64,000 nt of DNA, taken from a virus. The notes beneath the pieces are model-generated. The model ran no database searches, had not been told where the DNA came from, and worked only from the letters and a program-made list of their open reading frames with translations. Position numbers and translations under genes: made by a program. The stretch's first letter is position 1. The number at the start of each line of letters is the position of its first letter. Below, piece by piece: positions 1 through 64,000 of the stretch. The stretch covers positions 250,001 through 314,000 of the IMG/VR virus record IMGVR_UViG_3300045970_000794. One strand, given 5' to 3'.

Positions 1-144
1 ATCATATTCTTGTTTGGATGAAGTTTTTATAATTTCATCACGCCCAATACTATAACGATTAGTTTTTTCTTGAGGAACTTTAACACCTTCTGGACCAAAT
101 ACTTTATTTAATCGTTGAAATACAGTTAATTTTTTTTCTGCCAT
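1..144 (-). CDS. Partial gene, probable portal protein N-terminus
   Basis: Only the first 48 codons are inside the window; the gene runs off the left edge. The N-terminus (MAEKKLTVFQRLNKVFGPEG, then a KTSSKQEYD stretch) resembles the start of portal vertex proteins of large Bacteroidetes phages, and it lies two genes downstream of the large terminase, where a portal is expected. The portal would form the dodecameric DNA gate of the head. The call rests on a short N-terminus and gene order, so it is tentative. Confidence 0.5.
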   Translation of the reverse strand, partial: MAEKKLTVFQRLNKVFGPEGVKVPQEKTNRYSIGRDEIIKTSSKQEYD

Positions 145-190
145 AATATCTTTTTTATTAATTATAATCTTTTTTTAAATAAAATAAAGA

Positions 191-436
191 CTATTTTACG
201 TAATCACATGCAACATATGCTGACCTGTGTGTTATCACACCAACCAAATATGTATTATACACATAACTATTTGTATTATCATCACCTTGTGAATATGCTG
301 TCGCATCACAACCTGTTTTAGGCCTTACATGACCAGTTGTTTTAGCACTTTTATCACTATCACTTGGTTGCCATTGGTAAACATACCCACGAGTAGGGGT
401 CCTACCAAATATTTTTTTACTCTTATCTAACGCCAT
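191..436 (-). CDS. Small hypothetical protein between terminase and portal-like gene
   Basis: An 81-residue soluble protein with no membrane segment and no family I recognise. It lies 23 bp downstream of the large terminase gene on the same strand and upstream of the portal-like gene, so a packaging or virion role is possible by position only. An ATATTTATAT box, the candidate late-promoter motif of this window, lies just upstream of its ATG. Confidence 0.7.
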   Translation of the reverse strand: MALDKSKKIFGRTPTRGYVYQWQPSDSDKSAKTTGHVRPKTGCDATAYSQGDDNTNSYVYNTYLVGVITHRSAYVACDYVK

Positions 437-459
437 ATTAATATTATTTAATATAAATA

Positions 460-2244
460 TTATCTCATACCACTAAATAACCATAAGTAATCACCTTTAG
501 GGTCTTGCATATTCTTAGATACGATTGGTGTGAACTTAGGTTTATTCATTGGCGTTTTGCTACCTTTTGGAACAAAACCAGTATTATATTCATCAGTAGT
601 ATTTTTACCACCATTAACAACCCAGCTTTTTAGCATCGCCTTAGCTTGATTCTGGACTTTTTCTAAATTTTTAAATGAATGTTCTAACACCCATAATGCC
701 ATACCTAATGCCATTAATAAATCATCGTGATGACCTTTCATATGGTCTGGCCTACCGTCACGATAAACAAATGTTTTCATTTCGGATGTTAATCTGATTG
801 AACGTATTTTAACTAAATTCTGTCGGATGCTTTGTTCCAAATGCCCGATTAATGGTAAACGTATTGAATTTACTACTAAACCTGGTTTCTTATCATCATC
901 CATCACGTGTTTAGCCAAATCTTTTTGGTCTAATAATTTATTACGTTCACTATAATGGATATTTTTATATTTCACTTCAATCAACTTCAATACTGTTGAC
1001 ACACCCCAACCACCAGTAACGTCAACTACTACATATGCATTATACAATAACCCATACTCTTCAACTATTTTTGCTAATAAATCTGGTGGGACTTTACCAC
1101 GATATTCAGCTACTTCTTCCATTGTCGTAAAATCGATAATAACAAAAGTTGAAAAATCGTCACCACCACCACTGGATACGTCAACACCCATTATGTAACG
1201 ATGACCTTCAATTGGTTTTTCCCAAATCCAAATTTCTTTTTTAATACCAGATAGATATTGTGGTTCTTTGCAATTATTTTTAACGTGGAATTCAATAAAT
1301 TCATCATCAATAACCTGACCCCCAGAACCTAGAAATGATACATCTAATTCTTGAGCAATCATTCGTTTATCACCATTCATACCACGACACATTGCTTCGT
1401 ACCATGAAGAAGTTGGTTTATAACCCGTATCTAATTTACTTTTATAGCTTTCAAATGTGAATTCCATTTCAGTGATTACTTCCTCACCTTTTAACCATTT
1501 TAAATCAATATTATAACGGTTATCTTCATACCACTTCATTTCAACAACATTAAAGTCATTATCACCTTTTAGCGAACCATCATATGATTTCCAATACAAT
1601 TCATCGTAACCATTTGGTGTTGAAATTAATGTTGCTTTACCCCCAGTACCTAGCGATGTTAGTGCGGCTCCGAATACTTCATCACCATTATCAATAAACG
1701 CAGCTTCATCCATAACAAGATATGTAGGAGTAAAACCCCTCAACGCATCTTTAGATGTTGCAACCGCTTTGATTTCACATTTATTTGGTAACATTAATTT
1801 TCTATTGGAATCAACTAAGAATATTGATTTTGCTTCTTTTTCAGCATCACCATAATAATCTTCACCCCAAACCCATCTAGGTAATTGTAATAGAAAATCT
1901 TTAATTTTGGCCAAAAATTCTTCGGCCATATCTCTTTTATTTGCTAATATAAGTATTTTTTCTGGACTTTCATCACTAGCAAAACCAACTTTTATCGCTA
2001 AATAAGCCGCCGTTGTGGTTGAAACCCCAGCTTGTCTTGGTTTTGTTACTAAATTAAAACGATGTAATTCATACGCTTGAATTATTTGTCTTTGTCTTGG
2101 AAATAAATAGAATTGTACGAATCCACCCCTACCTTCATTATATGTTTTATCGAACGTCTTAAAATAAGTTTCGATAGCATACGTTGGATTCATCAAACAT
2201 TTAGCATATTCTTGTAATATTTCACCACTAGTTAAATTATTCAT
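460..2244 (-). CDS. terL: Terminase large subunit (DNA-packaging ATPase/nuclease)
   Basis: 594 residues, a normal length for T4 gp17-type terminases. The N-terminal ATPase has a Walker A-like loop KPRQAGVSTT near residues 68-77 and Walker B YLVMDEAAF with the acidic pair at 179-180, followed by a coupling-motif-like STPNG. The C-terminal RNase H-like nuclease shows GVDVSSGGGDD with the first acidic residue and a late HDDLLMALGMAL. In the family this protein docks on the portal, pumps DNA into the prohead and cuts the concatemer. The gene sits at the end of a minus-strand virion block, with a foreign-looking plus-strand HNH cassette directly upstream. Confidence 0.96.
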   Translation of the reverse strand: MNNLTSGEILQEYAKCLMNPTYAIETYFKTFDKTYNEGRGGFVQFYLFPRQRQIIQAYELHRFNLVTKPRQAGVSTTTAAYLAIKVGFASDESPEKILILANKRDMAEEFLAKIKDFLLQLPRWVWGEDYYGDAEKEAKSIFLVDSNRKLMLPNKCEIKAVATSKDALRGFTPTYLVMDEAAFIDNGDEVFGAALTSLGTGGKATLISTPNGYDELYWKSYDGSLKGDNDFNVVEMKWYEDNRYNIDLKWLKGEEVITEMEFTFESYKSKLDTGYKPTSSWYEAMCRGMNGDKRMIAQELDVSFLGSGGQVIDDEFIEFHVKNNCKEPQYLSGIKKEIWIWEKPIEGHRYIMGVDVSSGGGDDFSTFVIIDFTTMEEVAEYRGKVPPDLLAKIVEEYGLLYNAYVVVDVTGGWGVSTVLKLIEVKYKNIHYSERNKLLDQKDLAKHVMDDDKKPGLVVNSIRLPLIGHLEQSIRQNLVKIRSIRLTSEMKTFVYRDGRPDHMKGHHDDLLMALGMALWVLEHSFKNLEKVQNQAKAMLKSWVVNGGKNTTDEYNTGFVPKGSKTPMNKPKFTPIVSKNMQDPKGDYLWLFSGMR

Positions 2245-2380
2245 AAGTTATACTTTTATACTATATAAGTATTTAGAAAAATAAAAATGTTGGTTTTATT
2301 AACTTTTACAATATTTCTTATATTTATTGTTATAACGTTGTATAAACAATTAATAATATTAAAATAAAAACTATTTAATT

Positions 2381-2755
2381 ATGAAAAATGAAACCATAAC
2401 AATTAGGATTGAAGATGAATTGAAAAATGATTTTCAATGTATTTGTAACGAAGAACATACTGATATGTCGGATAAATTATATGAGTATATTATTACTGAA
2501 ATTAAAGCCAAAAAAAATACTATAATTAATACTAATTTTGAAAATATATTTAAATCATTTGGTTATACTAATGTTTTCATAGTGAATTTAGTAATAAATA
2601 AAATAGATAATAAAGAATATCAATTAATGACATTACGATTATCACATGATTATACATTAAGTGATTTTTTAAAAGATAATCAAAATAAAAAAACTTATAT
2701 ATATTTATCTGGTTCAGATTTACCAATTATGATTAGATATTTTACAATTGATTAA
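2381..2755 (+). CDS. Ribbon-helix-helix-like protein in homing cassette
   Basis: 124 residues. The first 45 (ITIRIEDELKNDF, then DMSDKLYEYI) have the beta strand plus two-helix spacing of a ribbon-helix-helix DNA-binding fold. The rest is unrecognised. It is 5 bp upstream of an HNH endonuclease on the same strand, opposite to all surrounding packaging genes, so the two probably form a mobile cassette in which this protein could regulate or assist the nuclease (inference). A TATATTTATT box lies about 55 bp upstream. Confidence 0.7.
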   Translation: MKNETITIRIEDELKNDFQCICNEEHTDMSDKLYEYIITEIKAKKNTIINTNFENIFKSFGYTNVFIVNLVINKIDNKEYQLMTLRLSHDYTLSDFLKDNQNKKTYIYLSGSDLPIMIRYFTID

Positions 2756-2760
2756 ATAAT

Positions 2761-3363
2761 ATGAAAACTGAAAAACAACAAATTCAATCACAAGAATCAC
2801 AACATAAATATTACATGAAAAATTGTGAAATTATTAAAGTTAAAAAGAAAAAATATTATAATGATAATCGTGAAACTGAGATTAAACGTAAAAGTGAATA
2901 TCAAAAGAAAAATAAAGAAAAGGTAAATGAATATAATCGAAAATATCGTGAAACTGAAAAATATAAATTATGGAAAATAAATAATAAAGAGAAAAATAGG
3001 ATTAATGATAAATTATCTGAAAATAATCGTTTAAAACATAATGCTTTATATAAGTTAAAACACAATATTAGGTCTTTAATTAGAAATTCATTTAAAAATA
3101 AAGAATTTAATAAAAAATCTAAAACAACTGATATACTTGGTTGTTCATTCGAAGAATTTAAATTACATTTAGAATCTAAGTTTGAATCATGGATGAACTG
3201 GGATAATCGTGGCTTATATAATGGCACACCAAATTATGGTTGGGATATTGACCATATTATTGCTCTTGCAACTGCATTGAGTGAAAATGATATAATTAAA
3301 TTAAATCATTATACTAATTTACAACCGCTATGTAGTTATATAAATCGAGATGTTAAAAGGTAA
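2761..3363 (+). CDS. HNH homing endonuclease-like protein
   Basis: 200 residues. Residues 1-110 are very rich in Lys, Asn and Glu. The C-terminus carries an HNH core: WDIDHIIALATA followed by LNHYTNLQPLCSYINRDVKR, with the His and Asn residues expected for the beta-beta-alpha metal finger. It is clearly paralogous to the gene at 42100-42738 (same C-terminal core, same basic N-terminus). Its place next to terL, on the opposite strand, fits a free-standing homing endonuclease. Strong A/T codon bias suggests recent acquisition. Confidence 0.88.
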   Translation: MKTEKQQIQSQESQHKYYMKNCEIIKVKKKKYYNDNRETEIKRKSEYQKKNKEKVNEYNRKYRETEKYKLWKINNKEKNRINDKLSENNRLKHNALYKLKHNIRSLIRNSFKNKEFNKKSKTTDILGCSFEEFKLHLESKFESWMNWDNRGLYNGTPNYGWDIDHIIALATALSENDIIKLNHYTNLQPLCSYINRDVKR

Positions 3364-3423
3364 TATCTCTCCCGATGTAAGCATATTGTATTATTTTATT
3401 AATAAATATGCGTAAAAACGTAA

Positions 3424-4173
3424 TTAGTACTTAAATGGCCAATTATCGGGGTCTCCTTGGGGTAATTTTGGGTCTACCATAGGGAATATAGTAAACTTAT
3501 CCACTGTATCCTTATCCGTCAATAAATTATAAAATAAATCATCACGACCATTATATGTTGATGACATAATCATTTGTCCACCACTTCTGAGTGAATTCGA
3601 TGCTACGTCAAACATTTCTGGGCCATTAATTAGGAATGCTGCATCTGAAATATAAACAATATCAGTCGTATAACCTCTAATTTCACCTGGGTTCACAACT
3701 GAAGTTATTGTACGACCACCAACACCAATAGATTTAATATTTTTATGTCTGAACTTTTCTTTATAATCATTAAAAAGATTATTCCGACTCATTAATATAT
3801 CGGCCATCATAGTGACTATCTGTATTAAATTATTACCAATAACTGATGTTGGTGAAATTATTATTACGTCATTACTATGATAATATGCTTGATAAATTAA
3901 ATAGACGCATACTATTAACCTTTCTCTGGTTCGTTGGTGCTTTGGTATTAGTATGTGCTTATTTGCCATTAGAAGGGTTAATAATACTAAATCTTGGTCA
4001 CCAAATTTATTAGATGATTTATCTAGTATTGTATTAAACTTATCTAATAAAAAATTAATACATTCATCCTTACCGATTGGTGTGAAAAATAATGCTGATA
4101 ATCTAATATTCTCAATAATTGTATCATTTAAAGTGATAAAACTATCGTTATTTAATTTTTCTAATAAATTCAT
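3424..4173 (-). CDS. Degenerate terminase-large-like ATPase domain (probably inactive)
   Basis: 249 residues that line up with the ATPase half of the TerL encoded just downstream. EIRGYTTDIVYISDAAFLIN here matches ALRGFTPTYLVMDEAAFIDN there, and both continue into a glycine-rich loop and S-T-x-NG. The site of the Walker A loop (PKHQRTRERL, residues 77-86) has no glycine or Lys-Ser/Thr, the Walker B Asp-Glu is Ser-Asp, and there is no nuclease domain. It is therefore most likely a non-hydrolysing paralogue, perhaps a structural partner of the motor. It could instead be a decaying duplicate, but the reading frame is fully intact. It lies 40 bp after a terminator. Confidence 0.75.
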   Translation of the reverse strand: MNLLEKLNNDSFITLNDTIIENIRLSALFFTPIGKDECINFLLDKFNTILDKSSNKFGDQDLVLLTLLMANKHILIPKHQRTRERLIVCVYLIYQAYYHSNDVIIISPTSVIGNNLIQIVTMMADILMSRNNLFNDYKEKFRHKNIKSIGVGGRTITSVVNPGEIRGYTTDIVYISDAAFLINGPEMFDVASNSLRSGGQMIMSSTYNGRDDLFYNLLTDKDTVDKFTIFPMVDPKLPQGDPDNWPFKY

Positions 4174-4189
4174 TAATAAAACATTAAAG

Positions 4190-4216
4190 TAAAAAGCCCC
4201 TATTGGGGCTTTATTT
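4190..4216. terminator. Rho-independent terminator, bidirectional
   Basis: Stem AAAGCCCC with TATT loop and GGGGCTTT arm (4193-4212), flanked by A and T tracts on both sides. It directly follows the stop codon of the 415-residue gene and separates it from the TerL-like gene. Confidence 0.85.
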
Positions 4217-5463
4217 TATAATCCGAAATCTGCTAAATCAATTCCATTAATACCATCCGAATCCAAATATTTTGTTTCTTCAAAGGTTTTTCTTCGTTCA
4301 TCAATAGCTTCATTGAATTCATCTTGTTTCATTTCTTTTTTAACTTGAGCAACAATATTGGTAATAATTTCTTTACCACTTGATGTTCCAGCGAAAATTT
4401 CTTTCATACTAGAATTGAACTCATCAACTGGTAATGATGCTAACTCCATATAAACTTGATGTTTAAGATTAAAATCTTCTGGTTCAAACAGTTTAGTAAA
4501 TCGTTCCCATAAAGCTGGTCCTAATCTCATATCCCATGGTTCAGCAGCTAAGAAATCAGCTTTACCTAATACATATTTTTGAATTTTCTCATCTTCTGGT
4601 AAACCATGTGATGATAATAATTCCATAGCACCTTTAGCTAATTCATGAATTAAAACTGGGAATATCAATGCTTGTGCATGAATCTTTGGTTTATCACCAT
4701 CTTTTTTAGGGAATTCAACACGTACAATACCACCTGGTACTCCACCCTCCATTTTATCAATAATGTAATACATATAATCAGCGGCCGCCATTGTTTTAGA
4801 ATATAAATTAGGGAGCCTAGGATTCATTTCAGATAATTCATTATCAACCATATGAAACATGTGGTGATTTTTCTTAGCGGCACCTTGAGTCATAGCATTT
4901 AATAATCTTCTTTTATAAACTTCAGCATTAGCGTTTTCTAAATCTTTATGACTCTTAAATTCCATACCTTCAACTGGTATTGGTTTAGGATTAAGTTTAG
5001 TACCTTCTAATGATATATTATCAACTAATTCAACTGTAATTTCAACATCTTCATCTGGTATATCAAACTCTTCACGAATCATTTTAATTGCTAATTCTTC
5101 AAGTTCTTTTCTATTAGCTTTTTCACTTACCATACAATCTTTAACCAATGGTAATTGAGCCGCTAATATCATTTCTGGTGTGATATTATCAGAATCAAAA
5201 TATTTTTTAGCATTTTTAACCACATCTTTGAATCTTTCACCAATAATTTTTTCTTCAAAATGTTGTTCATCACCTTCTGGAAATGCTGGGTGTTCACCCA
5301 ATGAGTGATTTCTACGTCTAAGCGCAATTTCTAATTCTGAAGCCATTCTTTCACTATGTTTATCATCATAAGTGATTCTAGATTCATTTAAATTATTATG
5401 ATTATTCTTAACATCGGTTAAGATTTTATCAATCATTTTTGAATATTTGTCTTGTTCTGGCAT
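4216..5463 (-). CDS. Conserved virion-module protein, function unknown
   Basis: 415 residues, largely acidic and helical, with no signal peptide or membrane segment. The middle contains a LIHELAKGAMELL segment in a region that otherwise looks structural; one HE pair without a second ligand motif is not enough to call a peptidase. The gene is the last of a minus-strand block running from about 9300 and is followed by a strong terminator. By position it is a head or neck protein, but I do not recognise the family. Confidence 0.8.
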   Translation of the reverse strand: MPEQDKYSKMIDKILTDVKNNHNNLNESRITYDDKHSERMASELEIALRRRNHSLGEHPAFPEGDEQHFEEKIIGERFKDVVKNAKKYFDSDNITPEMILAAQLPLVKDCMVSEKANRKELEELAIKMIREEFDIPDEDVEITVELVDNISLEGTKLNPKPIPVEGMEFKSHKDLENANAEVYKRRLLNAMTQGAAKKNHHMFHMVDNELSEMNPRLPNLYSKTMAAADYMYYIIDKMEGGVPGGIVRVEFPKKDGDKPKIHAQALIFPVLIHELAKGAMELLSSHGLPEDEKIQKYVLGKADFLAAEPWDMRLGPALWERFTKLFEPEDFNLKHQVYMELASLPVDEFNSSMKEIFAGTSSGKEIITNIVAQVKKEMKQDEFNEAIDERRKTFEETKYLDSDGINGIDLADFGL

Positions 5464-5466
5464 ATT

Positions 5467-6018
5467 CTATTTTTTTAAATTTTTAACTTTAATGGTTTCA
5501 ACAACCTTTAATTTGGTATTCTTTTCAATCAATTCAAGTAAATCCTTCTTTTTCATTTTAGGATTAACTTCAGTGCTTTCACCGATTGAAGTTGCCAAAG
5601 TATCAGCTATCATGGTTTTTAATTTATTAAGAGTATTACCATCCATCTGCAATCTTTTAATAAATTCATTAGCTATCGCTAGTTTATCTTTAGGTGCTTT
5701 AGCATTATTAGCAATTGCAACTAATGGCGCATTTTTATCTAATAACATGAAGAATTTTTCTGCTACTTGTGTTAATCCACCGAATTCTTGTTGGTTACTA
5801 GTATCAGTCGCTTGAGCTGGTATATCAGTAGCTTCAGACATACCAAGTGAATTTGTCACTGGTTTTGAAGAAGAAGCGTTATCATCAACCACATGTATTT
5901 CAGTACCAGGTTTTACTTTACTCTGAACATCCTTTACATCATTCTTAGTTGCATATACTACATCCTTAGTATCAGCTTCTTTTAGTTTCAACTTTATCTT
6001 TTCCTGTATGTTTTTCAT
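5467..6018 (-). CDS. Hypothetical protein of virion module
   Basis: 183 residues if translation starts at the internal ATG at 6018 (MKNIQEKIKLKLKEADTKDV), chosen because the longer frame only adds seven residues inside the preceding gene. The centre is Ser/Asp/Gln-rich and low complexity, and the C-terminus is Lys-rich with helix-forming stretches. The gene overlaps the preceding gene by 47 bp and ends 3 bp before the 415-residue gene, so the three are probably cotranscribed. Function unknown. Confidence 0.7.
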   Translation of the reverse strand: MKNIQEKIKLKLKEADTKDVVYATKNDVKDVQSKVKPGTEIHVVDDNASSSKPVTNSLGMSEATDIPAQATDTSNQQEFGGLTQVAEKFFMLLDKNAPLVAIANNAKAPKDKLAIANEFIKRLQMDGNTLNKLKTMIADTLATSIGESTEVNPKMKKKDLLELIEKNTKLKVVETIKVKNLKK

Positions 6019-6418
6019 TTTTACTATTATTAAAGTCAAGTATTATATCTTTTTCATATAATTTATTAGTTACTGAACTAATAGGTTCAGCGAATCTGAA
6101 ACACATTCTAATATCTGGATATTCATCATATTCAGATATATCTTCCCAACCTAACGCAATTACATTGTCTATCGCATCCCACACAGCAAATGTATCACTA
6201 TTTTGGATTAGATTTAACTTAATATCTGATACTAATATCCCAATTTTTTTAACTAAATCTGCTCTAGGTGGTTCTGGATTTCCAGCGGCTGGGTAAACAT
6301 CCCAATCAACACCATCAACATCACTAGTTTTATCCGAAAATAAAAATTCGTATCGATATTGCCCTTCCCAAGTTTTACCAACTTCATTAATATAAATTAA
6401 AAATAATTCAGATTCCAT
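5972..6418 (-). CDS. Hypothetical protein of virion module
   Basis: 148 residues with an aromatic, beta-rich N-terminus (GKTWEGQYRYEFLFSD) and an acidic middle. It shares one base with the stop of the upstream gene, a typical translational-coupling junction, and overlaps the following gene. Position suggests a structural or assembly factor; no family recognised. Confidence 0.8.
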   Translation of the reverse strand: MESELFLIYINEVGKTWEGQYRYEFLFSDKTSDVDGVDWDVYPAAGNPEPPRADLVKKIGILVSDIKLNLIQNSDTFAVWDAIDNVIALGWEDISEYDEYPDIRMCFRFAEPISSVTNKLYEKDIILDFNNSKNEKHTGKDKVETKRS

Positions 6419-7443
6419 TACTTAATACTTGCTTTTGGGTCTGGATTTTCCTTAATTCTAGGAACTTTCCATGGTTTATTTCTTCTTGTTGGTTGACTAT
6501 CTGGTTCTTTAGTCTTAGTGTCTGGTTCTTTAACTGGTGTTTCAATTTCTGGTTCACCATTATCACTAGTACTATTACCTAATAAACTAAATACTTCCTC
6601 AACTGTTTCAGTTAGAAAATTTGCTTTATTGAATTTATCCATAATGATTTTTTCAACAAAGGTACTATAATTTTCACCAATTGGCAAGTTTTCTGCAATA
6701 TTTTGTTCATACTCAATAACAACACCATCTTCAGAATTCTCAGTTATATTAAGAAATGTTTTTCTAAACCATTTATAACCATATGTAACATCACCCGAAA
6801 ATGAATATACTGCGATATCATGTTTTCCATTAGGATATTCAGCCCAAACATATTGGAATTTCTTAGGACCATCTTGTGTATTGATAGTGAATGGTTGCTC
6901 TGTACCGTAATCTTTTAAATAACCAACATACATTTCACCCATTGGGTCCTTAGCTTCTGGTTCTATCCCATCAACTATCATATTTTCTTCAACGTCAGCA
7001 TCATTTGGTAATGCCTCATCACCGCTAAATGAATCTTCTTTATCATTGGTTGGTTCATCTGGATTATCAGTAGGTTCTGAATTTTCATCACCTTGGCCAG
7101 CTGTCTTAATTTTTTTGATTATTTCGTTTTGGTCTTGTCCATCCATATCACCAGTATGTGTTGCGGAAACAACTGAATTAACAGCGAATTTTTCTAGCTC
7201 AAAATCTGGTTGACCTTGAGTTTCACTATATTTTCTCATTGTGGTACCTAATTTACCAGCTAATTGTTGAATGAATTTTTTAGGGTCACTATCTTCGTCA
7301 GCTTCAACGCCAGCGTCAAATGGTTCATCTTCAAATGGCTTATCACCACCGTCTTCAGAACCGCCACCAAAATCACCTAAATCTTCGGAATTGTCACCAA
7401 AACTTGGTTCAGCATCTGGGGTATTTTCTTCACCGCCAGACAT
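6418..7443 (-). CDS. Acidic virion-module protein, probable -1 frame continuation of upstream gene
   Basis: 341 residues from its first ATG. The first 130 are extremely acidic and Gly/Asp/Glu-rich, then comes a folded segment (about 150-260) and a Pro/Lys-rich tail. The open frame extends 27 codons upstream of this ATG right up to the A11 run that ends the preceding gene, where a -1 slip joins the two frames. The free ATG at 7443 has no promoter and no obvious ribosome signal, which favours expression as the second half of a roughly 581-residue fusion (see the A11 finding). Function unknown; a scaffold or prohead-core-like role is a guess from composition. Confidence 0.75.
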   Translation of the reverse strand: MSGGEENTPDAEPSFGDNSEDLGDFGGGSEDGGDKPFEDEPFDAGVEADEDSDPKKFIQQLAGKLGTTMRKYSETQGQPDFELEKFAVNSVVSATHTGDMDGQDQNEIIKKIKTAGQGDENSEPTDNPDEPTNDKEDSFSGDEALPNDADVEENMIVDGIEPEAKDPMGEMYVGYLKDYGTEQPFTINTQDGPKKFQYVWAEYPNGKHDIAVYSFSGDVTYGYKWFRKTFLNITENSEDGVVIEYEQNIAENLPIGENYSTFVEKIIMDKFNKANFLTETVEEVFSLLGNSTSDNGEPEIETPVKEPDTKTKEPDSQPTRRNKPWKVPRIKENPDPKASIK

Positions 7444-7520
7444 AAAATCAGCTGAAGGTGGAGTATCAGACTTTACCTTCAGCTTATATTTTAATTCATT
7501 GAGTTCTTGGACGGACTCAA

Positions 7521-8162
7521 CTACTTTTTTTTTTTAATATCATCAAGTGATTCGAAAACATCCTCGATACCTTTTGGTAATACATGCATATTGCAATAGC
7601 CACCATCATCTTCATTTATAGCTTTAGCTATTGATGAACTTCTAGATTCAGTTTGATAAGTTGAACCACATTCGTCACAATCTTCTTCTTTCTCATTTTC
7701 AAGCTCTTCAACAACTTCAGTTACAGTTTCTTCGTCATCACAAGCTTCTTCTTCATAAACTGGATTTTCTTGTTCCATGTTTAATAAATGTTCATTAGCG
7801 AATGTATTGATTTCACTAGTAATACCATAAGATTCAGCAACTACAATAAGTTTACCATTTAAACGTTTAAGTGCTTTCGCATATGTTGGATAGGATTCAT
7901 CATGTTTATTTTGTAATCCACCAATATATTGAAAATCTTCGGTAACTAATGGTCCTTTTTTCTGAGCAGCAATTTTAATGAAATAGTTGTGATTTTCTCT
8001 AACTATTGCATAGATTTTACCATCGGCAGCTTTTTTAGTTAATTCTACCACTGAATTTCTAACACTTTCATTTATAGGAGTTAATTTGTGCATTAAATCT
8101 TGAATATGTTGAAGTTGCTCTTTACCCTTTAAACCTACTGGGTTTATTCTGTTTTGATTCAT
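7521..8162 (-). CDS. Virion-module protein ending at an A11 slippery run
   Basis: 213 residues with a folded N-terminal domain (1-120) and an acidic, Cys-containing tail (CDDEE, then CDECG). It terminates with four Lys codons made from eleven A residues plus G and then TAG. The A AAA AAG heptamer at the stop is a classic -1 slippery sequence. After a -1 shift translation reads into the next 341-residue frame. A GGATATTTATTAA box lies about 30 bp upstream of the ATG. Function unknown. Confidence 0.78.
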   Translation of the reverse strand: MNQNRINPVGLKGKEQLQHIQDLMHKLTPINESVRNSVVELTKKAADGKIYAIVRENHNYFIKIAAQKKGPLVTEDFQYIGGLQNKHDESYPTYAKALKRLNGKLIVVAESYGITSEINTFANEHLLNMEQENPVYEEEACDDEETVTEVVEELENEKEEDCDECGSTYQTESRSSSIAKAINEDDGGYCNMHVLPKGIEDVFESLDDIKKKK

Positions 8163-8240
8163 ATGTTTATCTTTTTTTAACCATTATTTTTTAATAAATA
8201 TCCTCATAGTAATAAATATATCGATTTTAGCTAATATTCA

Positions 8241-8492
8241 TTATGGTAATGAGTAAGTTCCATTACTATTAACACAGTCCGATACATTAAGTGGACTACC
8301 AATTAAATAAACACTAGTTCCACCACTAATGCTTTGTATTTTTAGATTAATAGTTGTACCGCCAGCCAATGTCATTGCAGTTCCATTTACAACTGTTGTT
8401 GTATTAGCACCAATTACTAATTGACTATAAGTAAATGCGCTAAAATTAGCAGTTGCTGGTGTGTGTACGATACTATCATGTATTCCAATCAT
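8241..8492 (-). CDS. Small beta-rich virion-like protein
   Basis: 83 residues rich in Thr, Ser, Val and Gly with alternating hydrophobics, ending in CVNSNGTYSLP. The composition is like small capsid-decoration or fibre proteins. It sits inside the minus-strand virion block, with about 78 bp before the next gene. A structural role is inferred from composition and context only. Confidence 0.72.
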   Translation of the reverse strand: MIGIHDSIVHTPATANFSAFTYSQLVIGANTTTVVNGTAMTLAGGTTINLKIQSISGGTSVYLIGSPLNVSDCVNSNGTYSLP

Positions 8493-8514
8493 AATATTTC
8501 TTATTTAATATATA

Positions 8515-9300
8515 TTATTTATTTAATAAATATAGTGATTCATCCATAACTGTTATAGAATTGATTGAATCATATGCTCTATTTTTTAAATCTGTTAGTC
8601 TTTCTAGGTATTCACCACGCCTTAATACTTTAAAAACAATGTTTTCAATTGAGTATTCACCAGAATGGGTTAATCCTTTTTTTCTCATATCTTTAATCTT
8701 ATCCCAAAGTGGTTGATAAGCTTTCATTACATCATCATACTTTTCAGCCTTAAATAAATCCTCAATCTCATCAATCTCATCAATAATATCAGCAGCTTTC
8801 TGTTTCACAACTTCTTTATCGTATTTAGGCTTTTGTTTCTTAGGTTTTTTAATCCATTCATTATCTTCTAATGAATAAACACCACTAGCAACATGTGGCT
8901 CTTTATAATCTTGAGCGTATAATTCAACATCATAATCATTAACCGTTAAGTCGTGAAGGTCGTTCCAAGAATCTTTCTTTAATTTAAGATATTCTTTAAC
9001 TAAGTCAACATCATCATTAACATCTTTATAATCAATAATGACATGTAAATCAACATCCGAGAATTTGGACCAATTATAATTAGCTAAACTACCTGTTAAT
9101 CTAACATCTTTGATTTCAACCCATGGAATATCTAATGATTCAAAAAAATCATCAGCAATTTTCAATAATTGTTTCCTAACTTCTGGTCTGATTTTATTTT
9201 CAGTAGCCCAAAGTTTTGGATTCAATTTAGGTTTAATTTCAAATGAGTCCAAATTAACGTCTTCTGGATTTAATTTCTCCAATATTAAATGTTCTTTCAT
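8515..9300 (-). CDS. Nucleotidyltransferase-fold protein
   Basis: 261 residues. Near residue 68 the sequence VRLTGSLANYNWSKFSDVDL has the GS-x10-D-x-D signature of the DNA polymerase beta-like nucleotidyltransferase fold, so it may transfer a nucleotide to protein, RNA or a small molecule. A basic KKPKKQKPK segment follows near 155 and the C-terminus is helical. It starts 22 bp after the small beta-rich gene on the coding strand. The ATATTTATAA box 10-20 bp upstream of its ATG suggests it opens a late transcript. Confidence 0.82.
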   Translation of the reverse strand: MKEHLILEKLNPEDVNLDSFEIKPKLNPKLWATENKIRPEVRKQLLKIADDFFESLDIPWVEIKDVRLTGSLANYNWSKFSDVDLHVIIDYKDVNDDVDLVKEYLKLKKDSWNDLHDLTVNDYDVELYAQDYKEPHVASGVYSLEDNEWIKKPKKQKPKYDKEVVKQKAADIIDEIDEIEDLFKAEKYDDVMKAYQPLWDKIKDMRKKGLTHSGEYSIENIVFKVLRRGEYLERLTDLKNRAYDSINSITVMDESLYLLNK

Positions 9301-9390
9301 TGATTTTTATTTATAAATATCACTTAACATATTAAAATTCTTAATATTAATTTTAAATATCATCATCATATTTATTATAAATTCTATACT

Positions 9391-9669
9391 ATGAAAAATC
9401 TTATTAAAAACTACAAAAAGAGAATATGTACCACATGGTCTGGTGCGATATTGCATTTAATTATTTTCAATAATCCAGCTAGGCTTGTATTTTTCATTCT
9501 ATTAGCCATTATCGGTTCTATTATTACTCATGCGTTTAATAATGATGCATTATTATTTAAAATTTTAACATTGACAGGAATTTTATATAGTTTCGGATAT
9601 ACTATTATCGTAACTATTATCGCAATAAAAAATTACTTTAATGAATTAATAAAAAAAGCCCTTAATTAA
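9391..9669 (+). CDS. Small membrane protein
   Basis: 92 residues, basic N-terminus (KNYKKR), and two hydrophobic segments, about 30-50 and 65-85 (LVFFILLAIIGSIITHAF; then LTGILYSFGYTIIVTIIAI). It is isolated on the plus strand between two minus-strand blocks and ends inside a strong terminator. Probably an inner-membrane protein of unknown role. Confidence 0.75.
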   Translation: MKNLIKNYKKRICTTWSGAILHLIIFNNPARLVFFILLAIIGSIITHAFNNDALLFKILTLTGILYSFGYTIIVTIIAIKNYFNELIKKALN

Positions 9670-9677
9670 GGGCTTTT
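9654..9677. terminator. Bidirectional terminator between convergent genes
   Basis: A perfect 24-bp palindrome, AAAAGCCCTTAA and its complement, with A and T tracts. It serves both the small plus-strand membrane-protein gene and thyA. Confidence 0.88.
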
Positions 9678-9680
9678 ATA

Positions 9681-10643
9681 TTAAATAGCTATCGGTGCTT
9701 TTATTGCTGGGTGTGGGTCATACCCTTCAAATTTGATATCATCATATTTGTAATCAAATATGTTTTTAACTTCTGGATTCAACCAAAGCTTAGGCAATGG
9801 TCTTGAATCCCTACTTAATTGTTCAGCTACTTGGTCAAAATGATTCAAGTAAATATGTGTATCACCTAATGAACATATTAAATCACCCACAACCATGTTG
9901 GTTTGAGCTGCGAACATATGCAATAGGATGGCGTAGGATGCAATATTAAATGGAAGACCAAGGAAAGTATCAACCGAACGTTGATTCCACATTAAAGTGA
10001 GCTTACGAGTTGGGATATTTTTACCTTGTGGGTCGCTCAATATTGTTCTAATCTCCAAGTCAGCATCAATATTTTTACCATGATAGGTTTCTTCCATTGC
10101 TTTTTCATAATCAACACCAGCTAATTCACACATTTCTTTTGTCGTTAACTCATGCGTTTCCAATTGAAACCCATAATGGCAAGGTGTTAAAGCCATTTTA
10201 TCTAGGTCACCAACATTCCATGCACTTACAATCATTCTACGACAATCTGGATTAGTTCTTAATCGGTCAACCATCATTTCGATTTGGTTGATAGGGGTTT
10301 TTGGTATTTGACATACATTAAATGCAGACCAGCTTACCCATTGTTTACCATAGATTGGTCCTAGATTACCATCTTCATCAGCCCACTCATCCCAAATAGT
10401 AACACCATTTTCGTTAAGATACTTAATATTGGTATCACCTTTAAGGAACCATAATAATTCATGGATTACTGATTTCATATGAATTTTCTTTGTAGTTAAC
10501 AATGGAAATCCTTCACTAAGGTCAAACCTTAGCATGCGGCCGAATACTGAAATTGTACCAACGCCAGTGCGGTCTTTTTTTACAACGCCATTCGCTTGAA
10601 TGTCACGTAATAAATCTGTGTAAATTTTATCTGTTTTATTCAT
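9681..10643 (-). CDS. thyA: Thymidylate synthase
   Basis: 320 residues. Methylates dUMP to dTMP with methylene-tetrahydrofolate. Visible motifs: the arginine pair in RRMIVSAWN, the catalytic cysteine in MALTPCHYGFQ, the nucleotide-binding SLGDTHIYLNH and a complete C-terminus ending APIAI. An insert of about 50 residues follows the catalytic loop and makes it longer than the 264-residue E. coli enzyme. It would supply dTTP for phage DNA synthesis. It shares a minus-strand unit with the gene starting at 11020. Confidence 0.97.
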   Translation of the reverse strand: MNKTDKIYTDLLRDIQANGVVKKDRTGVGTISVFGRMLRFDLSEGFPLLTTKKIHMKSVIHELLWFLKGDTNIKYLNENGVTIWDEWADEDGNLGPIYGKQWVSWSAFNVCQIPKTPINQIEMMVDRLRTNPDCRRMIVSAWNVGDLDKMALTPCHYGFQLETHELTTKEMCELAGVDYEKAMEETYHGKNIDADLEIRTILSDPQGKNIPTRKLTLMWNQRSVDTFLGLPFNIASYAILLHMFAAQTNMVVGDLICSLGDTHIYLNHFDQVAEQLSRDSRPLPKLWLNPEVKNIFDYKYDDIKFEGYDPHPAIKAPIAI

Positions 10644-10654
10644 ATTTTTAAATT

Positions 10655-11020
10655 TTATTGTTGATATCTATTATATCTTAATAAGATACCTTTAAAAGGT
10701 ATCATTTCTAACTCTTCTGGTCTATATATTGTTGGTGTTAAACCAACATAAAAAAATATTAATTTTCGACCTAAATCAATTTCATTTTTAAAACAATTAA
10801 TATCTTCATTAAATTCTGTTAATTTATTATTACCAACATCTAATAGTGTTTTCATCATTCGTGTATCCATGCAACGTACACCACTACCATGGATGCATGT
10901 AGTGGCTAGTGCTATAGCGGAATCTAATTGAGCTAATTCTCTGATAAATGGAAATAATGATTCAACCTGATTAACCATTGTATCGTTAAAAATATTAGAA
11001 TTTAGGTTTGATATAGCCAT
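10655..11020 (-). CDS. Hypothetical protein upstream of thyA
   Basis: 121 residues, mostly helical, with three Cys residues and a CIHGSGVRCMDTRMMKTLL segment. It ends 11 bp before thyA, so the two are likely cotranscribed. No recognised family and no membrane segment. Confidence 0.75.
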   Translation of the reverse strand: MAISNLNSNIFNDTMVNQVESLFPFIRELAQLDSAIALATTCIHGSGVRCMDTRMMKTLLDVGNNKLTEFNEDINCFKNEIDLGRKLIFFYVGLTPTIYRPEELEMIPFKGILLRYNRYQQ

Positions 11021-11086
11021 ATATTGTAATGTATTATAACAAAGTAACCCAGATTTACTTAGTGGGTCTAGTCCATCAATGCAACC

Positions 11087-11134
11087 CTGTAAATTATAGT
11101 GAAAAATTAATTAATTTTTCACTATAATTTACAG
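11087..11134. repeat. Perfect 48-bp palindrome
   Basis: The left arm CTGTAAATTATAGTGAAAAA plus TTAA is followed immediately by its exact reverse complement, 24 bp per arm with no spacer and no mismatch. It lies in the 203-bp gap between the genes ending at 11224 and starting at 11020 on the minus strand. There is no T tract, so it is not a standard terminator. It could be a cruciform, a protein-binding or processing site, or an inverted assembly joint. Confidence 0.85.
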
Positions 11135-11160
11135 CCCATAAAATTGACTCTACAAACGAA

Positions 11161-11183
11161 ATGGGGGTAAAACTTACCCCCAT
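11161..11183. other. Hairpin ATGGGGGTAA / TTACCCCCAT
   Basis: A 10-bp perfect stem with a three-base loop, 26 bp from the 48-bp palindrome and downstream of the KTSC gene on the minus strand. It lacks a clear U tract but may end or stabilise that transcript. Confidence 0.6.
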
Positions 11184-11223
11184 CACATTTATATTTGGTG
11201 TTTGAAATAAATCCATGAGTGGA

Positions 11224-11664
11224 TTAAGCTAAAACTGCGTTTTTTGATTCTTTAACTTTGTTAATGAAATATTCAACGTTTTCCAAATCTTTAACATCAA
11301 TACTAGATTTGTTTTTACTAGCAATTAATAAAGCTTCCATTGTTGCAATAAGTTGCTTTTCTTCTTTTGACATTTCTTTTGGAGTGTATTTGTGGATTTC
11401 TCTAACTAATGTTGTTGTGTTAACATCAGTTAATCTTTCAGCTGGGTATTGTTTAATTCTACCATTAAGTTCTTTACCTTGACTATCAGATATTTCAAAT
11501 CTGGTATAATCAGTCATTCTAACTCCTTTATATTTGTACTGTGTTCCAGCGTTGAATACTACGGTTAATTCTTGTGTTGCTTTATCATATTTTGATGATA
11601 ATACGTTTGATGAGTTGAATAAACACTCAATTAATGTTCCATTTTCAATTTTTTTTACTAACAT
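11224..11664 (-). CDS. KTSC-domain protein
   Basis: 146 residues. Residues 15-75 (SSNVLSSKYDKATQELTVVF, then YKYKGV and a SDSQGKELNGRIKQYP segment) match the small beta-rich KTSC domain seen in phage and lysyl-tRNA-synthetase-associated proteins. The C-terminal half is a helical, Lys/Glu-rich tail. Molecular function of the domain is not settled. It is followed by the hairpin and palindrome region. Confidence 0.8.
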   Translation of the reverse strand: MLVKKIENGTLIECLFNSSNVLSSKYDKATQELTVVFNAGTQYKYKGVRMTDYTRFEISDSQGKELNGRIKQYPAERLTDVNTTTLVREIHKYTPKEMSKEEKQLIATMEALLIASKNKSSIDVKDLENVEYFINKVKESKNAVLA

Positions 11665-11689
11665 GGTTCTAAAATTTATTTATTTATTA

Positions 11690-11947
11690 TTATGATTTAT
11701 ATGTTCGATAACCAGCAATTTGGGATAAATGAAATATCCTACCAGTACTAGTTAATGAATGCTCTGGATGTACTTCGTCTTCAACAACGATAGCATAATC
11801 ACCTGTGATAATTAATCCAGCGTCAGTAAATTCTAGTCTAGTTGTTTGTGGGAAATCCTCAGTTTTAGGTATTAGCCCATCACTTTGTTTACTGGTATTA
11901 TTTTTCAATAATAATTCAACTTTACTATATTTTGGTGCTGTGTTCAT
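11690..11947 (-). CDS. Hypothetical protein
   Basis: 85 residues with an alternating beta pattern (TTRLEFTDAGLIITGDYAIV), no signal peptide. It lies 25 bp upstream of the KTSC gene on the same strand. Two TATAAATA-type boxes lie between it and the divergent clp promoter. Not recognised. Confidence 0.72.
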   Translation of the reverse strand: MNTAPKYSKVELLLKNNTSKQSDGLIPKTEDFPQTTRLEFTDAGLIITGDYAIVVEDEVHPEHSLTSTGRIFHLSQIAGYRTYKS

Positions 11948-12031
11948 CGTCTATTTATATTAATTAATATTTATAGAAACAAATATACTAATAAAAATTA
12001 AATAAATCAATAGAAAACATTATAATTTAAC

Positions 12032-12062
12032 TTGTTTTTTAAAAAAATAGTTTGTATCTTTG
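12032..12062 (+). promoter_or_regulatory. Bacteroidetes-type promoter for the clpC-like gene
   Basis: TTG at 12032-12034, exactly 20 bp, then TATCTTTG at 12055-12062, 22 bp before the ATG. Matches the known Bacteroidetes -33/-7 architecture. Confidence 0.88.
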
Positions 12063-12084
12063 TAAAAAAATAATAATTTAATTT

Positions 12085-14607
12085 ATGGGTAACAGAGAAG
12101 TCGATTCTAAAGTTCAAGAAATTTTACAAAAAGCAATTGCAGAGGCTGACCAATATAATGACACTAAATTTAGGCCAGAGCATATCGTATTATCAATTAT
12201 TGATGATTCGAATAATGAATGTGTTAATATACTTAAAAATTTAGGTATTAATTTAGATAGTTTATATGATTTATTATTAAATTCTGTTAGTAATAATCAA
12301 ATAACACCACGTGTTGGACCTAAATATAATGGTAAAGCACCCCCAAGTGAATTAACTATTAAAGTATTAAATTTTGCTGATAAAGAAGCCGAATTAATGA
12401 ATGACACTAGTATTAATTTAAAACACATCATGTTAGGTATTTTAGATACTGATACACCAGTTACTAGACTCCTTAATGATTTGGATATAACAAGAACATC
12501 GTTTTACGAACAAATTAAAACACAAAATATGAGAGAAGATTATGATTTTGAGGATGATAACAATTCAAAAAAGAACATCCCACCAAGTAATAGGGTGAAA
12601 AAGAATTCTAAAACCCCAGTACTGGACAATTTCTGTAGGGATGTAACCAAAGCTGCTGAGGAAAAAACATTAGACCCAATTGTTGGTCGTGAAAAAGAAA
12701 TCCGTAGGGTTTCTCAAATTCTTTCTCGTAGAAAGAAAAACAATCCAGTTCTTATCGGTGAACCTGGTGTTGGTAAAACTGCATTAGTTGAAGGATTAGC
12801 ACAATTAATCGTTGATGGTAAAGCACCTAGAATTTTATTAGATAAACGAGTTTGTACATTAGATTTATCAGCATTGGTTGCTGGTACAAAATATCGTGGT
12901 CAATTCGAAGAAAGAATGAAAGCTTTATTAAACGAATTGGAGACTAATCCAGATGTAATTATTTTTATTGATGAATTACACACTATTATTGGTGCTGGTA
13001 ATGCTTCTGGTTCGCTGGATGCTTCCAACATTTTTAAACCAGCTTTAGCCAGAGGTGAAATACAAATCATTGGTGCTACTACATTAGATGAATATCGTGA
13101 GAATATTGAAAAAGATGGTGCACTTACTCGTAGATTTCAACAAGTATTAATTGAAGAGCCTACTTTATTGGAAACCAAAACTATTCTTATGAATGTTAAA
13201 TGTAAGTACGAAGACCATCATAAAGTAATTTATACTGAAGAAGCTATTGATGAATGCGTTAAATTGGCTGAAAGATATATTACCGACCGTGCTATGCCAG
13301 ATAAAGCTTTGGATGTTATGGACGAAGCTGGTGCATCTACCAATGTTACTGTTGAAATCCCAGAAATCATTAAAGAATTGGATGAAAAGAAAAAAGCCAT
13401 TCAACAAAAGAAAATGGAAGTTGTTAGAGCTCAGAAATATGAAGAAGCTGCTAAATTAAGGGATGATGAAGGAAAATTGGATGTTGAAATAAAGGCTGCT
13501 AAAGATGCTTGGATTAAACGATTGGATAATAAGAAAACAATTGTTGATGGTGATTTAGTTGCTGAGACAATTTCAATGATGACTGGAATTCCATTAAATA
13601 AAATTTCCAATAAAGAAAATAAAAGGTTACTTCAAATGGAAAGTGAACTCACTAATAAAATCATTGGTCAGAATGAAGCTGTGAGTAAAATTTCTAAAGC
13701 AATTAAACGTAATCGACTTGGAATTAAAGATAAAAATAAGCCAATTGGTTCATTTATATTTCTTGGGCCTACTGGTGTTGGTAAAACATTTTTAGCTAAA
13801 ATGTTAGCCGAATACGTATTTGGTGATACAGATGCATTGGTTCGTATCGATATGAGTGAGTATATGGAAAAACATTCCGTATCTAGATTAATCGGTGCTC
13901 CTCCAGGTTACGTTGGTTATGAACAAGGTGGTCAATTAACTGAGAAAGTTAGAAGAAAACCATACTGTGTAATACTTTTCGATGAAATTGAAAAAGCTCA
14001 TGATGATGTTTTTAATATCATGCTTCAATTATTAGATGAAGGTCAATTAACTGATAGTTTAGGTCGTAAAGTTAATTTTAAAAATACATTAATCATTATG
14101 ACTTCTAATATTGGGGTCAAAGATGCCAATGAATTCGGTGCTGGTATTGGATTTGATACTAAAGCTGGTGGTATTGTTGATGATGATAGAATGCGTTCAA
14201 TCGTTGAAAAAGCGTTGAAAAAGAAATTCAAACCAGAATTCCTTAATCGTTTAGATGATATCGTTACCTTCAATACATTAACCCGTGAAGACATTAGTAA
14301 AATCATTGTAAATGAATTAGGTCGTTTAACTCTTCGTATTAATGAAATCGGTCATGATGTAAAATACAGTAAAGAAGCTGTTGAACATTTAGCTACGATT
14401 GGTTACGATGTTAATTATGGTGCTAGACCATTAGCTAGAGCCATTCAGAAATATGTTGAAGACCCAGTATGTGAGGAAATTCTATCAGATAACATTAAAA
14501 AAGGTGACCAAATCAAAGTTACTTTTGATAAAAAAACTGAAACTCTATTGATTAAAGGTGTTAAAGCTAAATCGGCTGATGTATCAGAACCAGAATCTGT
14601 TGAGTAA
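12085..14607 (+). CDS. clpC: ClpC/ClpA-family AAA+ unfoldase
   Basis: 840 residues with full family layout: Clp N-domain repeats (1-145), first AAA+ module with Walker A GEPGVGKT near 225 and Walker [15 protein letters not shown], a UVR-like middle helix pair ([20 protein letters not shown]), and a second AAA+ module with GPTGVGKT near 561 and [11 protein letters not shown]. An IGF tripeptide near 688, in the position of the ClpP-docking loop, suggests it delivers substrates to a ClpP peptidase. No phage clpP is in the window, so the partner would be the host ClpP. It has its own promoter and terminator. Confidence 0.95.
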
Positions 14608-14632
14608 TATCTGGAATCTCCAGACGAAAATT

Positions 14633-14664
14633 AAAGAACCGCTAATATTAGCGGTTCTTTTTGT
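14633..14664 (+). terminator. Terminator after clpC-like gene
   Basis: A 28-bp palindrome (AAAGAACCGCTAAT and complement) followed by a T tract, 25 bp after the stop. A smaller CTGGAATCTCCAG hairpin lies between it and the stop codon. Confidence 0.88.
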
Positions 14665-14688
14665 TAATGGAACTATATTTATAGTTAA

Positions 14689-15336
14689 ATGTTTACGATG
14701 GAAGCAAAAAAAGAAAATCTTAAAGGTGGTAATGCTGATGGTCTTACAGCTATTGATTTAGCTAGAAAGCACTCATTATTTATCGGTACAATTGAGAATG
14801 AAATTGAATTAGGTACTAAAATTGAGTCTGAACACACTAAAAATAAAGCAACTGCTAGGGAAATCGCTATGGACCACATATTTGAATTCCCAGATTATTA
14901 TAGCAATAAAAAATTTGGTTTAAAATCTAACGAAAAAAAGTTTGAAAAATCAAAGGAATCTACATCGGAATCATTAAATCGATTAGGAGCGATTTTAAGA
15001 GAGAATATAGGTCTTAACGTAGTTGATGAAGCCTCGAGTGAGATAACGTATAATATCATGTCTAATGACATTGTAGCGGGTGAATTAACCATTAAGATTA
15101 ATCACCCAGATTTGGGTAATGATGTTATTGAAATTCTTAAATTTAATATGGACCCTAGATTTAAAACAATTAAATTGGCTTATGATACAATCAAAACAAT
15201 ATGGTTCATGTTTAAAAAGATAAATAAGATAGTTCTATCACCATCGGATGAATCACTTCAGTTTTGGACTAAGCTAGGTTTTAGTCGATTAAATAATGAT
15301 TATTATTTTATACTTAGAAGTCAAAAATTATTTTAA
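14689..15336 (+). CDS. DUF5661-like protein with GNAT-like C-terminus
   Basis: 215 residues. The N-terminus (AIDLARKHSLFIGTIENEIE, SEHTKNKATAREIAMDHIFE, then PDYYS) matches the DUF5661 pattern with conserved His and Glu residues. The C-terminal 90 residues end in SLQFWTKLGFSRLNNDYYFI, like the last strand and helix of a GNAT acetyltransferase. A second possible start is the ATG at 14698. The gene is bracketed by two copies of the same 17-bp terminator arm, suggesting insertion or exchange as a unit. A palindromic CTATATTTATAG box lies just upstream. Confidence 0.78.
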   Translation: MFTMEAKKENLKGGNADGLTAIDLARKHSLFIGTIENEIELGTKIESEHTKNKATAREIAMDHIFEFPDYYSNKKFGLKSNEKKFEKSKESTSESLNRLGAILRENIGLNVVDEASSEITYNIMSNDIVAGELTIKINHPDLGNDVIEILKFNMDPRFKTIKLAYDTIKTIWFMFKKINKIVLSPSDESLQFWTKLGFSRLNNDYYFILRSQKLF

Positions 15337-15342
15337 CAAAAA

Positions 15343-15370
15343 AAAACGTCTGGAATCTCCAGACGCTTTT
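15343..15370. terminator. Bidirectional terminator
   Basis: Stem CGTCTGGA, loop ATC, arm TCCAGACG (15347-15365), with A and T tracts on both sides. It separates two convergent genes. Confidence 0.87.
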
Positions 15371-15373
15371 AGT

Positions 15374-15829
15374 TTATTTATCACTCCATTTAGTTTTCGG
15401 TAAGAAACTAGTTAAATCACCCTTACTTTCAACTGCTTTAATAAAAGCATCCCAAGTTTCATCGGTGAAAGTTTCTTTCCAGTTATTCCAATGTTTTAAC
15501 CAATCCCAATATTCTTGACATGGTTGTTTAGTTTCTTCACTGGTGTCACCTTCTTTATTAACTAATTCAAAGTTAACACCGAAACGTTTAGTTTCTTGAG
15601 CGGCTTCACCTTGCATTCTGTTAATTGCCATCATATCTTTCATTACACCACCCATGCTATCTTCTGGTATTTGGCCATTTGCTGCCAAATGATTCATACG
15701 CCAGATGAACGCACCAGCTTCATCAATTACAAAATATAATTCATGTTCTTGACATGTCTCAATGAATTCTTTAAAATTCGCTTTGCCATTTTCTGACTGT
15801 TGTTCTTCATGTTGTTTTTGTTCTTCCAT
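15374..15829 (-). CDS. Acidic hypothetical protein
   Basis: 151 residues, Gln/Glu-rich N-terminus, Met-rich centre and a Trp-rich C-terminus (YWDWLKHWNNWKETF). No signal or membrane segment. It ends at the shared terminator. Function unknown. Confidence 0.75.
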   Translation of the reverse strand: MEEQKQHEEQQSENGKANFKEFIETCQEHELYFVIDEAGAFIWRMNHLAANGQIPEDSMGGVMKDMMAINRMQGEAAQETKRFGVNFELVNKEGDTSEETKQPCQEYWDWLKHWNNWKETFTDETWDAFIKAVESKGDLTSFLPKTKWSDK

Positions 15830-15849
15830 TGTTTAAAAATTTAAAATTA

Positions 15850-16533
15850 TTATATTCGTGAAACATCATACCCCGAAAATTTTACGAGATATGATTCTAT
15901 TAAACCTCTATTCTTTAATTTCATATCAGAATTGAAGTATCTCTTAATTGAGCCACCACCACCTAAGTGTGCGGCTGCTAATATGCCAGATTCAGTTATA
16001 AGGATTCCATTAAATATCTTACCGCAATAAGTTGAAATGTAATCATATAAATTTCTTTTATTAATTTTAATTAGTTTAACCATCGCCGCATCTTGTTCAA
16101 CATCAGACCAACATTTTGAACGTAAACTATCTGGTGATTTTGCAAATTTATCCCGAAATAATTTAGCATCATTAATATTGGTACATATCCCAACACCAAC
16201 CAATGTACTAGGTCCAAATTGATATTTACCAATATGACCATTTCGGCTAACAGTAGTATAATCATTATGAGATTCACTATGACCAATAGCATCAATAAAT
16301 TTTTTAATTGGTTTATTTGTAGTAACCGATACAGTTACTCGATTCATGCTATCTAATTTACTACTAACCTTATCTTGTAATAATTCAAATGTTTGAATTC
16401 GTTTTTGTGCACCCTCAATTTTTTCAACTCTAGACTCAATATTAACTAGTTTTATAACAATAACAATTGTTATTGCTATTACTGTGACGAAAAAAAGAAC
16501 TAATAATTTTTTTAATGTTAATAAATTTACCAT
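15850..16533 (-). CDS. Membrane-anchored lytic transglycosylase-like protein
   Basis: 227 residues from the ATG at 16533, preferred because it places a basic start before the membrane helix (LLVLFFVTVIAITIVIVIKL). A short coiled coil follows, then a lysozyme-like domain: IGHSESHNDYTTVSRNGHIG with a candidate catalytic Glu, KYQFGPSTL, and AAAHLGGGG near the end. It probably cleaves peptidoglycan on the outer face of the inner membrane and could be a lysis or DNA-entry enzyme. It lacks holin features. Confidence 0.82.
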   Translation of the reverse strand: MVNLLTLKKLLVLFFVTVIAITIVIVIKLVNIESRVEKIEGAQKRIQTFELLQDKVSSKLDSMNRVTVSVTTNKPIKKFIDAIGHSESHNDYTTVSRNGHIGKYQFGPSTLVGVGICTNINDAKLFRDKFAKSPDSLRSKCWSDVEQDAAMVKLIKINKRNLYDYISTYCGKIFNGILITESGILAAAHLGGGGSIKRYFNSDMKLKNRGLIESYLVKFSGYDVSRI

Positions 16534-16595
16534 TTGTTTTAGTTTTAGTTTATAGGCAAAATTAATAAAAATTTTTGTAACTACCAAATATTTTA

Positions 16596-17015
16596 TTACT
16601 TTTTTTGTCCTATGTACTCATGACTGAAGCAAATCCTCTCATTATCAGCGTAATGGTTTTTGAAAATATTTAAATGCTTAATATCAGTTCTAAGTTTTTT
16701 ATTTTTTGATGTTGGTTTCCATAGTGGTGACATTGTTCGATAATACCCCATTCTAGGATGTGCAGTCCTAGAGAAATAACGTTTTCCTTCATCTAAATGT
16801 ATTTCACCTATCGCATCTGAGAATCTAACACCGATACCCATACCTTGAAAATCTGGTAAAATAACTGTTCTATGTCCCCTCCAAGCTTGCTTTAAATAAC
16901 CATTCGGCATTGCTATTACCGAACCGAATGCGACTAATATGCCATTCCATAAACCAACGAAACATCTTGATGATTTATGTATATCATCCCTTAAATAGTG
17001 ATGTTCTTTAAACAT
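16596..17015 (-). pseudogene. Acetyltransferase half of an ABC-ATPase/GNAT protein, split by frameshift
   Basis: 139 residues from the first in-frame ATG, with a GNAT-like core (RTVILPDFQGMGIGVRFSDA as the acetyl-CoA loop). The frame is open 18 codons further upstream, reading VRPEINLEIYSTDRSTWE, directly behind the ATPase frame at a T9 run. Together they reconstruct the layout of COG2401, an ABC-type ATPase fused to a predicted acetyltransferase. As read, the joint needs one extra base or a -1 slip. Function of the family is not settled; RNA acetylation has been suggested for related ATPase/GNAT fusions (general knowledge). Confidence 0.75.
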
Positions 17016-17677
17016 TTCCCACGTACTGCGGTCTGTGCTATAAATTTCGAGATTGATTTCTGGTCGGACAAAAAAAAACCGTCATACATTTCACCAGTAT
17101 TCGTATTAATCACCCAATCTGGCTCCAGCCAGTCTAGTATATCCTCATGACATGTTGCTAGGACTAATCCTGTGATATTGGCTTGCTTCACATATCTAGA
17201 TAGTGCAACTGAAGCAGCTTTTGCTACATTACGGTCTACCACTGATGTAAATTCATCAATAACAGCATTATTTTTAACTCTTCTAGCTAATTCAGCTCGG
17301 AATTTTTCACCGTTTGATAATACATGATGTGGTTTATGCCATGCTGGTATTGAATTTAATCCAACAGCACCTAATTTATTTAGAGCATCATCTTCAGTTT
17401 CGAAATGAGATACGATGGCTTTATTTGGGTCCCAAGTTAATATTTCTTCAGTACCAAATTCATGAAGTAATGTAGTTTTACCACTACCACTAGCACCATA
17501 AATAACACCAATCTTAAAATCTTTTGGGATTGTAGGTTTTTCCCATGGATGAAATTTTGACTTACCATTAAACACTAAATCAAAAGCTTTTGATGAAGCT
17601 TTAGTATAGCTATCAATTTCAACAGTTGATGTTAATGGTTCAGATTTTCTAACTAATTTACCAATTATTTTTTCCAT
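16991..17677 (-). pseudogene. ABC-type ATPase half of the split COG2401-like protein
   Basis: From the ATG at 17677. Walker A YGASGSGKTTLL near residue 72, an SNGEKFRAELARRV signature-like segment and Walker B VIDEFTSVVD are intact. After the T9 run at 17070-17078 the frame reads 25 unrelated residues and stops inside the acetyltransferase frame. Either a single-base error or change broke the gene, or the T TTT TTG heptamer is used for -1 frameshifting. The promoter -7 box ends only three bases before the ATG. Confidence 0.78.
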
Positions 17678-17680
17678 GTA

Positions 17681-17711
17681 CAAATATACTTGATTAAAAG
17701 CAATAAAGCAA
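17681..17711 (-). promoter_or_regulatory. Promoter overlapping a start codon
   Basis: On the minus strand TTG (17711-17709), 20 bp, TATATTTG (17688-17681), then TAC and the ATG of the ATPase gene. The transcript would be leaderless or nearly so. Confidence 0.75.
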
Positions 17712-17795
17712 GTAAAATAATAAAAAAAACAAGAATAGCTCAGAGCGATATTATCACCCTAAGCTATGTCATTATTATAATTAAAAAGTATGCTA

Positions 17796-18011
17796 TTATT
17801 TTTTTCTTCTAATAACCACTTTTGAAAGCTGTTCTTTCAAAACTTTGTTAACTTGTTCTTCAATTACTGAAGCTTGTTTTTTTTCCATTTCAGTAATCCA
17901 TTCTTTTTTCTTTTCAGCTACTGCTTCAGCAACAATACCTTCAAGCATTTTTACCATGTCAGATTCTTTAACTCTAACAACTTTAACTGGATTTGACGTT
18001 TCTTTTGCCAT
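17796..18011 (-). CDS. Small coiled-coil protein
   Basis: 71 residues, almost entirely charged helix (AEAVAEKKKEWITEMEKK), ending RRKK. Likely a small oligomeric coiled coil; no family assigned. The gap to the next gene downstream (17678-17795) holds only that gene's promoter and an A-rich stretch. Confidence 0.72.
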   Translation of the reverse strand: MAKETSNPVKVVRVKESDMVKMLEGIVAEAVAEKKKEWITEMEKKQASVIEEQVNKVLKEQLSKVVIRRKK

Positions 18012-18107
18012 AATATGCGATTTTAATTAATTAATTTATAGTTATGCACTTAGTCATAAATAAATATAATCAATTAATTGAAAAATCACATACCATGAAA
18101 AAAAAAA

Positions 18108-18584
18108 TTATTTCTTAGCGTATCGGTCAGCGTTGAATGAAGCACAGAATGCGTCTGGTTTTACTTTGTAATCATAACCCATACCCATGATGTAACCTAC
18201 AGCTTGACTCATAGACTTATTTGAATCCCATTTTTCGTTTGAATTAATATCAACGTGGATTTCTAATTTAACATCATATAATTCAAGTAATGGATTAATT
18301 TCATAAGCAATTTCAATTGACTTATAAACTTCCTTCAATAATTTCTGATTAAGAGTTATCTTGTGAGGTTCAATGATTTCAGTATACATAAGTTTACCAC
18401 CTTTACCTTCAGATACTAAGGCAATCATCGTTACAAACTTATGACCACGGCCTTTTCGCTGTGCATCAGTTCCAACACATACTCTTACTTTATTACCTTT
18501 TTTTTGTTCGATAATAATTAATTTTTCTAAATAATCAATGATTGGTTCATTGATTGGTCCGTTTTCTGCTCTTGTCCATTTCAT
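18108..18584 (-). CDS. YkuK/DUF458-like RNase H-fold protein
   Basis: 158 residues. VCVGTDAQRKG near the start, the acidic HVDINSN centre, then VGYIMGMGYDYKVKPDAFCA and ADRYAKK match the YkuK family, predicted RNase H-related nucleases. The spaced acidic residues fit a two-metal site. A substrate role in phage DNA or RNA metabolism is inferred. Confidence 0.85.
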   Translation of the reverse strand: MKWTRAENGPINEPIIDYLEKLIIIEQKKGNKVRVCVGTDAQRKGRGHKFVTMIALVSEGKGGKLMYTEIIEPHKITLNQKLLKEVYKSIEIAYEINPLLELYDVKLEIHVDINSNEKWDSNKSMSQAVGYIMGMGYDYKVKPDAFCASFNADRYAKK

Positions 18585-18616
18585 AATACAACTTTTTTAT
18601 TTATTTATTATTAAAA

Positions 18617-18640
18617 AAAAAGCCCCTAATTGGGGCTTTA
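18617..18640. terminator. Terminator overlapping a stop codon
   Basis: Stem AAAGCCCC with TAATT loop and GGGGCTTT arm (18619-18639). It begins at the stop codon of the LRR gene and uses the same stem as the terminator at 4193. Confidence 0.85.
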
Positions 18641-20095
18641 ATTATTTTGTCCGTCCACTATATGTGTGGATGGTAGAAGTTTTTTAAGCTTCTTATAATT
18701 TGATTCACCAATATCTTTTTCACTTACCGTGATACGAAACAAGCTACCACCTCTCGTTTTATCTAGTTCCGCAATTTCATCTGGAATATTCTCAATAGGG
18801 TTACCTATTAAGTTCATAAAGTCCAAATTCTTTAATTTACCAATTTCTTTAGGTAAAGATTTAATTTTATTACCCGAAATTGATAATAATTCTAATTTTG
18901 TTAAATTACCAATTGATGGGTGTAATTCATGCATATCTAATTTCATTAATAGTAATGAATCTAAATTCTTAAATTTTGATATATCAGGTAATTTAGGTAC
19001 CACTCTATTTTGTAATTTTAACATTGGTATATCAGCATCTAAAAAATCGAATAAACTTTCAGTAAAACCAAATTGAATTAAAAAGTCTAAATATAAATTA
19101 TTATCTATCGTCTTTAATTGTCTAGCCATACTGTCTAGCTCAGCGTGAAAGAATTCTGAAACACCCTCACTCGTTGATAAAATTGGTTCATATATATTAA
19201 CATTTGAACCATTTGTTCTATCTTTTATTTGCCTAGTCTCAAAATGAATTTGATAACATTCTTTTGATTCACCAGTAAACAATTTATTATTTATTATAAT
19301 ATAAATATTCGAATTTTTACCATTAGGCTTTTTGCTATTTTTAGTGTAACTGTCGAACATTGAATTACCAGGTTTAGTTGTACACCAACCAGCAAAATTA
19401 TTCATAACACAATTCGCATCAGTAGTTAATGGAATGAAAATAGTCCATTTCCTATCACGATATGGAATAATCGCTTGACCTAAATTAACAAAATTATTCA
19501 TTTGCCTCTCTAAATTTGAAGCTTCTCTCTCCATAAATGGGTCTACAGCATCAAATAACTGTGATAAAGAACGATATTGATTAATGTTTGATGCGTTATA
19601 TTTTAAATCTTCCCATTTTAAATTCGTTTCATCTTTATGGTGATTAAGCCATTTCCGATGTTCATTCGTATTACACCACTCAATAAATTTATGTTTACGT
19701 TTATTTTTTTCAAATAAAATTAAATATTCTTTAGCTACAGTTAAATCTTCTTCCGAAAATCTAATTGCATCTGGAATTCGCTCATCTTTAATTAAACGTT
19801 TAAATGTATTCAACATCCATTGAAGATTAGTTTTATTAACAGTTGGGTCAGCAAGAATCATATTAGTGAATATTTTTGCACTAACAGATATTTTAACTGT
19901 TGGCTTTCTTTTATCCTCTAATGTAATTTTTTTAATCGCAATTATATCATTAGATAGTCCTCTAATAAATTCATAATGAATTATATTATTCTTATCATTT
20001 GCTGATTCCTCAATTGCTTTAGCTTCTTCTACTGTAAAAACATCAAATTCTTTTGCTAAATAAATTAAACGCTCTTTATTATTAACATTACTCAT
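18638..20095 (-). CDS. Leucine-rich-repeat protein with phage N-terminal domain
   Basis: 485 residues. Residues 1-340 form an unrecognised phage domain with a WCTTKPGNSMFDSY motif and a beta-rich YQIHFETRQIKDRTN segment. The last 130 residues hold about four leucine-rich repeats (KLELLSISGNKIKSLPKEIG; then NLIGNPIENIPDEI). LRR domains bind proteins, so this may be a host-interaction factor. It has its own promoter and ends at a terminator, so it is monocistronic. Confidence 0.82.
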   Translation of the reverse strand: MSNVNNKERLIYLAKEFDVFTVEEAKAIEESANDKNNIIHYEFIRGLSNDIIAIKKITLEDKRKPTVKISVSAKIFTNMILADPTVNKTNLQWMLNTFKRLIKDERIPDAIRFSEEDLTVAKEYLILFEKNKRKHKFIEWCNTNEHRKWLNHHKDETNLKWEDLKYNASNINQYRSLSQLFDAVDPFMEREASNLERQMNNFVNLGQAIIPYRDRKWTIFIPLTTDANCVMNNFAGWCTTKPGNSMFDSYTKNSKKPNGKNSNIYIIINNKLFTGESKECYQIHFETRQIKDRTNGSNVNIYEPILSTSEGVSEFFHAELDSMARQLKTIDNNLYLDFLIQFGFTESLFDFLDADIPMLKLQNRVVPKLPDISKFKNLDSLLLMKLDMHELHPSIGNLTKLELLSISGNKIKSLPKEIGKLKNLDFMNLIGNPIENIPDEIAELDKTRGGSLFRITVSEKDIGESNYKKLKKLLPSTHIVDGQNN

Positions 20096-20112
20096 AATAA
20101 AATATTTTATAC

Positions 20113-20143
20113 AAATATACTATTTTATGTTCAAAATGTCAAC
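20113..20143 (-). promoter_or_regulatory. Promoter of the LRR gene
   Basis: Minus strand TTG (20143-20141), 20 bp, TATATTTG (20120-20113), 18 bp from the ATG. The -33 box lies within the last codons of the upstream glycosyltransferase gene. Confidence 0.8.
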
Positions 20144-21197
20144 TTTTTTTATTTATTAATTCATTTATTACTTCAATAACTAAGTTTGGTGTTGTAACTA
20201 ATGTAGTTGAATAATCAACATTATTCAAATCTTGATTAGCAGTAATTCTACTGATACCAGATTTAAATTCATGCCACCATGGAGTTACATCACTAATCAT
20301 AACCACATGCGTTCCAACCGCCCACGATAGCCAAGCTAAACCAGAGCTAACACCAATATAAAATTCAGCACCCTCAATGTCTGAAATCCTATCTTTCAAT
20401 TCAATTGGACCCGTTTTATTAATTACATTATTTAATTGGGTTGGTTCCTTTGAAATTACTACCACTTTAAAACCGTTTTCGTTTAAGTAGTCAACAATTA
20501 ATTGCCAACCACCAGCATATTTCCACGATTTATCAGTTGAACTACCGAATTCCGAAATGCAGACATATTTCCCACCATAATCTTTTTTTGGTAAATCACG
20601 ATAACCAATTTTTGGTTTAACTTCCACATAATCTAAACCTAATGTTTTAGATGCGACCTTTTGTAATGTCACATTAGTTGATATTACAGGTGAATATTTA
20701 AAATTAATTTCAGTTACCGCACCAATATAGAATTGACTGTATAAGTTTTTAATTACTGTATTAGGTTCAACAAATAATATTTCTGGGTATTCGGTGTAGA
20801 ATAAATGGTTATGAAATGTTGAACATATCATATCACAATTATATTTCTTTCGATACTCTTCTACATACGGCATCCACGCTATGTTATCACCCAATGCATA
20901 AGCATCAATCTTAATATAAACTTTTTTAAATGTAGGGTCATATTCATTCGAATAAACAATCTCATTTTTAGAATTAATAACATGAATCAACCAATCAATA
21001 TGCCATTGCCTACTACCAATGATTGTATTATTTATAGCACAATCGCCACTAAAAATCAATTCATTGGTATTTTTATCGATGAATAAAACGTGAAATACTT
21101 CAGTATTATTTGGATTACCAAATATCGTGACTTTTGGATTATGGCCTTCTAATGGGTTAGTGACAACATAATCTACTTTAAAATTAACATCTAACAT
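20139..21197 (-). CDS. GT-B glycosyltransferase, BAHT/heptosyltransferase-like
   Basis: 352 residues. The middle IKIDAYALGDNIAWMPYVEE, CSTFHNHLF and YPEILFVEPNT, and the C-terminal CISEFGSSTDKSWKYAGGW and FYIGVSSGLAWLSWAVGTH, follow the layout of the autotransporter strand-loop-strand O-heptosyltransferase group related to GT9. The FYIGVSSGLAWL segment would bind the sugar nucleotide. It could glycosylate a surface protein or virion component (inference). Confidence 0.82.
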   Translation of the reverse strand: MLDVNFKVDYVVTNPLEGHNPKVTIFGNPNNTEVFHVLFIDKNTNELIFSGDCAINNTIIGSRQWHIDWLIHVINSKNEIVYSNEYDPTFKKVYIKIDAYALGDNIAWMPYVEEYRKKYNCDMICSTFHNHLFYTEYPEILFVEPNTVIKNLYSQFYIGAVTEINFKYSPVISTNVTLQKVASKTLGLDYVEVKPKIGYRDLPKKDYGGKYVCISEFGSSTDKSWKYAGGWQLIVDYLNENGFKVVVISKEPTQLNNVINKTGPIELKDRISDIEGAEFYIGVSSGLAWLSWAVGTHVVMISDVTPWWHEFKSGISRITANQDLNNVDYSTTLVTTPNLVIEVINELINKKS

Positions 21198-21207
21198 GAA
21201 ACAATAT

Positions 21208-21537
21208 TTAATGATTTATAGCGAAACTGATTATTTTTTGATGTAGTCTAACTAATTCTGGTGTATGATTAATTGATTTATTAATAACATCAATACAAAC
21301 TTTACTCGGGTTTTCATTATCCGTTAATCTATATTGCAATTCTTTAACTAACATCATATTTTTGATATTATTTTTTAACTCTAATATCACTTGATTATAC
21401 GTGGCCCACTCATCTTTAACACAAAACTCACCCAACAAAAGCTTTTCGGTAATTGTTTCCTCATACTTATGTTCCAAAAAGGTCTGAAATTCTCCATACC
21501 GTTCTCTTAGGGCTGATTTTATTCGAGTTGAGTCCAT
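21208..21537 (-). CDS. Hypothetical protein in coupled trio
   Basis: 109 residues, helical and charged, with no motif I recognise. It starts at a TAATG overlap with the preceding stop, so it is translationally coupled to the 85-residue gene. It ends 11 bp before the glycosyltransferase gene. Confidence 0.75.
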   Translation of the reverse strand: MDSTRIKSALRERYGEFQTFLEHKYEETITEKLLLGEFCVKDEWATYNQVILELKNNIKNMMLVKELQYRLTDNENPSKVCIDVINKSINHTPELVRLHQKIISFAINH

Positions 21538-21794
21538 TATGTTTTGATGTGAATATTCATTAACGTTTGATAAATCTCATTCTCATCTAGCTCTAGCTCA
21601 TTAGATAATATTTTCGATAATTCTTTAAATAGTTTAAGTACCCCTAGATATATCTTATCTTTAAGTTTATCATCCACTTCAGTTTTTTTAACCTTACCCC
21701 TAATTGAGTAATAATTTATCATACTACGGGCTATTAGCTTGGTCTCAACAGGATAATTTTTTTCACAGTATTTTATGATAAAGTCATTGCTCAT
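21537..21794 (-). CDS. Hypothetical protein in coupled trio
   Basis: 85 residues, helical, Lys- and Glu-rich. Both ends share one base with neighbours (TAATG joints), so three small proteins are made from one message, often a sign of partners. No family recognised. Confidence 0.75.
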   Translation of the reverse strand: MSNDFIIKYCEKNYPVETKLIARSMINYYSIRGKVKKTEVDDKLKDKIYLGVLKLFKELSKILSNELELDENEIYQTLMNIHIKT

Positions 21795-22114
21795 TACATT
21801 GGAATATTAGCTGATAACTGGAAATTTCCGTCCTTAAACTTACCATTAATCCAATCATTTATTACTTGTGCTATGAATTTAATATCAACATTAGTGAATT
21901 TAGATTTAATGTAATCAATTAAATTATCTTTTAAAATCACTTCCCCATCAACCTTACTTACAATACTTGGTTCAGTACTATATTCGTCTAAGGTTTCATC
22001 CCGTTTTACGCCGATTTTAGGTTCGTATGATGTATTCAAAAACCTAACCATTTTCTCAATGACAGTTTGTTGATTTTCATTAACCAATTCCTTATAAATT
22101 TTTATGATATTCAT
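21794..22114 (-). CDS. Hypothetical protein opening the coupled trio
   Basis: 106 residues, helical. The C-terminal part (DYIKSKFTNVDIKFIAQVIN) loosely resembles a repeated motif in the genes at 22178-23325. A TTATAAATAT box (ATATTTATAA on the coding strand) lies 17-26 bp upstream, a candidate late promoter. Confidence 0.75.
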   Translation of the reverse strand: MNIIKIYKELVNENQQTVIEKMVRFLNTSYEPKIGVKRDETLDEYSTEPSIVSKVDGEVILKDNLIDYIKSKFTNVDIKFIAQVINDWINGKFKDGNFQLSANIPM

Positions 22115-22177
22115 ATTAATAATTACTTTATTATAAATATCAGATAATATAGGACAAATTCAATTTATACTTTAAAC

Positions 22178-22567
22178 TTACCTATTAAACACCTTTTCAA
22201 CTGAATTATAAAACAAATCAATTGAAATTTTAGCCACTTCTTCGAATTCAACATATGATTTATCGTAAAAGAAATGACTTATTAAATAATAAGCTTCATC
22301 AATATTGAATCCAAATATATCAATTATCTTTTCAATTAATTCAGCTTGAATATTAATAGTATCCTTAGATGCCCACACTGATTTATTATTAACACTTGCC
22401 AATGTATTAATTTCTAATCGTAGTTTATCGCACCAATGAGTGAAAGTCCTAAATTTACCTTTTTTTCTAAATATTTTAATTGCTTCTTCACAAATAAATA
22501 AATCAATACGGTTCCGCATTCTATTATTCATTTGATTAAACATTAATTCTATTTTATTATTTTCCAT
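22178..22567 (-). CDS. Hypothetical protein, paralogue group at 22178-23325
   Basis: 129 residues, basic and helical. The C-terminal segment KIIDIFGFNIDEAYYLISHF matches the pattern seen in the two plus-strand neighbours (IFGL, then x-A-Y, then a hydrophobic helix). It is transcribed divergently from them. Confidence 0.75.
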   Translation of the reverse strand: MENNKIELMFNQMNNRMRNRIDLFICEEAIKIFRKKGKFRTFTHWCDKLRLEINTLASVNNKSVWASKDTINIQAELIEKIIDIFGFNIDEAYYLISHFFYDKSYVEFEEVAKISIDLFYNSVEKVFNR

Positions 22568-22576
22568 AATTATTCA

Positions 22577-22584
22577 CAAAGATA
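22577..22584 (-). promoter_or_regulatory. -7 box of promoter for the gene starting at 22567
   Basis: TATCTTTG on the minus strand, ten bases before the ATG. No TTG at the usual distance, so the -33 element is weak. Confidence 0.6.
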
Positions 22585-22627
22585 TTGATTTTTTAATTAA
22601 AAATCACTATATTTCAATAAAAAGTTT

Positions 22628-23041
22628 ATGGAAATCGATTTATATTTAAAAAATAAAGTTCAGTCATTCACCACAAAACACTATTATGTTGATGATGATA
22701 ATTATTTAAGAACATCTTCTGATGAATCTTGTTCACCAAGTAACCTTTATGATGATGTTATAAATATCTTTGGTTTGGATAATGATTTTGCGTATTTAGT
22801 AGTGGTTGAGTGGTTATTTATTAATGAAATGGCTAACATTAAACTTGAATGGTGTGGTAGATTCACATCACCTGGTGTCAGCACCATAGAACGTGATAAT
22901 AGTATATGTTTCTCTGGTACTAGCAACGTTGCAATTGGAATGTATGCTAGCTATGGTAATACTGGTGGTTATAGTCATGCTGAGGGTAATAGCTCAACTG
23001 CTGTTTATCATTATGACGATTGCTTTGTAGTTAAAGGATAA
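22628..23041 (+). CDS. Hypothetical protein, paralogue group
   Basis: 137 residues. The middle DVINIFGLDNDFAYLVVVEW carries the shared motif. A Gly/Ser/Thr-rich C-terminal half (VAIGMYASYGNTGGYSHAEG) looks beta-structured. It is 5 bp upstream of a shorter relative. Confidence 0.75.
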   Translation: MEIDLYLKNKVQSFTTKHYYVDDDNYLRTSSDESCSPSNLYDDVINIFGLDNDFAYLVVVEWLFINEMANIKLEWCGRFTSPGVSTIERDNSICFSGTSNVAIGMYASYGNTGGYSHAEGNSSTAVYHYDDCFVVKG

Positions 23042-23046
23042 TTAAT

Positions 23047-23325
23047 ATGGCTCATGAAGACATTGAGGAAAGAGTTTATAAATATTTGTATCGTCATTTT
23101 CCAATTAAACGATTGAAAGATGATAGTACCAAACGTTTTAGACGTGGAATAGTAATTTACGATTCTTTTACAACTAAAAAAATGTTTTTTAATCCTAAAG
23201 AGAATGCCCATAAACTATATTCAGCAATTTATGATGATTTAGTATTGGTATTTGGATTAAATTCCGAAGATTTAACACCAATATTATTCAAATATCTATA
23301 TTTAAACAAATATTATAAATCTTAA
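23047..23325 (+). CDS. Hypothetical protein, paralogue group
   Basis: 92 residues, basic N-terminus (RHFPIKRLKDDSTKRFRRG), ending with DDLVLVFGLNSEDLTPILFK, the shared C-terminal motif. It overlaps the end of the convergent ADP-ribosylglycohydrolase gene by four bases. Confidence 0.75.
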   Translation: MAHEDIEERVYKYLYRHFPIKRLKDDSTKRFRRGIVIYDSFTTKKMFFNPKENAHKLYSAIYDDLVLVFGLNSEDLTPILFKYLYLNKYYKS

Positions 23326-24269
23326 CCTTTATAATTTACAATAATTTTATCCAATAATGTTTTATTAGCTAAAACATCAATCCATTCAGCTGGAATATTA
23401 TCAACACCGTATAATATGGCCGCTAAGCCACCAGTTACTGCTGCGGTAGTATCAGTATCATCACCTAGGTTTACTGCCTTTAAAACAGCCTCAGAATAGC
23501 TATTACTGTTAATTATACACCAGATACTTGATTCCAATGTTGATATAACAAAACCACTACCCGATATATCATCTTCAACCACATCTTCTAATGTACCTAA
23601 TATCCTATCAAATGGTGACATATCCTTAATAATAGTTGGGTATTGGGTGATGAAATTTCGTATTTTATCTTCAGTTATAATTAATGCGACTAACTTTGCC
23701 ATTCCATAATTAATTTTATCCTTACAATTAATTAATGCGATTGCATATTCAACCAAAAAGAAACAAGCAAACTTACAATTAATATGAGCATGCGTTAAGC
23801 TTGAAACCTCACTAACAATTCGATATCGCTCATCTATTGTCATGTTTTTCACTAATGGAACTAATGCTAATGTCCTCATTAATGAACCATTACCTTGACT
23901 TCCTTGATGTACCCCACCGCATTCAGTCAATGGGTATCGCCTAGATTTAATATTATCAATACCATTGATTGTAGCAATCCCAGCATCGAAAACTTTATTA
24001 TGAGCCGTAAATTCAGCTCCATAATACCAATTAACAAAATTATTTGCGATTTTATCTAGATTATAGCCATCACTAATACCATCGGAAATTGCCAATAGGA
24101 GTGATGTATCGTCAGACCATGTACCAGCTACTTGATTATGACTGCCGTTACCGAACATAGTTGTTACTGGTTTATCTTTTAATCTACTTCGTTTAATAAA
24201 TTCAACTGGTACACCTAATGCATCACCAACTGCGGTGCCATAAACTATGGCATTCATCAATTTATTCAT
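23322..24269 (-). CDS. ADP-ribosylglycohydrolase (DraG family)
   Basis: 315 residues. The metal-binding signatures are complete: GDALGVPVEF, WSDDTSLLLA near residue 52, THAH in the middle and LGDDTDTTAAVTGGLAAI near the C-terminus, which supply the acidic ligands of the two Mg ions. The family removes ADP-ribose from protein or nucleotide substrates. In a phage it could reverse host ADP-ribosylation-based defence or regulate modified host enzymes (inference). It is followed upstream on the same strand by a lipoprotein gene. Confidence 0.94.
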   Translation of the reverse strand: MNKLMNAIVYGTAVGDALGVPVEFIKRSRLKDKPVTTMFGNGSHNQVAGTWSDDTSLLLAISDGISDGYNLDKIANNFVNWYYGAEFTAHNKVFDAGIATINGIDNIKSRRYPLTECGGVHQGSQGNGSLMRTLALVPLVKNMTIDERYRIVSEVSSLTHAHINCKFACFFLVEYAIALINCKDKINYGMAKLVALIITEDKIRNFITQYPTIIKDMSPFDRILGTLEDVVEDDISGSGFVISTLESSIWCIINSNSYSEAVLKAVNLGDDTDTTAAVTGGLAAILYGVDNIPAEWIDVLANKTLLDKIIVNYKG

Positions 24270-24280
24270 TTATATAAGAT

Positions 24281-24856
24281 TTAATTTATTTTCTGAAATA
24301 TTAGTTCATTAAAATATTTGCAATTATAACCATTAATATTTTCATATGCTTCCTGTACATAGAATTTAACAATGTTATTATTATAATCATCCAAATATGC
24401 TCTAATTACCCTAGAAGAACCACCAAGATTCATTTGATTTGGGTTCGTAATTGATGGGTCCTCAACGATAGTCCAATTATTTTGAGTTACATAAAACCCA
24501 TATAATTCAGTTGAATCACCATTTAAAATAAATTTACCATAACCTGGTACTTGATTAGGTTTAGTAAATTCCCAAGTAGTAATGTTTTTCTCAATAACTT
24601 CGAAATCAATCATAGCACCAGAATACCTTAAACTACTAGTTAGTTTAGTTGGGTTGAAATGCGAATATTTAATTTTTTGGCCAGTAGTCGAGTTTTCAAT
24701 ATACATGTACGCATCCAATAATAACCATTTACCATAAATGGATACGCTGGGTGTTTGTGTTGTATCTTGTGTTGTTGGAACTAGAGTTTCCTCTTTTTGA
24801 CAACTAACGAATACTGTCGTTAGTAATACTAAAAAAACTAATAAATACTTTTTCAT
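24281..24856 (-). CDS. Phage-encoded lipoprotein
   Basis: 191 residues with a type II signal peptide (MKKYLLVFLVLLTTVFVSC, lipidated Cys 19) followed by QKEE, an acidic stretch typical of Bacteroidetes surface-lipoprotein export. The rest is beta-rich, lipocalin-like in feel (YGKWLLLDAYMYIE). Expected to be displayed on the outer membrane, perhaps for superinfection exclusion (inference). A TATCTTTG box lies 25-32 bp upstream of the ATG. Confidence 0.85.
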   Translation of the reverse strand: MKKYLLVFLVLLTTVFVSCQKEETLVPTTQDTTQTPSVSIYGKWLLLDAYMYIENSTTGQKIKYSHFNPTKLTSSLRYSGAMIDFEVIEKNITTWEFTKPNQVPGYGKFILNGDSTELYGFYVTQNNWTIVEDPSITNPNQMNLGGSSRVIRAYLDDYNNNIVKFYVQEAYENINGYNCKYFNELIFQKIN

Positions 24857-24929
24857 GATTATAGCGTTTTAATTTGACTACAAAGATAAAAAAAATATTT
24901 GGAATAAAAAAATTTTTTAAGCTATTTTT

Positions 24930-25658
24930 TTATTTTTTTGATTCTTGGTATTGCTGAAGTATTGTTCTTCTAAGGTTAAGGTCATTTAAAATATCTAACA
25001 CACTCACACCATGCTTTAACGCATAATCTCTTAATGCTAATTTTTCTTCCATAGGACTTAATGTTAGTCTATTCTTCTTAGCATCATTCATTTTAGCTAA
25101 TTCAGAATCTTTCCTTTCTTTTTTTCTAGCTAATAAATAATCTTTCTGTTGTATTTCTTTAGAATCGGTTGTATACACATCCTCACCTTCAATATTATTA
25201 CTCAAAAATTCTAAGATATCATTCCCGAAGAAAGCTAATACTTTAATCACAGCATCTTCCATTGGTGATTTACCAACTGGTTTACATGTTTTTTCTGGCT
25301 GGTCTGGGTGTTGAATATTAGTACATGATTTAACGAAGAAAGTCCTTTTTTGACCATAACCACTATCATTATAAGTACCAGCCTCACGTTTATCTAAAAT
25401 TGAAGTCATTTTACCCATAAAGTTTCCATTAGGATATAAATCAATTTGATAAAGGCCGTCACCATGATATAAATCACCATAATTTGGGTTTGATGCAACT
25501 AATTTCATTGCATTAAAAATTCGTTCTTTGGCTTTTGTGATAACAGCATCACTTGATTTAGCGGTTATTTTACCGCCGCTAGGATTGGATGGTGTATGTG
25601 TGGATAGTCTACCCTCAGTTAATTTCCTTCTTAATATTTTCTGAATCAAATCATACAT
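24930..25658 (-). CDS. Hypothetical protein with short basic leader
   Basis: 242 residues. It begins MYDLIQKILRRKLTEGRL, a short helical leader similar to those on virion-module proteins of related phages. The middle has two Cys-containing segments (SCTNIQHPDQPEKTC) and the C-terminus is helical. A GATATTTATATG late-type box lies upstream. Function unknown. Confidence 0.78.
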   Translation of the reverse strand: MYDLIQKILRRKLTEGRLSTHTPSNPSGGKITAKSSDAVITKAKERIFNAMKLVASNPNYGDLYHGDGLYQIDLYPNGNFMGKMTSILDKREAGTYNDSGYGQKRTFFVKSCTNIQHPDQPEKTCKPVGKSPMEDAVIKVLAFFGNDILEFLSNNIEGEDVYTTDSKEIQQKDYLLARKKERKDSELAKMNDAKKNRLTLSPMEEKLALRDYALKHGVSVLDILNDLNLRRTILQQYQESKK

Positions 25659-25689
25659 AGTTGATTATTTTCATATAAATATCTAGAAA

Positions 25690-25974
25690 TTAAAACAAAT
25701 CAACCTCTTCCTCATCTTTAATAAGAGTATGGCAACCAAGATATGGTGCTATTTTTTCGAGTGTTTCATCCTTACAATATAATAATGAATAATTATAGTG
25801 TATTAATATTTCACCCTCCATTATTTCATGTAATACTGTAGAAATTTCACTATGATTGAAGAATACCATTTCAATAACATTCCAATCTAGTCTATATAGA
25901 CAATAGTCATAATCGTCTAACCATTTAAAAGGGGTTGTTTCCCCATACTTTTGTTTTTTTCTTATTATTTTCAT
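25690..25974 (-). CDS. Hypothetical protein
   Basis: 94 residues, mixed fold, with several Trp and Tyr residues at the start (WLDDYDYCLYRLDW). It lies 8 bp downstream of the SprT-like gene and is probably cotranscribed with it. Not recognised. Confidence 0.75.
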   Translation of the reverse strand: MKIIRKKQKYGETTPFKWLDDYDYCLYRLDWNVIEMVFFNHSEISTVLHEIMEGEILIHYNYSLLYCKDETLEKIAPYLGCHTLIKDEEEVDLF

Positions 25975-25982
25975 ATCCTAAT

Positions 25983-26501
25983 TTAACATTCGTTTACCCT
26001 ATCAATAGATTTTAATTTCATTTTAAGACGGTATACATACTTTTCATCCCAATCCACATTGTTTTTATCGCAGCAATCAGTACATGCTATACCATGTACC
26101 TTATTATACCTATATAATTTACCATTACATACTGGACATTCATACTCATAATTGTAACTAGGTACATTAATATCATTAGCATCAACGGTTGTTTTACCAT
26201 TACCACCTATTTTAATAAAGATTTTACGCCAATTATCACAATGTAATGCGCTTTTATATCTTATATATGCTAATGCATGAGCAATTTCATGAATTATAGT
26301 ATCAATAATCACATCCATATTATCATTTACATTACATAAAGAAACAGAATATGATAATGTAATCGTTTTATTAACAAAATCACAAGTACCGAAAGAAATT
26401 TTTGATGAATTAAACCCAAATTTCCAACCACGAGCTAATAATCCATGTTCATACATTAATTCCATAGCGTTTTTAGCGACATCTAATAATTTTTCTTTCA
26501 T
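25983..26501 (-). CDS. SprT-like metallopeptidase
   Basis: 172 residues from the ATG at 26501. The zinc motif is in TIIHEIAHALAY (HExxH) with a further His in LHCDNW. The C-terminus is a zinc ribbon (YECPVCNGKLYRYNKVHG, then CTDCC). SprT/Spartan proteins cut proteins crosslinked to DNA; a role at phage replication forks is possible. The start was chosen because the -7 box overlaps the longer frame. Confidence 0.9.
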   Translation of the reverse strand: MKEKLLDVAKNAMELMYEHGLLARGWKFGFNSSKISFGTCDFVNKTITLSYSVSLCNVNDNMDVIIDTIIHEIAHALAYIRYKSALHCDNWRKIFIKIGGNGKTTVDANDINVPSYNYEYECPVCNGKLYRYNKVHGIACTDCCDKNNVDWDEKYVYRLKMKLKSIDRVNEC

Positions 26502-26507
26502 ACTTTG

Positions 26508-26538
26508 CAAAGATACAACAATTTACTTCAATTTTCAA
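26508..26538 (-). promoter_or_regulatory. Promoter of the SprT-like gene, near-leaderless
   Basis: Minus strand TTG (26538-26536), 20 bp, TATCTTTG (26515-26508), then six bases to the ATG. Confidence 0.82.
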
Positions 26539-26557
26539 GATAAATAGTGAAAAATAT

Positions 26558-26588
26558 TTGCATTTTAATTTTATTTATATTATCTTTG
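26558..26588 (+). promoter_or_regulatory. Promoter of the CYTH gene
   Basis: TTG at 26558-26560, 20 bp, TATCTTTG at 26581-26588, 22 bp before the ATG. Divergent from the SprT promoter 20 bp away. Confidence 0.87.
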
Positions 26589-26610
26589 CCATTAAATTAA
26601 TTAAAATATC

Positions 26611-27294
26611 ATGAAAAATAAAGAAATCGAAAGAAAATTCCTAATTAATGAGCTTGATTTACCAGACCTTTCATTATTATCCTATATGGATATAACCCAA
26701 GGGTATTTACCTGATATGTGTAACTCATATACCTATCGATTACGACATGTATTACATTATTCATGTGATAAAAGCGTTGTGGGTGAAGAATATTTCCAAA
26801 CTATTAAAGGTAAAGGTACCAAAATGCGCCCAGAATACGAAATTAATATGATGTATCAACAATTTCATGAACTATGGCCCCTATGTAGTGAAGTTACTAT
26901 ACATAAACATAGGTATATTATCAATTCACTTAATGACCCAACTGAACATTACTACTTAGACATATATAAAAATGGTGTATTAGGATTATATACTGTAGAA
27001 GTTGAGTTTAAAACATTAGAAGAATGTAATTCATTTATACCACCAGACTGGTTTGGTGTTGAATTAACCGAAGATTCTAGGTTTAGTAATTATTCATTAG
27101 CCATGAATGGGTTCTATGATATAATTGGTAATGGTTATATGTGGAAATGTGTTGACTGTGAAAAAGAATTCTTTAAAAAACCTAAACATATCTGCGTTAA
27201 TGGTGTTAAAAATAACTCACCAAAATTTTTATTCATACCATCTAATTTGAAGCCAGATATTGATTTAAATAAAGGGTTTAGAGCTTTAGAATAA
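26611..27294 (+). CDS. CYTH-domain triphosphatase-like protein with Cys-rich tail
   Basis: 227 residues. It starts with the diagnostic EIERKFL. TYRLR, TIKGKG, PEYEI, TIHKHRYII, LDIY and VEVEF are spaced as in CYTH triphosphate-tunnel enzymes, which cleave triphosphates or act as class IV cyclases. The C-terminal 45 residues add WKCVDCEKEF and KHIC, a possible zinc site not usual in the family. Monocistronic, with its own promoter. Confidence 0.9.
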   Translation: MKNKEIERKFLINELDLPDLSLLSYMDITQGYLPDMCNSYTYRLRHVLHYSCDKSVVGEEYFQTIKGKGTKMRPEYEINMMYQQFHELWPLCSEVTIHKHRYIINSLNDPTEHYYLDIYKNGVLGLYTVEVEFKTLEECNSFIPPDWFGVELTEDSRFSNYSLAMNGFYDIIGNGYMWKCVDCEKEFFKKPKHICVNGVKNNSPKFLFIPSNLKPDIDLNKGFRALE

Positions 27295-27312
27295 AAATTT
27301 ATCAATAAAAAC

Positions 27313-27343
27313 TTGTTTATTAAAATTATTATTTATATCTTTG
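27313..27343 (+). promoter_or_regulatory. Promoter of the envelope/transport operon
   Basis: TTG at 27313-27315, 20 bp, TATCTTTG at 27336-27343, 34 bp before the first ATG of the operon at 27378. Confidence 0.87.
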
Positions 27344-27377
27344 CAGTTCAAATTGTAAAACTAAATTATTAAAATTT

Positions 27378-28091
27378 ATGGGATTCCTACAAAAATTAGG
27401 TCTGGTTGAAGAAACCGAACCTGTGGTAGAAGAAACTACCGAACAAATACCTTCAGAAACAAAAACTGTTGTGGCTAAAACTGAAGTAAAACAAACCACA
27501 CCTAAAAAATCAACTCTATCTTTTGCTCCATCAACTACAACATCATCAATTGGTGGTGCTATCGTTGGTAAAGTTAATAGCGACATATATGATAAGTTGT
27601 CAGTTGCTATTGAAGAAAACAATTTAGATGGTAATGATTTCTTAGAATTCATGCAGTCATTAACTAAAATGGCTAATCTTGTTGTTGATGAAAAAACCAA
27701 ATATAATATGGTTTTCGCAACATTAACTACTTCATCTGGTGGTATGACTTTAGACCATTTGATTGATTCTATCTCACATTATATTAATGTGATTAACAAT
27801 GAAAAATCTACATTTAAATCTGAAATGCAGAATGCATCCGCTGAAATGGTTGGTGAAAAAGAAAAAGCTGTTGAAACATTAACTAAAACTGCTCAAGAAA
27901 AAGCCGACCTTATCCAAAAATTAACCCAAGAAATTCAAGAAATTAATGGTGATATTAATACGCTTAAATCTGAATCCGAAGAATCGAAAGTTGTTATCGC
28001 TCAGAAAGAAGCTGATTTTGATGTTACCGTTAAACAATTAGAATCTCAAATTCTTGAGTTTAAAGATAAAATCGTTCAACATATCAAATAA
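27378..28091 (+). CDS. Cytosolic coiled-coil protein, first gene of envelope/transport operon
   Basis: 237 residues, no signal peptide. A Glu/Thr/Pro-rich linker (20-60) leads to a helical domain (about 70-145) and then an 85-residue coiled coil (EKAVETLTKTAQEKADLIQK). It lies 34 bp upstream of the membrane-anchored helical protein, and the two coiled coils could pair. I do not recognise the family. Helical proteins next to OmpA-fused binding proteins are known from TelA/XpaC-type clusters in Bacteroidetes, but I cannot show homology. Confidence 0.8.
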   Translation: MGFLQKLGLVEETEPVVEETTEQIPSETKTVVAKTEVKQTTPKKSTLSFAPSTTTSSIGGAIVGKVNSDIYDKLSVAIEENNLDGNDFLEFMQSLTKMANLVVDEKTKYNMVFATLTTSSGGMTLDHLIDSISHYINVINNEKSTFKSEMQNASAEMVGEKEKAVETLTKTAQEKADLIQKLTQEIQEINGDINTLKSESEESKVVIAQKEADFDVTVKQLESQILEFKDKIVQHIK

Positions 28092-28125
28092 TTAAATAAA
28101 TTAAATAACTTAAAAAAAAGTAAAA

Positions 28126-29133
28126 ATGGAAAACAGTTTAGAACAAGGTGTGAAAAAGTTTTTCGACAAACCAGAAGGTAAAGTTGGAAAAGGATTTCTA
28201 GTATTAATTGGATTAGGTCTTTTATTTGTATTATACAAAGCATTACCTTATATCCTAATTTTATTAACAAATACATTGCATGCGATGTTATTGTTAGGTG
28301 CAATTCTTTTAATTATCTTTCTTGTAACCAACAAAAAGGTTCAAATGTTATTCTCATTTGGATTTCAAATGGTAATGAGGTGGATTACTGGGGTTTTTGT
28401 TGAATTAAATCCTATTGCGATTATCAGAATTCATATTGAAAATCTAAAACATAATCATAGTGCTATGGATGTTCACATTGGTGCGTTAGGTGGTGAAATA
28501 CGTGGACTTGAAGCTAAGATTAAAGATAATAAACAAAACATCGAAAAAAGTCTAAGAATAGCATCTTCAGCTAAAGAAAGCGACCAAAAAGGTCAAGCTT
28601 GGATTGAAGCTAGAAAAGCTGGTCGTAGAAAAGATGGTACTATTAAACTAACTGATTTATTAACTAAGCTTAAAAAAATCTATGATGTTTTAACTAAAAT
28701 GTATGAAATTTCTGGTTTCGTTATCGAAGATTTGGAAGATGACGTTCAAAATAGAGAAACTGAATATATTTCTATTAAAAAAGCCCATGCCGCTTTAATG
28801 TCTTCAATGTCAATCATTAAAGGTAACCCTAATGAAAGAGCTATGTTTGAATTAGCATTAGAAAAAATGGAAGAAGAAATTTCAACCAAACTTGGAACCA
28901 TGGACAGATTTATGGATATGTCAGCTAATTTAGTTGCTGGTATTGATATCGAACAAGGTATCTTCGCAGAAGATGGTATGCTTATGTTAGAAGAATACGA
29001 AAAAGGTGGTTTTGATGCTTTCTTAAATGATTTCGGTAAAATGCCTTCTGGTAATAACGTTGATGAAAATGAATCATTAAAGTCTACTGGTATTAAACCA
29101 TTGAAGAAAAATGCTGACGGTAAATATTTCTAA
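28126..29133 (+). CDS. Inner-membrane helical protein of envelope/transport operon
   Basis: 335 residues. Two adjacent membrane helices (about 24-43 FLVLIGLGLLFVLYKALPYI and 48-68) are followed by a long cytosolic helical domain with PspA-like heptads (IGALGGEIRGLEAKIKDNKQ). No cleavable signal. It probably forms a membrane-bound scaffold beside the transporter. Function is inferred from topology and operon. Confidence 0.8.
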   Translation: MENSLEQGVKKFFDKPEGKVGKGFLVLIGLGLLFVLYKALPYILILLTNTLHAMLLLGAILLIIFLVTNKKVQMLFSFGFQMVMRWITGVFVELNPIAIIRIHIENLKHNHSAMDVHIGALGGEIRGLEAKIKDNKQNIEKSLRIASSAKESDQKGQAWIEARKAGRRKDGTIKLTDLLTKLKKIYDVLTKMYEISGFVIEDLEDDVQNRETEYISIKKAHAALMSSMSIIKGNPNERAMFELALEKMEEEISTKLGTMDRFMDMSANLVAGIDIEQGIFAEDGMLMLEEYEKGGFDAFLNDFGKMPSGNNVDENESLKSTGIKPLKKNADGKYF

Positions 29134-29161
29134 TAATTTAAACTTAAATAAAAATAAAACT

Positions 29162-29962
29162 ATGCAATATTTTAAAAGAAGATTCAAAACAAAGCGATTT
29201 ATAGTACTTATCGCATTAACTACTGGGTTAATTGTATTCCTATCGCTTACATCATCAGCACAGGAAGCTAAATTCCCAATCAAAGCTGATTCAACTATCG
29301 TTGATACAGTTAAAAAAGAATGCCTAAAACCAAGCTTATTCGGTAGCGGTATGCTTGTTAGTCAACACGTTTGGCGTGGAGTTTTACTCGATAGTAAACC
29401 AAATATTCAACCAAATATCGGTGTTGGTATCGGTGGTTTTGAATTTGGTGCATTTGGAACCGTTAGTTTCTTTAATGACTATTCTGAAGTAGATGTTTAT
29501 GCATCATATACTTATAAATCATTTAAGTTAATGGTAACAGATTTCTACATTGATTTAGGTGGTTCATCAAAGTCTCAAGATTATTTCGACTATTCTGATA
29601 CTGCTGGATATCATCACGTAATGTGTGATTTAATATTTATCGGTAGTGAAGCGATACCAGTTAGAGTTACTGCGTCAACTATGTTACATAGTGGATGGGA
29701 TGTAGACTCTCTAAATAAACCTAAATTCACAACATATTTAGAAGCTAGATACTTACGTAATGATTTCGAATTCTTTGTTGGTGGGATAACTGGTCAAAGT
29801 GATTTCTACCTTAACAAAAACAATGGATTTAATATAATTAATGTGGGTGCCGCATACAATTATCATTTAAGATTCAATGAAATTGAGATTCCATTATCCA
29901 CTCAATTGTGTGTTAATCCTCAATTGCAGAAAGCTTACCTAACTTTTTTAGTAATTTTTTAA
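29162..29962 (+). CDS. Outer-membrane beta-barrel protein
   Basis: 266 residues from the ATG at 29162, chosen because the longer frame lies inside the upstream gene and the short form has a clean signal peptide (RFIVLIALTTGLIVFLSL, cleavage near SSAQ). The mature part begins SLFGSGMLVSQHVWRGVLLD and continues with alternating aromatic strands (YASYTYKSFKLMVTDFYIDL), like TorF-type putative porins. A phage-encoded outer-membrane channel within a transport operon is unusual. It ends 20 bp before the internal operator and promoter. Confidence 0.82.
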   Translation: MQYFKRRFKTKRFIVLIALTTGLIVFLSLTSSAQEAKFPIKADSTIVDTVKKECLKPSLFGSGMLVSQHVWRGVLLDSKPNIQPNIGVGIGGFEFGAFGTVSFFNDYSEVDVYASYTYKSFKLMVTDFYIDLGGSSKSQDYFDYSDTAGYHHVMCDLIFIGSEAIPVRVTASTMLHSGWDVDSLNKPKFTTYLEARYLRNDFEFFVGGITGQSDFYLNKNNGFNIINVGAAYNYHLRFNEIEIPLSTQLCVNPQLQKAYLTFLVIF

Positions 29963-29981
29963 AAAAAAAGTGTTAAAAGAT

Positions 29982-30012
29982 TTGGAGAATAGAAATATTC
30001 TCCGTATCTTTG
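29982..30012 (+). promoter_or_regulatory. Internal promoter with embedded operator-like inverted repeat
   Basis: TTG (29982-29984), 20 bp, TATCTTTG (30005-30012). The spacer is a 20-bp inverted repeat, GGAGAATAGAAATATTCTCC (29984-30003), starting on the G of TTG. The same repeat in the same register occurs at 42978-42997. It could be a repressor site or, as RNA, a GAAA-loop hairpin ending the upstream message. Confidence 0.82.
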
Positions 30013-30065
30013 CACTTCAGAATTAAACTAAAATGTTTTTTATTAACAATTAAAATTTTAAAACT

Positions 30066-31595
30066 ATGAGTAACACAATGTTAACAGTTAAAAAACCAGG
30101 TGGTATTACAACCCGTGGTAAAATCGTAATCGCAACTTTATTTGTTGGATTACTTGCAATCCTTTATTTCTCGTTCAGAGATAAAATTACTAAATTCGCT
30201 GGTGGTGCAACTAGTGGTGATGTGATTAAAATTGGCGTTGTTACATGGCCAGGTTATATCGGCGGTGAATACATGAACAACGGTTTTGCACCAAATATGG
30301 AATGCCGTTTCTATAAAGAATATGGTATTCAAGTTGAATTTAAAGTTCTTAACGATTTCTTAGCATCTAGAAAAGCTTTCGAATCTGGTGAAGTTGACCT
30401 TTTATGGTGTACTGCCGATGCTTTCCCAACTGAAATGGGTAGAGAAGGTACAATGGCTTTAAGTAATCCTAAATTCCTTTTCCAATCTGACTGGAGCCGT
30501 GGTGGTGATGCGATTGTTGTTGATATGTCTATCGATAAAATTTCTGACCTTAAAGGTAAAACTGTAGCTGTTGCTGAAGGAACTCCTAGTCACTCATTCC
30601 TTATTAACTTACTTAAAGCTAATAACATGACATTATCCGATATTGATGTGAAATCAGTACCAAGTGCTGTTGACGCTGCCGATGTTTTTAAACAAGGTGC
30701 ATGTGTAGCCTCAGTTGTATGGTCACCAGATGATATCGATTGTCTTAAAAAAGTTTCTGGTTCTAAAGTTTTAGCCTCTACTAAAGAAGCAACATATATT
30801 ATTGCCGATGGTTTTATTGCTAAAGACGAATATATTAAAAAGAACATTGAAAAATTACAAAAGCTTTACGATGGTTGGATGGTCGGTGCTGCTGAAATTA
30901 ATGCAAATAAAGATGGTGCTAGAAATAAAGCCGCAAAAATATTAGCCGATAATTTCCAAATGACTGAAAAAGATGCGTTAGCTTCACTTGATAACGTTAG
31001 ATTAGCCAATCACGGTGATAATAAAAATTTCTTCGGTCTTGGTGAATCAAATTGCGTAACTGGTGATATGTTATACACTACTATGTCTGGTGAATATCAA
31101 AAAATTAAAAAAGTTGAAAATCCTTTAATGTGGAGAGAAGTATCTGACGCAGTATTAGTTAAAGCATCAACCTTAACTGGTAACGGCCAATTAGCTGAAG
31201 TTAGTAAGAAATTTACCCCAGCTGGTTCAGATGTTAAAGAACGTAAAGCTTATTCTACTAAGAAAGTAACTATCAACTTCCCAAGTGGTTCTTATGCATT
31301 AACTGGTGAAGCTAAAGCTAAAATCAATAGAGAATACTCTGAAATTGCTAAAACCAATGGTGGTGCTAGAATTAGAGTAGAAGGAAATACTGATAACTCA
31401 GGTAATCCTAACTTTAACCAAACACTTTCTTATAATAGAGCTAAAGCTGTTGCAGAATATTTAACAAATCAATTTGGATTTGACTTCAATAGGTTCATTG
31501 TAATTGGAAATGGTTCTAAGCATGCAATAGATGCTGGTTCAAAAGGTGATGATGAAAATTATAGAACTACAGATTTCGGATTAATAAAAGAGTAA
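30066..31595 (+). CDS. Inner-membrane-anchored solute-binding protein fused to OmpA domain
   Basis: 509 residues. An uncleaved N-terminal anchor (IVIATLFVGLLAILYF, about 21-36) leads to a periplasmic type 2 binding domain of the NitT/TauT class (IKIGVVTWPGYIGGEYMNNG, EVDLLWCTADAFP, LKGKTVAVAEGTPSHSFLIN). After residue 400 comes an OmpA-like peptidoglycan-binding domain (VEGNTDNSGNPNFNQTLSYN then RAKAVAEYL, keeping the Asp and Arg that grip diaminopimelate). It would capture a small anion or amine and stay bound to both membrane and cell wall. The ligand cannot be told from sequence. It has its own promoter and operator. Confidence 0.92.
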   Translation: MSNTMLTVKKPGGITTRGKIVIATLFVGLLAILYFSFRDKITKFAGGATSGDVIKIGVVTWPGYIGGEYMNNGFAPNMECRFYKEYGIQVEFKVLNDFLASRKAFESGEVDLLWCTADAFPTEMGREGTMALSNPKFLFQSDWSRGGDAIVVDMSIDKISDLKGKTVAVAEGTPSHSFLINLLKANNMTLSDIDVKSVPSAVDAADVFKQGACVASVVWSPDDIDCLKKVSGSKVLASTKEATYIIADGFIAKDEYIKKNIEKLQKLYDGWMVGAAEINANKDGARNKAAKILADNFQMTEKDALASLDNVRLANHGDNKNFFGLGESNCVTGDMLYTTMSGEYQKIKKVENPLMWREVSDAVLVKASTLTGNGQLAEVSKKFTPAGSDVKERKAYSTKKVTINFPSGSYALTGEAKAKINREYSEIAKTNGGARIRVEGNTDNSGNPNFNQTLSYNRAKAVAEYLTNQFGFDFNRFIVIGNGSKHAIDAGSKGDDENYRTTDFGLIKE

Positions 31596-31612
31596 CAATC
31601 ATTAACTAAATG

Positions 31613-31645
31613 AAAAAGCACCTAAAATTTTGGGTGCTTTTTTTA
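31613..31645 (+). terminator. Terminator inside the operon
   Basis: Stem AAAGCACC with GGTGCTTT and a T7 run, between the binding-protein gene and the permease gene. It would make permease and ATPase transcripts less abundant than the binding protein. Confidence 0.85.
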
Positions 31646-31656
31646 AAAACTTTAAT

Positions 31657-32619
31657 ATGGAAACATTCAAATCCCTTTTTAAATTAGGTGGAACAATCTC
31701 TAATAGATTATCTACCATTGTTGGAGTCTTAGGATTCGTATTCTTAATGGCTGTTTGGTATATTATTACCAGTGCAACTGGTTGGGTTAAACCTCAAACA
31801 ATTCCAAGCCCAAATAGTGTTCTATTCGCTTTTGTTGAAATGTTTTCAAAAGACCAGTTTTTACTTATGGTCTGGAAACCGTTATTGCTTTTAATTGGTA
31901 TTATTATTACATTATATTTCATACCATTCACAAAATTTTTAGTTAATTACGCCATTAGTGCTCTATTAATTTTATTCGCAATTTACCTTTTGATGGGTAA
32001 TTTCATAATGAAAGATGCACCAATTTCAATGAATATCTTATATTCACTACAACTAAATGTCGCTGGATATCTTAAAGCAATATTAATATCGATACCAATC
32101 GGATTCTTAATCGCATTATTCCCTTTACTAAGAAGTATGTTCAGTAAATATATCGATGCAATTAGATATGTTCCATTAACTGGTCTTATCGGTGTGTTCA
32201 TCGCATGGTTCGGAATCGCTTCTGGTATGAAAATTAATTTCCTAGCTTTTGGTATCATCGTATACCTATTACCTATCGTTGTTCAACGTGTTTATGAAAC
32301 TGAAAAAATTCACTTAGATACTATATTCACACTAGGTGCTAATAGCTGGCAAACGTTCCGTAAAATATACTGGCCATCCGTTATTTCTAAACTAATAACT
32401 GATATTAGAGTTATCACTGCAATATCTTGGACCTATATAATCGTAGCTGAAATGGCTAACAATGAAGGCGGTCTTGGTGGATTTGTATATACTTGCGCTA
32501 GACAAAGTAGATTGGATAAAATATTTGCTGTAATCCTTATTATCGTTATAATTGGATTCTTACAAGACATTCTATTCAAATGGTTAGATAAAAAAATTAA
32601 TAAATTTAAATACGTATAA
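31657..32619 (+). CDS. ABC transporter permease, NitT/TauT type
   Basis: 320 residues from the ATG at 31657, chosen because the longer frame begins inside the terminator. It has a membrane helix at 20-40, then an extra hydrophobic pair (about 75-125) not normally present in TauC/SsuC, then a complete BPD-type core ending in the EAA-like loop TLGANSWQTFRKIYWPSV that docks the ATPase. It would form the channel for the OmpA-fused binding protein. Two bases separate it from the ATPase gene. Confidence 0.92.
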   Translation: METFKSLFKLGGTISNRLSTIVGVLGFVFLMAVWYIITSATGWVKPQTIPSPNSVLFAFVEMFSKDQFLLMVWKPLLLLIGIIITLYFIPFTKFLVNYAISALLILFAIYLLMGNFIMKDAPISMNILYSLQLNVAGYLKAILISIPIGFLIALFPLLRSMFSKYIDAIRYVPLTGLIGVFIAWFGIASGMKINFLAFGIIVYLLPIVVQRVYETEKIHLDTIFTLGANSWQTFRKIYWPSVISKLITDIRVITAISWTYIIVAEMANNEGGLGGFVYTCARQSRLDKIFAVILIIVIIGFLQDILFKWLDKKINKFKYV

Positions 32620-32621
32620 TC

Positions 32622-33530
32622 ATGGGTTATTTCGATTCAAAAAAAGATACTAAAGTAATTAGTGATATCGTTAGAGGTACTAGCGAAGAACCAACCGTTA
32701 AAGCCAAAACAATTAAATTTGATGAGTCAAAATATGACCCAATTGATAAAATTCAATTGAAGAATATCAATCAAGTTTATACTGATAAAAATGGTAATAA
32801 AAATGTTGTATTCAATGACTTTGACCTTGATATTAAAGATATTAAAGGTGGTGGTCAGTTCACAGTTATTGTCGGTGCCAGCGGTTGTGGTAAATCTACA
32901 TTGCTAAGATATATTGCTGGTCTTCAAAAACCAACATCTGGTGAAATATACCTTAATGGTAATCTAAGAACTAATAATGATAGAGTTGGTATGGTTTTCC
33001 AACAATACTCTTCAATGACATGGGCTACAGTACTTGAAAATGTTGCATTACCATTGCAGTTAAAAGGTGTTTCTAAAGCTGAAAGAGAAGAACAAGCTAT
33101 GGAAATGATTAAAATCGTTAACCTTGAAGGTCATGAAAATAAATTCGCACAATATCCAATCCTTAGTGGTGGTCAATTACAACGTGTAGCTATTGCTAGA
33201 AGCTTAATGGCTAATAGTGAAATGCTATTACTTGATGAACCATTCGGTGCCTTAGATATTAATACTAGATTGAGAATGCAAGATATGCTAATCGATATCT
33301 GGTCCAAAGTTAAAGGTGACCCAACATTCATTTTTGTTACCCACGATTTATCCGAAGCGGTTTATCTTGCTGATGAGATTTATGTGTTAAAGGCTAACCC
33401 AGGTGAAGTGTGTGAATTCATCGAAATTGATATCCCGATGAAAAGAACTTCAGCAATCAAAAGGACTCCAAAATTTATGGAATATGTTCACCACCTTGAA
33501 GATTTAATGATGAAGATTAATATCAAATAA
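32622..33530 (+). CDS. ABC transporter ATPase, NitT/TauT type
   Basis: 302 residues. A 45-residue N-terminal extension precedes a complete nucleotide-binding domain: Walker A VGASGCGKST near 87, Q-loop FQQYSSMTWA, signature LSGGQLQRVAIARS, Walker B MLLLDEPFGALD and the switch His in FVTHDLSEAV. All catalytic residues are present, so the importer should be active. Last recognisable member of the operon. Confidence 0.95.
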   Translation: MGYFDSKKDTKVISDIVRGTSEEPTVKAKTIKFDESKYDPIDKIQLKNINQVYTDKNGNKNVVFNDFDLDIKDIKGGGQFTVIVGASGCGKSTLLRYIAGLQKPTSGEIYLNGNLRTNNDRVGMVFQQYSSMTWATVLENVALPLQLKGVSKAEREEQAMEMIKIVNLEGHENKFAQYPILSGGQLQRVAIARSLMANSEMLLLDEPFGALDINTRLRMQDMLIDIWSKVKGDPTFIFVTHDLSEAVYLADEIYVLKANPGEVCEFIEIDIPMKRTSAIKRTPKFMEYVHHLEDLMMKINIK

Positions 33531-33532
33531 TA

Positions 33533-34012
33533 ATGAATTTTAGAAGTAAACAAAATTTTAATTATTATGGTATTTTTAGATACATTAAAGCTGGGTCTCG
33601 ATTGCCACGTAAAATTAAAAAATGTGTATTAGGGTATAGAATGAGTAAAACGCAAATTAAAAAACATTATAATAATAGCGTTTTATTCGTTCACCAATAC
33701 CAATCTTCGACCTCATTAAGTGTTGATGTTATTTGCCCAGAATGTGGTTGTTATTGGACTATAACTGAAAATCATGGTGCCGAATATCCAGAAGTATATA
33801 TTACTGAATATTGCGCTAGATGCCACTGTTTGATTGGTAGTGCCGATAATTCACCAACATACCTTTTCTATGAATGTGATGATAATGAGTTCGTTAACAA
33901 ACATAAAATTAGAACCATTTTTATGATAAATCGTGAGAGATATGAGGGTAAATTAAAAGAAAAAGAACGCTCAATGAATAAAAATAACACCGATTTCTGT
34001 GACTTTTTTTAA
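33533..34012 (+). CDS. Zinc-ribbon hypothetical protein
   Basis: 159 residues, basic N-terminus, and two CxxC pairs (VICPECGCYW; EYCARCHCLIG) forming a likely zinc ribbon at 65-105. It starts two bases after the ATPase stop, so it is in the same message, but nothing links it functionally to transport. Confidence 0.75.
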   Translation: MNFRSKQNFNYYGIFRYIKAGSRLPRKIKKCVLGYRMSKTQIKKHYNNSVLFVHQYQSSTSLSVDVICPECGCYWTITENHGAEYPEVYITEYCARCHCLIGSADNSPTYLFYECDDNEFVNKHKIRTIFMINRERYEGKLKEKERSMNKNNTDFCDFF

Positions 34013-34026
34013 AATAGACGATTAAT

Positions 34027-34521
34027 ATGGCAATGAAACTAGATAAACCTATTGTAGTTGAATCAACTACATTGGTTAATAAACAAAATGTAATGGTTTG
34101 CTTACAAACTGACCAAACGATTAGACTTAAACTAAAATCAGCTGATTCAAAAGTGTTAACTATTAGTGTTGAAGATTTATATAAATTCCTTCAAACTAAA
34201 GATAATCCAATACCAATTAAAAAAGTTGAAGTAACACCATCAGTACCAGAAACTAAAATCAATAAATCTAATTTAGAAGTTAGAGACTGTAATGATAATG
34301 AACCATTATTCAATATGCAAGATTTTAGAAGTGCTTATATGATTCTTCCAATACCTTACGATGTTAAGGTCAAACTTGAAGCTAAAACATCAGAGTTATT
34401 AGGATTATATAAACGTAAAAAATCAGATAAAACTGAATCCACTGAGAAAAATAGTGTTCAAGTTGGTGTATCCGCTTCCGAAAGTACTACAACCGAAAAA
34501 AAGAAACGGAAAAAATCATAA
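34027..34521 (+). CDS. Hypothetical protein with basic tail
   Basis: 164 residues. The first 60 look beta-rich (VMVCLQTDQTIRLKLKSADS), followed by a linker, a short helical part and a Ser/Thr/Lys tail ending EKKKRKKS. It overlaps the convergent nuclease-like gene by six bases. Not recognised. Confidence 0.72.
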   Translation: MAMKLDKPIVVESTTLVNKQNVMVCLQTDQTIRLKLKSADSKVLTISVEDLYKFLQTKDNPIPIKKVEVTPSVPETKINKSNLEVRDCNDNEPLFNMQDFRSAYMILPIPYDVKVKLEAKTSELLGLYKRKKSDKTESTEKNSVQVGVSASESTTTEKKKRKKS

Positions 34522-34971
34522 TTCATAAACTTTAAAGTATTCTTTAAACTTACGTCTGGGGATGAGGTAGCCAACTGTATTGCTGTCTTTATCCCCAGAA
34601 TTAGTTACCTTCCGAAAATTATTATCATCAATAAGCTTACGTAAATCATTACTTAAAATATACCATATTTGTTTTCTAAAAGGTAAATAAAATACATACC
34701 AATCAGCTTTCGTTACACTTAAACCAGATGCCTTACCCCTACACTCAACTTCAACAAATAAATTACCATTATCAAACCCAGCTCTGCAATATTCATCAGT
34801 CTTTATTTCATACGTTTTATCAATGCCAGACTTTTTAACCATGAAATCAAATTTATTATCATTATTAACATCAACTAACGTTCCATTAGTCATACTTAAT
34901 ACATGCTCTAATACTACTTTCTCACCATCTTGCCCTGTGATTATATCCCTATTGAAATTATACTGTCCCAT
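34516..34971 (-). CDS. PD-(D/E)XK nuclease-like protein
   Basis: 151 residues. NNDNKFDFMVKKSGIDKTYE continues into EIKTD, giving the D-x(n)-E-x-K arrangement of the PD-(D/E)XK fold, and the following FVEVECRGKASGLSVTKADW segment matches phage endonucleases of this type. Likely cuts DNA; target unknown. It is the only minus-strand gene in the 26.6-39.4 kb plus-strand block. Confidence 0.78.
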   Translation of the reverse strand: MGQYNFNRDIITGQDGEKVVLEHVLSMTNGTLVDVNNDNKFDFMVKKSGIDKTYEIKTDEYCRAGFDNGNLFVEVECRGKASGLSVTKADWYVFYLPFRKQIWYILSNDLRKLIDDNNFRKVTNSGDKDSNTVGYLIPRRKFKEYFKVYEL

Positions 34972-35041
34972 ACCTTTATTTTTATCTAATGATACGCATT
35001 TTTATTCAAATAGTCAAATATTTATCATTAAATAAACTATT

Positions 35042-35551
35042 ATGCAACGAATTAAACTAACAGAAAAACAAGCTTGTTTAGTACAAGAAATCATTAAAGA
35101 AGCCGAATCATTCGAAAATAATGATAATGAAACTAGATTCAATACTCTATTTAAAGGTTATACTAATATTATTAAAAAATATGTTAATGAAATCAACGTA
35201 TTATATAATAAAGTAAGCGTTGAACCAGTGGATTTAACACCAGAAGAATTACTAGATATCTTTAATAAATGTCATGGGATTATTAAAGCATCACATAATA
35301 TTGGAATGAAGTTCGAATATAGTCTTAAAACACTATCCGATGAAGAATTTAGTCAATTTGGTGATGATTTAGATATTGAAATGGATAATATTAGAATGCT
35401 TTTATCACATAAAGCTGATGTGGTATTAGATTTTGTTAATCTTTACGATAAAGCTAAAGATAATCCAGAAGAATTCGATGCAAAACTAGTTCATCTAAAT
35501 AGTTTAGGTGAAAAATATTTCTCAGATATCAAAACAATTAATATTGATTAA
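35042..35551 (+). CDS. Hypothetical helical protein
   Basis: 169 residues, almost wholly helical and acidic. It begins MQRIKLTEKQACLVQEIIKE, a leader type common in virion-module proteins of large phages. An ATATTTATCA box lies about 15 bp upstream, so it may be a late gene. Function unknown. Confidence 0.75.
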   Translation: MQRIKLTEKQACLVQEIIKEAESFENNDNETRFNTLFKGYTNIIKKYVNEINVLYNKVSVEPVDLTPEELLDIFNKCHGIIKASHNIGMKFEYSLKTLSDEEFSQFGDDLDIEMDNIRMLLSHKADVVLDFVNLYDKAKDNPEEFDAKLVHLNSLGEKYFSDIKTINID

Positions 35552-35568
35552 AATAATCAATAAAATTC

Positions 35569-35599
35569 TTGCATATTAAATTTATTTATCTTATCTTTG
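35569..35599 (+). promoter_or_regulatory. Promoter of the YqeY-like gene
   Basis: TTG at 35569-35571, 20 bp, TATCTTTG at 35592-35599, 23 bp before the ATG. Confidence 0.86.
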
Positions 35600-35622
35600 C
35601 ACCATAATTTAAAAATTGTTTT

Positions 35623-36030
35623 ATGGGAAATCTTAAAAATACCATCATTGGCGATAGAGATATGGCTATGAAAATGCATGATGCAGCCTTAACCAGCGTT
35701 CTTAGAACACTTATTGGTGAACTTGACCGAGTAGATAAAAATCCATCCGATGATGTTGTACTTAAAACAATCTCAAAAATAGTTGATGCTAACATTGAAT
35801 TCAATATGAATGAATTCGAAACAGCTATCCTATCCCAATACCTTCCAAAAAAATTAAGTGAACTTGAAATTACTACTATAGTTAAACATCAAATCACTAC
35901 CAACCAATATACTGGTATGAAAGATATGGGTAAAATAATGAAATTCTTCCAAGATAACTACCCTAGTCAATATGATGGTAAATTAGTTAGTAACATTATT
36001 AAAACAGAACTCCTAATCCCCGCCAATTAA
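35623..36030 (+). CDS. YqeY/GatB-tail-like protein
   Basis: 135 residues, close to the usual 145-150 of YqeY. Matching features: LTSVLRTLIGELDRV, the helical middle ending ILSQYLPKKLSELEITTIV, and the C-terminal TGMKDMGKIMKFFQDNYPSQ then YDGKLVSNIIKTELL. YqeY resembles the tRNA-binding tail of GatB amidotransferase. Its last five codons lie inside a GC-rich repeat shared with the start of the next gene. Confidence 0.82.
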   Translation: MGNLKNTIIGDRDMAMKMHDAALTSVLRTLIGELDRVDKNPSDDVVLKTISKIVDANIEFNMNEFETAILSQYLPKKLSELEITTIVKHQITTNQYTGMKDMGKIMKFFQDNYPSQYDGKLVSNIIKTELLIPAN

Positions 36031-36054
36031 ATGGAGGGGCTGGGGTGGTTTTTA
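36012..36054 (+). repeat. GC-rich repeat-like element between genes
   Basis: TCCCCGCCA, AT-rich loop, TGGAGGGG followed by CTGGGGTGG, far richer in G+C than its surroundings. From memory it resembles short dispersed intergenic repeats of Flavobacteriia. It provides the stop of the YqeY-like gene. Confidence 0.5.
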
Positions 36055-36071
36055 ATTTAGCTACCAAACAC

Positions 36072-37262
36072 ATGGAATATAAAGAATTAGCATCATACGG
36101 CGATGAAAGTGTTACGAAACTATTAGATATGTATCGAAATGATAAATATAATACTAGAGTCGTATACTATAATAGTCGTGAAAAAGCAATCAAATGTAGA
36201 TTAGCCGCTTTCATTAAAGAAGATAATACATTTGAATTAGCTATATTCAAAAAAACTTGGGGTATATCCAAAATTAATGTGATTTATAGTCGAGAAGTTA
36301 AAGAAATGTCAATATTTAAATCCAAAAAAGGATATTATACCGTTAAAGGTAAATTGATTAAACCATTAATTCTTAATGATATTTGGCTAAGTAGATTCTC
36401 AAAAGAAATATTGTTATTCATTAAAGATTATATACCTTTCATTGAACTACAAGTTAAACATAATCTACTTGTTCATAAATCATTTAACTATATCATTGAA
36501 CATAAATTAACTTCATTAAAGAGAATGACCATATTTGAGTATGGTATTCCTTATTCTAGAATTAAGAAACTAATGGAAAGACCATCATTCTATGACTCAT
36601 TACCCGATTTTAAAAGAGTGCTTTATTATAATAAAGAGTATATTACCAAACTAGAAAATATTAATCTGGAAATCTTTGATAAACAACATCATTTTCATAT
36701 ATTCAGCGATGCTGCCAAAATGGCCCGATGTCTTAATGTTAAAATCAATGCATCATGGTCAATTAAAAGACTTAAAGAAGAACATGATAATTTAGCGGTT
36801 ACATTAACCGAAATAGTATTCACAGCCGATAATCGAGAATTATCTATTAGTAAAGTATATAGAGACTTCTCAATATTCGCCAACTATCGACTATTACAAA
36901 CAACTAAAGAATTAGCACTAGAAAGCCAAAAACAAAAACATTGCATAGTGACTTATTCTAACAAAGTTAATATGCATGCTTGCGGTATCTATCACATTGA
37001 TGGATATACCCTAGAATTAATAATTAGCTCAAATAAATTAGTCATTAACCAATTCAGAGGATATGGCAATGATGATGCACCCGATGAATTAAAACAATCA
37101 GTTCAACTTAAATTGGATGAATATCACCAAAAACTTAATGGTGAAAATAAAAAAATTAATGACACAATTAATATCTTTAGTAGTGACTTTGATAATCTTG
37201 AACAAGTTCAACAAATTAATATGGTTAACCTTGCTAATGATGATATATTAAATATTTTTTAA
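36072..37262 (+). CDS. PcfJ-like protein
   Basis: 396 residues from the ATG at 36072; a GTG at 36045 is the alternative. The N-terminal 270 residues are basic and unrecognised. The C-terminus has SQKQKHCIVTYSNKVNMHAC, YHIDGYTLELII and NQFRGYGND, the HC and RG-x-N arrangement of PcfJ-domain proteins from phages and conjugative elements. Function of the domain is not known. Confidence 0.8.
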   Translation: MEYKELASYGDESVTKLLDMYRNDKYNTRVVYYNSREKAIKCRLAAFIKEDNTFELAIFKKTWGISKINVIYSREVKEMSIFKSKKGYYTVKGKLIKPLILNDIWLSRFSKEILLFIKDYIPFIELQVKHNLLVHKSFNYIIEHKLTSLKRMTIFEYGIPYSRIKKLMERPSFYDSLPDFKRVLYYNKEYITKLENINLEIFDKQHHFHIFSDAAKMARCLNVKINASWSIKRLKEEHDNLAVTLTEIVFTADNRELSISKVYRDFSIFANYRLLQTTKELALESQKQKHCIVTYSNKVNMHACGIYHIDGYTLELIISSNKLVINQFRGYGNDDAPDELKQSVQLKLDEYHQKLNGENKKINDTINIFSSDFDNLEQVQQINMVNLANDDILNIF

Positions 37263-37281
37263 ACTATAAACATAAAAACAA

Positions 37282-37644
37282 ATGAAAAATTTACTCTGGA
37301 GAAAAAAAGGTCAAAGACTTTATCTTACTGAAAAAGCTGAAGAAGTTAAAGTATTAGCACCAGATGTTGTTGAAATTACTAACTTCAAAAAAGATGCTGA
37401 GGGAAATTCAATTAATGTTATTGATAAAGTATACATATTAAAAGTTGAAGAAGCTCGTAGCTACCATTATAACTACAAATTCAATAAAAATGATGACGAT
37501 GCAATCAACATCCATAACACAAATATGTTGGCCGAATCAGTTGAAGCTATACCATCAAAATATAAAATAATAAACCCAACAGCTAAATTAACTATTGAAG
37601 AACCTTCTTTCAATATCAGCGAAAATTTAACTAAAAGCAATTAA
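37282..37644 (+). CDS. Hypothetical protein
   Basis: 120 residues, beta-rich N-terminus (GQRLYLTEKAEEVKVLAPDV) and a Ser/Asn-rich tail. Spaced 19 bp from the PcfJ-like gene and likely in the same transcript. Not recognised. Confidence 0.74.
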   Translation: MKNLLWRKKGQRLYLTEKAEEVKVLAPDVVEITNFKKDAEGNSINVIDKVYILKVEEARSYHYNYKFNKNDDDAINIHNTNMLAESVEAIPSKYKIINPTAKLTIEEPSFNISENLTKSN

Positions 37645-37679
37645 TTCTAACAATAACAATTAATAAAAACAACAAAATT

Positions 37680-37961
37680 ATGCCAAACGTAAGAGAAGAT
37701 TATTACGAAACAAATTCCATTGCCTCTGGTAGAGCAAGCTATAGCTGCGAATGCTGCGGTGGTACAATTAAAAAAGGTGACCCATCTGATGTCCATAAAT
37801 TCTACCCAGAATTCGATTCACGCAGAACTCACCCTAAATGTTCCAAAAAATTCTTAGATGGATTTTATTGCCCAGAATGCGGGCAATGGTGCGAAAAACT
37901 TATAGAACATAATGGCGGCGAATTCTGTCAAGAATGCTTTGATGAAGTATCAAAATATTAA
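37680..37961 (+). CDS. Zinc-finger protein with three CxxC clusters
   Basis: 93 residues containing CECCGGTIKKGD, a His/Cys segment THPKC, YCPECGQWC and FCQECFDEV. The spacing suggests two zinc sites of treble-clef or ribbon type. DNA-, RNA- or protein-binding cannot be told apart. It is two bases from the next gene. Confidence 0.78.
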   Translation: MPNVREDYYETNSIASGRASYSCECCGGTIKKGDPSDVHKFYPEFDSRRTHPKCSKKFLDGFYCPECGQWCEKLIEHNGGEFCQECFDEVSKY

Positions 37962-37963
37962 TT

Positions 37964-38320
37964 ATGAGCGGAGGACGATATACCAAAAAAATACCACCAT
38001 ACGTTTATTTCGTTGGTGAAGATGGTAATTGGATTCAAGGCCCCTATGTTAATCCCCCTAAACGTGATGACTATCGGAAATTTAAGGTTTTCGAAATATC
38101 ATCACATATGGGGGTTGAGATAGTTAAAGCCGATGACCAATTTATTGACCTAGTGTTTAACTCAATCATAACTAAACTGGAAACAGAGGATAAACTTATC
38201 ACCGAAGCTATCGGTGATATAATCGTAATAGCTAAATTGAATGATTACGAAACAGCAATAGAATTAATTAAAAAACAATTTATTGTTATTGATAAACAAG
38301 ATATACACAATGGAAAATAA
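37964..38320 (+). CDS. Hypothetical protein
   Basis: 118 residues. N-terminus with aromatic and Pro residues (KKIPPYVYFVGEDGNWIQGP), C-terminus helical. Its stop overlaps the start of the next gene by 11 bases. Confidence 0.74.
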   Translation: MSGGRYTKKIPPYVYFVGEDGNWIQGPYVNPPKRDDYRKFKVFEISSHMGVEIVKADDQFIDLVFNSIITKLETEDKLITEAIGDIIVIAKLNDYETAIELIKKQFIVIDKQDIHNGK

Positions 38321-38510
38321 CGAAATACTCAAAACTTCAGATGTGTGGCAAAAAGAATACCCACATATCACAGTTCTCGACTCAGATGGTTGGGATAGGA
38401 AAAATTATCAATACTCTTGGTTCGAAGAAAAAATAACCTATGCGGAATATACTAATAGACTAATGATGTCAACTTGTATGGGATTTAACCCAGAAATGAA
38501 ACAGCAATAA
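38310..38510 (+). CDS. Small conserved phage protein (GWDR motif)
   Basis: 66 residues from the ATG at 38310 (MENNEILKTSDVWQKEYPHI). The SDGWDRKNYQYSWFEEKITY and NRLMMSTCM segments are a pattern I associate with small conserved phage proteins, with no known function. Last gene of the plus-strand run. Confidence 0.74.
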   Translation: MENNEILKTSDVWQKEYPHITVLDSDGWDRKNYQYSWFEEKITYAEYTNRLMMSTCMGFNPEMKQQ

Positions 38511-38648
38511 TCCCCATGAGGAAAATTTTCCCAAAAAAATTTTTTGTCATCCAGAAAAAATAAAAAAATAGGGTCGATATATAGGCAAAAACACTATACC
38601 CCAAAATTTCTAAAAAAATTTTTCCGAGGGTCCGACCCCCAACCTTAC

Positions 38649-38712
38649 GGGCGTGGGAGGGGGGGTGTAAAAGGGGGGATACGGGAGGTAGGGGTAACGG
38701 AGGGGAGGGGGG
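38649..38712 (+). other. G-run-rich island, possible G-quadruplex
   Basis: In a 64-base stretch the plus strand has runs of 7, 6, 6 and several of 3-4 G residues with 1-7 base gaps, in a genome near 30% G+C. It lies in the 273-bp gap between the GWDR gene and an HNH gene. A short open frame across it (38544-38756) reads a Gly/Arg-rich peptide that I do not accept as a gene. Confidence 0.8.
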
Positions 38713-38783
38713 TATATTTATTTTTAATATACTCTTTACTTTTTAATTTTTATTAGTATTTATAATATATAAATTAATATATT

Positions 38784-39401
38784 ATGGAGAATAAGATAAA
38801 GAAAAAATTAAAGAGAAGAGGAAATAAATTATATCAAACATATTTTTTTAATCCTGACAATATCATCAATGAAATTATCAATCAAATTGATAATAATGAA
38901 ATAATTAATGAAAATAATTGTGAAACTGTTTTTAATATTAGTGATAAAAATATTCCATTAGTATATGAATTGATTTCTTATTATCCTAAAAAGTTAAAAG
39001 AATTAAAATATATAAATGATGAAACGATAAATGAATTGTATAAAGTATATGGTGAAACTATATCAATAATAAAAGAGAATAGAGATGGTCGAACAAATGT
39101 ACGTGGTAAAATAACTAATAGTGCATTGTCACGAGCAAAGTTATATAATTTACCATGTGATATTATAAGTGAAGATATTATTTTAGTACGGACTTGTAAA
39201 TATTTAAACATACCAATTCAATACGGAAATTCATCATCAGCAAATAATTCACCTTCAATAGATAAAATAAATCCAAATTTAGGTTATGTAAAAGGTAATA
39301 TTGAAATAATATCAATGTTAGCTAACAATATGAAGAGTTCAGCAACTATTGAAGAGTTATTAACTTTTTCAAAGAACGTATTAAAAATTTATCAAAGATA
39401 A
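38784..39401 (+). CDS. HNH-type endonuclease-like protein
   Basis: 205 residues. The C-terminal PSIDKINPNLGYVKGNIEII and ANNMKSSAT is a pattern of the phage HNH family that reads S-x-D-R/K-I then GY-x-K-G/D-N. Very high A+T content and isolation between the G-rich island and a promoter suggest a mobile homing gene. A GTATTTATAA box lies about 20 bp upstream. Confidence 0.75.
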   Translation: MENKIKKKLKRRGNKLYQTYFFNPDNIINEIINQIDNNEIINENNCETVFNISDKNIPLVYELISYYPKKLKELKYINDETINELYKVYGETISIIKENRDGRTNVRGKITNSALSRAKLYNLPCDIISEDIILVRTCKYLNIPIQYGNSSSANNSPSIDKINPNLGYVKGNIEIISMLANNMKSSATIEELLTFSKNVLKIYQR

Positions 39402-39476
39402 AAAGCTAAAAATATAATAATTATTGCAAATAGACTTAATAACAGTTTAAGGTTAAATTTTTCAATATTATTCATG
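39393..39476 (-). CDS. 27-residue membrane peptide
   Basis: MNNIEKFNLK followed by one hydrophobic helix (LLLSLFAIIIIFLAFYL). Too short for usual gene calling, but it lies behind a typical promoter (minus-strand TACCTTTG near 39510) with the conserved leader. It overlaps the HNH gene end. Confidence 0.5.
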
Positions 39477-39563
39477 ATAATAATTTTTAATTAATATGTT
39501 ACAAAGGTAATAAAAATAAAGTTACCAAACAAATTATTCAGTAACTTTATTTAATATATTAAT

Positions 39564-39908
39564 TTAAGCAATCATTGATTTTCGTTTAACTAATCTACTT
39601 TCAACCACATCGAATGCTTTAGTTTTATGAACGTCTTCGCTAACTTCATCGATAGAAAGGATAGCAATTAAAGATTTTTTAACTAGAGGACTTTCAACCA
39701 CATCAAATGCTTTAGTACTTTGTTTATCGGCACTACATTCATCGATAGAAAGGATAGCCACATCGATATTGGTGCTGGGATTAATCGAAGGCAAAGCGGT
39801 ATCGTAGCTGAATGATACGAAAGTATCATCATTAGATGTTTGTACTTGTGCATTAGCACAGAAAGTTAGAGTAAATAAGCAAATTGCGAACATGATTAAG
39901 TTTTTCAT
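39564..39908 (-). CDS. Secreted protein with internal tandem repeat
   Basis: 114 residues. Signal peptide MKNLIMFAICLFTLTFCANA, cleavage before QVQ. The mature protein contains two near-identical units of about 31 residues (IAILSIDEVSEDVHKTKAFD, then VVES-x-LVK, and the earlier VAILSIDECSADKQSTKAFD copy). Probably periplasmic. Promoter at 39940-39970. Confidence 0.75.
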   Translation of the reverse strand: MKNLIMFAICLFTLTFCANAQVQTSNDDTFVSFSYDTALPSINPSTNIDVAILSIDECSADKQSTKAFDVVESPLVKKSLIAILSIDEVSEDVHKTKAFDVVESRLVKRKSMIA

Positions 39909-39939
39909 AATTTTAAAATTTTAGGTTAATAATATAATA

Positions 39940-39970
39940 CAAAGGTAAATAAAATAAATGAGAAAAACAA
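39940..39970 (-). promoter_or_regulatory. Class A promoter of the secreted repeat protein
   Basis: Minus strand TTG (39970-39968), 20 bp, TACCTTTG (39947-39940), preceded by the conserved AATATATTAAATAAT element. A representative of the repeated class A promoters of this region. Confidence 0.82.
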
Positions 39971-39973
39971 ATA

Positions 39974-40312
39974 TTATTTAATATATTTTGCTAAATAATT
40001 ACGATAATTTTGTCTATATTTTTTATAGTATTGTTTTTTAATAATATTAAGATTATAACCAATGGATTCCAATTCATTTTTTAAATCATTATATTCGGTT
40101 TCAGTAGCTAATTTGGATATTGAAACGCAATGCAAATACATTGCTTCAGAGTGTTGTCCGTTATGCATATATGATAATATATTACCACGACTTGATTCTA
40201 TTTCATAAGGGAATAAAGCAATAATATCACCTTCTTTAAATTTTCTGAAAATTACATCAGTTTTATTAATATCTTTTTTAAACGGGAATAAAGTAATATT
40301 ATCTTTTTTCAT
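39974..40312 (-). CDS. Hypothetical protein
   Basis: 112 residues, beta-rich first half (VIFRKFKEGDIIALFPYEIE) and basic Tyr-rich end (YYKKYRQNYRNYLAKYIK). Its last four codons and stop are part of the conserved element of the next promoter. Own class A promoter near 40347. Confidence 0.72.
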   Translation of the reverse strand: MKKDNITLFPFKKDINKTDVIFRKFKEGDIIALFPYEIESSRGNILSYMHNGQHSEAMYLHCVSISKLATETEYNDLKNELESIGYNLNIIKKQYYKKYRQNYRNYLAKYIK

Positions 40313-40394
40313 GGTGTTTTGGTTTTAGTATTGATTAATATAATGCAAAGGTAATATAAATAATTGAGAAAAACAAATATTATTTAATATATTT

Positions 40395-40589
40395 TTAAAT
40401 ATAATATTTATCAGCTGTAAATTGTTTATCAAAAACGACCATACTATTTGATTTTGAAGGGTATTTATTAACTAAATTAATAGCTTCATCACGTGTTAAG
40501 CCTCTTCTTATTATTTCACGTCTTCTTGAAACTCTGAACACTTTATATACTTTATAAGTTCCAATGTATTTTTTTTCAATTGTTTTCAT
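40395..40589 (-). CDS. Small basic protein
   Basis: 64 residues, basic (VFRVSRRREIIRRGLTRDEA), predicted mixed beta/helix. Own class A promoter near 40622. Possibly nucleic-acid binding by charge alone. Confidence 0.68.
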   Translation of the reverse strand: MKTIEKKYIGTYKVYKVFRVSRRREIIRRGLTRDEAINLVNKYPSKSNSMVVFDKQFTADKYYI

Positions 40590-40750
40590 AGTGGTTTGTT
40601 TTAGTATTGATTAATATAAGACAAAGGTAATATAAATAATTGACAAAAACAAATATTATTTAATATATTTTTATTTTTATTTTATATTGCTTGGTATCAT
40701 TGTATTATAGAGAAAAGATGAAAATAAATTGAAAATAATTGCATTTTTAT

Positions 40751-40781
40751 TTGGTAGATTAAAATAATTGTTGTAGATTTG
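40751..40781 (+). promoter_or_regulatory. Class B promoter
   Basis: AAAATAATT, then TTTTTATTTGGTAG with TTG at 40751-40753, 20 bp, TAGATTTG at 40774-40781. Same upstream sequence as the promoters of the ncRNA candidates at 50771 and 52928. Confidence 0.8.
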
Positions 40782-40822
40782 CAATATCAAATTAATCAAT
40801 TTAACCACTAAAACATATTATT

Positions 40823-41395
40823 ATGAAAAACGTAGAAATTCAAATTATCGCTTCTGACAATGCAACTAGAGTTATTAACACTTTAAAAAATGCAGTTAGA
40901 AAATCACCTACAGGCGTTTCAATGATTAGCATTAGAAATTATACTAATAGTTACAATGAAATTAGTAACTCACGTATTAACATTGGTGCAAGTTACGAGA
41001 ATGCAAAACAAAAAGATATTAACTTTTTGAAAGCCCTTGACATCACTACATTAGAGAATAGAAAATCTGACGTTGTTACTTTAGAAATGGCAAGAATTGA
41101 ATTAATCAAATCTTTTGAAACACCCGATAAAAATCGTTCTAATGGTCAAATCGATGCTTATACTCATATTGTAAGCGGTTTAAAAGTACATAATGAAACT
41201 TCTAGGGTATATATTTATGGTTTGAGAGTAGCAAAGGAAGTTATTGTAAAAGGTGAATATCCAGTAGTGAATAGCAAACCACTTACTATTGCAAAAAATG
41301 AATTGAGAAAATTGTTAAAAACTAATGAATTTGTAAATTTTGCAATTGATATGACTGAAAGTATTCGTGCAAATGGTGAAGAGTTAACATTCTAA
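40823..41395 (+). CDS. Hypothetical protein with class B promoter
   Basis: 190 residues, mixed fold, no motif recognised. It is the largest plus-strand gene within the minus-strand small-gene region and is followed by a strong terminator, so it stands alone. Confidence 0.78.
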   Translation: MKNVEIQIIASDNATRVINTLKNAVRKSPTGVSMISIRNYTNSYNEISNSRINIGASYENAKQKDINFLKALDITTLENRKSDVVTLEMARIELIKSFETPDKNRSNGQIDAYTHIVSGLKVHNETSRVYIYGLRVAKEVIVKGEYPVVNSKPLTIAKNELRKLLKTNEFVNFAIDMTESIRANGEELTF

Positions 41396-41411
41396 GCTAA
41401 TCAACTAAAAT

Positions 41412-41444
41412 TAAAAGGGGTGAATTTATTCACTCCTTTTTTTT
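41412..41444 (+). terminator. Terminator
   Basis: AAGGGGTGAA, loop, TTCACTCCTT followed by T8. The following 175 bp up to the next promoter contain no gene I can support. Confidence 0.85.
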
Positions 41445-41621
41445 GTTCTTATAAATTTAAGCTATTAATTAAATAGGTAATAATATAAATTAGGCTTCAT
41501 TAGATAAGCTATAAACGACTTTAATAATGTTTTAATATTTGGATATAGTTTGGATATTGGAGTGCCTTAAATCGCTTTAAAATGCTTAATGAAAATAATT
41601 ATAAAATATATTAAATAATAT

Positions 41622-41652
41622 TTGGAATTATAGATTTTAATTTGTACCTTTG
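41622..41652 (+). promoter_or_regulatory. Class A promoter on the plus strand
   Basis: AATATATTAAATAATATTTG carries the TTG (41622-41624), then 20 bp, TACCTTTG (41645-41652) and the conserved leader TATATTAACCAAT. Confidence 0.83.
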
Positions 41653-41682
41653 CATTATATTAACCAATAAACCTTTTATATT

Positions 41683-41958
41683 ATGGAAACTACATTGAAT
41701 ATGAATGAACACAAATTTTATGTCTTAACTGATGATACTGGTAAAATAGTTGCTATCATTAGGACTGAAAGTATTCCACCATTTTGGAATAAGATTGAAC
41801 AAGCTATTAGAGAAGACCTTTGTTTAGAAAAGGATGTTAAAGTTAAATTAGTATCTAGTATTAGTCAGAATGAGAATACAACTATTTTCATTGATATTGA
41901 ATTTGGTGGTGGTATATGGGTTGGTAGTTATGAGTTAACGCAAACGGCGGTATATTAA
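41683..41958 (+). CDS. Hypothetical protein
   Basis: 91 residues, alternating strands (FYVLTDDTGKIVAIIRTESI; FGGGIWVGSYELTQTAVY). Soluble, small and acidic. Own class A promoter and terminator. Confidence 0.73.
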   Translation: METTLNMNEHKFYVLTDDTGKIVAIIRTESIPPFWNKIEQAIREDLCLEKDVKVKLVSSISQNENTTIFIDIEFGGGIWVGSYELTQTAVY

Positions 41959-41964
41959 ACAAAG

Positions 41965-41995
41965 AAACCCAGTAGAGATACTGGGTTTTTTTTTG
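41965..41995 (+). terminator. Terminator
   Basis: AAACCCAGTA, GAGA loop, TACTGGGTTT, followed by a T tract. Confidence 0.87.
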
Positions 41996-42027
41996 GTATG
42001 ATACACAATTTAAAAGATACACAATTT

Positions 42028-42043
42028 ATACACAAATGTGTAC
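42028..42043. repeat. 16-bp TACACA/TGTGTA palindrome, copy 1
   Basis: ATACACAAATGTGTAC. Two half sites (ATACACAATTT) lie just upstream. One of five copies in the window. Confidence 0.65.
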
Positions 42044-42099
42044 TTTCTGAAAAATATTAGTATTTATTAGTAAATAATATATTATTAATATTTTAATTT

Positions 42100-42738
42100 A
42101 TGCCATATAAAGATAAAGATAAAGAAAAACAATACCAAAAGGAATACAGAGAAAAGAATAAAGAATATTTCGAAGAATATCGAAAAATACATAAATATAA
42201 AAATAATAAATCGTATCAGGAATATAGTGAAAATAATAAAGAATCGTCCAAAAAATATTATAAAACTAAGGATAAAATTGTATTACAAAAAAAAGAATAT
42301 TATGAAAATAATAAAGAAAAATTAAAGCAATCTCAAAAGGAATGGCGAGAAAATAATAAAGATTATACGAATAAAATTGCTCGTAATAAATATAAAACAG
42401 ACCCATTATTTAAACTTAAACGAAGTATAAGGCGTATAATTGCTTTCAGTCTTAAAAATAAAGGACTCAAAAAAACCAGTAGAGCACACCTTATTTTAGG
42501 CTGTTCTTTTAATGATTTTAAAACTCATATTGAATCGAAATTTGAATATTGGATGACTTGGGATAACTATGGTTTATATAACGGTACGTTAAATTATGGA
42601 TGGGATATTGACCACATTATACCATTAGCAACGGCAATAAATGAAGATGAAGTGATTAGATTAAATCATTATACTAATTTGCGACCATTATGTAGTCATA
42701 TTAATCGGGTAATAAAACGTAATAAAATTGTGTATTAG
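42100..42738 (+). CDS. HNH homing endonuclease-like protein
   Basis: 212 residues, paralogue of the gene at 2761. Lys/Glu/Asn/Tyr-rich N-terminal half, then ILGCSFNDFKTHIESKFEYW, WDIDHIIPLATA and LNHYTNLRPLCSHINR with the HNH residues. It overlaps the convergent 69-residue gene by four bases. Probably mobile. Confidence 0.88.
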   Translation: MPYKDKDKEKQYQKEYREKNKEYFEEYRKIHKYKNNKSYQEYSENNKESSKKYYKTKDKIVLQKKEYYENNKEKLKQSQKEWRENNKDYTNKIARNKYKTDPLFKLKRSIRRIIAFSLKNKGLKKTSRAHLILGCSFNDFKTHIESKFEYWMTWDNYGLYNGTLNYGWDIDHIIPLATAINEDEVIRLNHYTNLRPLCSHINRVIKRNKIVY

Positions 42739-42944
42739 GTATAGCGTTTACTAACTTCCTCCACGTATTTAATAACCATTTGAGAATGTTCTGTGGCTTT
42801 TTTCACGTAGTCGACATTAGGGTAATAGATTTTTCTATTAGGGTAGTTTTTCTTAACGAATTCAATAAGTTCCATAAGAACATCATTAGTATTATCGAGA
42901 GCGGTAAGAATGAGTTCACGTTCATCTATTTCTAATTGATTCAT
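42735..42944 (-). CDS. Small hypothetical protein under operator-type promoter
   Basis: 69 residues, helical and acidic (LILTALDNTNDVLMELIEFV). Of interest because its promoter carries the same inverted repeat as the promoter of the OmpA-fused binding protein; it could be the regulator or share its regulator (inference). Confidence 0.72.
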   Translation of the reverse strand: MNQLEIDERELILTALDNTNDVLMELIEFVKKNYPNRKIYYPNVDYVKKATEHSQMVIKYVEEVSKRYT

Positions 42945-42968
42945 AAGATTATTGGTTAAAGGTTAATG

Positions 42969-42999
42969 CAAAGATAAGGATAATATTTCTATTATCCAA
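42969..42999 (-). promoter_or_regulatory. Promoter with embedded operator-like inverted repeat
   Basis: Minus strand TTG (42999-42997), 20 bp, TATCTTTG (42976-42969). The spacer is the inverted repeat GGATAATAGAAATATTATCC in the same register as the one at 29984-30003. Confidence 0.82.
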
Positions 43000-43011
43000 A
43001 TTTTTTTGCAT

Positions 43012-43404
43012 TTATTTTAATTGGTTATAAAAAATACCTTTTTCAGCATTTTCAAGGTCTTTACCAGTTGCTCCACGAAACCAAGCATCCCAATAAGTTC
43101 TTTGACAACTAGAATCCATTAAACGACCAATAATGATTTCTCTAATGTTTTCTTTATATGCTTGCATATCGCTTAATAAGTGGTCTGCAATGTCTTCATT
43201 TGATAACATAATATTTTTTACTGTAACATCTTTATTTAGTTTTAAAAATGTTTCCTCATACTTAGCTTTAGCTTCTTCTAATGTTTTAGCATCCACAATA
43301 CACCATTCTTCGGAGTTAAAAGAAGCTTCTTCAACTGTATTGTACTGTGTTAATGTTTCACACTTACAATCATCATCAATATCATATCCTAATATAAATT
43401 TCAT
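43012..43404 (-). CDS. Hypothetical protein
   Basis: 130 residues from the ATG at 43404; the upstream extension overlaps the promoter. Acidic, with an early CKCETLTQYNTVEEASF segment and a C-terminal TYWDAWFRGATGKDLENAEK. Not recognised. Promoter at 43435-43465. Confidence 0.76.
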   Translation of the reverse strand: MKFILGYDIDDDCKCETLTQYNTVEEASFNSEEWCIVDAKTLEEAKAKYEETFLKLNKDVTVKNIMLSNEDIADHLLSDMQAYKENIREIIIGRLMDSSCQRTYWDAWFRGATGKDLENAEKGIFYNQLK

Positions 43405-43500
43405 AGCAGTAAGTTTTAATTGGTTAATACTTTGCAAAGATACTACAAATAATCCACATTACCAAATATTATTTAATATATTTTATTCCAGTAAATGGGG

Positions 43501-43533
43501 AAAGGCTGTCCCCCACTACAAGGACAGCCCTTT
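43501..43533 (-). terminator. Terminator hairpin
   Basis: AAAGGCTGTCC, loop CCCACTACAA, GGACAGCCCTTT, downstream of the gene starting at 44109. Confidence 0.75.
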
Positions 43534-43563
43534 AACAAAATAATCAACCTTAAAAATAATCAC

Positions 43564-44109
43564 TTATTTAAATAAATCAAAAATAATTTCTTCTTTACAA
43601 TAACTTGGTACTTCAATTTCCAGACTTATCACATCCCTAGCCCATGTACCAATTAATTCAACATTACCTTTTTTTGCTTCGTGGTTAATATGATAATCAC
43701 CGCCGCCACGTCCGTTGCCTTCGCAAGTCATTAAAGGAAGTGGGTGTATAATCCAACCGTCAACATCAACACATTTTCTTTTATCAATGAATTGATTTTT
43801 GCTGTGGTTAACCAAGTAAGGGAATATTTCTCTTTTGATAACTGTATCAACTGGATTAACTTTTGTTTTATCAGCACATCTACCATATACATTGGATTTA
43901 AGACCTTTGCATTCATCAGCATAATCACCAGCCCAAACAACCCTTTGTGGCTTCTGCATTATTAAACTTTCGAATGCACCAACAAATCTGTTTAACAACC
44001 AAGAATGTTCCATAAGGTTAAGACCATTGTCATAGTCATGAGAATATATCCATGCTTTGACTGTTCTTTTATTGTCGCCTAAAATGGCGGGGTTATAATA
44101 CTGTCCCAT
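43564..44109 (-). CDS. Conserved phage protein (MGQYY start)
   Basis: 181 residues from the ATG at 44109; the track to 44142 contains the promoter. It begins MGQYYNPAILGDNKRTVKAW and has VVWAGDYADECKGL and CEGNGRGGGDYH segments. I know this as a recurrent small-gene-region protein with no function. Class A-like promoter at about 44136-44167. Confidence 0.78.
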   Translation of the reverse strand: MGQYYNPAILGDNKRTVKAWIYSHDYDNGLNLMEHSWLLNRFVGAFESLIMQKPQRVVWAGDYADECKGLKSNVYGRCADKTKVNPVDTVIKREIFPYLVNHSKNQFIDKRKCVDVDGWIIHPLPLMTCEGNGRGGGDYHINHEAKKGNVELIGTWARDVISLEIEVPSYCKEEIIFDLFK

Positions 44110-44158
44110 AATATAAAGTTTTAATTGGTTAATATGATACAAAGGTAAGTAAAATATT

Positions 44159-44551
44159 TTAATAAACCAAACTTTTTAACACTTTTCTTTCAATTACTTC
44201 ACTTTTTGCAAAGAAACATTGTTTACCCGATAAACTTGGAACATAGTCACTAACAACATACTCAACTAATACGAATCCATGTTTTAAGATTTCTCTATTA
44301 TACCCTTTAAACCATTTACGCAATTTATTAATGGTATCACAAGTGGAATAATATTTACTAATCATACCACGATGTGAGACTGGTAAATCTTCATATAATA
44401 TTGGGTGCCCATCTGATTTCCAACTATGTTCACGACAAACCTTACGTTGAAAATCCAATACCTCCTCAACATTATTGAATGGTTTCTCATCTGCTCTATA
44501 AAAACCATCCTCATCGAATGGGCTTTCATAACGATATATAGTCATTTCCAT
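44159..44551 (-). CDS. Hypothetical protein
   Basis: 130 residues, aromatic-rich (MEMTIYRYESPFDEDGFYRA). No promoter in the 33 bp before it, so it is probably cotranscribed with the preceding 196-residue gene. Not recognised. Confidence 0.76.
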   Translation of the reverse strand: MEMTIYRYESPFDEDGFYRADEKPFNNVEEVLDFQRKVCREHSWKSDGHPILYEDLPVSHRGMISKYYSTCDTINKLRKWFKGYNREILKHGFVLVEYVVSDYVPSLSGKQCFFAKSEVIERKVLKSLVY

Positions 44552-44584
44552 AATACGATTGGTTTAATTGATTAATACTAACAC

Positions 44585-45175
44585 TTATTTGTTATAAAAC
44601 GTTGTGTATGCTTTATAGCTTTTTGAAATTGTATTATGATAATCGTCTTCATTTTTTAAACTTAAAGCAGTTATTAAAACATTCAGAATTTGAACGAGTG
44701 AATATAATTTTAAATTTTCTTGGTTATTACAATCAATATAATTGGTTTTATTATTATAATAATAACCGTATGCGCTTGTCCTTGTAAGTTTATTAAATAC
44801 TTCATAAAATCTAATTAACAATTCATTTTCATTATAAAGTTCTTTAAACTCTGTTGCTAACTTGTTTTTTATATCATTAGTCCAATTATCAACAATCAAT
44901 GAGTAAATAACGCCAAAAAAATAGTTTGGATGTTCCCTTAATCCCATATCCCAACATCTTTGTATAAAATCTGAATGTGTGAAACCTCCAAAAGTATTTT
45001 TATTTCCAATTGTCATTGTTGGAATGAGTAAAAACCCATAATTTCGTTTATCCCTTTTAATACGATTATTTTCATCTAATAAGAATTTTGCTTCATTAAC
45101 ATTTGCAAATAACACCCAAAAAGGATTTGGGCTAAATGATTTACATAATAATAAACCGCTTTCAATATTTTCCAT
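44585..45175 (-). CDS. Hypothetical protein
   Basis: 196 residues, aromatic and Asn-rich, mostly helical after residue 90. No motif recognised. Its promoter shares a hairpin with the terminator of the upstream gene (about 45205-45260). Confidence 0.77.
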   Translation of the reverse strand: MENIESGLLLCKSFSPNPFWVLFANVNEAKFLLDENNRIKRDKRNYGFLLIPTMTIGNKNTFGGFTHSDFIQRCWDMGLREHPNYFFGVIYSLIVDNWTNDIKNKLATEFKELYNENELLIRFYEVFNKLTRTSAYGYYYNNKTNYIDCNNQENLKLYSLVQILNVLITALSLKNEDDYHNTISKSYKAYTTFYNK

Positions 45176-45274
45176 GATTTTTGGTTTTAGTATTGATTAA
45201 TATAATGCAAAGGTAATAAAAAAAAGTTGCTATCCAAATTTTTTAGCAACTTTTTTCATATTATTTAATATATT

Positions 45275-45792
45275 TTACCAACTTGAACCATATTCACAAT
45301 AGCTAGAAATACCATTTATCTCATCAGCTTTCAATTCTCTAATGATAGGTGCTAACATTTTAACGGTATCTTTAAGGTCACCAAAATAGCTTTCATCATA
45401 TTGAGTACCACCAAAAAAGAAACCACTTTGACTTGGCAATAATCTTTCAGCTACCTTTGGGCTTTTTGATTTAACAACTCTTCTACAAAGTTCAATCAAT
45501 GTTTCTAATTGATTTAAACTAACTTCATAATCGCCACAATCGTCATTACCCTCTTGAACGTTCTGAACAAACCAAGCATGAATTTGATTAGATTTGCACC
45601 AGTAAGCAACGTTTTCAGTGATTTCAGTTACTCGTTTGAATTTGATGTTAATTTGATGTTAATTTTGACTTTCTTTTCACCTTCATTTTCGATGTAAACT
45701 TTTCTTGAAATGTCAATAACACCTTTAACCTTATTGTGTTCGTATTGAGCACCAATGTAGGTTTTTTTACTTAAATACATATCTAGTCCCAT
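45275..45792 (-). pseudogene. Small conserved phage gene broken by an 11-bp tandem duplication
   Basis: The ATG at 45792 opens MGLDMYLSKKTYIGAQYEHN and reads to a stop just after two direct copies of AATTTGATGTT (45639-45660). Deleting one copy restores a single 168-residue frame containing RVTEITENVAYWCKSNQIHA, FVQNVQEGNDDCGDYEVSLN and LPSQSGFFFGGTQYDESYFG, a pattern conserved in many phage small-gene regions. The 507-nt restored length is a multiple of three. As written only the C-terminal 74 codons (45275-45499) and an N-terminal fragment are readable. Confidence 0.82.
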
Positions 45793-45894
45793 AATATAAA
45801 GTTTTAGTATTGATTAATATAATGCAAAGATACAAAATATAATTCAAATAAACAAATATTATTTAATATATTTTTAATTATTTTACATAAATAA

Positions 45895-46082
45895 TGGGTT
45901 AGGTAACCACACCTAACCCAAATAATCAATTAATCAATATACTAAACACACTATGAAGACGTACTCAGTTTCTTTAAATAGTTAGTAGCTACCTCCGAAT
46001 TCAACCCTTAGTAAATCTATTAAGTACAAGTCAGTAGAAAGTTATGTACTTCGAGGGTAATTGCTATCTAACTATAATTTCT
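45895..46082 (-). ncRNA. Candidate structured non-coding RNA (R4)
   Basis: A full promoter (TTG 46118-46116, 20 bp, TATCTTTG 46095-46088) faces a 190-bp region with no open frame. The RNA would close with ATAGTTAG/CTAACTAT (45978-45985 with 46068-46075) plus TAGC/GCTA, contain ACCCT/AGGGT and AAGTAC/GTACTT inner helices, and end with a 10-bp hairpin TGGGTTAGGT/ACCTAACCCA (45895-45920). I do not recognise the class. Confidence 0.55.
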
Positions 46083-46106
46083 TTTTGCAAAGATACAACA
46101 AATAAT

Positions 46107-46514
46107 TTACTTTACCAAATATAATTGCAACGATTTATTAATTTCTTTTAAATAAGCTTCTGCTTCTGTTTTATTATATAAAGCATATCTATCCATTTGC
46201 TTACCATTATAAGGTTTTAATGTAACAACATCAATTACTTTGCCATCTCTATTAACAAAATAATAATAAGTTGAGCAAGCTGGCATTCCACTTGCTAATG
46301 ATTTACCCCTAGATGGAATGTATTGATTTGATTTCAATTCAAACTGTGGCGGTATTGCTGCTAAATAAAATACTACTTTTGATACATCAGATTTACATAC
46401 TACAGTTCTGAATTTTCTACCTGTGATTTTAACATCCTCTTTAGTGAAATTACTCTTTTCATAAGTGATTCCTTTTCTTGTAAATTTCTCGGGTAATACT
46501 GTAAATGTTTTCAT
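46107..46514 (-). CDS. Hypothetical protein
   Basis: 135 residues from the ATG at 46514. Basic, beta-rich (RKFRTVVCKSDVSKVVFYLA), with a DRYALYNKTEAEAYLKEINK end. Class A promoter upstream near 46542. The last codons contain the -33 box of the R4 promoter. Confidence 0.75.
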   Translation of the reverse strand: MKTFTVLPEKFTRKGITYEKSNFTKEDVKITGRKFRTVVCKSDVSKVVFYLAAIPPQFELKSNQYIPSRGKSLASGMPACSTYYYFVNRDGKVIDVVTLKPYNGKQMDRYALYNKTEAEAYLKEINKSLQLYLVK

Positions 46515-46622
46515 GGTATAAAGGTTTAATTGATTAATATAATGCAAAGATACAATAAATAATTTAATCTACCAAATATTATTTAATATATTTTTAATAT
46601 ATTTTTAATTATTTTTCAAAAT

Positions 46623-46655
46623 AAAAGGGTTAGTCTACGGAACCAACCCTTTTAA
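46623..46655 (-). terminator. Terminator
   Basis: AAAAGGGTT / AACCCTTTT stem, downstream of the gene starting at 47062; T-rich on the minus strand. Confidence 0.75.
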
Positions 46656-46690
46656 CTCGACACCTGCCGCCAACTGAGTAATTAAATTAC

Positions 46691-47062
46691 TCAATATTTT
46701 GAATCCTTAACAGCCTTTTGAATTAGCTTAATAGCTTCAATACACTGCTCGGGAGTAATAGCCTTATACTTTTTATTACATTTGATATGATTGTAAATTT
46801 TTTCAGCTTCACAACCACTTGGTAAATTGGTATTCCAATCCTTTTCTTTTGCAAATCCAACTCCAATTCGTGTGAATTTTGGAAAGCCAACAATAGCTTG
46901 GTCTTTATGTAACTTCACTCTGAAAACCCAATAGTTTTCATCGATTGGTGGGGTTATCATTATAACTCCACGGTTGCCATTACTGAAAATTGAACTCACA
47001 TCACCTTTGAAATATTCATTGAATTCAACTACTAACTTAGGTACTTCTGTTTTTGTTTCCAT
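46691..47062 (-). CDS. Hypothetical protein
   Basis: 123 residues, mixed fold (VIMITPPIDENYWVFRVKLH), C-terminal helix. Class B promoter near 47090-47125. Function unknown. Confidence 0.75.
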   Translation of the reverse strand: METKTEVPKLVVEFNEYFKGDVSSIFSNGNRGVIMITPPIDENYWVFRVKLHKDQAIVGFPKFTRIGVGFAKEKDWNTNLPSGCEAEKIYNHIKCNKKYKAITPEQCIEAIKLIQKAVKDSKY

Positions 47063-47141
47063 GATAAATAGTTTTTATTGATTAATATAATGCAAAGATA
47101 AGTAAAATATTTTAACCCACCAAATAAAAATGCAATTATTT

Positions 47142-47480
47142 TTACATTGTTGAAATTATTTCCTCAAGTATAGCAATCCTTTTTTTAGTATAGAATATAT
47201 TATGTGGGAACCAATTAAGGTTTTTATCCCTTTTACGTTTCGGACAATATTTGTCTAACTCTATATAAACGTTTTCATCCTCATAAAAGCTAAAAACTTT
47301 AGATTTAGCATCCCATGTATCTATATTCAATATTTCACAAGCACGACTAATAGCAAGACATATACCATTATAGTAAATAGGGTACCCTTTTTGAATTTTA
47401 TTATCTTCAACACGTTCTTTAATAAACTTTAACGCCTCTTGATAAATCTTTTTCCTTAATTTAGTTGTATTTCTTGGCAT
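47142..47480 (-). CDS. Hypothetical protein, paralogue family with 58826
   Basis: 112 residues. LRKKIYQEALKFIKERVEDN at the start and LDKYCPKRKRDKNLNWFPHN then RIAILEEII at the end match the gene at 58826-59185 and the remnant at 59169-59371. Function unknown. Its promoter overlaps a hairpin at about 47515-47560. Confidence 0.75.
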   Translation of the reverse strand: MPRNTTKLRKKIYQEALKFIKERVEDNKIQKGYPIYYNGICLAISRACEILNIDTWDAKSKVFSFYEDENVYIELDKYCPKRKRDKNLNWFPHNIFYTKKRIAILEEIISTM

Positions 47481-47577
47481 GATATAAAAGGTTTATTGAT
47501 TAATACTTTGCAAAGATAATAAAAAGATAGTTACTAACCTAATTTTTTAGTAACTATTTTTCATATTATTTAATATA

Positions 47578-47886
47578 TTACCAAACACTTCCAAATAAGT
47601 TTTTGTTAATATCAACTTTAGTCTTACACCAGTCAATTATTGTTTCAGCATAATAACTTGTTGTTAAGTCACTAAGGAACATATACAATTCTCTATATGT
47701 ATTACCAGTACCAACTGTTACAACCCTACGTGTAAACTCTTCAGCTTTACTTTGGTCACTGGAACTCCTTGTACCTTTTGAATAGTCCCATTCTTTTCCA
47801 ATAACAGTAATTGCTTTTTTTGTTGTTTCTACAGTGATAATGCCACCTTTAGCATATTCACCAATTTTCCAAGTCTTTGTTGCCAT
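47578..47886 (-). CDS. Hypothetical protein
   Basis: 102 residues from the ATG at 47886; the longer frame contains the promoter TTATCTTTGC. Beta-rich N-terminus, Ser/Thr-rich centre. Not recognised. Confidence 0.73.
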   Translation of the reverse strand: MATKTWKIGEYAKGGIITVETTKKAITVIGKEWDYSKGTRSSSDQSKAEEFTRRVVTVGTGNTYRELYMFLSDLTTSYYAETIIDWCKTKVDINKNLFGSVW

Positions 47887-47979
47887 AATATAATAGTTTA
47901 ATTGATTAATATGATGCAAAGATAAAACAAATAAATGAGAAAACCTAATATTATTTAATATATTTTTATGCGCACACAT

Positions 47980-47995
47980 GTACACCTTTGTGTAC
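47980..47995. repeat. 16-bp TACACA/TGTGTA palindrome, copy 2
   Basis: GTACACCTTTGTGTAC, in the gap upstream of the promoter of the gene starting at 47886. Confidence 0.65.
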
Positions 47996-48102
47996 GTGAT
48001 TGTTAGCTTTTAATAATAGCCAAATAAAAATAAATACATCCCTACAACCAACGATAATAGAGCGGTAAATAATATACTGCATTTAACAACCAAACAACTT
48101 GG

Positions 48103-48183
48103 TTAATCGGGTGGAAGTGGTATAACTAATGTCCCTAATGAAAAAACAATTGCTAATACTAATAGAAATAATATAAGTCCCAT
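48103..48183 (-). CDS. 26-residue membrane peptide
   Basis: MGLILFLLVLAIVFSLGTLV then IPLPPD; one hydrophobic helix. The ATG is three bases from the upstream stop. Plausible but below the usual length limit. The region 47996-48102 holds nothing else I can support. Confidence 0.45.
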   Translation of the reverse strand: MGLILFLLVLAIVFSLGTLVIPLPPD

Positions 48184-48185
48184 GA

Positions 48186-48554
48186 TTAAAGAATATTAGT
48201 TGAAATAAAAATTGCGGCTGGTTTAACATCTAAATAGATTACTAATCCATTACCACGTTTAATACCATACTTAGCATATGGCATATTAACAACACGCACC
48301 AATGGCTTTCTTACACCACTTGCTCTCCAAATGGCTTCGAGGTCTTCTTGAGAAAGAACATGGAATGTATTTCTACCTTCGGTTCTGAATATAGGTTTAC
48401 CCCTTTCAGCATCTTTAATTATCCTTAATTCAATTGATAACTTATTTGCTTTATTAGCATTAGATTTCCATTTAAAAGAATCCACTGTTAACTTTTCCCT
48501 TTTCTTATCGAGTGCCTTTATTTCAGCAGTCAATTCATCAATGTTCTTTTTCAT
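48186..48554 (-). CDS. Hypothetical protein with coiled-coil start
   Basis: 122 residues from the ATG at 48554, four bases after the zinc-ribbon gene's stop. The first 55 residues are a basic coiled coil (MKKNIDELTAEIKALDKKRE); the rest is beta-rich. Part of a three-gene message with the genes at 48559 and 48738. Confidence 0.72.
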   Translation of the reverse strand: MKKNIDELTAEIKALDKKREKLTVDSFKWKSNANKANKLSIELRIIKDAERGKPIFRTEGRNTFHVLSQEDLEAIWRASGVRKPLVRVVNMPYAKYGIKRGNGLVIYLDVKPAAIFISTNIL

Positions 48555-48558
48555 ACCT

Positions 48559-48732
48559 TTATGTTGTTTTAAAATTACCACACGATTTACATCCATTTTT
48601 ACGACCATCACCTGGTGCATATAAACACCCTCGACATTCATACCAATCAATCACTCTAGGATTTTTTTTAGGTTTGATTTTAATACCCTTTATATTTGCT
48701 ACAATGCTTGGTTTAATTATAATACCTTCCAT
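48559..48732 (-). CDS. 57-residue zinc-ribbon protein
   Basis: MEGIIIKPSIVANIKGIKIK, then VIDWYECRGCLYAPGDGRKN and CKSCGNF, two CxxC pairs 13 residues apart. Complete start-to-stop frame between two real genes (six bases after one, four before the other), so I accept it despite its size. Confidence 0.7.
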   Translation of the reverse strand: MEGIIIKPSIVANIKGIKIKPKKNPRVIDWYECRGCLYAPGDGRKNGCKSCGNFKTT

Positions 48733-48737
48733 GATTT

Positions 48738-49205
48738 CTATTTTTTAAGTAATTGAATATAACCAACCCAATATTCCATAACATCAAATTTTTCGCTTGG
48801 TTCTGTATCATCGTCAGTATCATTACACAAATCTTGAAAATCATTTAATGAGTATACATCAACTATACAATTAAATGCACTATGAACATCTTTTAATGTA
48901 TTGAACTTTTCATTTGCATATGTTTCAACAATCTTACGACCACTACGATTATCTCTAATTGGAACTAAAGCAATATGTGTTTCATATACCTTTTCTTTTT
49001 CATCAATGGTAATACCATGTCTATTAAGAAAAGTAGTCCATTGATGATATAATAAAGGGTGACAAGCTGTAGCCCCAACAAATTTACCGTCTTTAAGACG
49101 AATTTCACCCATTGAATCCCCAACTTTGAATCCAGTTCCTTCTAACTCGACATCACCTTTTTCAGCGAAGGCAACTATTTTTGTTTTGGTTGTTTTGAAT
49201 TTCAT
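48738..49205 (-). CDS. Hypothetical protein
   Basis: 155 residues. Beta-rich first half (KFKTTKTKIVAFAEKGDVEL), acidic DDDTEPSEKFDVMEYWVGYI end. Heads a minus-strand operon behind a class A promoter near 49243. Confidence 0.77.
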   Translation of the reverse strand: MKFKTTKTKIVAFAEKGDVELEGTGFKVGDSMGEIRLKDGKFVGATACHPLLYHQWTTFLNRHGITIDEKEKVYETHIALVPIRDNRSGRKIVETYANEKFNTLKDVHSAFNCIVDVYSLNDFQDLCNDTDDDTEPSEKFDVMEYWVGYIQLLKK

Positions 49206-49291
49206 AACAATTTAGTTTAATTGGTTAATAATACTACAAAGATAATAAATTAAATTGACATTACCAAATATTATTTAATATATTTTAATTA

Positions 49292-49489
49292 TTATTTTAA
49301 TTCTTTTACATCCTTTGATATCACTACATATTCTTTAAGAAGCTCCTCATATAATGCCTCATCTTGCTCATGCAGCTTATTAAATAATACGCCAATGTTG
49401 CTATCTTTGGGGGTTAATGATTTATTTTTAATTGCTCCCATTTTACCCCGAATAAGGAATTCCAGTTTTTTAAGGTCTTTACTACTCAT
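49292..49489 (-). CDS. Small helical protein
   Basis: 65 residues, basic and helical, ending EYVVISKDVKELK. Lies 12 bp downstream of the 201-residue gene. Not recognised. Confidence 0.7.
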   Translation of the reverse strand: MSSKDLKKLEFLIRGKMGAIKNKSLTPKDSNIGVLFNKLHEQDEALYEELLKEYVVISKDVKELK

Positions 49490-49501
49490 CGCTAATAATA
49501 T

Positions 49502-50107
49502 TTAAACGTTATCAATTTTCTTTAACTCATTATCAATGTAATCATATACCTCCTTGGCAATGTCACCTGTAACTTCTGAATAAACGCCAGTTCTGAACCG
49601 CTCTTCTGTAGCATTAACATGAACCTCAAGCTTTTTTCCATTATAATCCACATCGTAAATCTCAATCTTAGTGGTAAGAGTCATTGAACTATTTTTAGCT
49701 TTCTTTTCTTTTACCCTAGCCAAGACATCCATAACACCTCGCTTTGCGATATAATTAACATCCATTACCGTGAAACCATTAGCATACATTAAAATGATTT
49801 CTGATATTGGAACGGAGGTTACAATTAATTTATCTGGATTTCTCCAATCTGAACCCATTATTAACGTTTGTCCATCATCCTCTGGATTAGGAATCAAATT
49901 CACATATTGGAAATTGTATGTTACTGTGTCACCACTCATGTCGTCATCAATCTGAACATCAAATAACGGCTCATCATTCATATCGTTAACCGTGTCCCAA
50001 TCCGAAAAACTTTCGAACTCTATAACTTGAACAGGTAAGTTGGTACCCACTACTAAATATTGTTTCTCCTTAACATTTAGGTATACTTTATCAATTGTTG
50101 CATCCAT
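49502..50107 (-). CDS. Hypothetical beta-rich protein
   Basis: 201 residues with long alternating strands (IDKVYLNVKEKQYLVVGTNL; TLTTKIEIYDVDYNGKKLEV) and an acidic centre. No signal peptide. Its promoter (TACCTTTG near 50137) is in the short gap upstream. Function unknown. Confidence 0.77.
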   Translation of the reverse strand: MDATIDKVYLNVKEKQYLVVGTNLPVQVIEFESFSDWDTVNDMNDEPLFDVQIDDDMSGDTVTYNFQYVNLIPNPEDDGQTLIMGSDWRNPDKLIVTSVPISEIILMYANGFTVMDVNYIAKRGVMDVLARVKEKKAKNSSMTLTTKIEIYDVDYNGKKLEVHVNATEERFRTGVYSEVTGDIAKEVYDYIDNELKKIDNV

Positions 50108-50159
50108 GGTTTATATTGTTTTAAATGATTAATTACAAAGGTATGTAAAATAATTCTTA

Positions 50160-50519
50160 TTACCAAATCTTATTTAATATATTATCAGTTTTTTCCACGG
50201 GCTTCTTTATGCTATTCAACTCAATTCTTTTTGGTTCAATTGTTACCTTTACATATTCACCAATAATTAATGTATTCTGGTTTTTAACATATGCATTAAC
50301 ACCATTACGAATATATTTTTCGGCACTATCCAATTGAACTACATTGGTACAACTGTCCACAACCTTTTTAATCCGTAAGGAATAACGCTTGAGGAATTCA
50401 TCCAATTCAATTTTATACTTCGCTTGTCTGACCTCAGAATCAAAACTATTAAATGTATCGCTAATTGTTTTAATTACACTATCAAACGTATCATTCGCTT
50501 TATTAAGAAGACTTTCCAT
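50160..50519 (-). CDS. Hypothetical helical protein
   Basis: 119 residues, helical, with a CTNVVQLDSAEKYIRNGVNA segment and a basic end. Class A promoter near 50550-50580. Confidence 0.74.
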   Translation of the reverse strand: MESLLNKANDTFDSVIKTISDTFNSFDSEVRQAKYKIELDEFLKRYSLRIKKVVDSCTNVVQLDSAEKYIRNGVNAYVKNQNTLIIGEYVKVTIEPKRIELNSIKKPVEKTDNILNKIW

Positions 50520-50770
50520 AGTGTAAAAAAGGTTAATTGGTTAATATGATGCAAAGATAAAACAAATAAATGACAATTCCAAATATTATTTGATATATTT
50601 TTTATAATGTGAAAATTATTAAATTTCCCTAGGGGACAAAACTCTTACATCCCTTGATAACCCATTATATACATTTTATCTATATCCTTCTGAAAGCCCA
50701 TATGAAAATAAATTGAAAATAATTCACTTTTTATTTGGTAGTTTAATTTATTTTTTGTACCTTTGTTCTG

Positions 50771-50839
50771 TCATTATAAGACATGTTGGTACCACCACAG
50801 TACCAAGAGGTATACTCCAACCTACACCATATTTTTTTT
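50771..50839 (+). ncRNA. Candidate small RNA R1
   Basis: A class B promoter (TTG 50735-50737, 20 bp, TACCTTTG 50758-50765) drives a region without an open frame. It contains a perfect hairpin TTGGTAC-CACCACA-GTACCAA (50786-50806), the motif AGGTATACTCCAAC shared with R2, and a T8 run at 50832-50839. The rest of the 50520-50940 gap holds only the promoter of the 50519 gene and the terminator at about 50888. Confidence 0.58.
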
Positions 50840-50884
50840 ACCATATATTTAGATATATACATAACCTACATACGTATCAATAAC

Positions 50885-50917
50885 AAAAAGGGAATGAGTA
50901 TTACACCCACCCCCTTA
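50885..50917 (-). terminator. Terminator
   Basis: AAGGGGG, loop, CCCTTTTTG on the minus strand, downstream of the DUF932-like gene. Confidence 0.72.
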
Positions 50918-50940
50918 AAGAAAATAATATTAACTAAAAA

Positions 50941-51921
50941 CTATCTTAATACATAATCATTTTGACCTGTAACTTCTAATGCAAAATTAAATGATTGCAT
51001 ATTAGTTCTATAATTAGTACCAACACTTAAACTTTCAAGTTGACCATTCTCACGTTTTGGGTGTGATTTAGCATGATTAGTCCAACTAGTTACCCCATTG
51101 TGTAATCCAAAAATTGTATTACCTTTTTGGTTCATTTCTTTTTTAATGTGGGAATATAATGTGTCCATTGCATTTAAAGTTTTACCACTATCAACACCAA
51201 CCTTAGCAGTCAATCTATCAACACCTAATAATTCTCTTACTAAACCATCAACTAAATTTTGTGTACAGGCTGTTGAGTGGAATTTATTATAAATCTCAAT
51301 TTGTTTCATACTTTCGTTTAATGCTAAACGAATTAAACTTGGTAACTCAACCATTTTACCCTCTAACGACGCACTATGTTTTAACTTCATTTCACCCCTT
51401 TTATAAAAACGAAAAAATTGATTTGAACAGCTCATTACCATATCTGAAATTCCTACACCTAATCCAGTGCTACCATCATTAGAATCAATAATGGTAATGT
51501 ACTTTTTAATGCTATCATTACCAACTTTTGAAAATCCATCAATAGCTAACTGAATAAACGTTTTACGCCCACCATTCAAACAACCAGCTTTGCTTACATT
51601 TAACTCACCAAAACCATTCATACCACGTAACACCAATTCAACAACATCATCATTTTGGCTCACATGATAACTAGCTTTGGTAGTGTTAATGATTTCCATA
51701 CTTTGAGTATTTAATAACCCAAAATATGTGGTGCGAATTGATTTCTGTTTTTTAGCTTTACCAAATAAGCCAACCATTGGAACTTTCTCAATACGAAAAT
51801 TTAAACCATTGTCAACCAAGATTTTTTTCACTTGATTTTTAAGTGCTCTTTCTTGCTTTTTAGCATTATTAGTTTTTTGTGCCATAGCTTCTTTTTCAAA
51901 ATTTACGATTTCTGTTTTCAT
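50941..51921 (-). CDS. DUF932-like phage protein
   Basis: 326 residues from the ATG at 51921. SYHVSQNDDVVELVLRGMNG, CLNGGRKTFIQLAIDGF, DSNDGSTGLGVGISDMVMSC then SNQFFRF and a helical SLIRLALNESM part follow the layout of DUF932 (phage/plasmid-like TIGR03299) proteins. The biochemical role is unknown. Class A promoter at about 51950-51980. Largest protein of the small-gene region. Confidence 0.85.
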   Translation of the reverse strand: MKTEIVNFEKEAMAQKTNNAKKQERALKNQVKKILVDNGLNFRIEKVPMVGLFGKAKKQKSIRTTYFGLLNTQSMEIINTTKASYHVSQNDDVVELVLRGMNGFGELNVSKAGCLNGGRKTFIQLAIDGFSKVGNDSIKKYITIIDSNDGSTGLGVGISDMVMSCSNQFFRFYKRGEMKLKHSASLEGKMVELPSLIRLALNESMKQIEIYNKFHSTACTQNLVDGLVRELLGVDRLTAKVGVDSGKTLNAMDTLYSHIKKEMNQKGNTIFGLHNGVTSWTNHAKSHPKRENGQLESLSVGTNYRTNMQSFNFALEVTGQNDYVLR

Positions 51922-52013
51922 GATATATAGTTTTAATTGATTAATATAATGCAAAGGTAAGTAAAATATTTTAATCTACCAAATATTATTTAATATATTT
52001 TCAAATTATTTTA

Positions 52014-52676
52014 CTAATGTTGTACGAAACACACGTTATTCTTAGTTATACAGTAAGTACACTCCAAACCACATTTAATGTTTTTACTACTTGTAACAGG
52101 GCAAATAAATGATTTATGATTTGCTTTTAACTCATTGCAATACTCAATACTACCAAAATTCAATTTACCATTGATGAAACTACTTATTAAATTGAAATTG
52201 CTATTAGTCTTAATAACACTAAAATCTAATAAACTTTCTACCTTGGTATATACATAAAATTTAATATGTGGAAATAAACCAATAATATCATTCCAAAAAT
52301 CAATATATGATTGACTGAAAAAGTCACCACTAGAATGAATCCTTACCACAGTCCTTTTTGTTTCACTTAATTGTGTTACAATTAATTCCTTTAATAAACT
52401 TGGATTGTTTAAAAACAATTCATGATTAACAGTACGATACAATTCAGTATCTACATATTGAACCTCAGCCTTTTTTGCATAGCAACTTGCTTTGCAGTCC
52501 ACACAATTTAAACAAGTTTTTACACTTGGTAAATCAAAGATAAGAATATTATGTAACTTGCTATTACCATTAACTAATCTATTCTTATTAATATAGATGT
52601 AATTAAATAGTAATTCACGAGTATTGGTTTGTTTGCTGTAATCTCTGAATGTCCTAGATAAATCAAAATTGTTCAT
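52014..52676 (-). CDS. gp88-like protein
   Basis: 220 residues from the ATG at 52676. CLNCVDCKASCYAKKAEVQY, VVRIHSSGDFFSQSYIDFWN, KFYVYTKVESLLDF and the C-terminal CGLECTYC cluster are characteristic of the gene product 88 family of phages, which has conserved Cys clusters suggestive of metal or Fe-S binding. Function unproven. Class A promoter near 52712. Confidence 0.84.
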   Translation of the reverse strand: MNNFDLSRTFRDYSKQTNTRELLFNYIYINKNRLVNGNSKLHNILIFDLPSVKTCLNCVDCKASCYAKKAEVQYVDTELYRTVNHELFLNNPSLLKELIVTQLSETKRTVVRIHSSGDFFSQSYIDFWNDIIGLFPHIKFYVYTKVESLLDFSVIKTNSNFNLISSFINGKLNFGSIEYCNELKANHKSFICPVTSSKNIKCGLECTYCITKNNVCFVQH

Positions 52677-52825
52677 AGTGTTTCGGTTTAAGTGATTAAT
52701 AACATATTGCAAAACTACAAAAAATATTTCATATAAACAAATATTATTTAATATATTTTTCATATACTATATAAGATATTAATTGTTGGCTCAAACCCTC
52801 TGAAACCCCTATGGCAACTCAAAAA

Positions 52826-52850
52826 CATTCTTATTCCGTGAATAAGAATG
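52826..52850 (-). terminator. Perfect 11-bp hairpin, probable terminator
   Basis: CATTCTTATTC, CGT, GAATAAGAATG. On the minus strand it is followed by TTTTTGAG. Confidence 0.6.
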
Positions 52851-52927
52851 ATAGCAAATTAAAATATTTTGAAAATAATTCACTTTTTATTTGGTAGATT
52901 AAATTATTTTCACTACCTTTGTATTGT

Positions 52928-53030
52928 CATTAAGACGTGACGATACCCACAACGGTCTCGGAAGGTATACTCCAACATGCAATGTTGTCGGTGGAACACT
53001 CCAATATGCCCGCTATTTTCCTATGGGGAA
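52928..53030 (+). ncRNA. Candidate small RNA R2
   Basis: A class B promoter (TTG 52891-52893, 20 bp, TACCTTTG 52914-52921) leads into TGTCATTA-AGAC and AGGTATACTCCAAC, both shared with R1, then a second GGTGGAACACTCCA-like copy. The end is probably the hairpin around 53014-53030 (ATTTTCC/GGGGAAAT). No open frame of note. Confidence 0.55.
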
Positions 53031-53034
53031 ATAT

Positions 53035-53065
53035 TTGGAATTGTAAATTATTATTTGTAAGTTTG
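53035..53065 (+). promoter_or_regulatory. Promoter of ncRNA R3
   Basis: TTG 53035-53037, 20 bp, TAAGTTTG 53058-53065. Confidence 0.7.
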
Positions 53066-53070
53066 CATAT

Positions 53071-53187
53071 GATTTAAATGGGACTGCGGTCCCACTGAAT
53101 TTGCTCGCTCATTAAATAAATGGGTTAGCCTTGCCATTCCTATTACTGAATATATCAGCGATACGGATTCCTATACCCATTTTTTTG
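53071..53187 (+). ncRNA. Candidate small RNA R3
   Basis: A near-perfect hairpin TGGGAC-TGCG-GTCCCA (53079-53094), a linker, then a long terminal stem closed by AAATGGGT/ACCCATTT (53118-53125 with 53175-53182), containing CTGA-ATATA-TCAG, and a T7 run. The layout of promoter, 5' hairpin and Rho-independent end is that of a bacterial sRNA. No acceptable open frame. Confidence 0.58.
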
Positions 53188-53269
53188 CGAATTTGGGCAT
53201 CGGCATAGCTATTTCCAAAAATTTCTGGCGAAAAATATTAACAAAAATTTTTGCACAAGTCCGATTCCT

Positions 53270-53317
53270 ATTAGAATATACTATGGAATCTACTGTGGAA
53301 TATACTATGGAATATAT
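53270..53317 (+). repeat. 12-bp tandem repeat
   Basis: About four copies of TATGGAATATAC (one degenerate). The stretch 53190-53650 otherwise contains no gene I can support; a frame reading YGIY repeats across it has no start codon. Confidence 0.65.
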
Positions 53318-53424
53318 TGTAAATTCCCTATAGGTGTAGGTAATTTTCTTAGGGGCTATAAAGGTGATTTTATATCATTTTTATGGGGAGTTATAGCTAT
53401 GGGAAAAATAAAACGATGAAGCAT

Positions 53425-53440
53425 ATACACAATTGTGTAC
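53425..53440. repeat. 16-bp TACACA/TGTGTA palindrome, copy 3
   Basis: ATACACAATTGTGTAC, in the non-coding stretch after R3. Confidence 0.68.
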
Positions 53441-53625
53441 TTATGCTGGCATAGAGGCTCTTAGGAATCTCCATTTTTTACCACATTTTCCCACAAAGCC
53501 CCATACTTACCCCCATATAGTAAGGGGAACGTGGTTTAGAATGTATAGGGGCATATCTTATTATATTAGGCTATATAAAGCTCTGTAATGGATTAAAAAG
53601 TATATGGTGGGGCAGAAGTATAAAG

Positions 53626-53641
53626 ATACACATTTGTGTAT
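53626..53641. repeat. 16-bp TACACA/TGTGTA palindrome, copy 4
   Basis: ATACACATTTGTGTAT, perfect palindrome apart from its central pair, ten bases past the 3' end of the next minus-strand gene. Confidence 0.68.
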
Positions 53642-53650
53642 TAGAGGGGC

Positions 53651-53932
53651 TTAAAATGAGTTAGTATTATCTAGTTCATTTTGTATAAATTGTATGGCTT
53701 CCATGGGTGACAATTTATTAATATCTCTATATAGCAGTTCATGAGATTGTCTAAGGAGGTGTTTTTGTATAGTTGATTCATCGAATGATTTGGATATAGA
53801 TTTAATGGACTCCAAGTACCTTACCCAATTAGAGTTGTTATTATAGTAGCCTAAATTTTCAGAGAATGTTTTAGCTATTCTATCATACTCGATATATTTG
53901 AATAGATTATATTGTTTATCTTCAAGTGCCAT
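53651..53932 (-). CDS. Hypothetical protein flanked by palindromes
   Basis: 93 residues, helical (DKQYNLFKYIEYDRIAKTFS) with a LLRQSHELLYRDINKLSPME segment. A 16-bp palindrome lies on each side of the gene, 20 bp from its start and 10 bp from its stop. A DKQYqLF-type start is shared with the gene at 54951. Not otherwise recognised. Confidence 0.73.
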   Translation of the reverse strand: MALEDKQYNLFKYIEYDRIAKTFSENLGYYNNNSNWVRYLESIKSISKSFDESTIQKHLLRQSHELLYRDINKLSPMEAIQFIQNELDNTNSF

Positions 53933-53952
53933 AATAATTTTTTATTGAATAA

Positions 53953-53968
53953 GTACACATTTGTGTAC
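53953..53968. repeat. 16-bp TACACA/TGTGTA palindrome, copy 5
   Basis: GTACACATTTGTGTAC, between the start of the 53932 gene and the 42-residue gene upstream. Confidence 0.68.
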
Positions 53969-53981
53969 CATGGGATGGGTA

Positions 53982-54110
53982 TTATTCGGTAATATATATA
54001 CCATCAAATTCTTCATCACAAATACAATCATAGTCTTTAATAAATCTTTTTGATTGTGCTATTATTTTATGACCATTGACGACCATTGAAAATTCTATGT
54101 AGTAATACAT
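53982..54110 (-). CDS. 42-residue acidic protein
   Basis: MYYYIEFSMVVNGHKIIAQS then DYDCICDEEFDGIYITE. It starts inside the end of the preceding 37-residue gene in another frame. Last of four overlapping tiny genes behind one promoter at 54561. Confidence 0.6.
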   Translation of the reverse strand: MYYYIEFSMVVNGHKIIAQSKRFIKDYDCICDEEFDGIYITE

Positions 54111-54208
54111 TTTTCTTCTCTAAGAACTTTAATTTCGAAAAATTCTTGGGTTTTTCTTTGACCTTCTTCTGAGTCAAGGAACTTTTTTAATTCATCTATA
54201 TAGCTCAT
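54095..54208 (-). CDS. 37-residue charged protein
   Basis: MSYIDELKKFLDSEEGQRKT then FFEIKVLREEKCITT. Lies five bases downstream of the next gene's stop and overlaps the 42-residue gene. Function unknown. Confidence 0.6.
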   Translation of the reverse strand: MSYIDELKKFLDSEEGQRKTQEFFEIKVLREEKCITT

Positions 54209-54213
54209 AATAT

Positions 54214-54387
54214 TTATTTATTTTCGATATGATTATGCATTAATTTCAATACCCAAGCGTTTTCAAACTCATACAGTCCACATTCTTCATTAGCTTTTTC
54301 TTCGGTATCATAATATTTTATTTTACCTTCTTTATTTTTCATGAAGTCCATATTTCTAAGGTCTATTATTACAAATTGTCCTTTCAT
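54214..54387 (-). CDS. 57-residue protein
   Basis: MKGQFVIIDLRNMDFMKNKE, then KIKYYDTEEKANEECGLYEF, ending HNHIENK. It starts at a TAATG joint with the stop of the 49-residue gene, which supports both. Confidence 0.65.
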   Translation of the reverse strand: MKGQFVIIDLRNMDFMKNKEGKIKYYDTEEKANEECGLYEFENAWVLKLMHNHIENK

Positions 54388-54536
54388 TATAATAATTCTT
54401 CATTTTTATGTACATTCAATCTAAGAAAATCATTACAAACTCTTTCACCTTCATCGTTATAATAAAGTAAATGAATATAGTCATCAGTTTTAAGTGCTTT
54501 CAAGTCACTCATTTTTAAAACTTCACCTTTTCTCAT
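54387..54536 (-). CDS. 49-residue acidic protein
   Basis: MRKGEVLKMSDLKALKTDDY, then IHLLYYNDEGERVCNDFLRL. First of the four-gene microcluster; a promoter lies directly upstream. Confidence 0.65.
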   Translation of the reverse strand: MRKGEVLKMSDLKALKTDDYIHLLYYNDEGERVCNDFLRLNVHKNEELL

Positions 54537-54560
54537 AAGATTATGTATTTGATTAGAGCA

Positions 54561-54591
54561 CAAATTTACAACAAATAATTTAAATAACCAA
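54561..54591 (-). promoter_or_regulatory. Promoter of the microgene cluster
   Basis: Minus strand TTG (54591-54589), 20 bp, TAAATTTG (54568-54561). Confidence 0.75.
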
Positions 54592-54595
54592 ATTT

Positions 54596-54964
54596 TTATT
54601 CAACTATTTTAATTTGCCCTCTCATTTCATTGAGTTTATCGTAATGTTCTATCATAATTTTACAGCTATGCGTATGATTGAGCTCACAATTATAATGTAT
54701 GTCATCCCAATGGTCTTTTTTATTAATTGTGCATGTGGTACATGGGTTATTTTTCTCATGCCATTCTTGTATTGGTTTATGTGCAATAGCCCACTTTTCA
54801 TTATAAGCATCACGTTTATCCCATGAATCGGTTAATGATACTCTGGTTTCATCATTACCAACATTCGTGATATCAATCTTAATGTATTTGAGCATTTGTT
54901 CTAGAAAATTCAAATTATTTTCTTTTTCGATTACTTCTATGATTTTATCTTTATAACTTCCCAT
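54596..54964 (-). CDS. Hypothetical Cys/His-containing protein
   Basis: 122 residues. The C-terminal half has CTTC, then HWDDIHYNCELNHTHSC, a possible zinc site. It overlaps the start of the preceding gene's stop by 14 bases. Not recognised. Confidence 0.74.
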   Translation of the reverse strand: MGSYKDKIIEVIEKENNLNFLEQMLKYIKIDITNVGNDETRVSLTDSWDKRDAYNEKWAIAHKPIQEWHEKNNPCTTCTINKKDHWDDIHYNCELNHTHSCKIMIEHYDKLNEMRGQIKIVE

Positions 54965-55394
54965 TTTCCATTAGTTTTTCGATTAATATTTTACCTTCAT
55001 TAAAGGTAGTATCTTTTAGTGTGTCACAGATTTCAGCATAGAACTTTTTGATATAGATGATAGCTTCATCAAAAGGAAGGTTGAACATATCTTTAAGCTC
55101 TTCTGTTGCTGCTACGACATATAAATACTCATGTTCAATTGGTTTTTCTGCATTTACTATATTATCGTATATTGTATCGATAGTAGATTTAAATAAATCA
55201 TTATCACCATGGACTTGAGTGGTTAAATAATTGAATAGATAGTTATAAAACCAAGTTAATTCGGTTTGTCTGAACAATTGATATTGTTTATCATCAATCA
55301 ATTTAGCATCTTCTGGAAAATTAAACATAGGTTGCCAATCAGTTCTGATACAACCATACTTCATTCTCATTCCCTCACCATTAAAATCTCTCAT
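54951..55394 (-). CDS. Hypothetical protein
   Basis: 147 residues, helical and acidic, aromatic-rich centre (YQLFRQTELTWFYNYLFNYL). It is two bases downstream of the 69-residue gene, so it is part of a tightly packed operon from about 56743 to 54596. Confidence 0.75.
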   Translation of the reverse strand: MRDFNGEGMRMKYGCIRTDWQPMFNFPEDAKLIDDKQYQLFRQTELTWFYNYLFNYLTTQVHGDNDLFKSTIDTIYDNIVNAEKPIEHEYLYVVAATEELKDMFNLPFDEAIIYIKKFYAEICDTLKDTTFNEGKILIEKLMENGKL

Positions 55395-55396
55395 GG

Positions 55397-55606
55397 TTAT
55401 TGTTCTTTATGGAAGACAGTATTGCCGATGATGATAATATTATAACCATATTCTCTCATTCGATAGTCAGAGATACCCATAGCGGTTCTGAGTTGGTCGA
55501 ATTCGTCTTTAGTTAGTTGATGCACTTCACCTTCGAAAAATTTTGAAGGAAGTAGCTCCAATATTGGCATGCTTAATGCTTTTTGTAATGCTTCGTCTTT
55601 AGTCAT
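55397..55606 (-). CDS. Small hypothetical protein
   Basis: 69 residues, helical start (TKDEALQKALSMPILELLPS), beta end. No family recognised. Confidence 0.72.
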   Translation of the reverse strand: MTKDEALQKALSMPILELLPSKFFEGEVHQLTKDEFDQLRTAMGISDYRMREYGYNIIIIGNTVFHKEQ

Positions 55607-55618
55607 ATTGTTTAGTAT

Positions 55619-55918
55619 TTAAGATTTTCTTTGAAAATTTAGTGAACCACTGGCAACGCAACCCCATACATGATATTTTTTACCATAAAATAGCGTAATA
55701 TCATCAATTAATGACCAATCCATATCGCAACCATTAACATTTCCTAGGATATTTGTACTAGAAGTTTTGGAACCGATTATCATATCCAATACCGCATCAA
55801 TTGTATATGGTGCAATTTCACTATGGTAATGATAGTATTCACCCATTTTCAAGTGAACCAATTCAGTCATTATGTCATTCCTAATAATCTCATATTTTTT
55901 CTTCTCTTCACTAGTCAT
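55619..55918 (-). CDS. Hypothetical protein
   Basis: 99 residues, helical N-terminus (EEKKKYEIIRNDIMTELVHL), beta-rich C-terminus ending VASGSLNFQRKS. Twelve bases from each neighbour. Confidence 0.73.
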   Translation of the reverse strand: MTSEEKKKYEIIRNDIMTELVHLKMGEYYHYHSEIAPYTIDAVLDMIIGSKTSSTNILGNVNGCDMDWSLIDDITLFYGKKYHVWGCVASGSLNFQRKS

Positions 55919-55930
55919 AGTCTATAGTAT

Positions 55931-56179
55931 TTACCATTTACGTTTAAATTTATCAATAGCTTCACCGATACGATTAAAATTACCTAGTCGTTTGCCATCT
56001 GAATCATCATATACACCACCACCACCATAATGATATGTTCTATTAGCGTCCTTATATTGTTGGGTGAACTCTTTAAATCCGAATAATTTTTCAAACCAAT
56101 TGGGTGTAAATGTTACCTCAAAAATCAGTCGATTTGATGGTCTAACCTCCACTACTTGTTTAACATTAGTTATTTTCAT
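55931..56179 (-). CDS. Hypothetical beta-rich protein
   Basis: 82 residues. VRPSNRLIFEVTFTPNWFEK and a YHYGGGGVYDDSDGKRLGNF loop suggest a small beta structure. Shares one base with the preceding stop. Confidence 0.73.
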   Translation of the reverse strand: MKITNVKQVVEVRPSNRLIFEVTFTPNWFEKLFGFKEFTQQYKDANRTYHYGGGGVYDDSDGKRLGNFNRIGEAIDKFKRKW

Positions 56180-56388
56180 TAGATTTCAGTTAATAATTGA
56201 TTAATAGTCTCATCAATATCTTTACGAATACCTATGTTTTCTTCTAACATAGATTTAAAAAACTCTCTATAAACAACATCTGTCATTATGTTTTCTACGT
56301 TTACCTCTGAGTAACCAAATTCTTTTAGGTTTTTTACACCACCCTCTAACAAATGTTTTCTAATACCTTTGCTTGTTGTTAAATCCAT
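56179..56388 (-). CDS. Small helical protein
   Basis: 69 residues, charged helices throughout (LLEGGVKNLKEFGYSEVNVE). Coupled to the next gene. Unknown. Confidence 0.72.
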   Translation of the reverse strand: MDLTTSKGIRKHLLEGGVKNLKEFGYSEVNVENIMTDVVYREFFKSMLEENIGIRKDIDETINQLLTEI

Positions 56389-56395
56389 AATATTA

Positions 56396-56743
56396 TTACT
56401 TTACGATTTCTTTTAATCTTTTTAATTCAGCACGCAATGTTGCTTCCCATTGTGTAATATGATGTTTTTGCAATCTTATTGCTTCATCCTTATTGAGGGT
56501 GAACCATTTATTTATTTTAGTAGGACCATAAAGAAAGACATATAATACATTTTCACTATCATCATAGTTATTATGATAATTCCAGCTACCGTTATTAGCT
56601 ATCAATCCTTTACATTCAATAATTTCCAAGTCATCATCTAAAGTGAAAACTGGGTATTCAGTATTAGCTTTCAATACTTTAAGATAGTCTTCAACTATTT
56701 GACCTCTATTAGAGGGTAATATTACTTTATGTTTTAATTCCAT
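56396..56743 (-). CDS. Hypothetical protein
   Basis: 115 residues, beta-rich start, W/Y/N-rich centre (LIANNGSWNYHNNYDDSENV), basic helical end. First gene of the packed operon below 56743; I see no clear promoter box in the 35 bp before it. Confidence 0.74.
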   Translation of the reverse strand: MELKHKVILPSNRGQIVEDYLKVLKANTEYPVFTLDDDLEIIECKGLIANNGSWNYHNNYDDSENVLYVFLYGPTKINKWFTLNKDEAIRLQKHHITQWEATLRAELKRLKEIVK

Positions 56744-56778
56744 TGGTATTATTTTATTTTAAGTAAATAATTTAATAT

Positions 56779-56997
56779 TTAATCTCTTGGAATATTCTTT
56801 AAAATGAATGCTTTGTTTTCCTGTTGGCAGTGAGGACAATCAAGCCCGATATATGCATAAGGTCCATTAGGACATCCACATGGCATGTCACAATCGCATA
56901 CGAAGTAATCAGTTCTAAATTCAGCATCGCCAGTGAATGGTTGACCACATTTGGAACATTCAAGTTCAAGAGTTATTTTTGTTATTTTATTTGCCAT
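56779..56997 (-). CDS. Cys-rich zinc-binding protein
   Basis: 72 residues from the ATG at 56997, which overlaps the upstream stop. CSKCGQPF, CDCDMPCGCPNGP and LDCPHCQQEN provide enough Cys pairs for two zinc ions. Role unknown. Confidence 0.73.
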   Translation of the reverse strand: MANKITKITLELECSKCGQPFTGDAEFRTDYFVCDCDMPCGCPNGPYAYIGLDCPHCQQENKAFILKNIPRD

Positions 56998-57214
56998 CGC
57001 TATTTTTTTTAAAAGATAATTTACCAATCTTTTTAACTGGTGTACATACATCACACCTAGTATATTGTGTTTGTTCTAGGTCACCAGTATTATTAGGCTC
57101 ATGATTACCTTTACGTCCAATACCAATTGAGTAATTCTCACTTATTTTAATGAAAATATTTCCATTTGGTGACTCCCAAACATCATAAATGTCTAAATCT
57201 TTTTCTAGTTTCAT
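56987..57214 (-). CDS. Small hypothetical protein
   Basis: 75 residues. IYDVWESPNGNIFIKISENY gives a beta hairpin; a CDVCTPVKK pair follows. Its promoter (TATCTTTG near 57236) is just upstream. Unknown function. Confidence 0.73.
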   Translation of the reverse strand: MKLEKDLDIYDVWESPNGNIFIKISENYSIGIGRKGNHEPNNTGDLEQTQYTRCDVCTPVKKIGKLSFKKNSDGK

Positions 57215-57272
57215 GGCTATAGTATTAATTTTTTACAAAGATATATAAAATAAATTAAAAAACCTAATAAAA

Positions 57273-57455
57273 TTATTTTTTTCTTGTGAAAAAATGTTGT
57301 ATTATTTGTAATGGGAATACCCAAGGGCCAATAAGTGCTAACCACCCATCATTTTTAGATGGTGGTGATTTAGTTTTGCTAGATAATCTATAATAATAGA
57401 TAAAATAGATAGAAACAATTAAACCTATTAGGTAATAAGAAATTAAGTAAATCAT
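57273..57455 (-). CDS. Small membrane protein
   Basis: 60 residues, one clear N-terminal helix (LISYYLIGLIVSIYFIYYY) and a weaker second near the C-terminus (ALIGPWVFPLQIIQHFF). Topology suggests both ends on the same side. Unknown role. Confidence 0.7.
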   Translation of the reverse strand: MIYLISYYLIGLIVSIYFIYYYRLSSKTKSPPSKNDGWLALIGPWVFPLQIIQHFFTRKK

Positions 57456-57483
57456 AATTTTAAAACTTTAAATTGTTAATATT

Positions 57484-57696
57484 TTAAACGGTACCTAATG
57501 TATCACCACAATCATTTACAATCCATATAACACCATTTTGATTATCATCAATGTATTTGATTCGATTTCTACACGGTTTATCAGTAAAGCCATCGGCGAA
57601 CATAAGCCCAAAGAAGAATAGGAATGCAATTGTTATTATCATTATTTTACCAGTTAATGTTAATCCATCACCGATATCAAAGCTTGATTTCTTCAC
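57484..57696 (-). CDS. Small membrane protein
   Basis: 70 residues, one helix at about 17-35 (IMIITIAFLFFFGLMFADGF) and a 35-residue outer part with two Cys. Overlaps the upstream gene by 20 bases. Confidence 0.7.
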   Translation of the reverse strand: MKKSSFDIGDGLTLTGKIMIITIAFLFFFGLMFADGFTDKPCRNRIKYIDDNQNGVIWIVNDCGDTLGTV

Positions 57697-58171
57697 GTTC
57701 TTTTAGTCTTTTTTTATGTTTTAACATTCGTCTATATAATTCTTCAACAATATCGAATGATACCTGAGTACATCCAATAATAAACTTATCAATACCAAGG
57801 TTTACAATATGTTCACCAATTTTAATTGGAAGGTCTGGTACTTCATAACCTTCTGGCATATCTGATAATTCTAGATTTTTTACAGAATAACTTACGTTTG
57901 CAAGGTCATCAGTAGTTTTAACATCAGCATAATCAACTGGGTATGCACTGAAAAAGCCAAGTCTTCTTAACTCATCATGAGCTGATTCAATAGCATTTTG
58001 GCAAAGGTATATTTTTTTATGTTCAACATCATTGAAGATTAAACCATCTATCATCTTTGACCGATACATAGCAGTAAAATAGGTACCACTGGGTACTTTA
58101 TCCCAATGTATCACATGAACAGTTTCTTCTGTTAAATATTTTTTATCCATGGGATTAATCTTTTTTATCAA
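57677..58171 (-). CDS. Hypothetical protein, tandem paralogue
   Basis: 164 residues (157 if translation starts at the ATG at 58150). HWDKVPSGTYFTAMY, IDGLIFNDVEHKKIYLCQNA and EVPDLPIKIGEH match the neighbouring gene position by position. Product of a local duplication. Function unknown. Confidence 0.76.
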   Translation of the reverse strand: MIKKINPMDKKYLTEETVHVIHWDKVPSGTYFTAMYRSKMIDGLIFNDVEHKKIYLCQNAIESAHDELRRLGFFSAYPVDYADVKTTDDLANVSYSVKNLELSDMPEGYEVPDLPIKIGEHIVNLGIDKFIIGCTQVSFDIVEELYRRMLKHKKRLKEREEIKL

Positions 58172-58598
58172 TTAAGTTATCAGCGATTTTACGTACCAAA
58201 TCATTGTCAATAGTTGTACAACCAACTTTGATGTGACCTTCCTTTATTTCAAGTTTATAGTCACCAATTCTTATTGGTAAGTCTGGTGTAACAAAACCTT
58301 CTTGTACATCAAGAATTTCAATATTTCTCATACTACCATAACCACCAAATTCCAATTCAGCAACAGTTCTTATAGTGTTATAATTTAAAGTGAATCCAAA
58401 TTTATACCCTAAATTGTTTGGTGCATCTGAACCTTGAGCAAAATCTTGGCATAAAATTATCTTTTTATCATCTACATTATTAAATATAAGACCAGATATT
58501 GGGTTTTCGTTATAAATCGCTCTAAATTCAGTACCAGTTGGTACATTTTCCCATCTGATATATTCAGTAACTTGTTTTCTAATACAATTTTCATTCAT
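58155..58598 (-). CDS. Hypothetical protein, tandem paralogue
   Basis: 147 residues. RWENVPTGTEFRAIY, ISGLIFNNVDDKKIILCQDF and VTPDLPIRIGDYKLEI are shared with the gene at 57677. It lacks the basic tail of its relative. Confidence 0.76.
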   Translation of the reverse strand: MNENCIRKQVTEYIRWENVPTGTEFRAIYNENPISGLIFNNVDDKKIILCQDFAQGSDAPNNLGYKFGFTLNYNTIRTVAELEFGGYGSMRNIEILDVQEGFVTPDLPIRIGDYKLEIKEGHIKVGCTTIDNDLVRKIADNLIDKKD

Positions 58599-58610
58599 AA
58601 TATTATAGTT

Positions 58611-58823
58611 TTAAAGGTTAACGTATTTGTTAATAAATTTCATGTTGCACGTTATATTGGCTAATGCAAAACAAACTGGAATTGATATTAACATAAGGAA
58701 CATCCAGTTTGGATTCTCAGTAATTAACATAAGGATTGCTGGTGCAACTCCAATGATAAATGGTGTTAAAATACAAAATAATATCCAATAAAAAGAAACC
58801 ACTCCTAATAAAAATTTTTTCAT
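58611..58823 (-). CDS. Small membrane protein
   Basis: 70 residues, two helices (FLLGVVSFYWILFCILTPFI; FLMLISIPVCFALANITCNM). Two bases downstream of the 58826 gene. Unknown. Confidence 0.7.
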   Translation of the reverse strand: MKKFLLGVVSFYWILFCILTPFIIGVAPAILMLITENPNWMFLMLISIPVCFALANITCNMKFINKYVNL

Positions 58824-58825
58824 AA

Positions 58826-59185
58826 TTATTTTTTAAAGGTTAATAATATTACTTCAAGTATATGAATTCTTTTTAGAATATCTTCACTAGTATATGATGG
58901 AAACCAGAAGCATGAGCTATTGAAGTGTGGGTCATAGTAATTAACATATGGTTTATAAGCCATTAGTTCAATGAGCCAGCAATCGTTACTCTCTAGGTCA
59001 AATCTATTCTCATTAGCATCCCGCCAATTTACTATTGGTCTGGCACCGTATAGAATACCATTACAAAATCCTTCACCAAATACATCATTCTCTTTAAGTT
59101 TCACTATAAGATATTTGAGCATTGCTTTATAGATTCGTTTCCTTAAAGCTGGAGTATTTTTAGTGCTTTTAGTTAGTCGTATCAT
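58826..59185 (-). CDS. Hypothetical protein, paralogue family with 47142
   Basis: 119 residues from the ATG at 59185. TPALRKRIYKAMLKYLIVKL at the start and FWFPSYTSEDILKRIHILEV at the end match the family. GFCNGILYGARPIVNW is specific to this copy and parallels GICLAISRACEIL of the other. Unknown function. Confidence 0.75.
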   Translation of the reverse strand: MIRLTKSTKNTPALRKRIYKAMLKYLIVKLKENDVFGEGFCNGILYGARPIVNWRDANENRFDLESNDCWLIELMAYKPYVNYYDPHFNSSCFWFPSYTSEDILKRIHILEVILLTFKK

Positions 59186-59371
59186 TGCAAACGGCTTTAT
59201 CTTTAAGTTGAAAATCCATTTCATTAATGATGGTTTTCAATATTTTAATTCTTTTTGTCATACCACGCTTATTATCATTGAACCAGTATCCAAAATAACC
59301 ACCATAATTATTTTTTGGCTTATATTTAAGAAGCCCAGTAAAAATAATACTCTTGATAAAAAATTTTTCAT
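59169..59371 (-). pseudogene. C-terminal remnant of the 47142/58826 family
   Basis: KYKPKNNYGG, GYWFNDNKRGMTKRIKILKT and IINEM repeat the C-terminal signature of the family, but the N-terminal domain is absent and the only nearby ATG (59371) is out of frame by one base at a T6 run. Probably decayed after tandem duplication. Confidence 0.6.
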
Positions 59372-59373
59372 AA

Positions 59374-59610
59374 TTATTTAGTTTTATTACGTTTAGCACA
59401 GAATTTACAATTACCTTTGTGAGCGGCCCAGTCATTGTTTTGACCATAAATAGAGCCAACATACTCACAGCCATCAATGACATATGTATTGATAGGAGTA
59501 TAGTTAACAGAATAGCCACTAGGCTTTGTAGCCACATTATCCTCTTGCCGTTTTGGTAAACAAGATGTGATTAAGATTGATATAAGAATCAATGGAATGT
59601 ATCTTTTCAT
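59374..59610 (-). CDS. Small lipoprotein
   Basis: 78 residues with a lipobox (MKRYIPLILISILITSC, Cys 17). The mature part is short with three more Cys (DGCEYVGSI; CKFCAKRNKTK). Probably membrane-anchored. One base after the upstream lipoprotein's stop. Confidence 0.77.
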   Translation of the reverse strand: MKRYIPLILISILITSCLPKRQEDNVATKPSGYSVNYTPINTYVIDGCEYVGSIYGQNNDWAAHKGNCKFCAKRNKTK

Positions 59611-59611
59611 A

Positions 59612-59956
59612 TTAGTTTACGATTTGTGATTTCTTTGCTACGATGATACTATCATTTTCTGATATGATGGATTCAATATTAATAACCTTACCAGTGTTTT
59701 GGTTATTGATGATAATAGTTGATTGGTGGCTTTTACCAACGCTATAGGTTGTTGAGTTAACAGCTCCATTAAGTACAGCAACTTTAACATAACTACCGCT
59801 ACCAGTTGACATATCATAAATTTTAAGACCTTTTAATTCTTGAGAAAGCTTTTCTTCAGCACCATTTAATGTATTTCTAGTGGTACCAGCATCTTCACAA
59901 GAAGAGAAAGCGATTGCTAATAATAATACACCTAAAACTAATGTAATTTTTTTCAT
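59612..59956 (-). CDS. Small lipoprotein
   Basis: 114 residues from the ATG at 59956 (MKKITLVLGVLLLAIAFSSC, Cys 20). Mature part beta-rich (STTYSVGKSHQSTIIINNQN). The longer frame to 60097 contains the class B promoter, so it is not the start. Surface or periplasmic location expected. Confidence 0.8.
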   Translation of the reverse strand: MKKITLVLGVLLLAIAFSSCEDAGTTRNTLNGAEEKLSQELKGLKIYDMSTGSGSYVKVAVLNGAVNSTTYSVGKSHQSTIIINNQNTGKVINIESIISENDSIIVAKKSQIVN

Positions 59957-60047
59957 AGGATATAAGATTTTAAGTATTAATTTGATGCAAAGATAAATAA
60001 AATATTTTAATCTACCAAATAAAAATGCAATTATTTTTATAGCTATA

Positions 60048-64000: not shown

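Follow-up and report, generated by a model that had tools for sequence, protein, structure and literature searches.

Within a window of 64,000 nucleotides, which covers positions 250001-314000 of the 362,102-base record of a giant bacterial virus of the jumbo-phage lineage, two neighbouring genes carry terminase-like sequence. One encodes the large terminase subunit (TerL); the other encodes a protein of 249 residues, here termed Q. The locus raises the questions of what Q is, how it came to lie beside a functional homologue and whether it still serves the phage.

Organization of the locus

The TerL gene (460-2244, minus strand) is intact and encodes 594 residues with both the ATPase and the nuclease half. 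The protein matches Pfam Terminase_6N (E = 1.2e-7) and PHROG 2 (E = 6.7e-48), and its Walker A motif is of the KxRQxGxST type. Going upstream of TerL in its own reading direction, the order of the genes is ORF124 (2381-2755, plus strand), an HNH homing-type endonuclease gene (2761-3363, plus strand; PHROG 1035, endonuclease VII, E = 1.4e-8), Q (3424-4173, minus strand) and a conserved gene of 415 codons (4216-5463, minus strand). The 415-residue protein has no assigned function; in relatives, terL is directly preceded by the homologous gene. A spacer separates ORF124 from TerL (2245-2380), and an intrinsic terminator (4193-4212, minus strand) is located directly upstream of Q. The frame of Q comprises 249 codons with zero internal stops, as stated in a first-pass annotation of the sequence, which had described an intact frame beside an active TerL.

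Relationship of Q to TerL

Alignment of Q with the TerL of the same genome by blastp showed 40% identity over residues 165-216 (E = 3e-10), a score reached by none of 1000 shuffled sequences. As a TerL family match, Q scores 38.0 bits on an HMM of the clade TerLs (0/1000 shuffles). Residues 153-235 (3469-3717, minus strand), which contain the RG-T motif, the Walker B region and motif III, score 40.2 on an HMM of the ATPase part of these TerLs, whereas the best of 1000 shuffles scores 5.7; blastp and HMM comparisons make the homology of this segment to TerL statistically certain. PHROG 7579, annotated as terminase large subunit, matches residues 97-222 (E = 1.1e-5). Q falls below the Pfam Terminase_6N cut-off, and a phmmer comparison with PDB sequences gave chance matches only. 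The best-block identity between Q and its own TerL is 38%, compared with 54-77% between that TerL and those of relatives. Judged by these comparisons, Q is almost certainly a partial duplicate derived from TerL.

The first-pass annotation had aligned Q with the TerL ATPase half over its whole length. This alignment is strong for residues 153-235, likely for residues ~64-152 and unproven for residues 1-60, so that the whole-length claim is overstated. Residues 1-150 alone behave like shuffled sequence on the clade HMM, their score being reached by 685 of 1000 shuffles. Summed semi-global alignments of residues 51-158 to 26 TerLs gave a score that 8 of 400 shuffles equalled or exceeded; the TerL of Microcystis phage Mel-JY01 stood out as the one strong partner (z about 5). 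The TerLs of Microcystis, Flavobacterium and Rhodothermus phages align from Q residue ~46-64 in one register that places Lys78 on the terminase P-loop lysine, and the first residue of the conserved block is 165 in Q and 168 in TerL. On alignment grounds, residues ~64-235 are likely derived from TerL, the similarity within residues 64-152 is by itself suggestive, and a TerL origin of residues 1-60 is unproven.

Catalytic motifs and predicted fold

The landmarks reported earlier, RG-T, AAF, S-L-x2-GG and S-T-x-N-G, are all present in Q, and the reported loss of Walker A and of the catalytic acid is borne out. The P-loop of the clade TerLs is lysine-first, K-x-R-Q-A-G-(V/I)-(S/T)-T, like those of the Flavobacterium, Rhodothermus and Microcystis phage TerLs; in the Vibrio and Pseudomonas phage TerLs the corresponding sequence is RQxGK(S/T). 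The equivalent segment of Q is KHQRTRERLIV (residues 78-88; 3910-3942, minus strand), in which KPRQAGVST of TerL is replaced by KHQRTRERL, with only Lys78 retained and the Gly and Ser/Thr lost, a reading that depends on the likely but not certain homology of residues 64-152. The Walker B equivalent, DIVYISD (residues 171-177; 3643-3663, minus strand), lies inside the block of certain homology, and here (V/I)(M/F)DE of TerL has become I-S-D through the replacements D176S and E177D. Motif III, S-T-P-N-G in TerL, is retained as STYNG (residues 205-209; 3547-3561, minus strand) with P207Y. The frame ends after motif III, at about TerL residue 245-250, leaving Q without the hinge subdomain and, as already noted in the first reading, without the C-terminal RNase H-fold nuclease; the DNA past its end is the endonuclease gene. 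Across 19 TerLs, 63 columns are invariant, and Q retains 19 of them, mainly in RG-T, AA, S, GG and ST-NG-D. The invariant residues lost include R80, Q81, A82, G83, T86 and T88, A107, N108 and K109, D176 (S), E177 (D) and P207 (Y).

A single-sequence structure model of Q had a pLDDT of 34 and gave no usable match. The model built from an alignment of 19 TerLs reached a pLDDT of 65 and a pTM of 0.67, values that are partly circular since the alignment itself consists of TerLs. With the same alignment bias, residues 32-235 of this model superimpose on residues 110-316 of T4 gp17 (2o0j) with a Z score of 17.5 and an r.m.s.d. of 3.0 over 193 residues, and the match to the P74-26 TerL has a Z score of 17.6. 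Within this partial circularity, the modelled structure agrees with a TerL ATPase fold.

Comparison with relatives

A scan with TerL retained the best 80 relative loci, with TerL identities of 41-60%. Both flanks of terL are visible at 13 tabulated loci (L003, L004, L006, L007, L008, L010, L011, L014, L033, L071, L072, L076 and L079), among them that of the closest relative, with 60% TerL identity. In all 13, the homologue of the 415-residue gene is followed by terL, and Q, the endonuclease gene and ORF124 are absent. A 14th tabulated contig (L005) has terL without Q, its upstream gene being out of view. Relative to these loci, the present genome carries a 1.9-kb insert made up of ORF124, the HNH endonuclease gene and Q. 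No second convincing terL-like frame was found in the best 80 relative loci, and in the records of 22 relatives, most of them partial and some short, TerL was the sole match to Q. The search for orthologues proposed in the first-pass annotation likewise returned none from 2.9 million viral contigs, 50,697 phage records and 84,980 prokaryote genomes. The annotated matches listed for Q among the phage records are full TerLs, and all matches to the degenerate patterns RG[YF]T..DAAF and DAAF..NG..GG are unrelated.

The terminator hairpin between the 415-residue gene and Q, AAAGCCCCAATAGGGGCTTT, corresponds to AAAAAGCTCCAATTTGGGGCTTTTT in L004 and AAAAGCCCCAATTTGGGGCTTTTT in L006. In both relatives the hairpin occupies the same place and the next gene is terL; therefore, Q sits at the ancestral position of terL. 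The complete terL of the present genome is located on the opposite side of the endonuclease cassette from Q.

The residues RGYT, AAF..NG and NG.D(D/E)L(F/Y) are common to Q and the clade TerLs and are not found in the Flavobacterium, Rhodothermus, Vibrio and Pseudomonas phage TerLs. A tree of the conserved block placed Q beside L007 with 64% support and a branch length of 1.49. The tree of full-length sequences placed Q outside the clade on a 4.5-unit branch, which is read as a long-branch effect. An origin of Q from a distant phage was also considered and is disfavoured by the block tree and the clade-specific residues.

The endonuclease family and the capsid gene

The HNH endonuclease upstream of TerL is one of nine family members encoded in the genome. 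The first ~45 residues of ORF124 recur in ORF190 (G000:193473-194045, plus strand; L112), which directly precedes another endonuclease copy. The rest of ORF190 is weakly prohead-protease-like (HMM E = 0.015 among 1549 frames). One endonuclease copy (G000:104907-105388, minus strand; L110) is interrupted by stop codons, as would be expected if this mobile family turns over.

The gene of the major capsid protein (Gp23; G000:242072-243859) is followed by three frames of this type, an endonuclease copy at 241292-241975 and two that are endonuclease-like. Beyond these frames lies a duplicate of the 3' end of the capsid gene (G000:239893-240012; L113). Of the last 24 triplets of the two copies, stop included, 23 specify the same residues, and 13 of the 72 bases differ, so that at the sequence level it looks as if one copy had been recoded. 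Insertion of an endonuclease gene with partial duplication of the target gene has probably occurred at the capsid gene of this genome.

This duplicate is the clearest of several late-gene fragments in the genome; further ones were observed. ORF162 (G000:52504-52992, minus strand; L108) encodes 162 residues, of which 77 are unrelated and are joined to a piece of the Gp23 capsid protein (Pfam Gp23, E = 6.5e-11; 58% identity to the capsid protein of this phage over 48 residues), and it lies 0.6 kb from an endonuclease copy. Short stand-alone frames of this kind were not found among the best 80 relative loci. ORF77 (77 residues; G000:214849-214959, plus strand; L118 1390-1623) lies beside a dUTPase-like gene, and its end resembles the N-terminus of the major capsid protein, KW.E.GLLEGLKG..N.NLA (profile E = 1.7e-5).

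A possible origin of Q

Endonucleases of the HNH type are frequent neighbours of terL and of capsid genes (PMC10448857). In T-even phages, segmental amplification can be driven by a homing endonuclease, SegB (PMC13096335). An origin of Q in association with the cassette is moderately favoured, and we infer that the cassette caused the duplication of terL. The ORF124-HNH cassette would have entered the interval that separates terL from the conserved gene upstream of it. By the simplest route, an endonuclease would have cut within an older terL, and the break would have been repaired from a relative with the cassette beside its terL. Such repair would leave the cassette flanked by a new, complete terL and, on its opposite side, by the old 5' part, which would have kept its place immediately behind the ancestral terminator. 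The stranded part would then have lost ATP binding and hydrolysis while selection held its frame open for most of the divergence, and it would now probably work as a non-catalytic, non-essential accessory. Several points stand against this scenario. The divergence of Q is old and the capsid stub is young, and a shared mechanism is not required. In addition, residues 1-60 may be unrelated to TerL, which would make Q a chimera and not a 5' half left stranded, and the full-length tree places Q outside the clade. Taken as a whole, the reading that Q is a partial copy of terL, comprising its 5' ATPase part, made within this jumbo-phage lineage via the cassette and afterwards retained in a non-catalytic form, hangs in an even balance.

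Coding signal, selection and transcription

The codon log-likelihood of Q is +0.111 per codon in its own frame and negative in the other five frames; the value is the ninth lowest of 73 ORFs. In simulations (4 x 300 runs), a TerL 5' half was allowed to decay neutrally from several starting identities until its block identity matched that observed. The simulated sequences accumulated means of 7.0-9.6 stops, and none of the 1200 runs ended free of stops; therefore, the Q protein has likely been selected for most of its history. This backs the earlier argument that the frame is intact and hence probably selected. The protein is probably still under selection.

The motif TATTTAT occurs upstream of terL in 35 of 35 distinct relatives (L004 to L080), mostly 8-12 nucleotides before the start codon, and by its position is probably the late promoter of these phages. 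The TerL and Q of the present genome have one-mismatch versions only, TACTTAT in the spacer upstream of TerL and, at Q, a version that overlaps the start codon. The idea that Q alone lost a promoter kept by TerL finds no support, as both motifs carry one mismatch. Q begins 17 nucleotides behind the terminator. With the terminator at this distance and no exact TATTTAT, transcription of Q is therefore uncertain. Many other genes of the window have TAnnTTTG boxes, as in Bacteroidetes promoters.

Possible roles of Q and alternative explanations

A role in interfering with or regulating packaging is a tentative possibility for Q. As a guess, Q might bind a partner of the packaging reaction (TerL, the portal or the DNA end) without turnover and so damp or compete with packaging, perhaps that of co-infecting relatives. 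Binding without turnover fits the anatomy of Q better than a permanent place in the ring. The first-pass annotation had suggested a non-hydrolysing ring subunit, and this suggestion is not supported. Q is absent beside terL in relatives whose TerL is 41-60% identical, therefore it is not a required part, and a fixed ring subunit is unlikely. More generally, Q might enter or cap the TerL ring of its own motor as a non-hydrolysing subunit or regulator, and in keeping with this it is derived from TerL, adjoins terL on the same strand and retains RG-T and the region of motif III. However, all relatives with the same packaging module lack it (80 loci and 22 records), its hinge and nuclease are missing, and a terminator stands between Q and the upstream gene. 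In T4, moreover, inactive full-length gp17 in the pentamer lowers the packaging velocity about 1.5-fold and raises pausing (PMC8589836). A part in the phage's own motor is accordingly improbable.

Q may instead be a plain, functionless remnant in decay, either the 5' part left behind from an older terL or a piece acquired by co-conversion, with a frame kept open by luck or by recent relaxation. Its location behind a conserved terminator without the promoter motif, its codon signature in the lowest eighth of the ORFs, its absence from every relative and the adjoining mobile endonuclease would all suit such a remnant. Against this, neutral drift from any plausible TerL closed the frame in every simulation, and more than half of the clade-invariant residues are replaced in Q, so that the loss is not recent; the remnant is an unlikely explanation, though one with some weight. 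About as doubtful is a chimera in which illegitimate recombination joined an unrelated N-terminus of 60-150 residues to a TerL piece of ~80 residues. The missing HMM signal in residues 1-150 would be explained, and ORF162 is built alike, but the nearly equal block starts in Q and TerL, the single register of the distant TerLs with Lys78 on the terminase lysine, and the rarity of shuffles matching the summed score of residues 51-158 argue for a longer TerL-derived segment. A further candidate is a defence decoy, in which Q as a TerL-like shell would bind a bacterial terminase sensor of the Avs type without triggering it, or would sequester it. TerL is a known ligand of Avs3 (PDB 8dgc), the TerL-aligned model of Q matches this entry (Z score of 16.1), and the genome also holds fragments of capsid protein, another kind of protein recognised by defence systems. 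However, the model behind this Z score was built with TerL sequences, and the literature searched does not treat Avs3, terminase and decoys together; we regard the decoy as very unlikely. A broader variant supposes that the genome retains selected dead or fragmentary copies of late genes as dominant-negatives or decoys against related phages or host sensors. The fragments behind it are Q, ORF162, ORF77 and perhaps ORF190, several of them beside HNH endonuclease copies, and it too has a low probability, though a less extreme one. The least probable of all is that Q is the N-terminal exon of a split or spliced terL, as in phage ICP1, where a homing endonuclease adjoins the N-terminal exon of the terminase (PMC10448857). 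The TerL in the window is complete, having a Walker A and nuclease motifs of its own, positions 1-12000 contain no match to an intron RNA family, and a motor made with Q as an alternative exon would be inactive, since the ATPase motifs of Q are dead; this candidate was rejected.

Comparison with known systems

Q resembles T4-type gp17/TerL proteins (Terminase_6N; PHROG 2 and 7579) in residues 153-235, with RG-T, the Walker B region and motif III, but unlike them it has no usable Walker A, catalytic Glu, hinge or nuclease. In the ICP1-type survey (PMC10448857), HNH endonucleases likewise form a multi-copy family that is inserted beside terL and capsid genes and absent in relatives. The present locus has in addition a long, diverged and open 5' copy of the neighbouring gene, and homing is predicted only. 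The spliced terL of ICP1 also places a separate N-terminal terminase piece beside an endonuclease gene (PMC10448857). There, however, the genome has a single terL and the piece is one of its exons, whereas the present terL is complete without Q, which is an additional, dead copy. As with SegB of T-even phages (PMC13096335), a free-standing homing endonuclease occurs together with duplicated genome segments. The SegB duplications are tandem intact anti-defence genes under selection, whereas the present one is a single diverged partial packaging gene known from sequence. The literature searched contained no second ATPase-dead, nuclease-less terminase homologue that lies beside an active TerL and has stayed open past the neutral-decay limit.

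Compared with the first-pass annotation, the endonuclease insert, the conserved terminator before Q, its ancestral position, its absence in relatives, the neutral-decay test and the other late-gene fragments are new. If Q is expressed, it offers a test of whether selfish endonucleases supply phages with inactive duplicates of essential genes, later put to use as regulators or weapons, and a natural counterpart to the doping of the T4 motor with inactive subunits. If it is not expressed, the locus is a record of how packaging and capsid genes were partially duplicated in association with endonucleases.

Two side observations were made. At 57677-58598 of the window (minus strand), two adjacent paralogous ORFs of 157 and 147 residues share 33% identity and represent a tandem duplication. 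A contig of 4,988 bases (L139, IMGVR_UViG_3300045971_000241) carries a prohead protease fragment 100% identical to that of this phage and represents a near-identical sibling.

Follow-up and report, generated by a model that had tools for sequence, protein, structure and literature searches.

The virus record IMGVR_UViG_3300045970_000794 (362,102 bp) carries, within the 64,000-nucleotide stretch analysed here (the window), an operon at 27378-33530 on the plus strand that consists of a five-gene core and a lineage-specific barrel gene. The core encodes, in order, a coiled-coil protein, a PspA-like membrane protein, a substrate-binding protein fused to an OmpA domain (SBP-OmpA), an ABC permease and an ABC ATPase (coil-psp-sbp-perm-atp). 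Its identity as the phage version of a bacterial operon, in which a PspA/Snf7 protein with a transmembrane (TM) segment accompanies an ABC importer and a PBP-OmpA protein, is well supported by sequence comparison. The five-gene core, an order shared by phages and bacteria, an intact importer and the PspA/IM30 kinship of the second gene are all evident at the sequence level.

Gene content and integrity of the operon

All six reading frames are open and free of internal stops in an ORF check of the window, and every gene is under purifying selection relative to its closest relative, L008 (NG86 dN 0.13-0.32, against a dS that is saturated at 1.4-2.5). A gene for the terminase large subunit (4e-49) lies at window positions 652-2148 of the same record. 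The sequence-only reading had described six consecutive plus-strand genes and would have been refuted by decay or host flanks, and it holds: stops are absent, the Pfam domains score above gathering thresholds, the ATPase motifs are complete, and selection and the terminase speak against decay and host flanks. Its six-gene unit stands in so far as all six genes are real and phage-borne, but the barrel is no conserved member.

TAnnTTTG is the -7 box consensus of Bacteroidota promoters. A box of this type, TATCTTTGC, at 27336..27344 (+), 34 nt upstream of gene 1, is the likely operon promoter for host RNA polymerase, and a second TATCTTTGC at 30005..30013 (+), 53 nt upstream of gene 4, is a possible internal promoter. 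In the window, TANNTTTGC is enriched, with 41 occurrences versus 18.9 expected from shuffles.

Gene 1 (27378..28091, +) encodes a coiled-coil protein of 237 aa, described here by its profile and its AF2 model, in which the N-terminus is disordered and bears a short hydrophobic motif, followed by a small helical domain (68-118) and a long helix (125-235), the helices having a pLDDT of about 90 or more. Searches of Pfam, PHROG, PDB and folds gave no match beyond coiled coils. Its profile recovers a gene at the same position in the phage set and in most bacterial loci, adjoining gene 2 almost everywhere, and its product is predicted to be cytosolic.

Gene 2 (28126..29133, +) encodes a PspA/IM30/Snf7-like protein of 335 aa, assigned from PF04012 matches of its relatives, Foldseek and a TM scan, with two N-terminal TM helices followed by a long helical hairpin and two more helices (AF2 helices 96-151, 155-230, 235-272 and 279-303). 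The window protein has no Pfam match above cut-offs and, like gp247 of phage G, does not reach E 0.01 against PF04012, so its PspA kinship rests on its relatives. The positional counterpart in the gut phage MT835556 matches PF04012 (PspA_IM30) at 7.8e-11, with 42.4 bits against a gathering score of 33.9, and four of five Firmicutes-type members match this family. In a PDB search, the Firmicutes-type (A5) profile ranks Vipp1, PspA and IM30 chains at the top (2e-4 to 2e-3). When whole virus records were scanned with PF04012, six of eight gave a single match, each inside gene 2 of the operon; G015 exceeded the gathering cut-off and the other five matching records were sub-threshold (the match in G013, at 52888-53295, falls within gene 2 of L009). 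In comparisons of one group's profiles with another's, gene 2 of the other group ranked first (E 1e-5, probability 81-82), and an hhalign control gave the gene 1 coiled-coil alignment a probability of 5 against the PspA-type alignment, compared with 82 for gene 2.

The AF2 model of gene 2 (mean pLDDT 72, above 93 in the hairpin, pTM 0.49) places the hairpin and the further helices in an ESCRT-III arrangement. Its best Foldseek matches in the PDB are Vipp1, PspA and eukaryotic ESCRT-III, with Vipp1 or CHMP1B at ranks 1-8; against the Vipp1 hairpin 6zvs the TM-score is 0.86, and against E. coli PspA 1-144 it is 0.75. Foldseek E-values are 0.02 at best, which is modest for helical proteins, so the fold match is supporting rather than decisive. 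Together, the PF04012 matches, profiles, group comparisons and AF2 fold make gene 2 very probably a relative of PspA and ESCRT-III. The role of this protein, given as unknown from the sequence alone, can now be described as PspA/ESCRT-III-like, which shifts the emphasis away from nutrient uptake and onto maintaining or remodelling the membrane. PspA is named for its induction by phage; no genes for PspF, PspB or PspC, as in the classical Psp response, were seen in the operon neighbourhood.

Gene 3 encodes an accessory outer-membrane beta-barrel, distantly Gcw_chp-like through its profile relatives. Its start is more likely the in-frame ATG at 29162 (29162..29962, +) than the opening of the ORF at 29111, since the L008 homologue begins there. 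Gene 3 itself has no Pfam match. A search with its profile recovered relatives from 87 of 198 Bacteroidota genomes, the alignments spanning roughly residues 76-283, and one of these relatives (L145) matches PF09694, Gcw_chp, at 1.1e-7. Within the phage set the barrel is present only in the window and L008, which rules it out as a core gene; the "full importer with its own outer-membrane channel" of the sequence-only reading is not a conserved design, as the channel is limited to the window phage and one relative. In three of the four bacterial loci inspected, all best matches, the barrel relative adjoins an Amt ammonium transporter gene. These three Bacteroidota barrels (L145, L146 and L147), directly beside Amt, may represent an outer-membrane partner in ammonium uptake that has yet to be characterised.

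Genes 4 to 6 encode the importer. Gene 4 (30066..31595, +) is the SBP with a C-terminal OmpA domain; its OmpA (7.7e-16) and NMT1/SsuA domains exceed Pfam gathering scores and the TM scan predicts a single N-terminal TM helix (19-37). Its PDB relatives among binding proteins are SsuA and TauA, and its SBP profile is nearest to urea and sulfonate binders. Gene 5 (31630..32619, +), which may start at the ATG at 31657, is a permease of the TauC/SsuC type (BPD_transp_1 7.3e-17, TauC model 2e-18) with the EAA-like loop DTIFTLGANSWQ. Gene 6 (32622..33530, +) is an ATPase of the TauB/SsuB type (ABC_tran 6e-29, TauB model 5e-58) in which Walker A, signature, Walker B and H-loop are intact; the BPD_transp_1 and ABC_tran scores are likewise above gathering cut-offs. 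A type-I permease with an EAA loop beside an ATPase with the full motif set is the make-up of NitT/TauT-type importers, and the predicted phage-borne ABC importer with envelope-spanning parts and every catalytic motif is confirmed by the Pfam and motif checks. SBP, permease and ATPase all score far below NCBIfam equivalog cut-offs. Gene 4 matches PHROG 25518 almost end to end, and the PHROG families to which the SBP-OmpA and permease proteins belong have no function assigned.

The window permease, at 329 aa, is longer than the roughly 265 aa seen in most phages; additional hydrophobic stretches lie around residues 77-121, and its alignment with L008 contains 55 gap columns. An opposite-strand ORF (L008 8515-9159, -) is inserted between the SBP and permease genes of L008; it has relatives (44-46%) in two window ORFs, 2761-3363 and 42100-42738, that resemble HNH-type mobile endonucleases, and the L008 operon tolerates the insertion. 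Elsewhere the window encodes a full-length ClpB/ClpA-like AAA+ disaggregase (12085-14607, +), a CDF cation efflux protein (60645-61562, -; TIGR01297 above cut-off) and a partial second terminase-like ATPase fragment (3424-4173, -), 1.2 kb from the full terminase gene.

Distribution in phages and bacteria

Profiles from the six proteins recover the core genes in the order coil-psp-sbp-perm-atp in about 22 distinct phage sequences, and a terminase was found in 17 of the 22 records searched. Among the sequences with the core order are Lak phages (540 kb), a phage of 735 kb and some ten IMG/VR contigs of 216-452 kb; Bacillus phage G, the related L016 and gut phages have a reordered form, perm-(atp)-coil-psp-sbp. 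The conserved order in other huge phages that the sequence-only reading anticipated is therefore present, and its idea survived the check it had set itself, namely that the order might be absent from related phages. In the cultured isolate phage G the set corresponds to gp243-gp250, with tandem SBP-OmpA genes (gp249 and gp250; L002 9414-12619) and a changed OmpA Asp. A second short ABC ATPase-like ORF follows the operon in Lak-B4 (L007 15021-15326). A related ATPase is absent from several gut-phage contigs, which are fragments. In two further sequences (L014 and L015) SBP, permease and ATPase are present, but the upstream ORFs are unrelated to genes 1 and 2, and both were left out of the gene 2 alignment. 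The Acinetobacter 'phage' MD-2021a records were discarded as an ordinary chromosomal urea-type ABC locus.

Bacillus, the host of phage G, has no outer membrane, and yet this phage has the set, which the envelope span first proposed does not cover. The Asp and Arg of the OmpA domain, which we take to be its peptidoglycan-binding residues, are kept in Bacteroidota-type phages; the Asp is replaced in phage G and Firmicutes-type phages, so that peptidoglycan binding may differ there.

A genome scan with the SBP yielded 427 relatives, and the best 80 of these belong mostly to Bacteroidota (Tenacibaculum, Aquimarina, Saprospiraceae), along with Spirochaetes, Fibrobacter and Caldithrix. In most of these best 80 loci the five-gene operon is chromosomal and in the same order. 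Gene 2 is present in 10 of 248 sampled Bacteroidota genomes (about 4%). An AAA+ ATPase lies directly downstream in 17 of the 47 bacterial loci with room for it; a search of the window record and further virus records for this partner found only a distant relative in phage G, 260 kb from the operon.

The closest importer genes outside phages are those of the Bacteroidia MAG L043, with 54-66% identity to the window proteins. A quick tree built from the importer proteins mixes phage and bacterial branches, with at least four changes between phage and bacterium; this speaks against a recent single transfer from bacteria and indicates that exchange was repeated and not recent. With respect to L043, we do not claim that gene 2 and the importer differ in origin, because the gene 2 tree does not reject a grouping of the window, L008 and L043 (p-AU 0.29).

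Proposed role and alternatives

Our preferred explanation, to which we give about an even chance, is that the operon couples maintenance of the envelope to uptake of a solute, a membrane-anchored PspA-type polymer lying beside a wall-clamped importer. The N-terminal helix of SBP-OmpA would anchor it in the inner membrane while its OmpA domain clamps to peptidoglycan, and the protein would hand a small solute of the sulfonate, taurine, nitrate or urea class to the TauC/TauB-like importer. Gene 2, held by its two TM helices, may polymerise on the cytosolic face in the manner of PspA/Vipp1 and stabilise or reshape the membrane around the importer, with gene 1 as its putative cytosolic partner. 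In the window lineage, the added Gcw_chp-type barrel would raise the permeability of the outer membrane to the solute. Phages probably use the operon to keep the host envelope working during infection; over the long infections of huge phages, the inner membrane would be kept tight and supplied while the cell is remade. Nutrient uptake during infection, the role first proposed, retains the backing of an intact ABC importer, but the centre moves towards membrane maintenance through the PspA-like gene 2. Counting against the preferred explanation, the phage operon lacks the AAA+ partner, the presumed driver of the bacterial polymer.

It is highly improbable that the operon is host sequence from a chimeric assembly or the remnant of a decaying prophage. 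It does occur on bacterial chromosomes, and its nearest non-phage importer genes are bacterial, but the divergence of these from the window proteins, the lack of stops and the purifying selection all stand against this origin, and its recurrence in about 22 phage sequences, in the isolate phage G and in complete Lak genomes, together with the terminase genes, led us to reject host contamination. A plain auxiliary-metabolism importer for a nitrogen or sulfur compound, with the PspA-like protein as a passenger or a quality-control factor for the overproduced membrane proteins, is rather unlikely: the TauABC/SsuABC-like set is complete, and both the ligand class nearest to the SBP profile and the Amt neighbours of the barrel family would suit it, in its favour. 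Most of the phages have no porin, however, and genes 1 and 2 stay with the importer even where the phages and bacteria have diverged widely, which disfavours a passenger role.

The operon could also be the virus's own membrane-remodelling machine, serving vesicles, a replication compartment or protection from superinfection or from defences that attack the membrane, with SBP-OmpA and the ABC proteins as energiser, sensor or tether instead of importer. We consider this quite unlikely. In its favour are a membrane-anchored ESCRT-III-type protein, the occurrence of the module for the most part in huge phages, G and Lak among them, and, in several ATPases, a changed residue following the Walker A lysine-serine/threonine; on the other hand, the ATPase catalytic motifs and the permease coupling loop are retained, and the operon is also chromosomal in bacteria without phage context. 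A broader proposal, which we consider unlikely, is that huge phages, whether their hosts are Gram-negative or Gram-positive, encode a membrane-anchored ESCRT-III/PspA-type machine that runs with no cellular AAA+ partner, its energising or sensing role falling to a wall-tethered ABC ATPase coupled to it; the machine would protect or reshape the host's inner membrane during infection and not merely feed the cell.

Phages of unrelated lineages and hosts carry their own PspA/ESCRT-III-type protein in an operon with a wall-tethered importer. An uncharacterised bacterial operon also gains a second, divergent set of examples, and because one of these is in the cultured Bacillus phage G (gp243-gp250), a link between remodelling and transport that has so far existed on paper becomes testable by plaque assay.

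Relation to known systems

The system, first put forward as the best candidate for an undescribed one, is not undescribed, since Ravi et al. 2024 (PMC11237479) reported bacterial operons in which PspA or Snf7 homologues with a TM segment occur with an AAA+ ATPase, an ABC ATPase, a permease and PBP-OmpA. They proposed membrane remodelling linked to solute transport, a similar reading to ours, and the AAA+ ATPase accompanies their operon in some but not all cases. Phages carrying the operon are not mentioned there, nor in the accessible papers on Lak phages and huge-phage ATPases; the reachable literature, which mostly excludes subscription papers and so leaves an earlier mention possible, gave no description of it in phages.

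The phage operon brings together the same protein types as that of Ravi et al. (TM-bearing PspA/Snf7 protein, ABC ATPase, permease and PBP-OmpA), and the Bacteroidota order is also coil-psp-sbp-perm-atp. It differs in being phage-borne, in lacking AAA+ within the operon, in the extra barrel of the window lineage and, for the phage G group, in gene order. The Jug phages (preprint, PMC12363816), huge phages whose hosts belong to the Bacteroides group, likewise encode a PspA-type protein, but their pspA-like gene is described only beside terD, with no mention of ABC or OmpA genes. Gene 2 shares the long helical hairpin and following helices of PspA/IM30/Vipp1 (PF04012), along with profile and fold matches, but members of its family carry one or two TM helices at the N-terminus, replacing the amphipathic helix 0. 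The barrel is joined to the Gcw_chp family (PF09694) through its relatives and is unusual in its placement beside an ABC importer. Finally, permease and ATPase match the TauC and TauB models and the SBP matches SsuA and TauA structures, as in TauABC/SsuABC importers, but unlike these the phage SBP is membrane-anchored and fused to OmpA, and the scores fall below the NCBIfam equivalog cut-offs.
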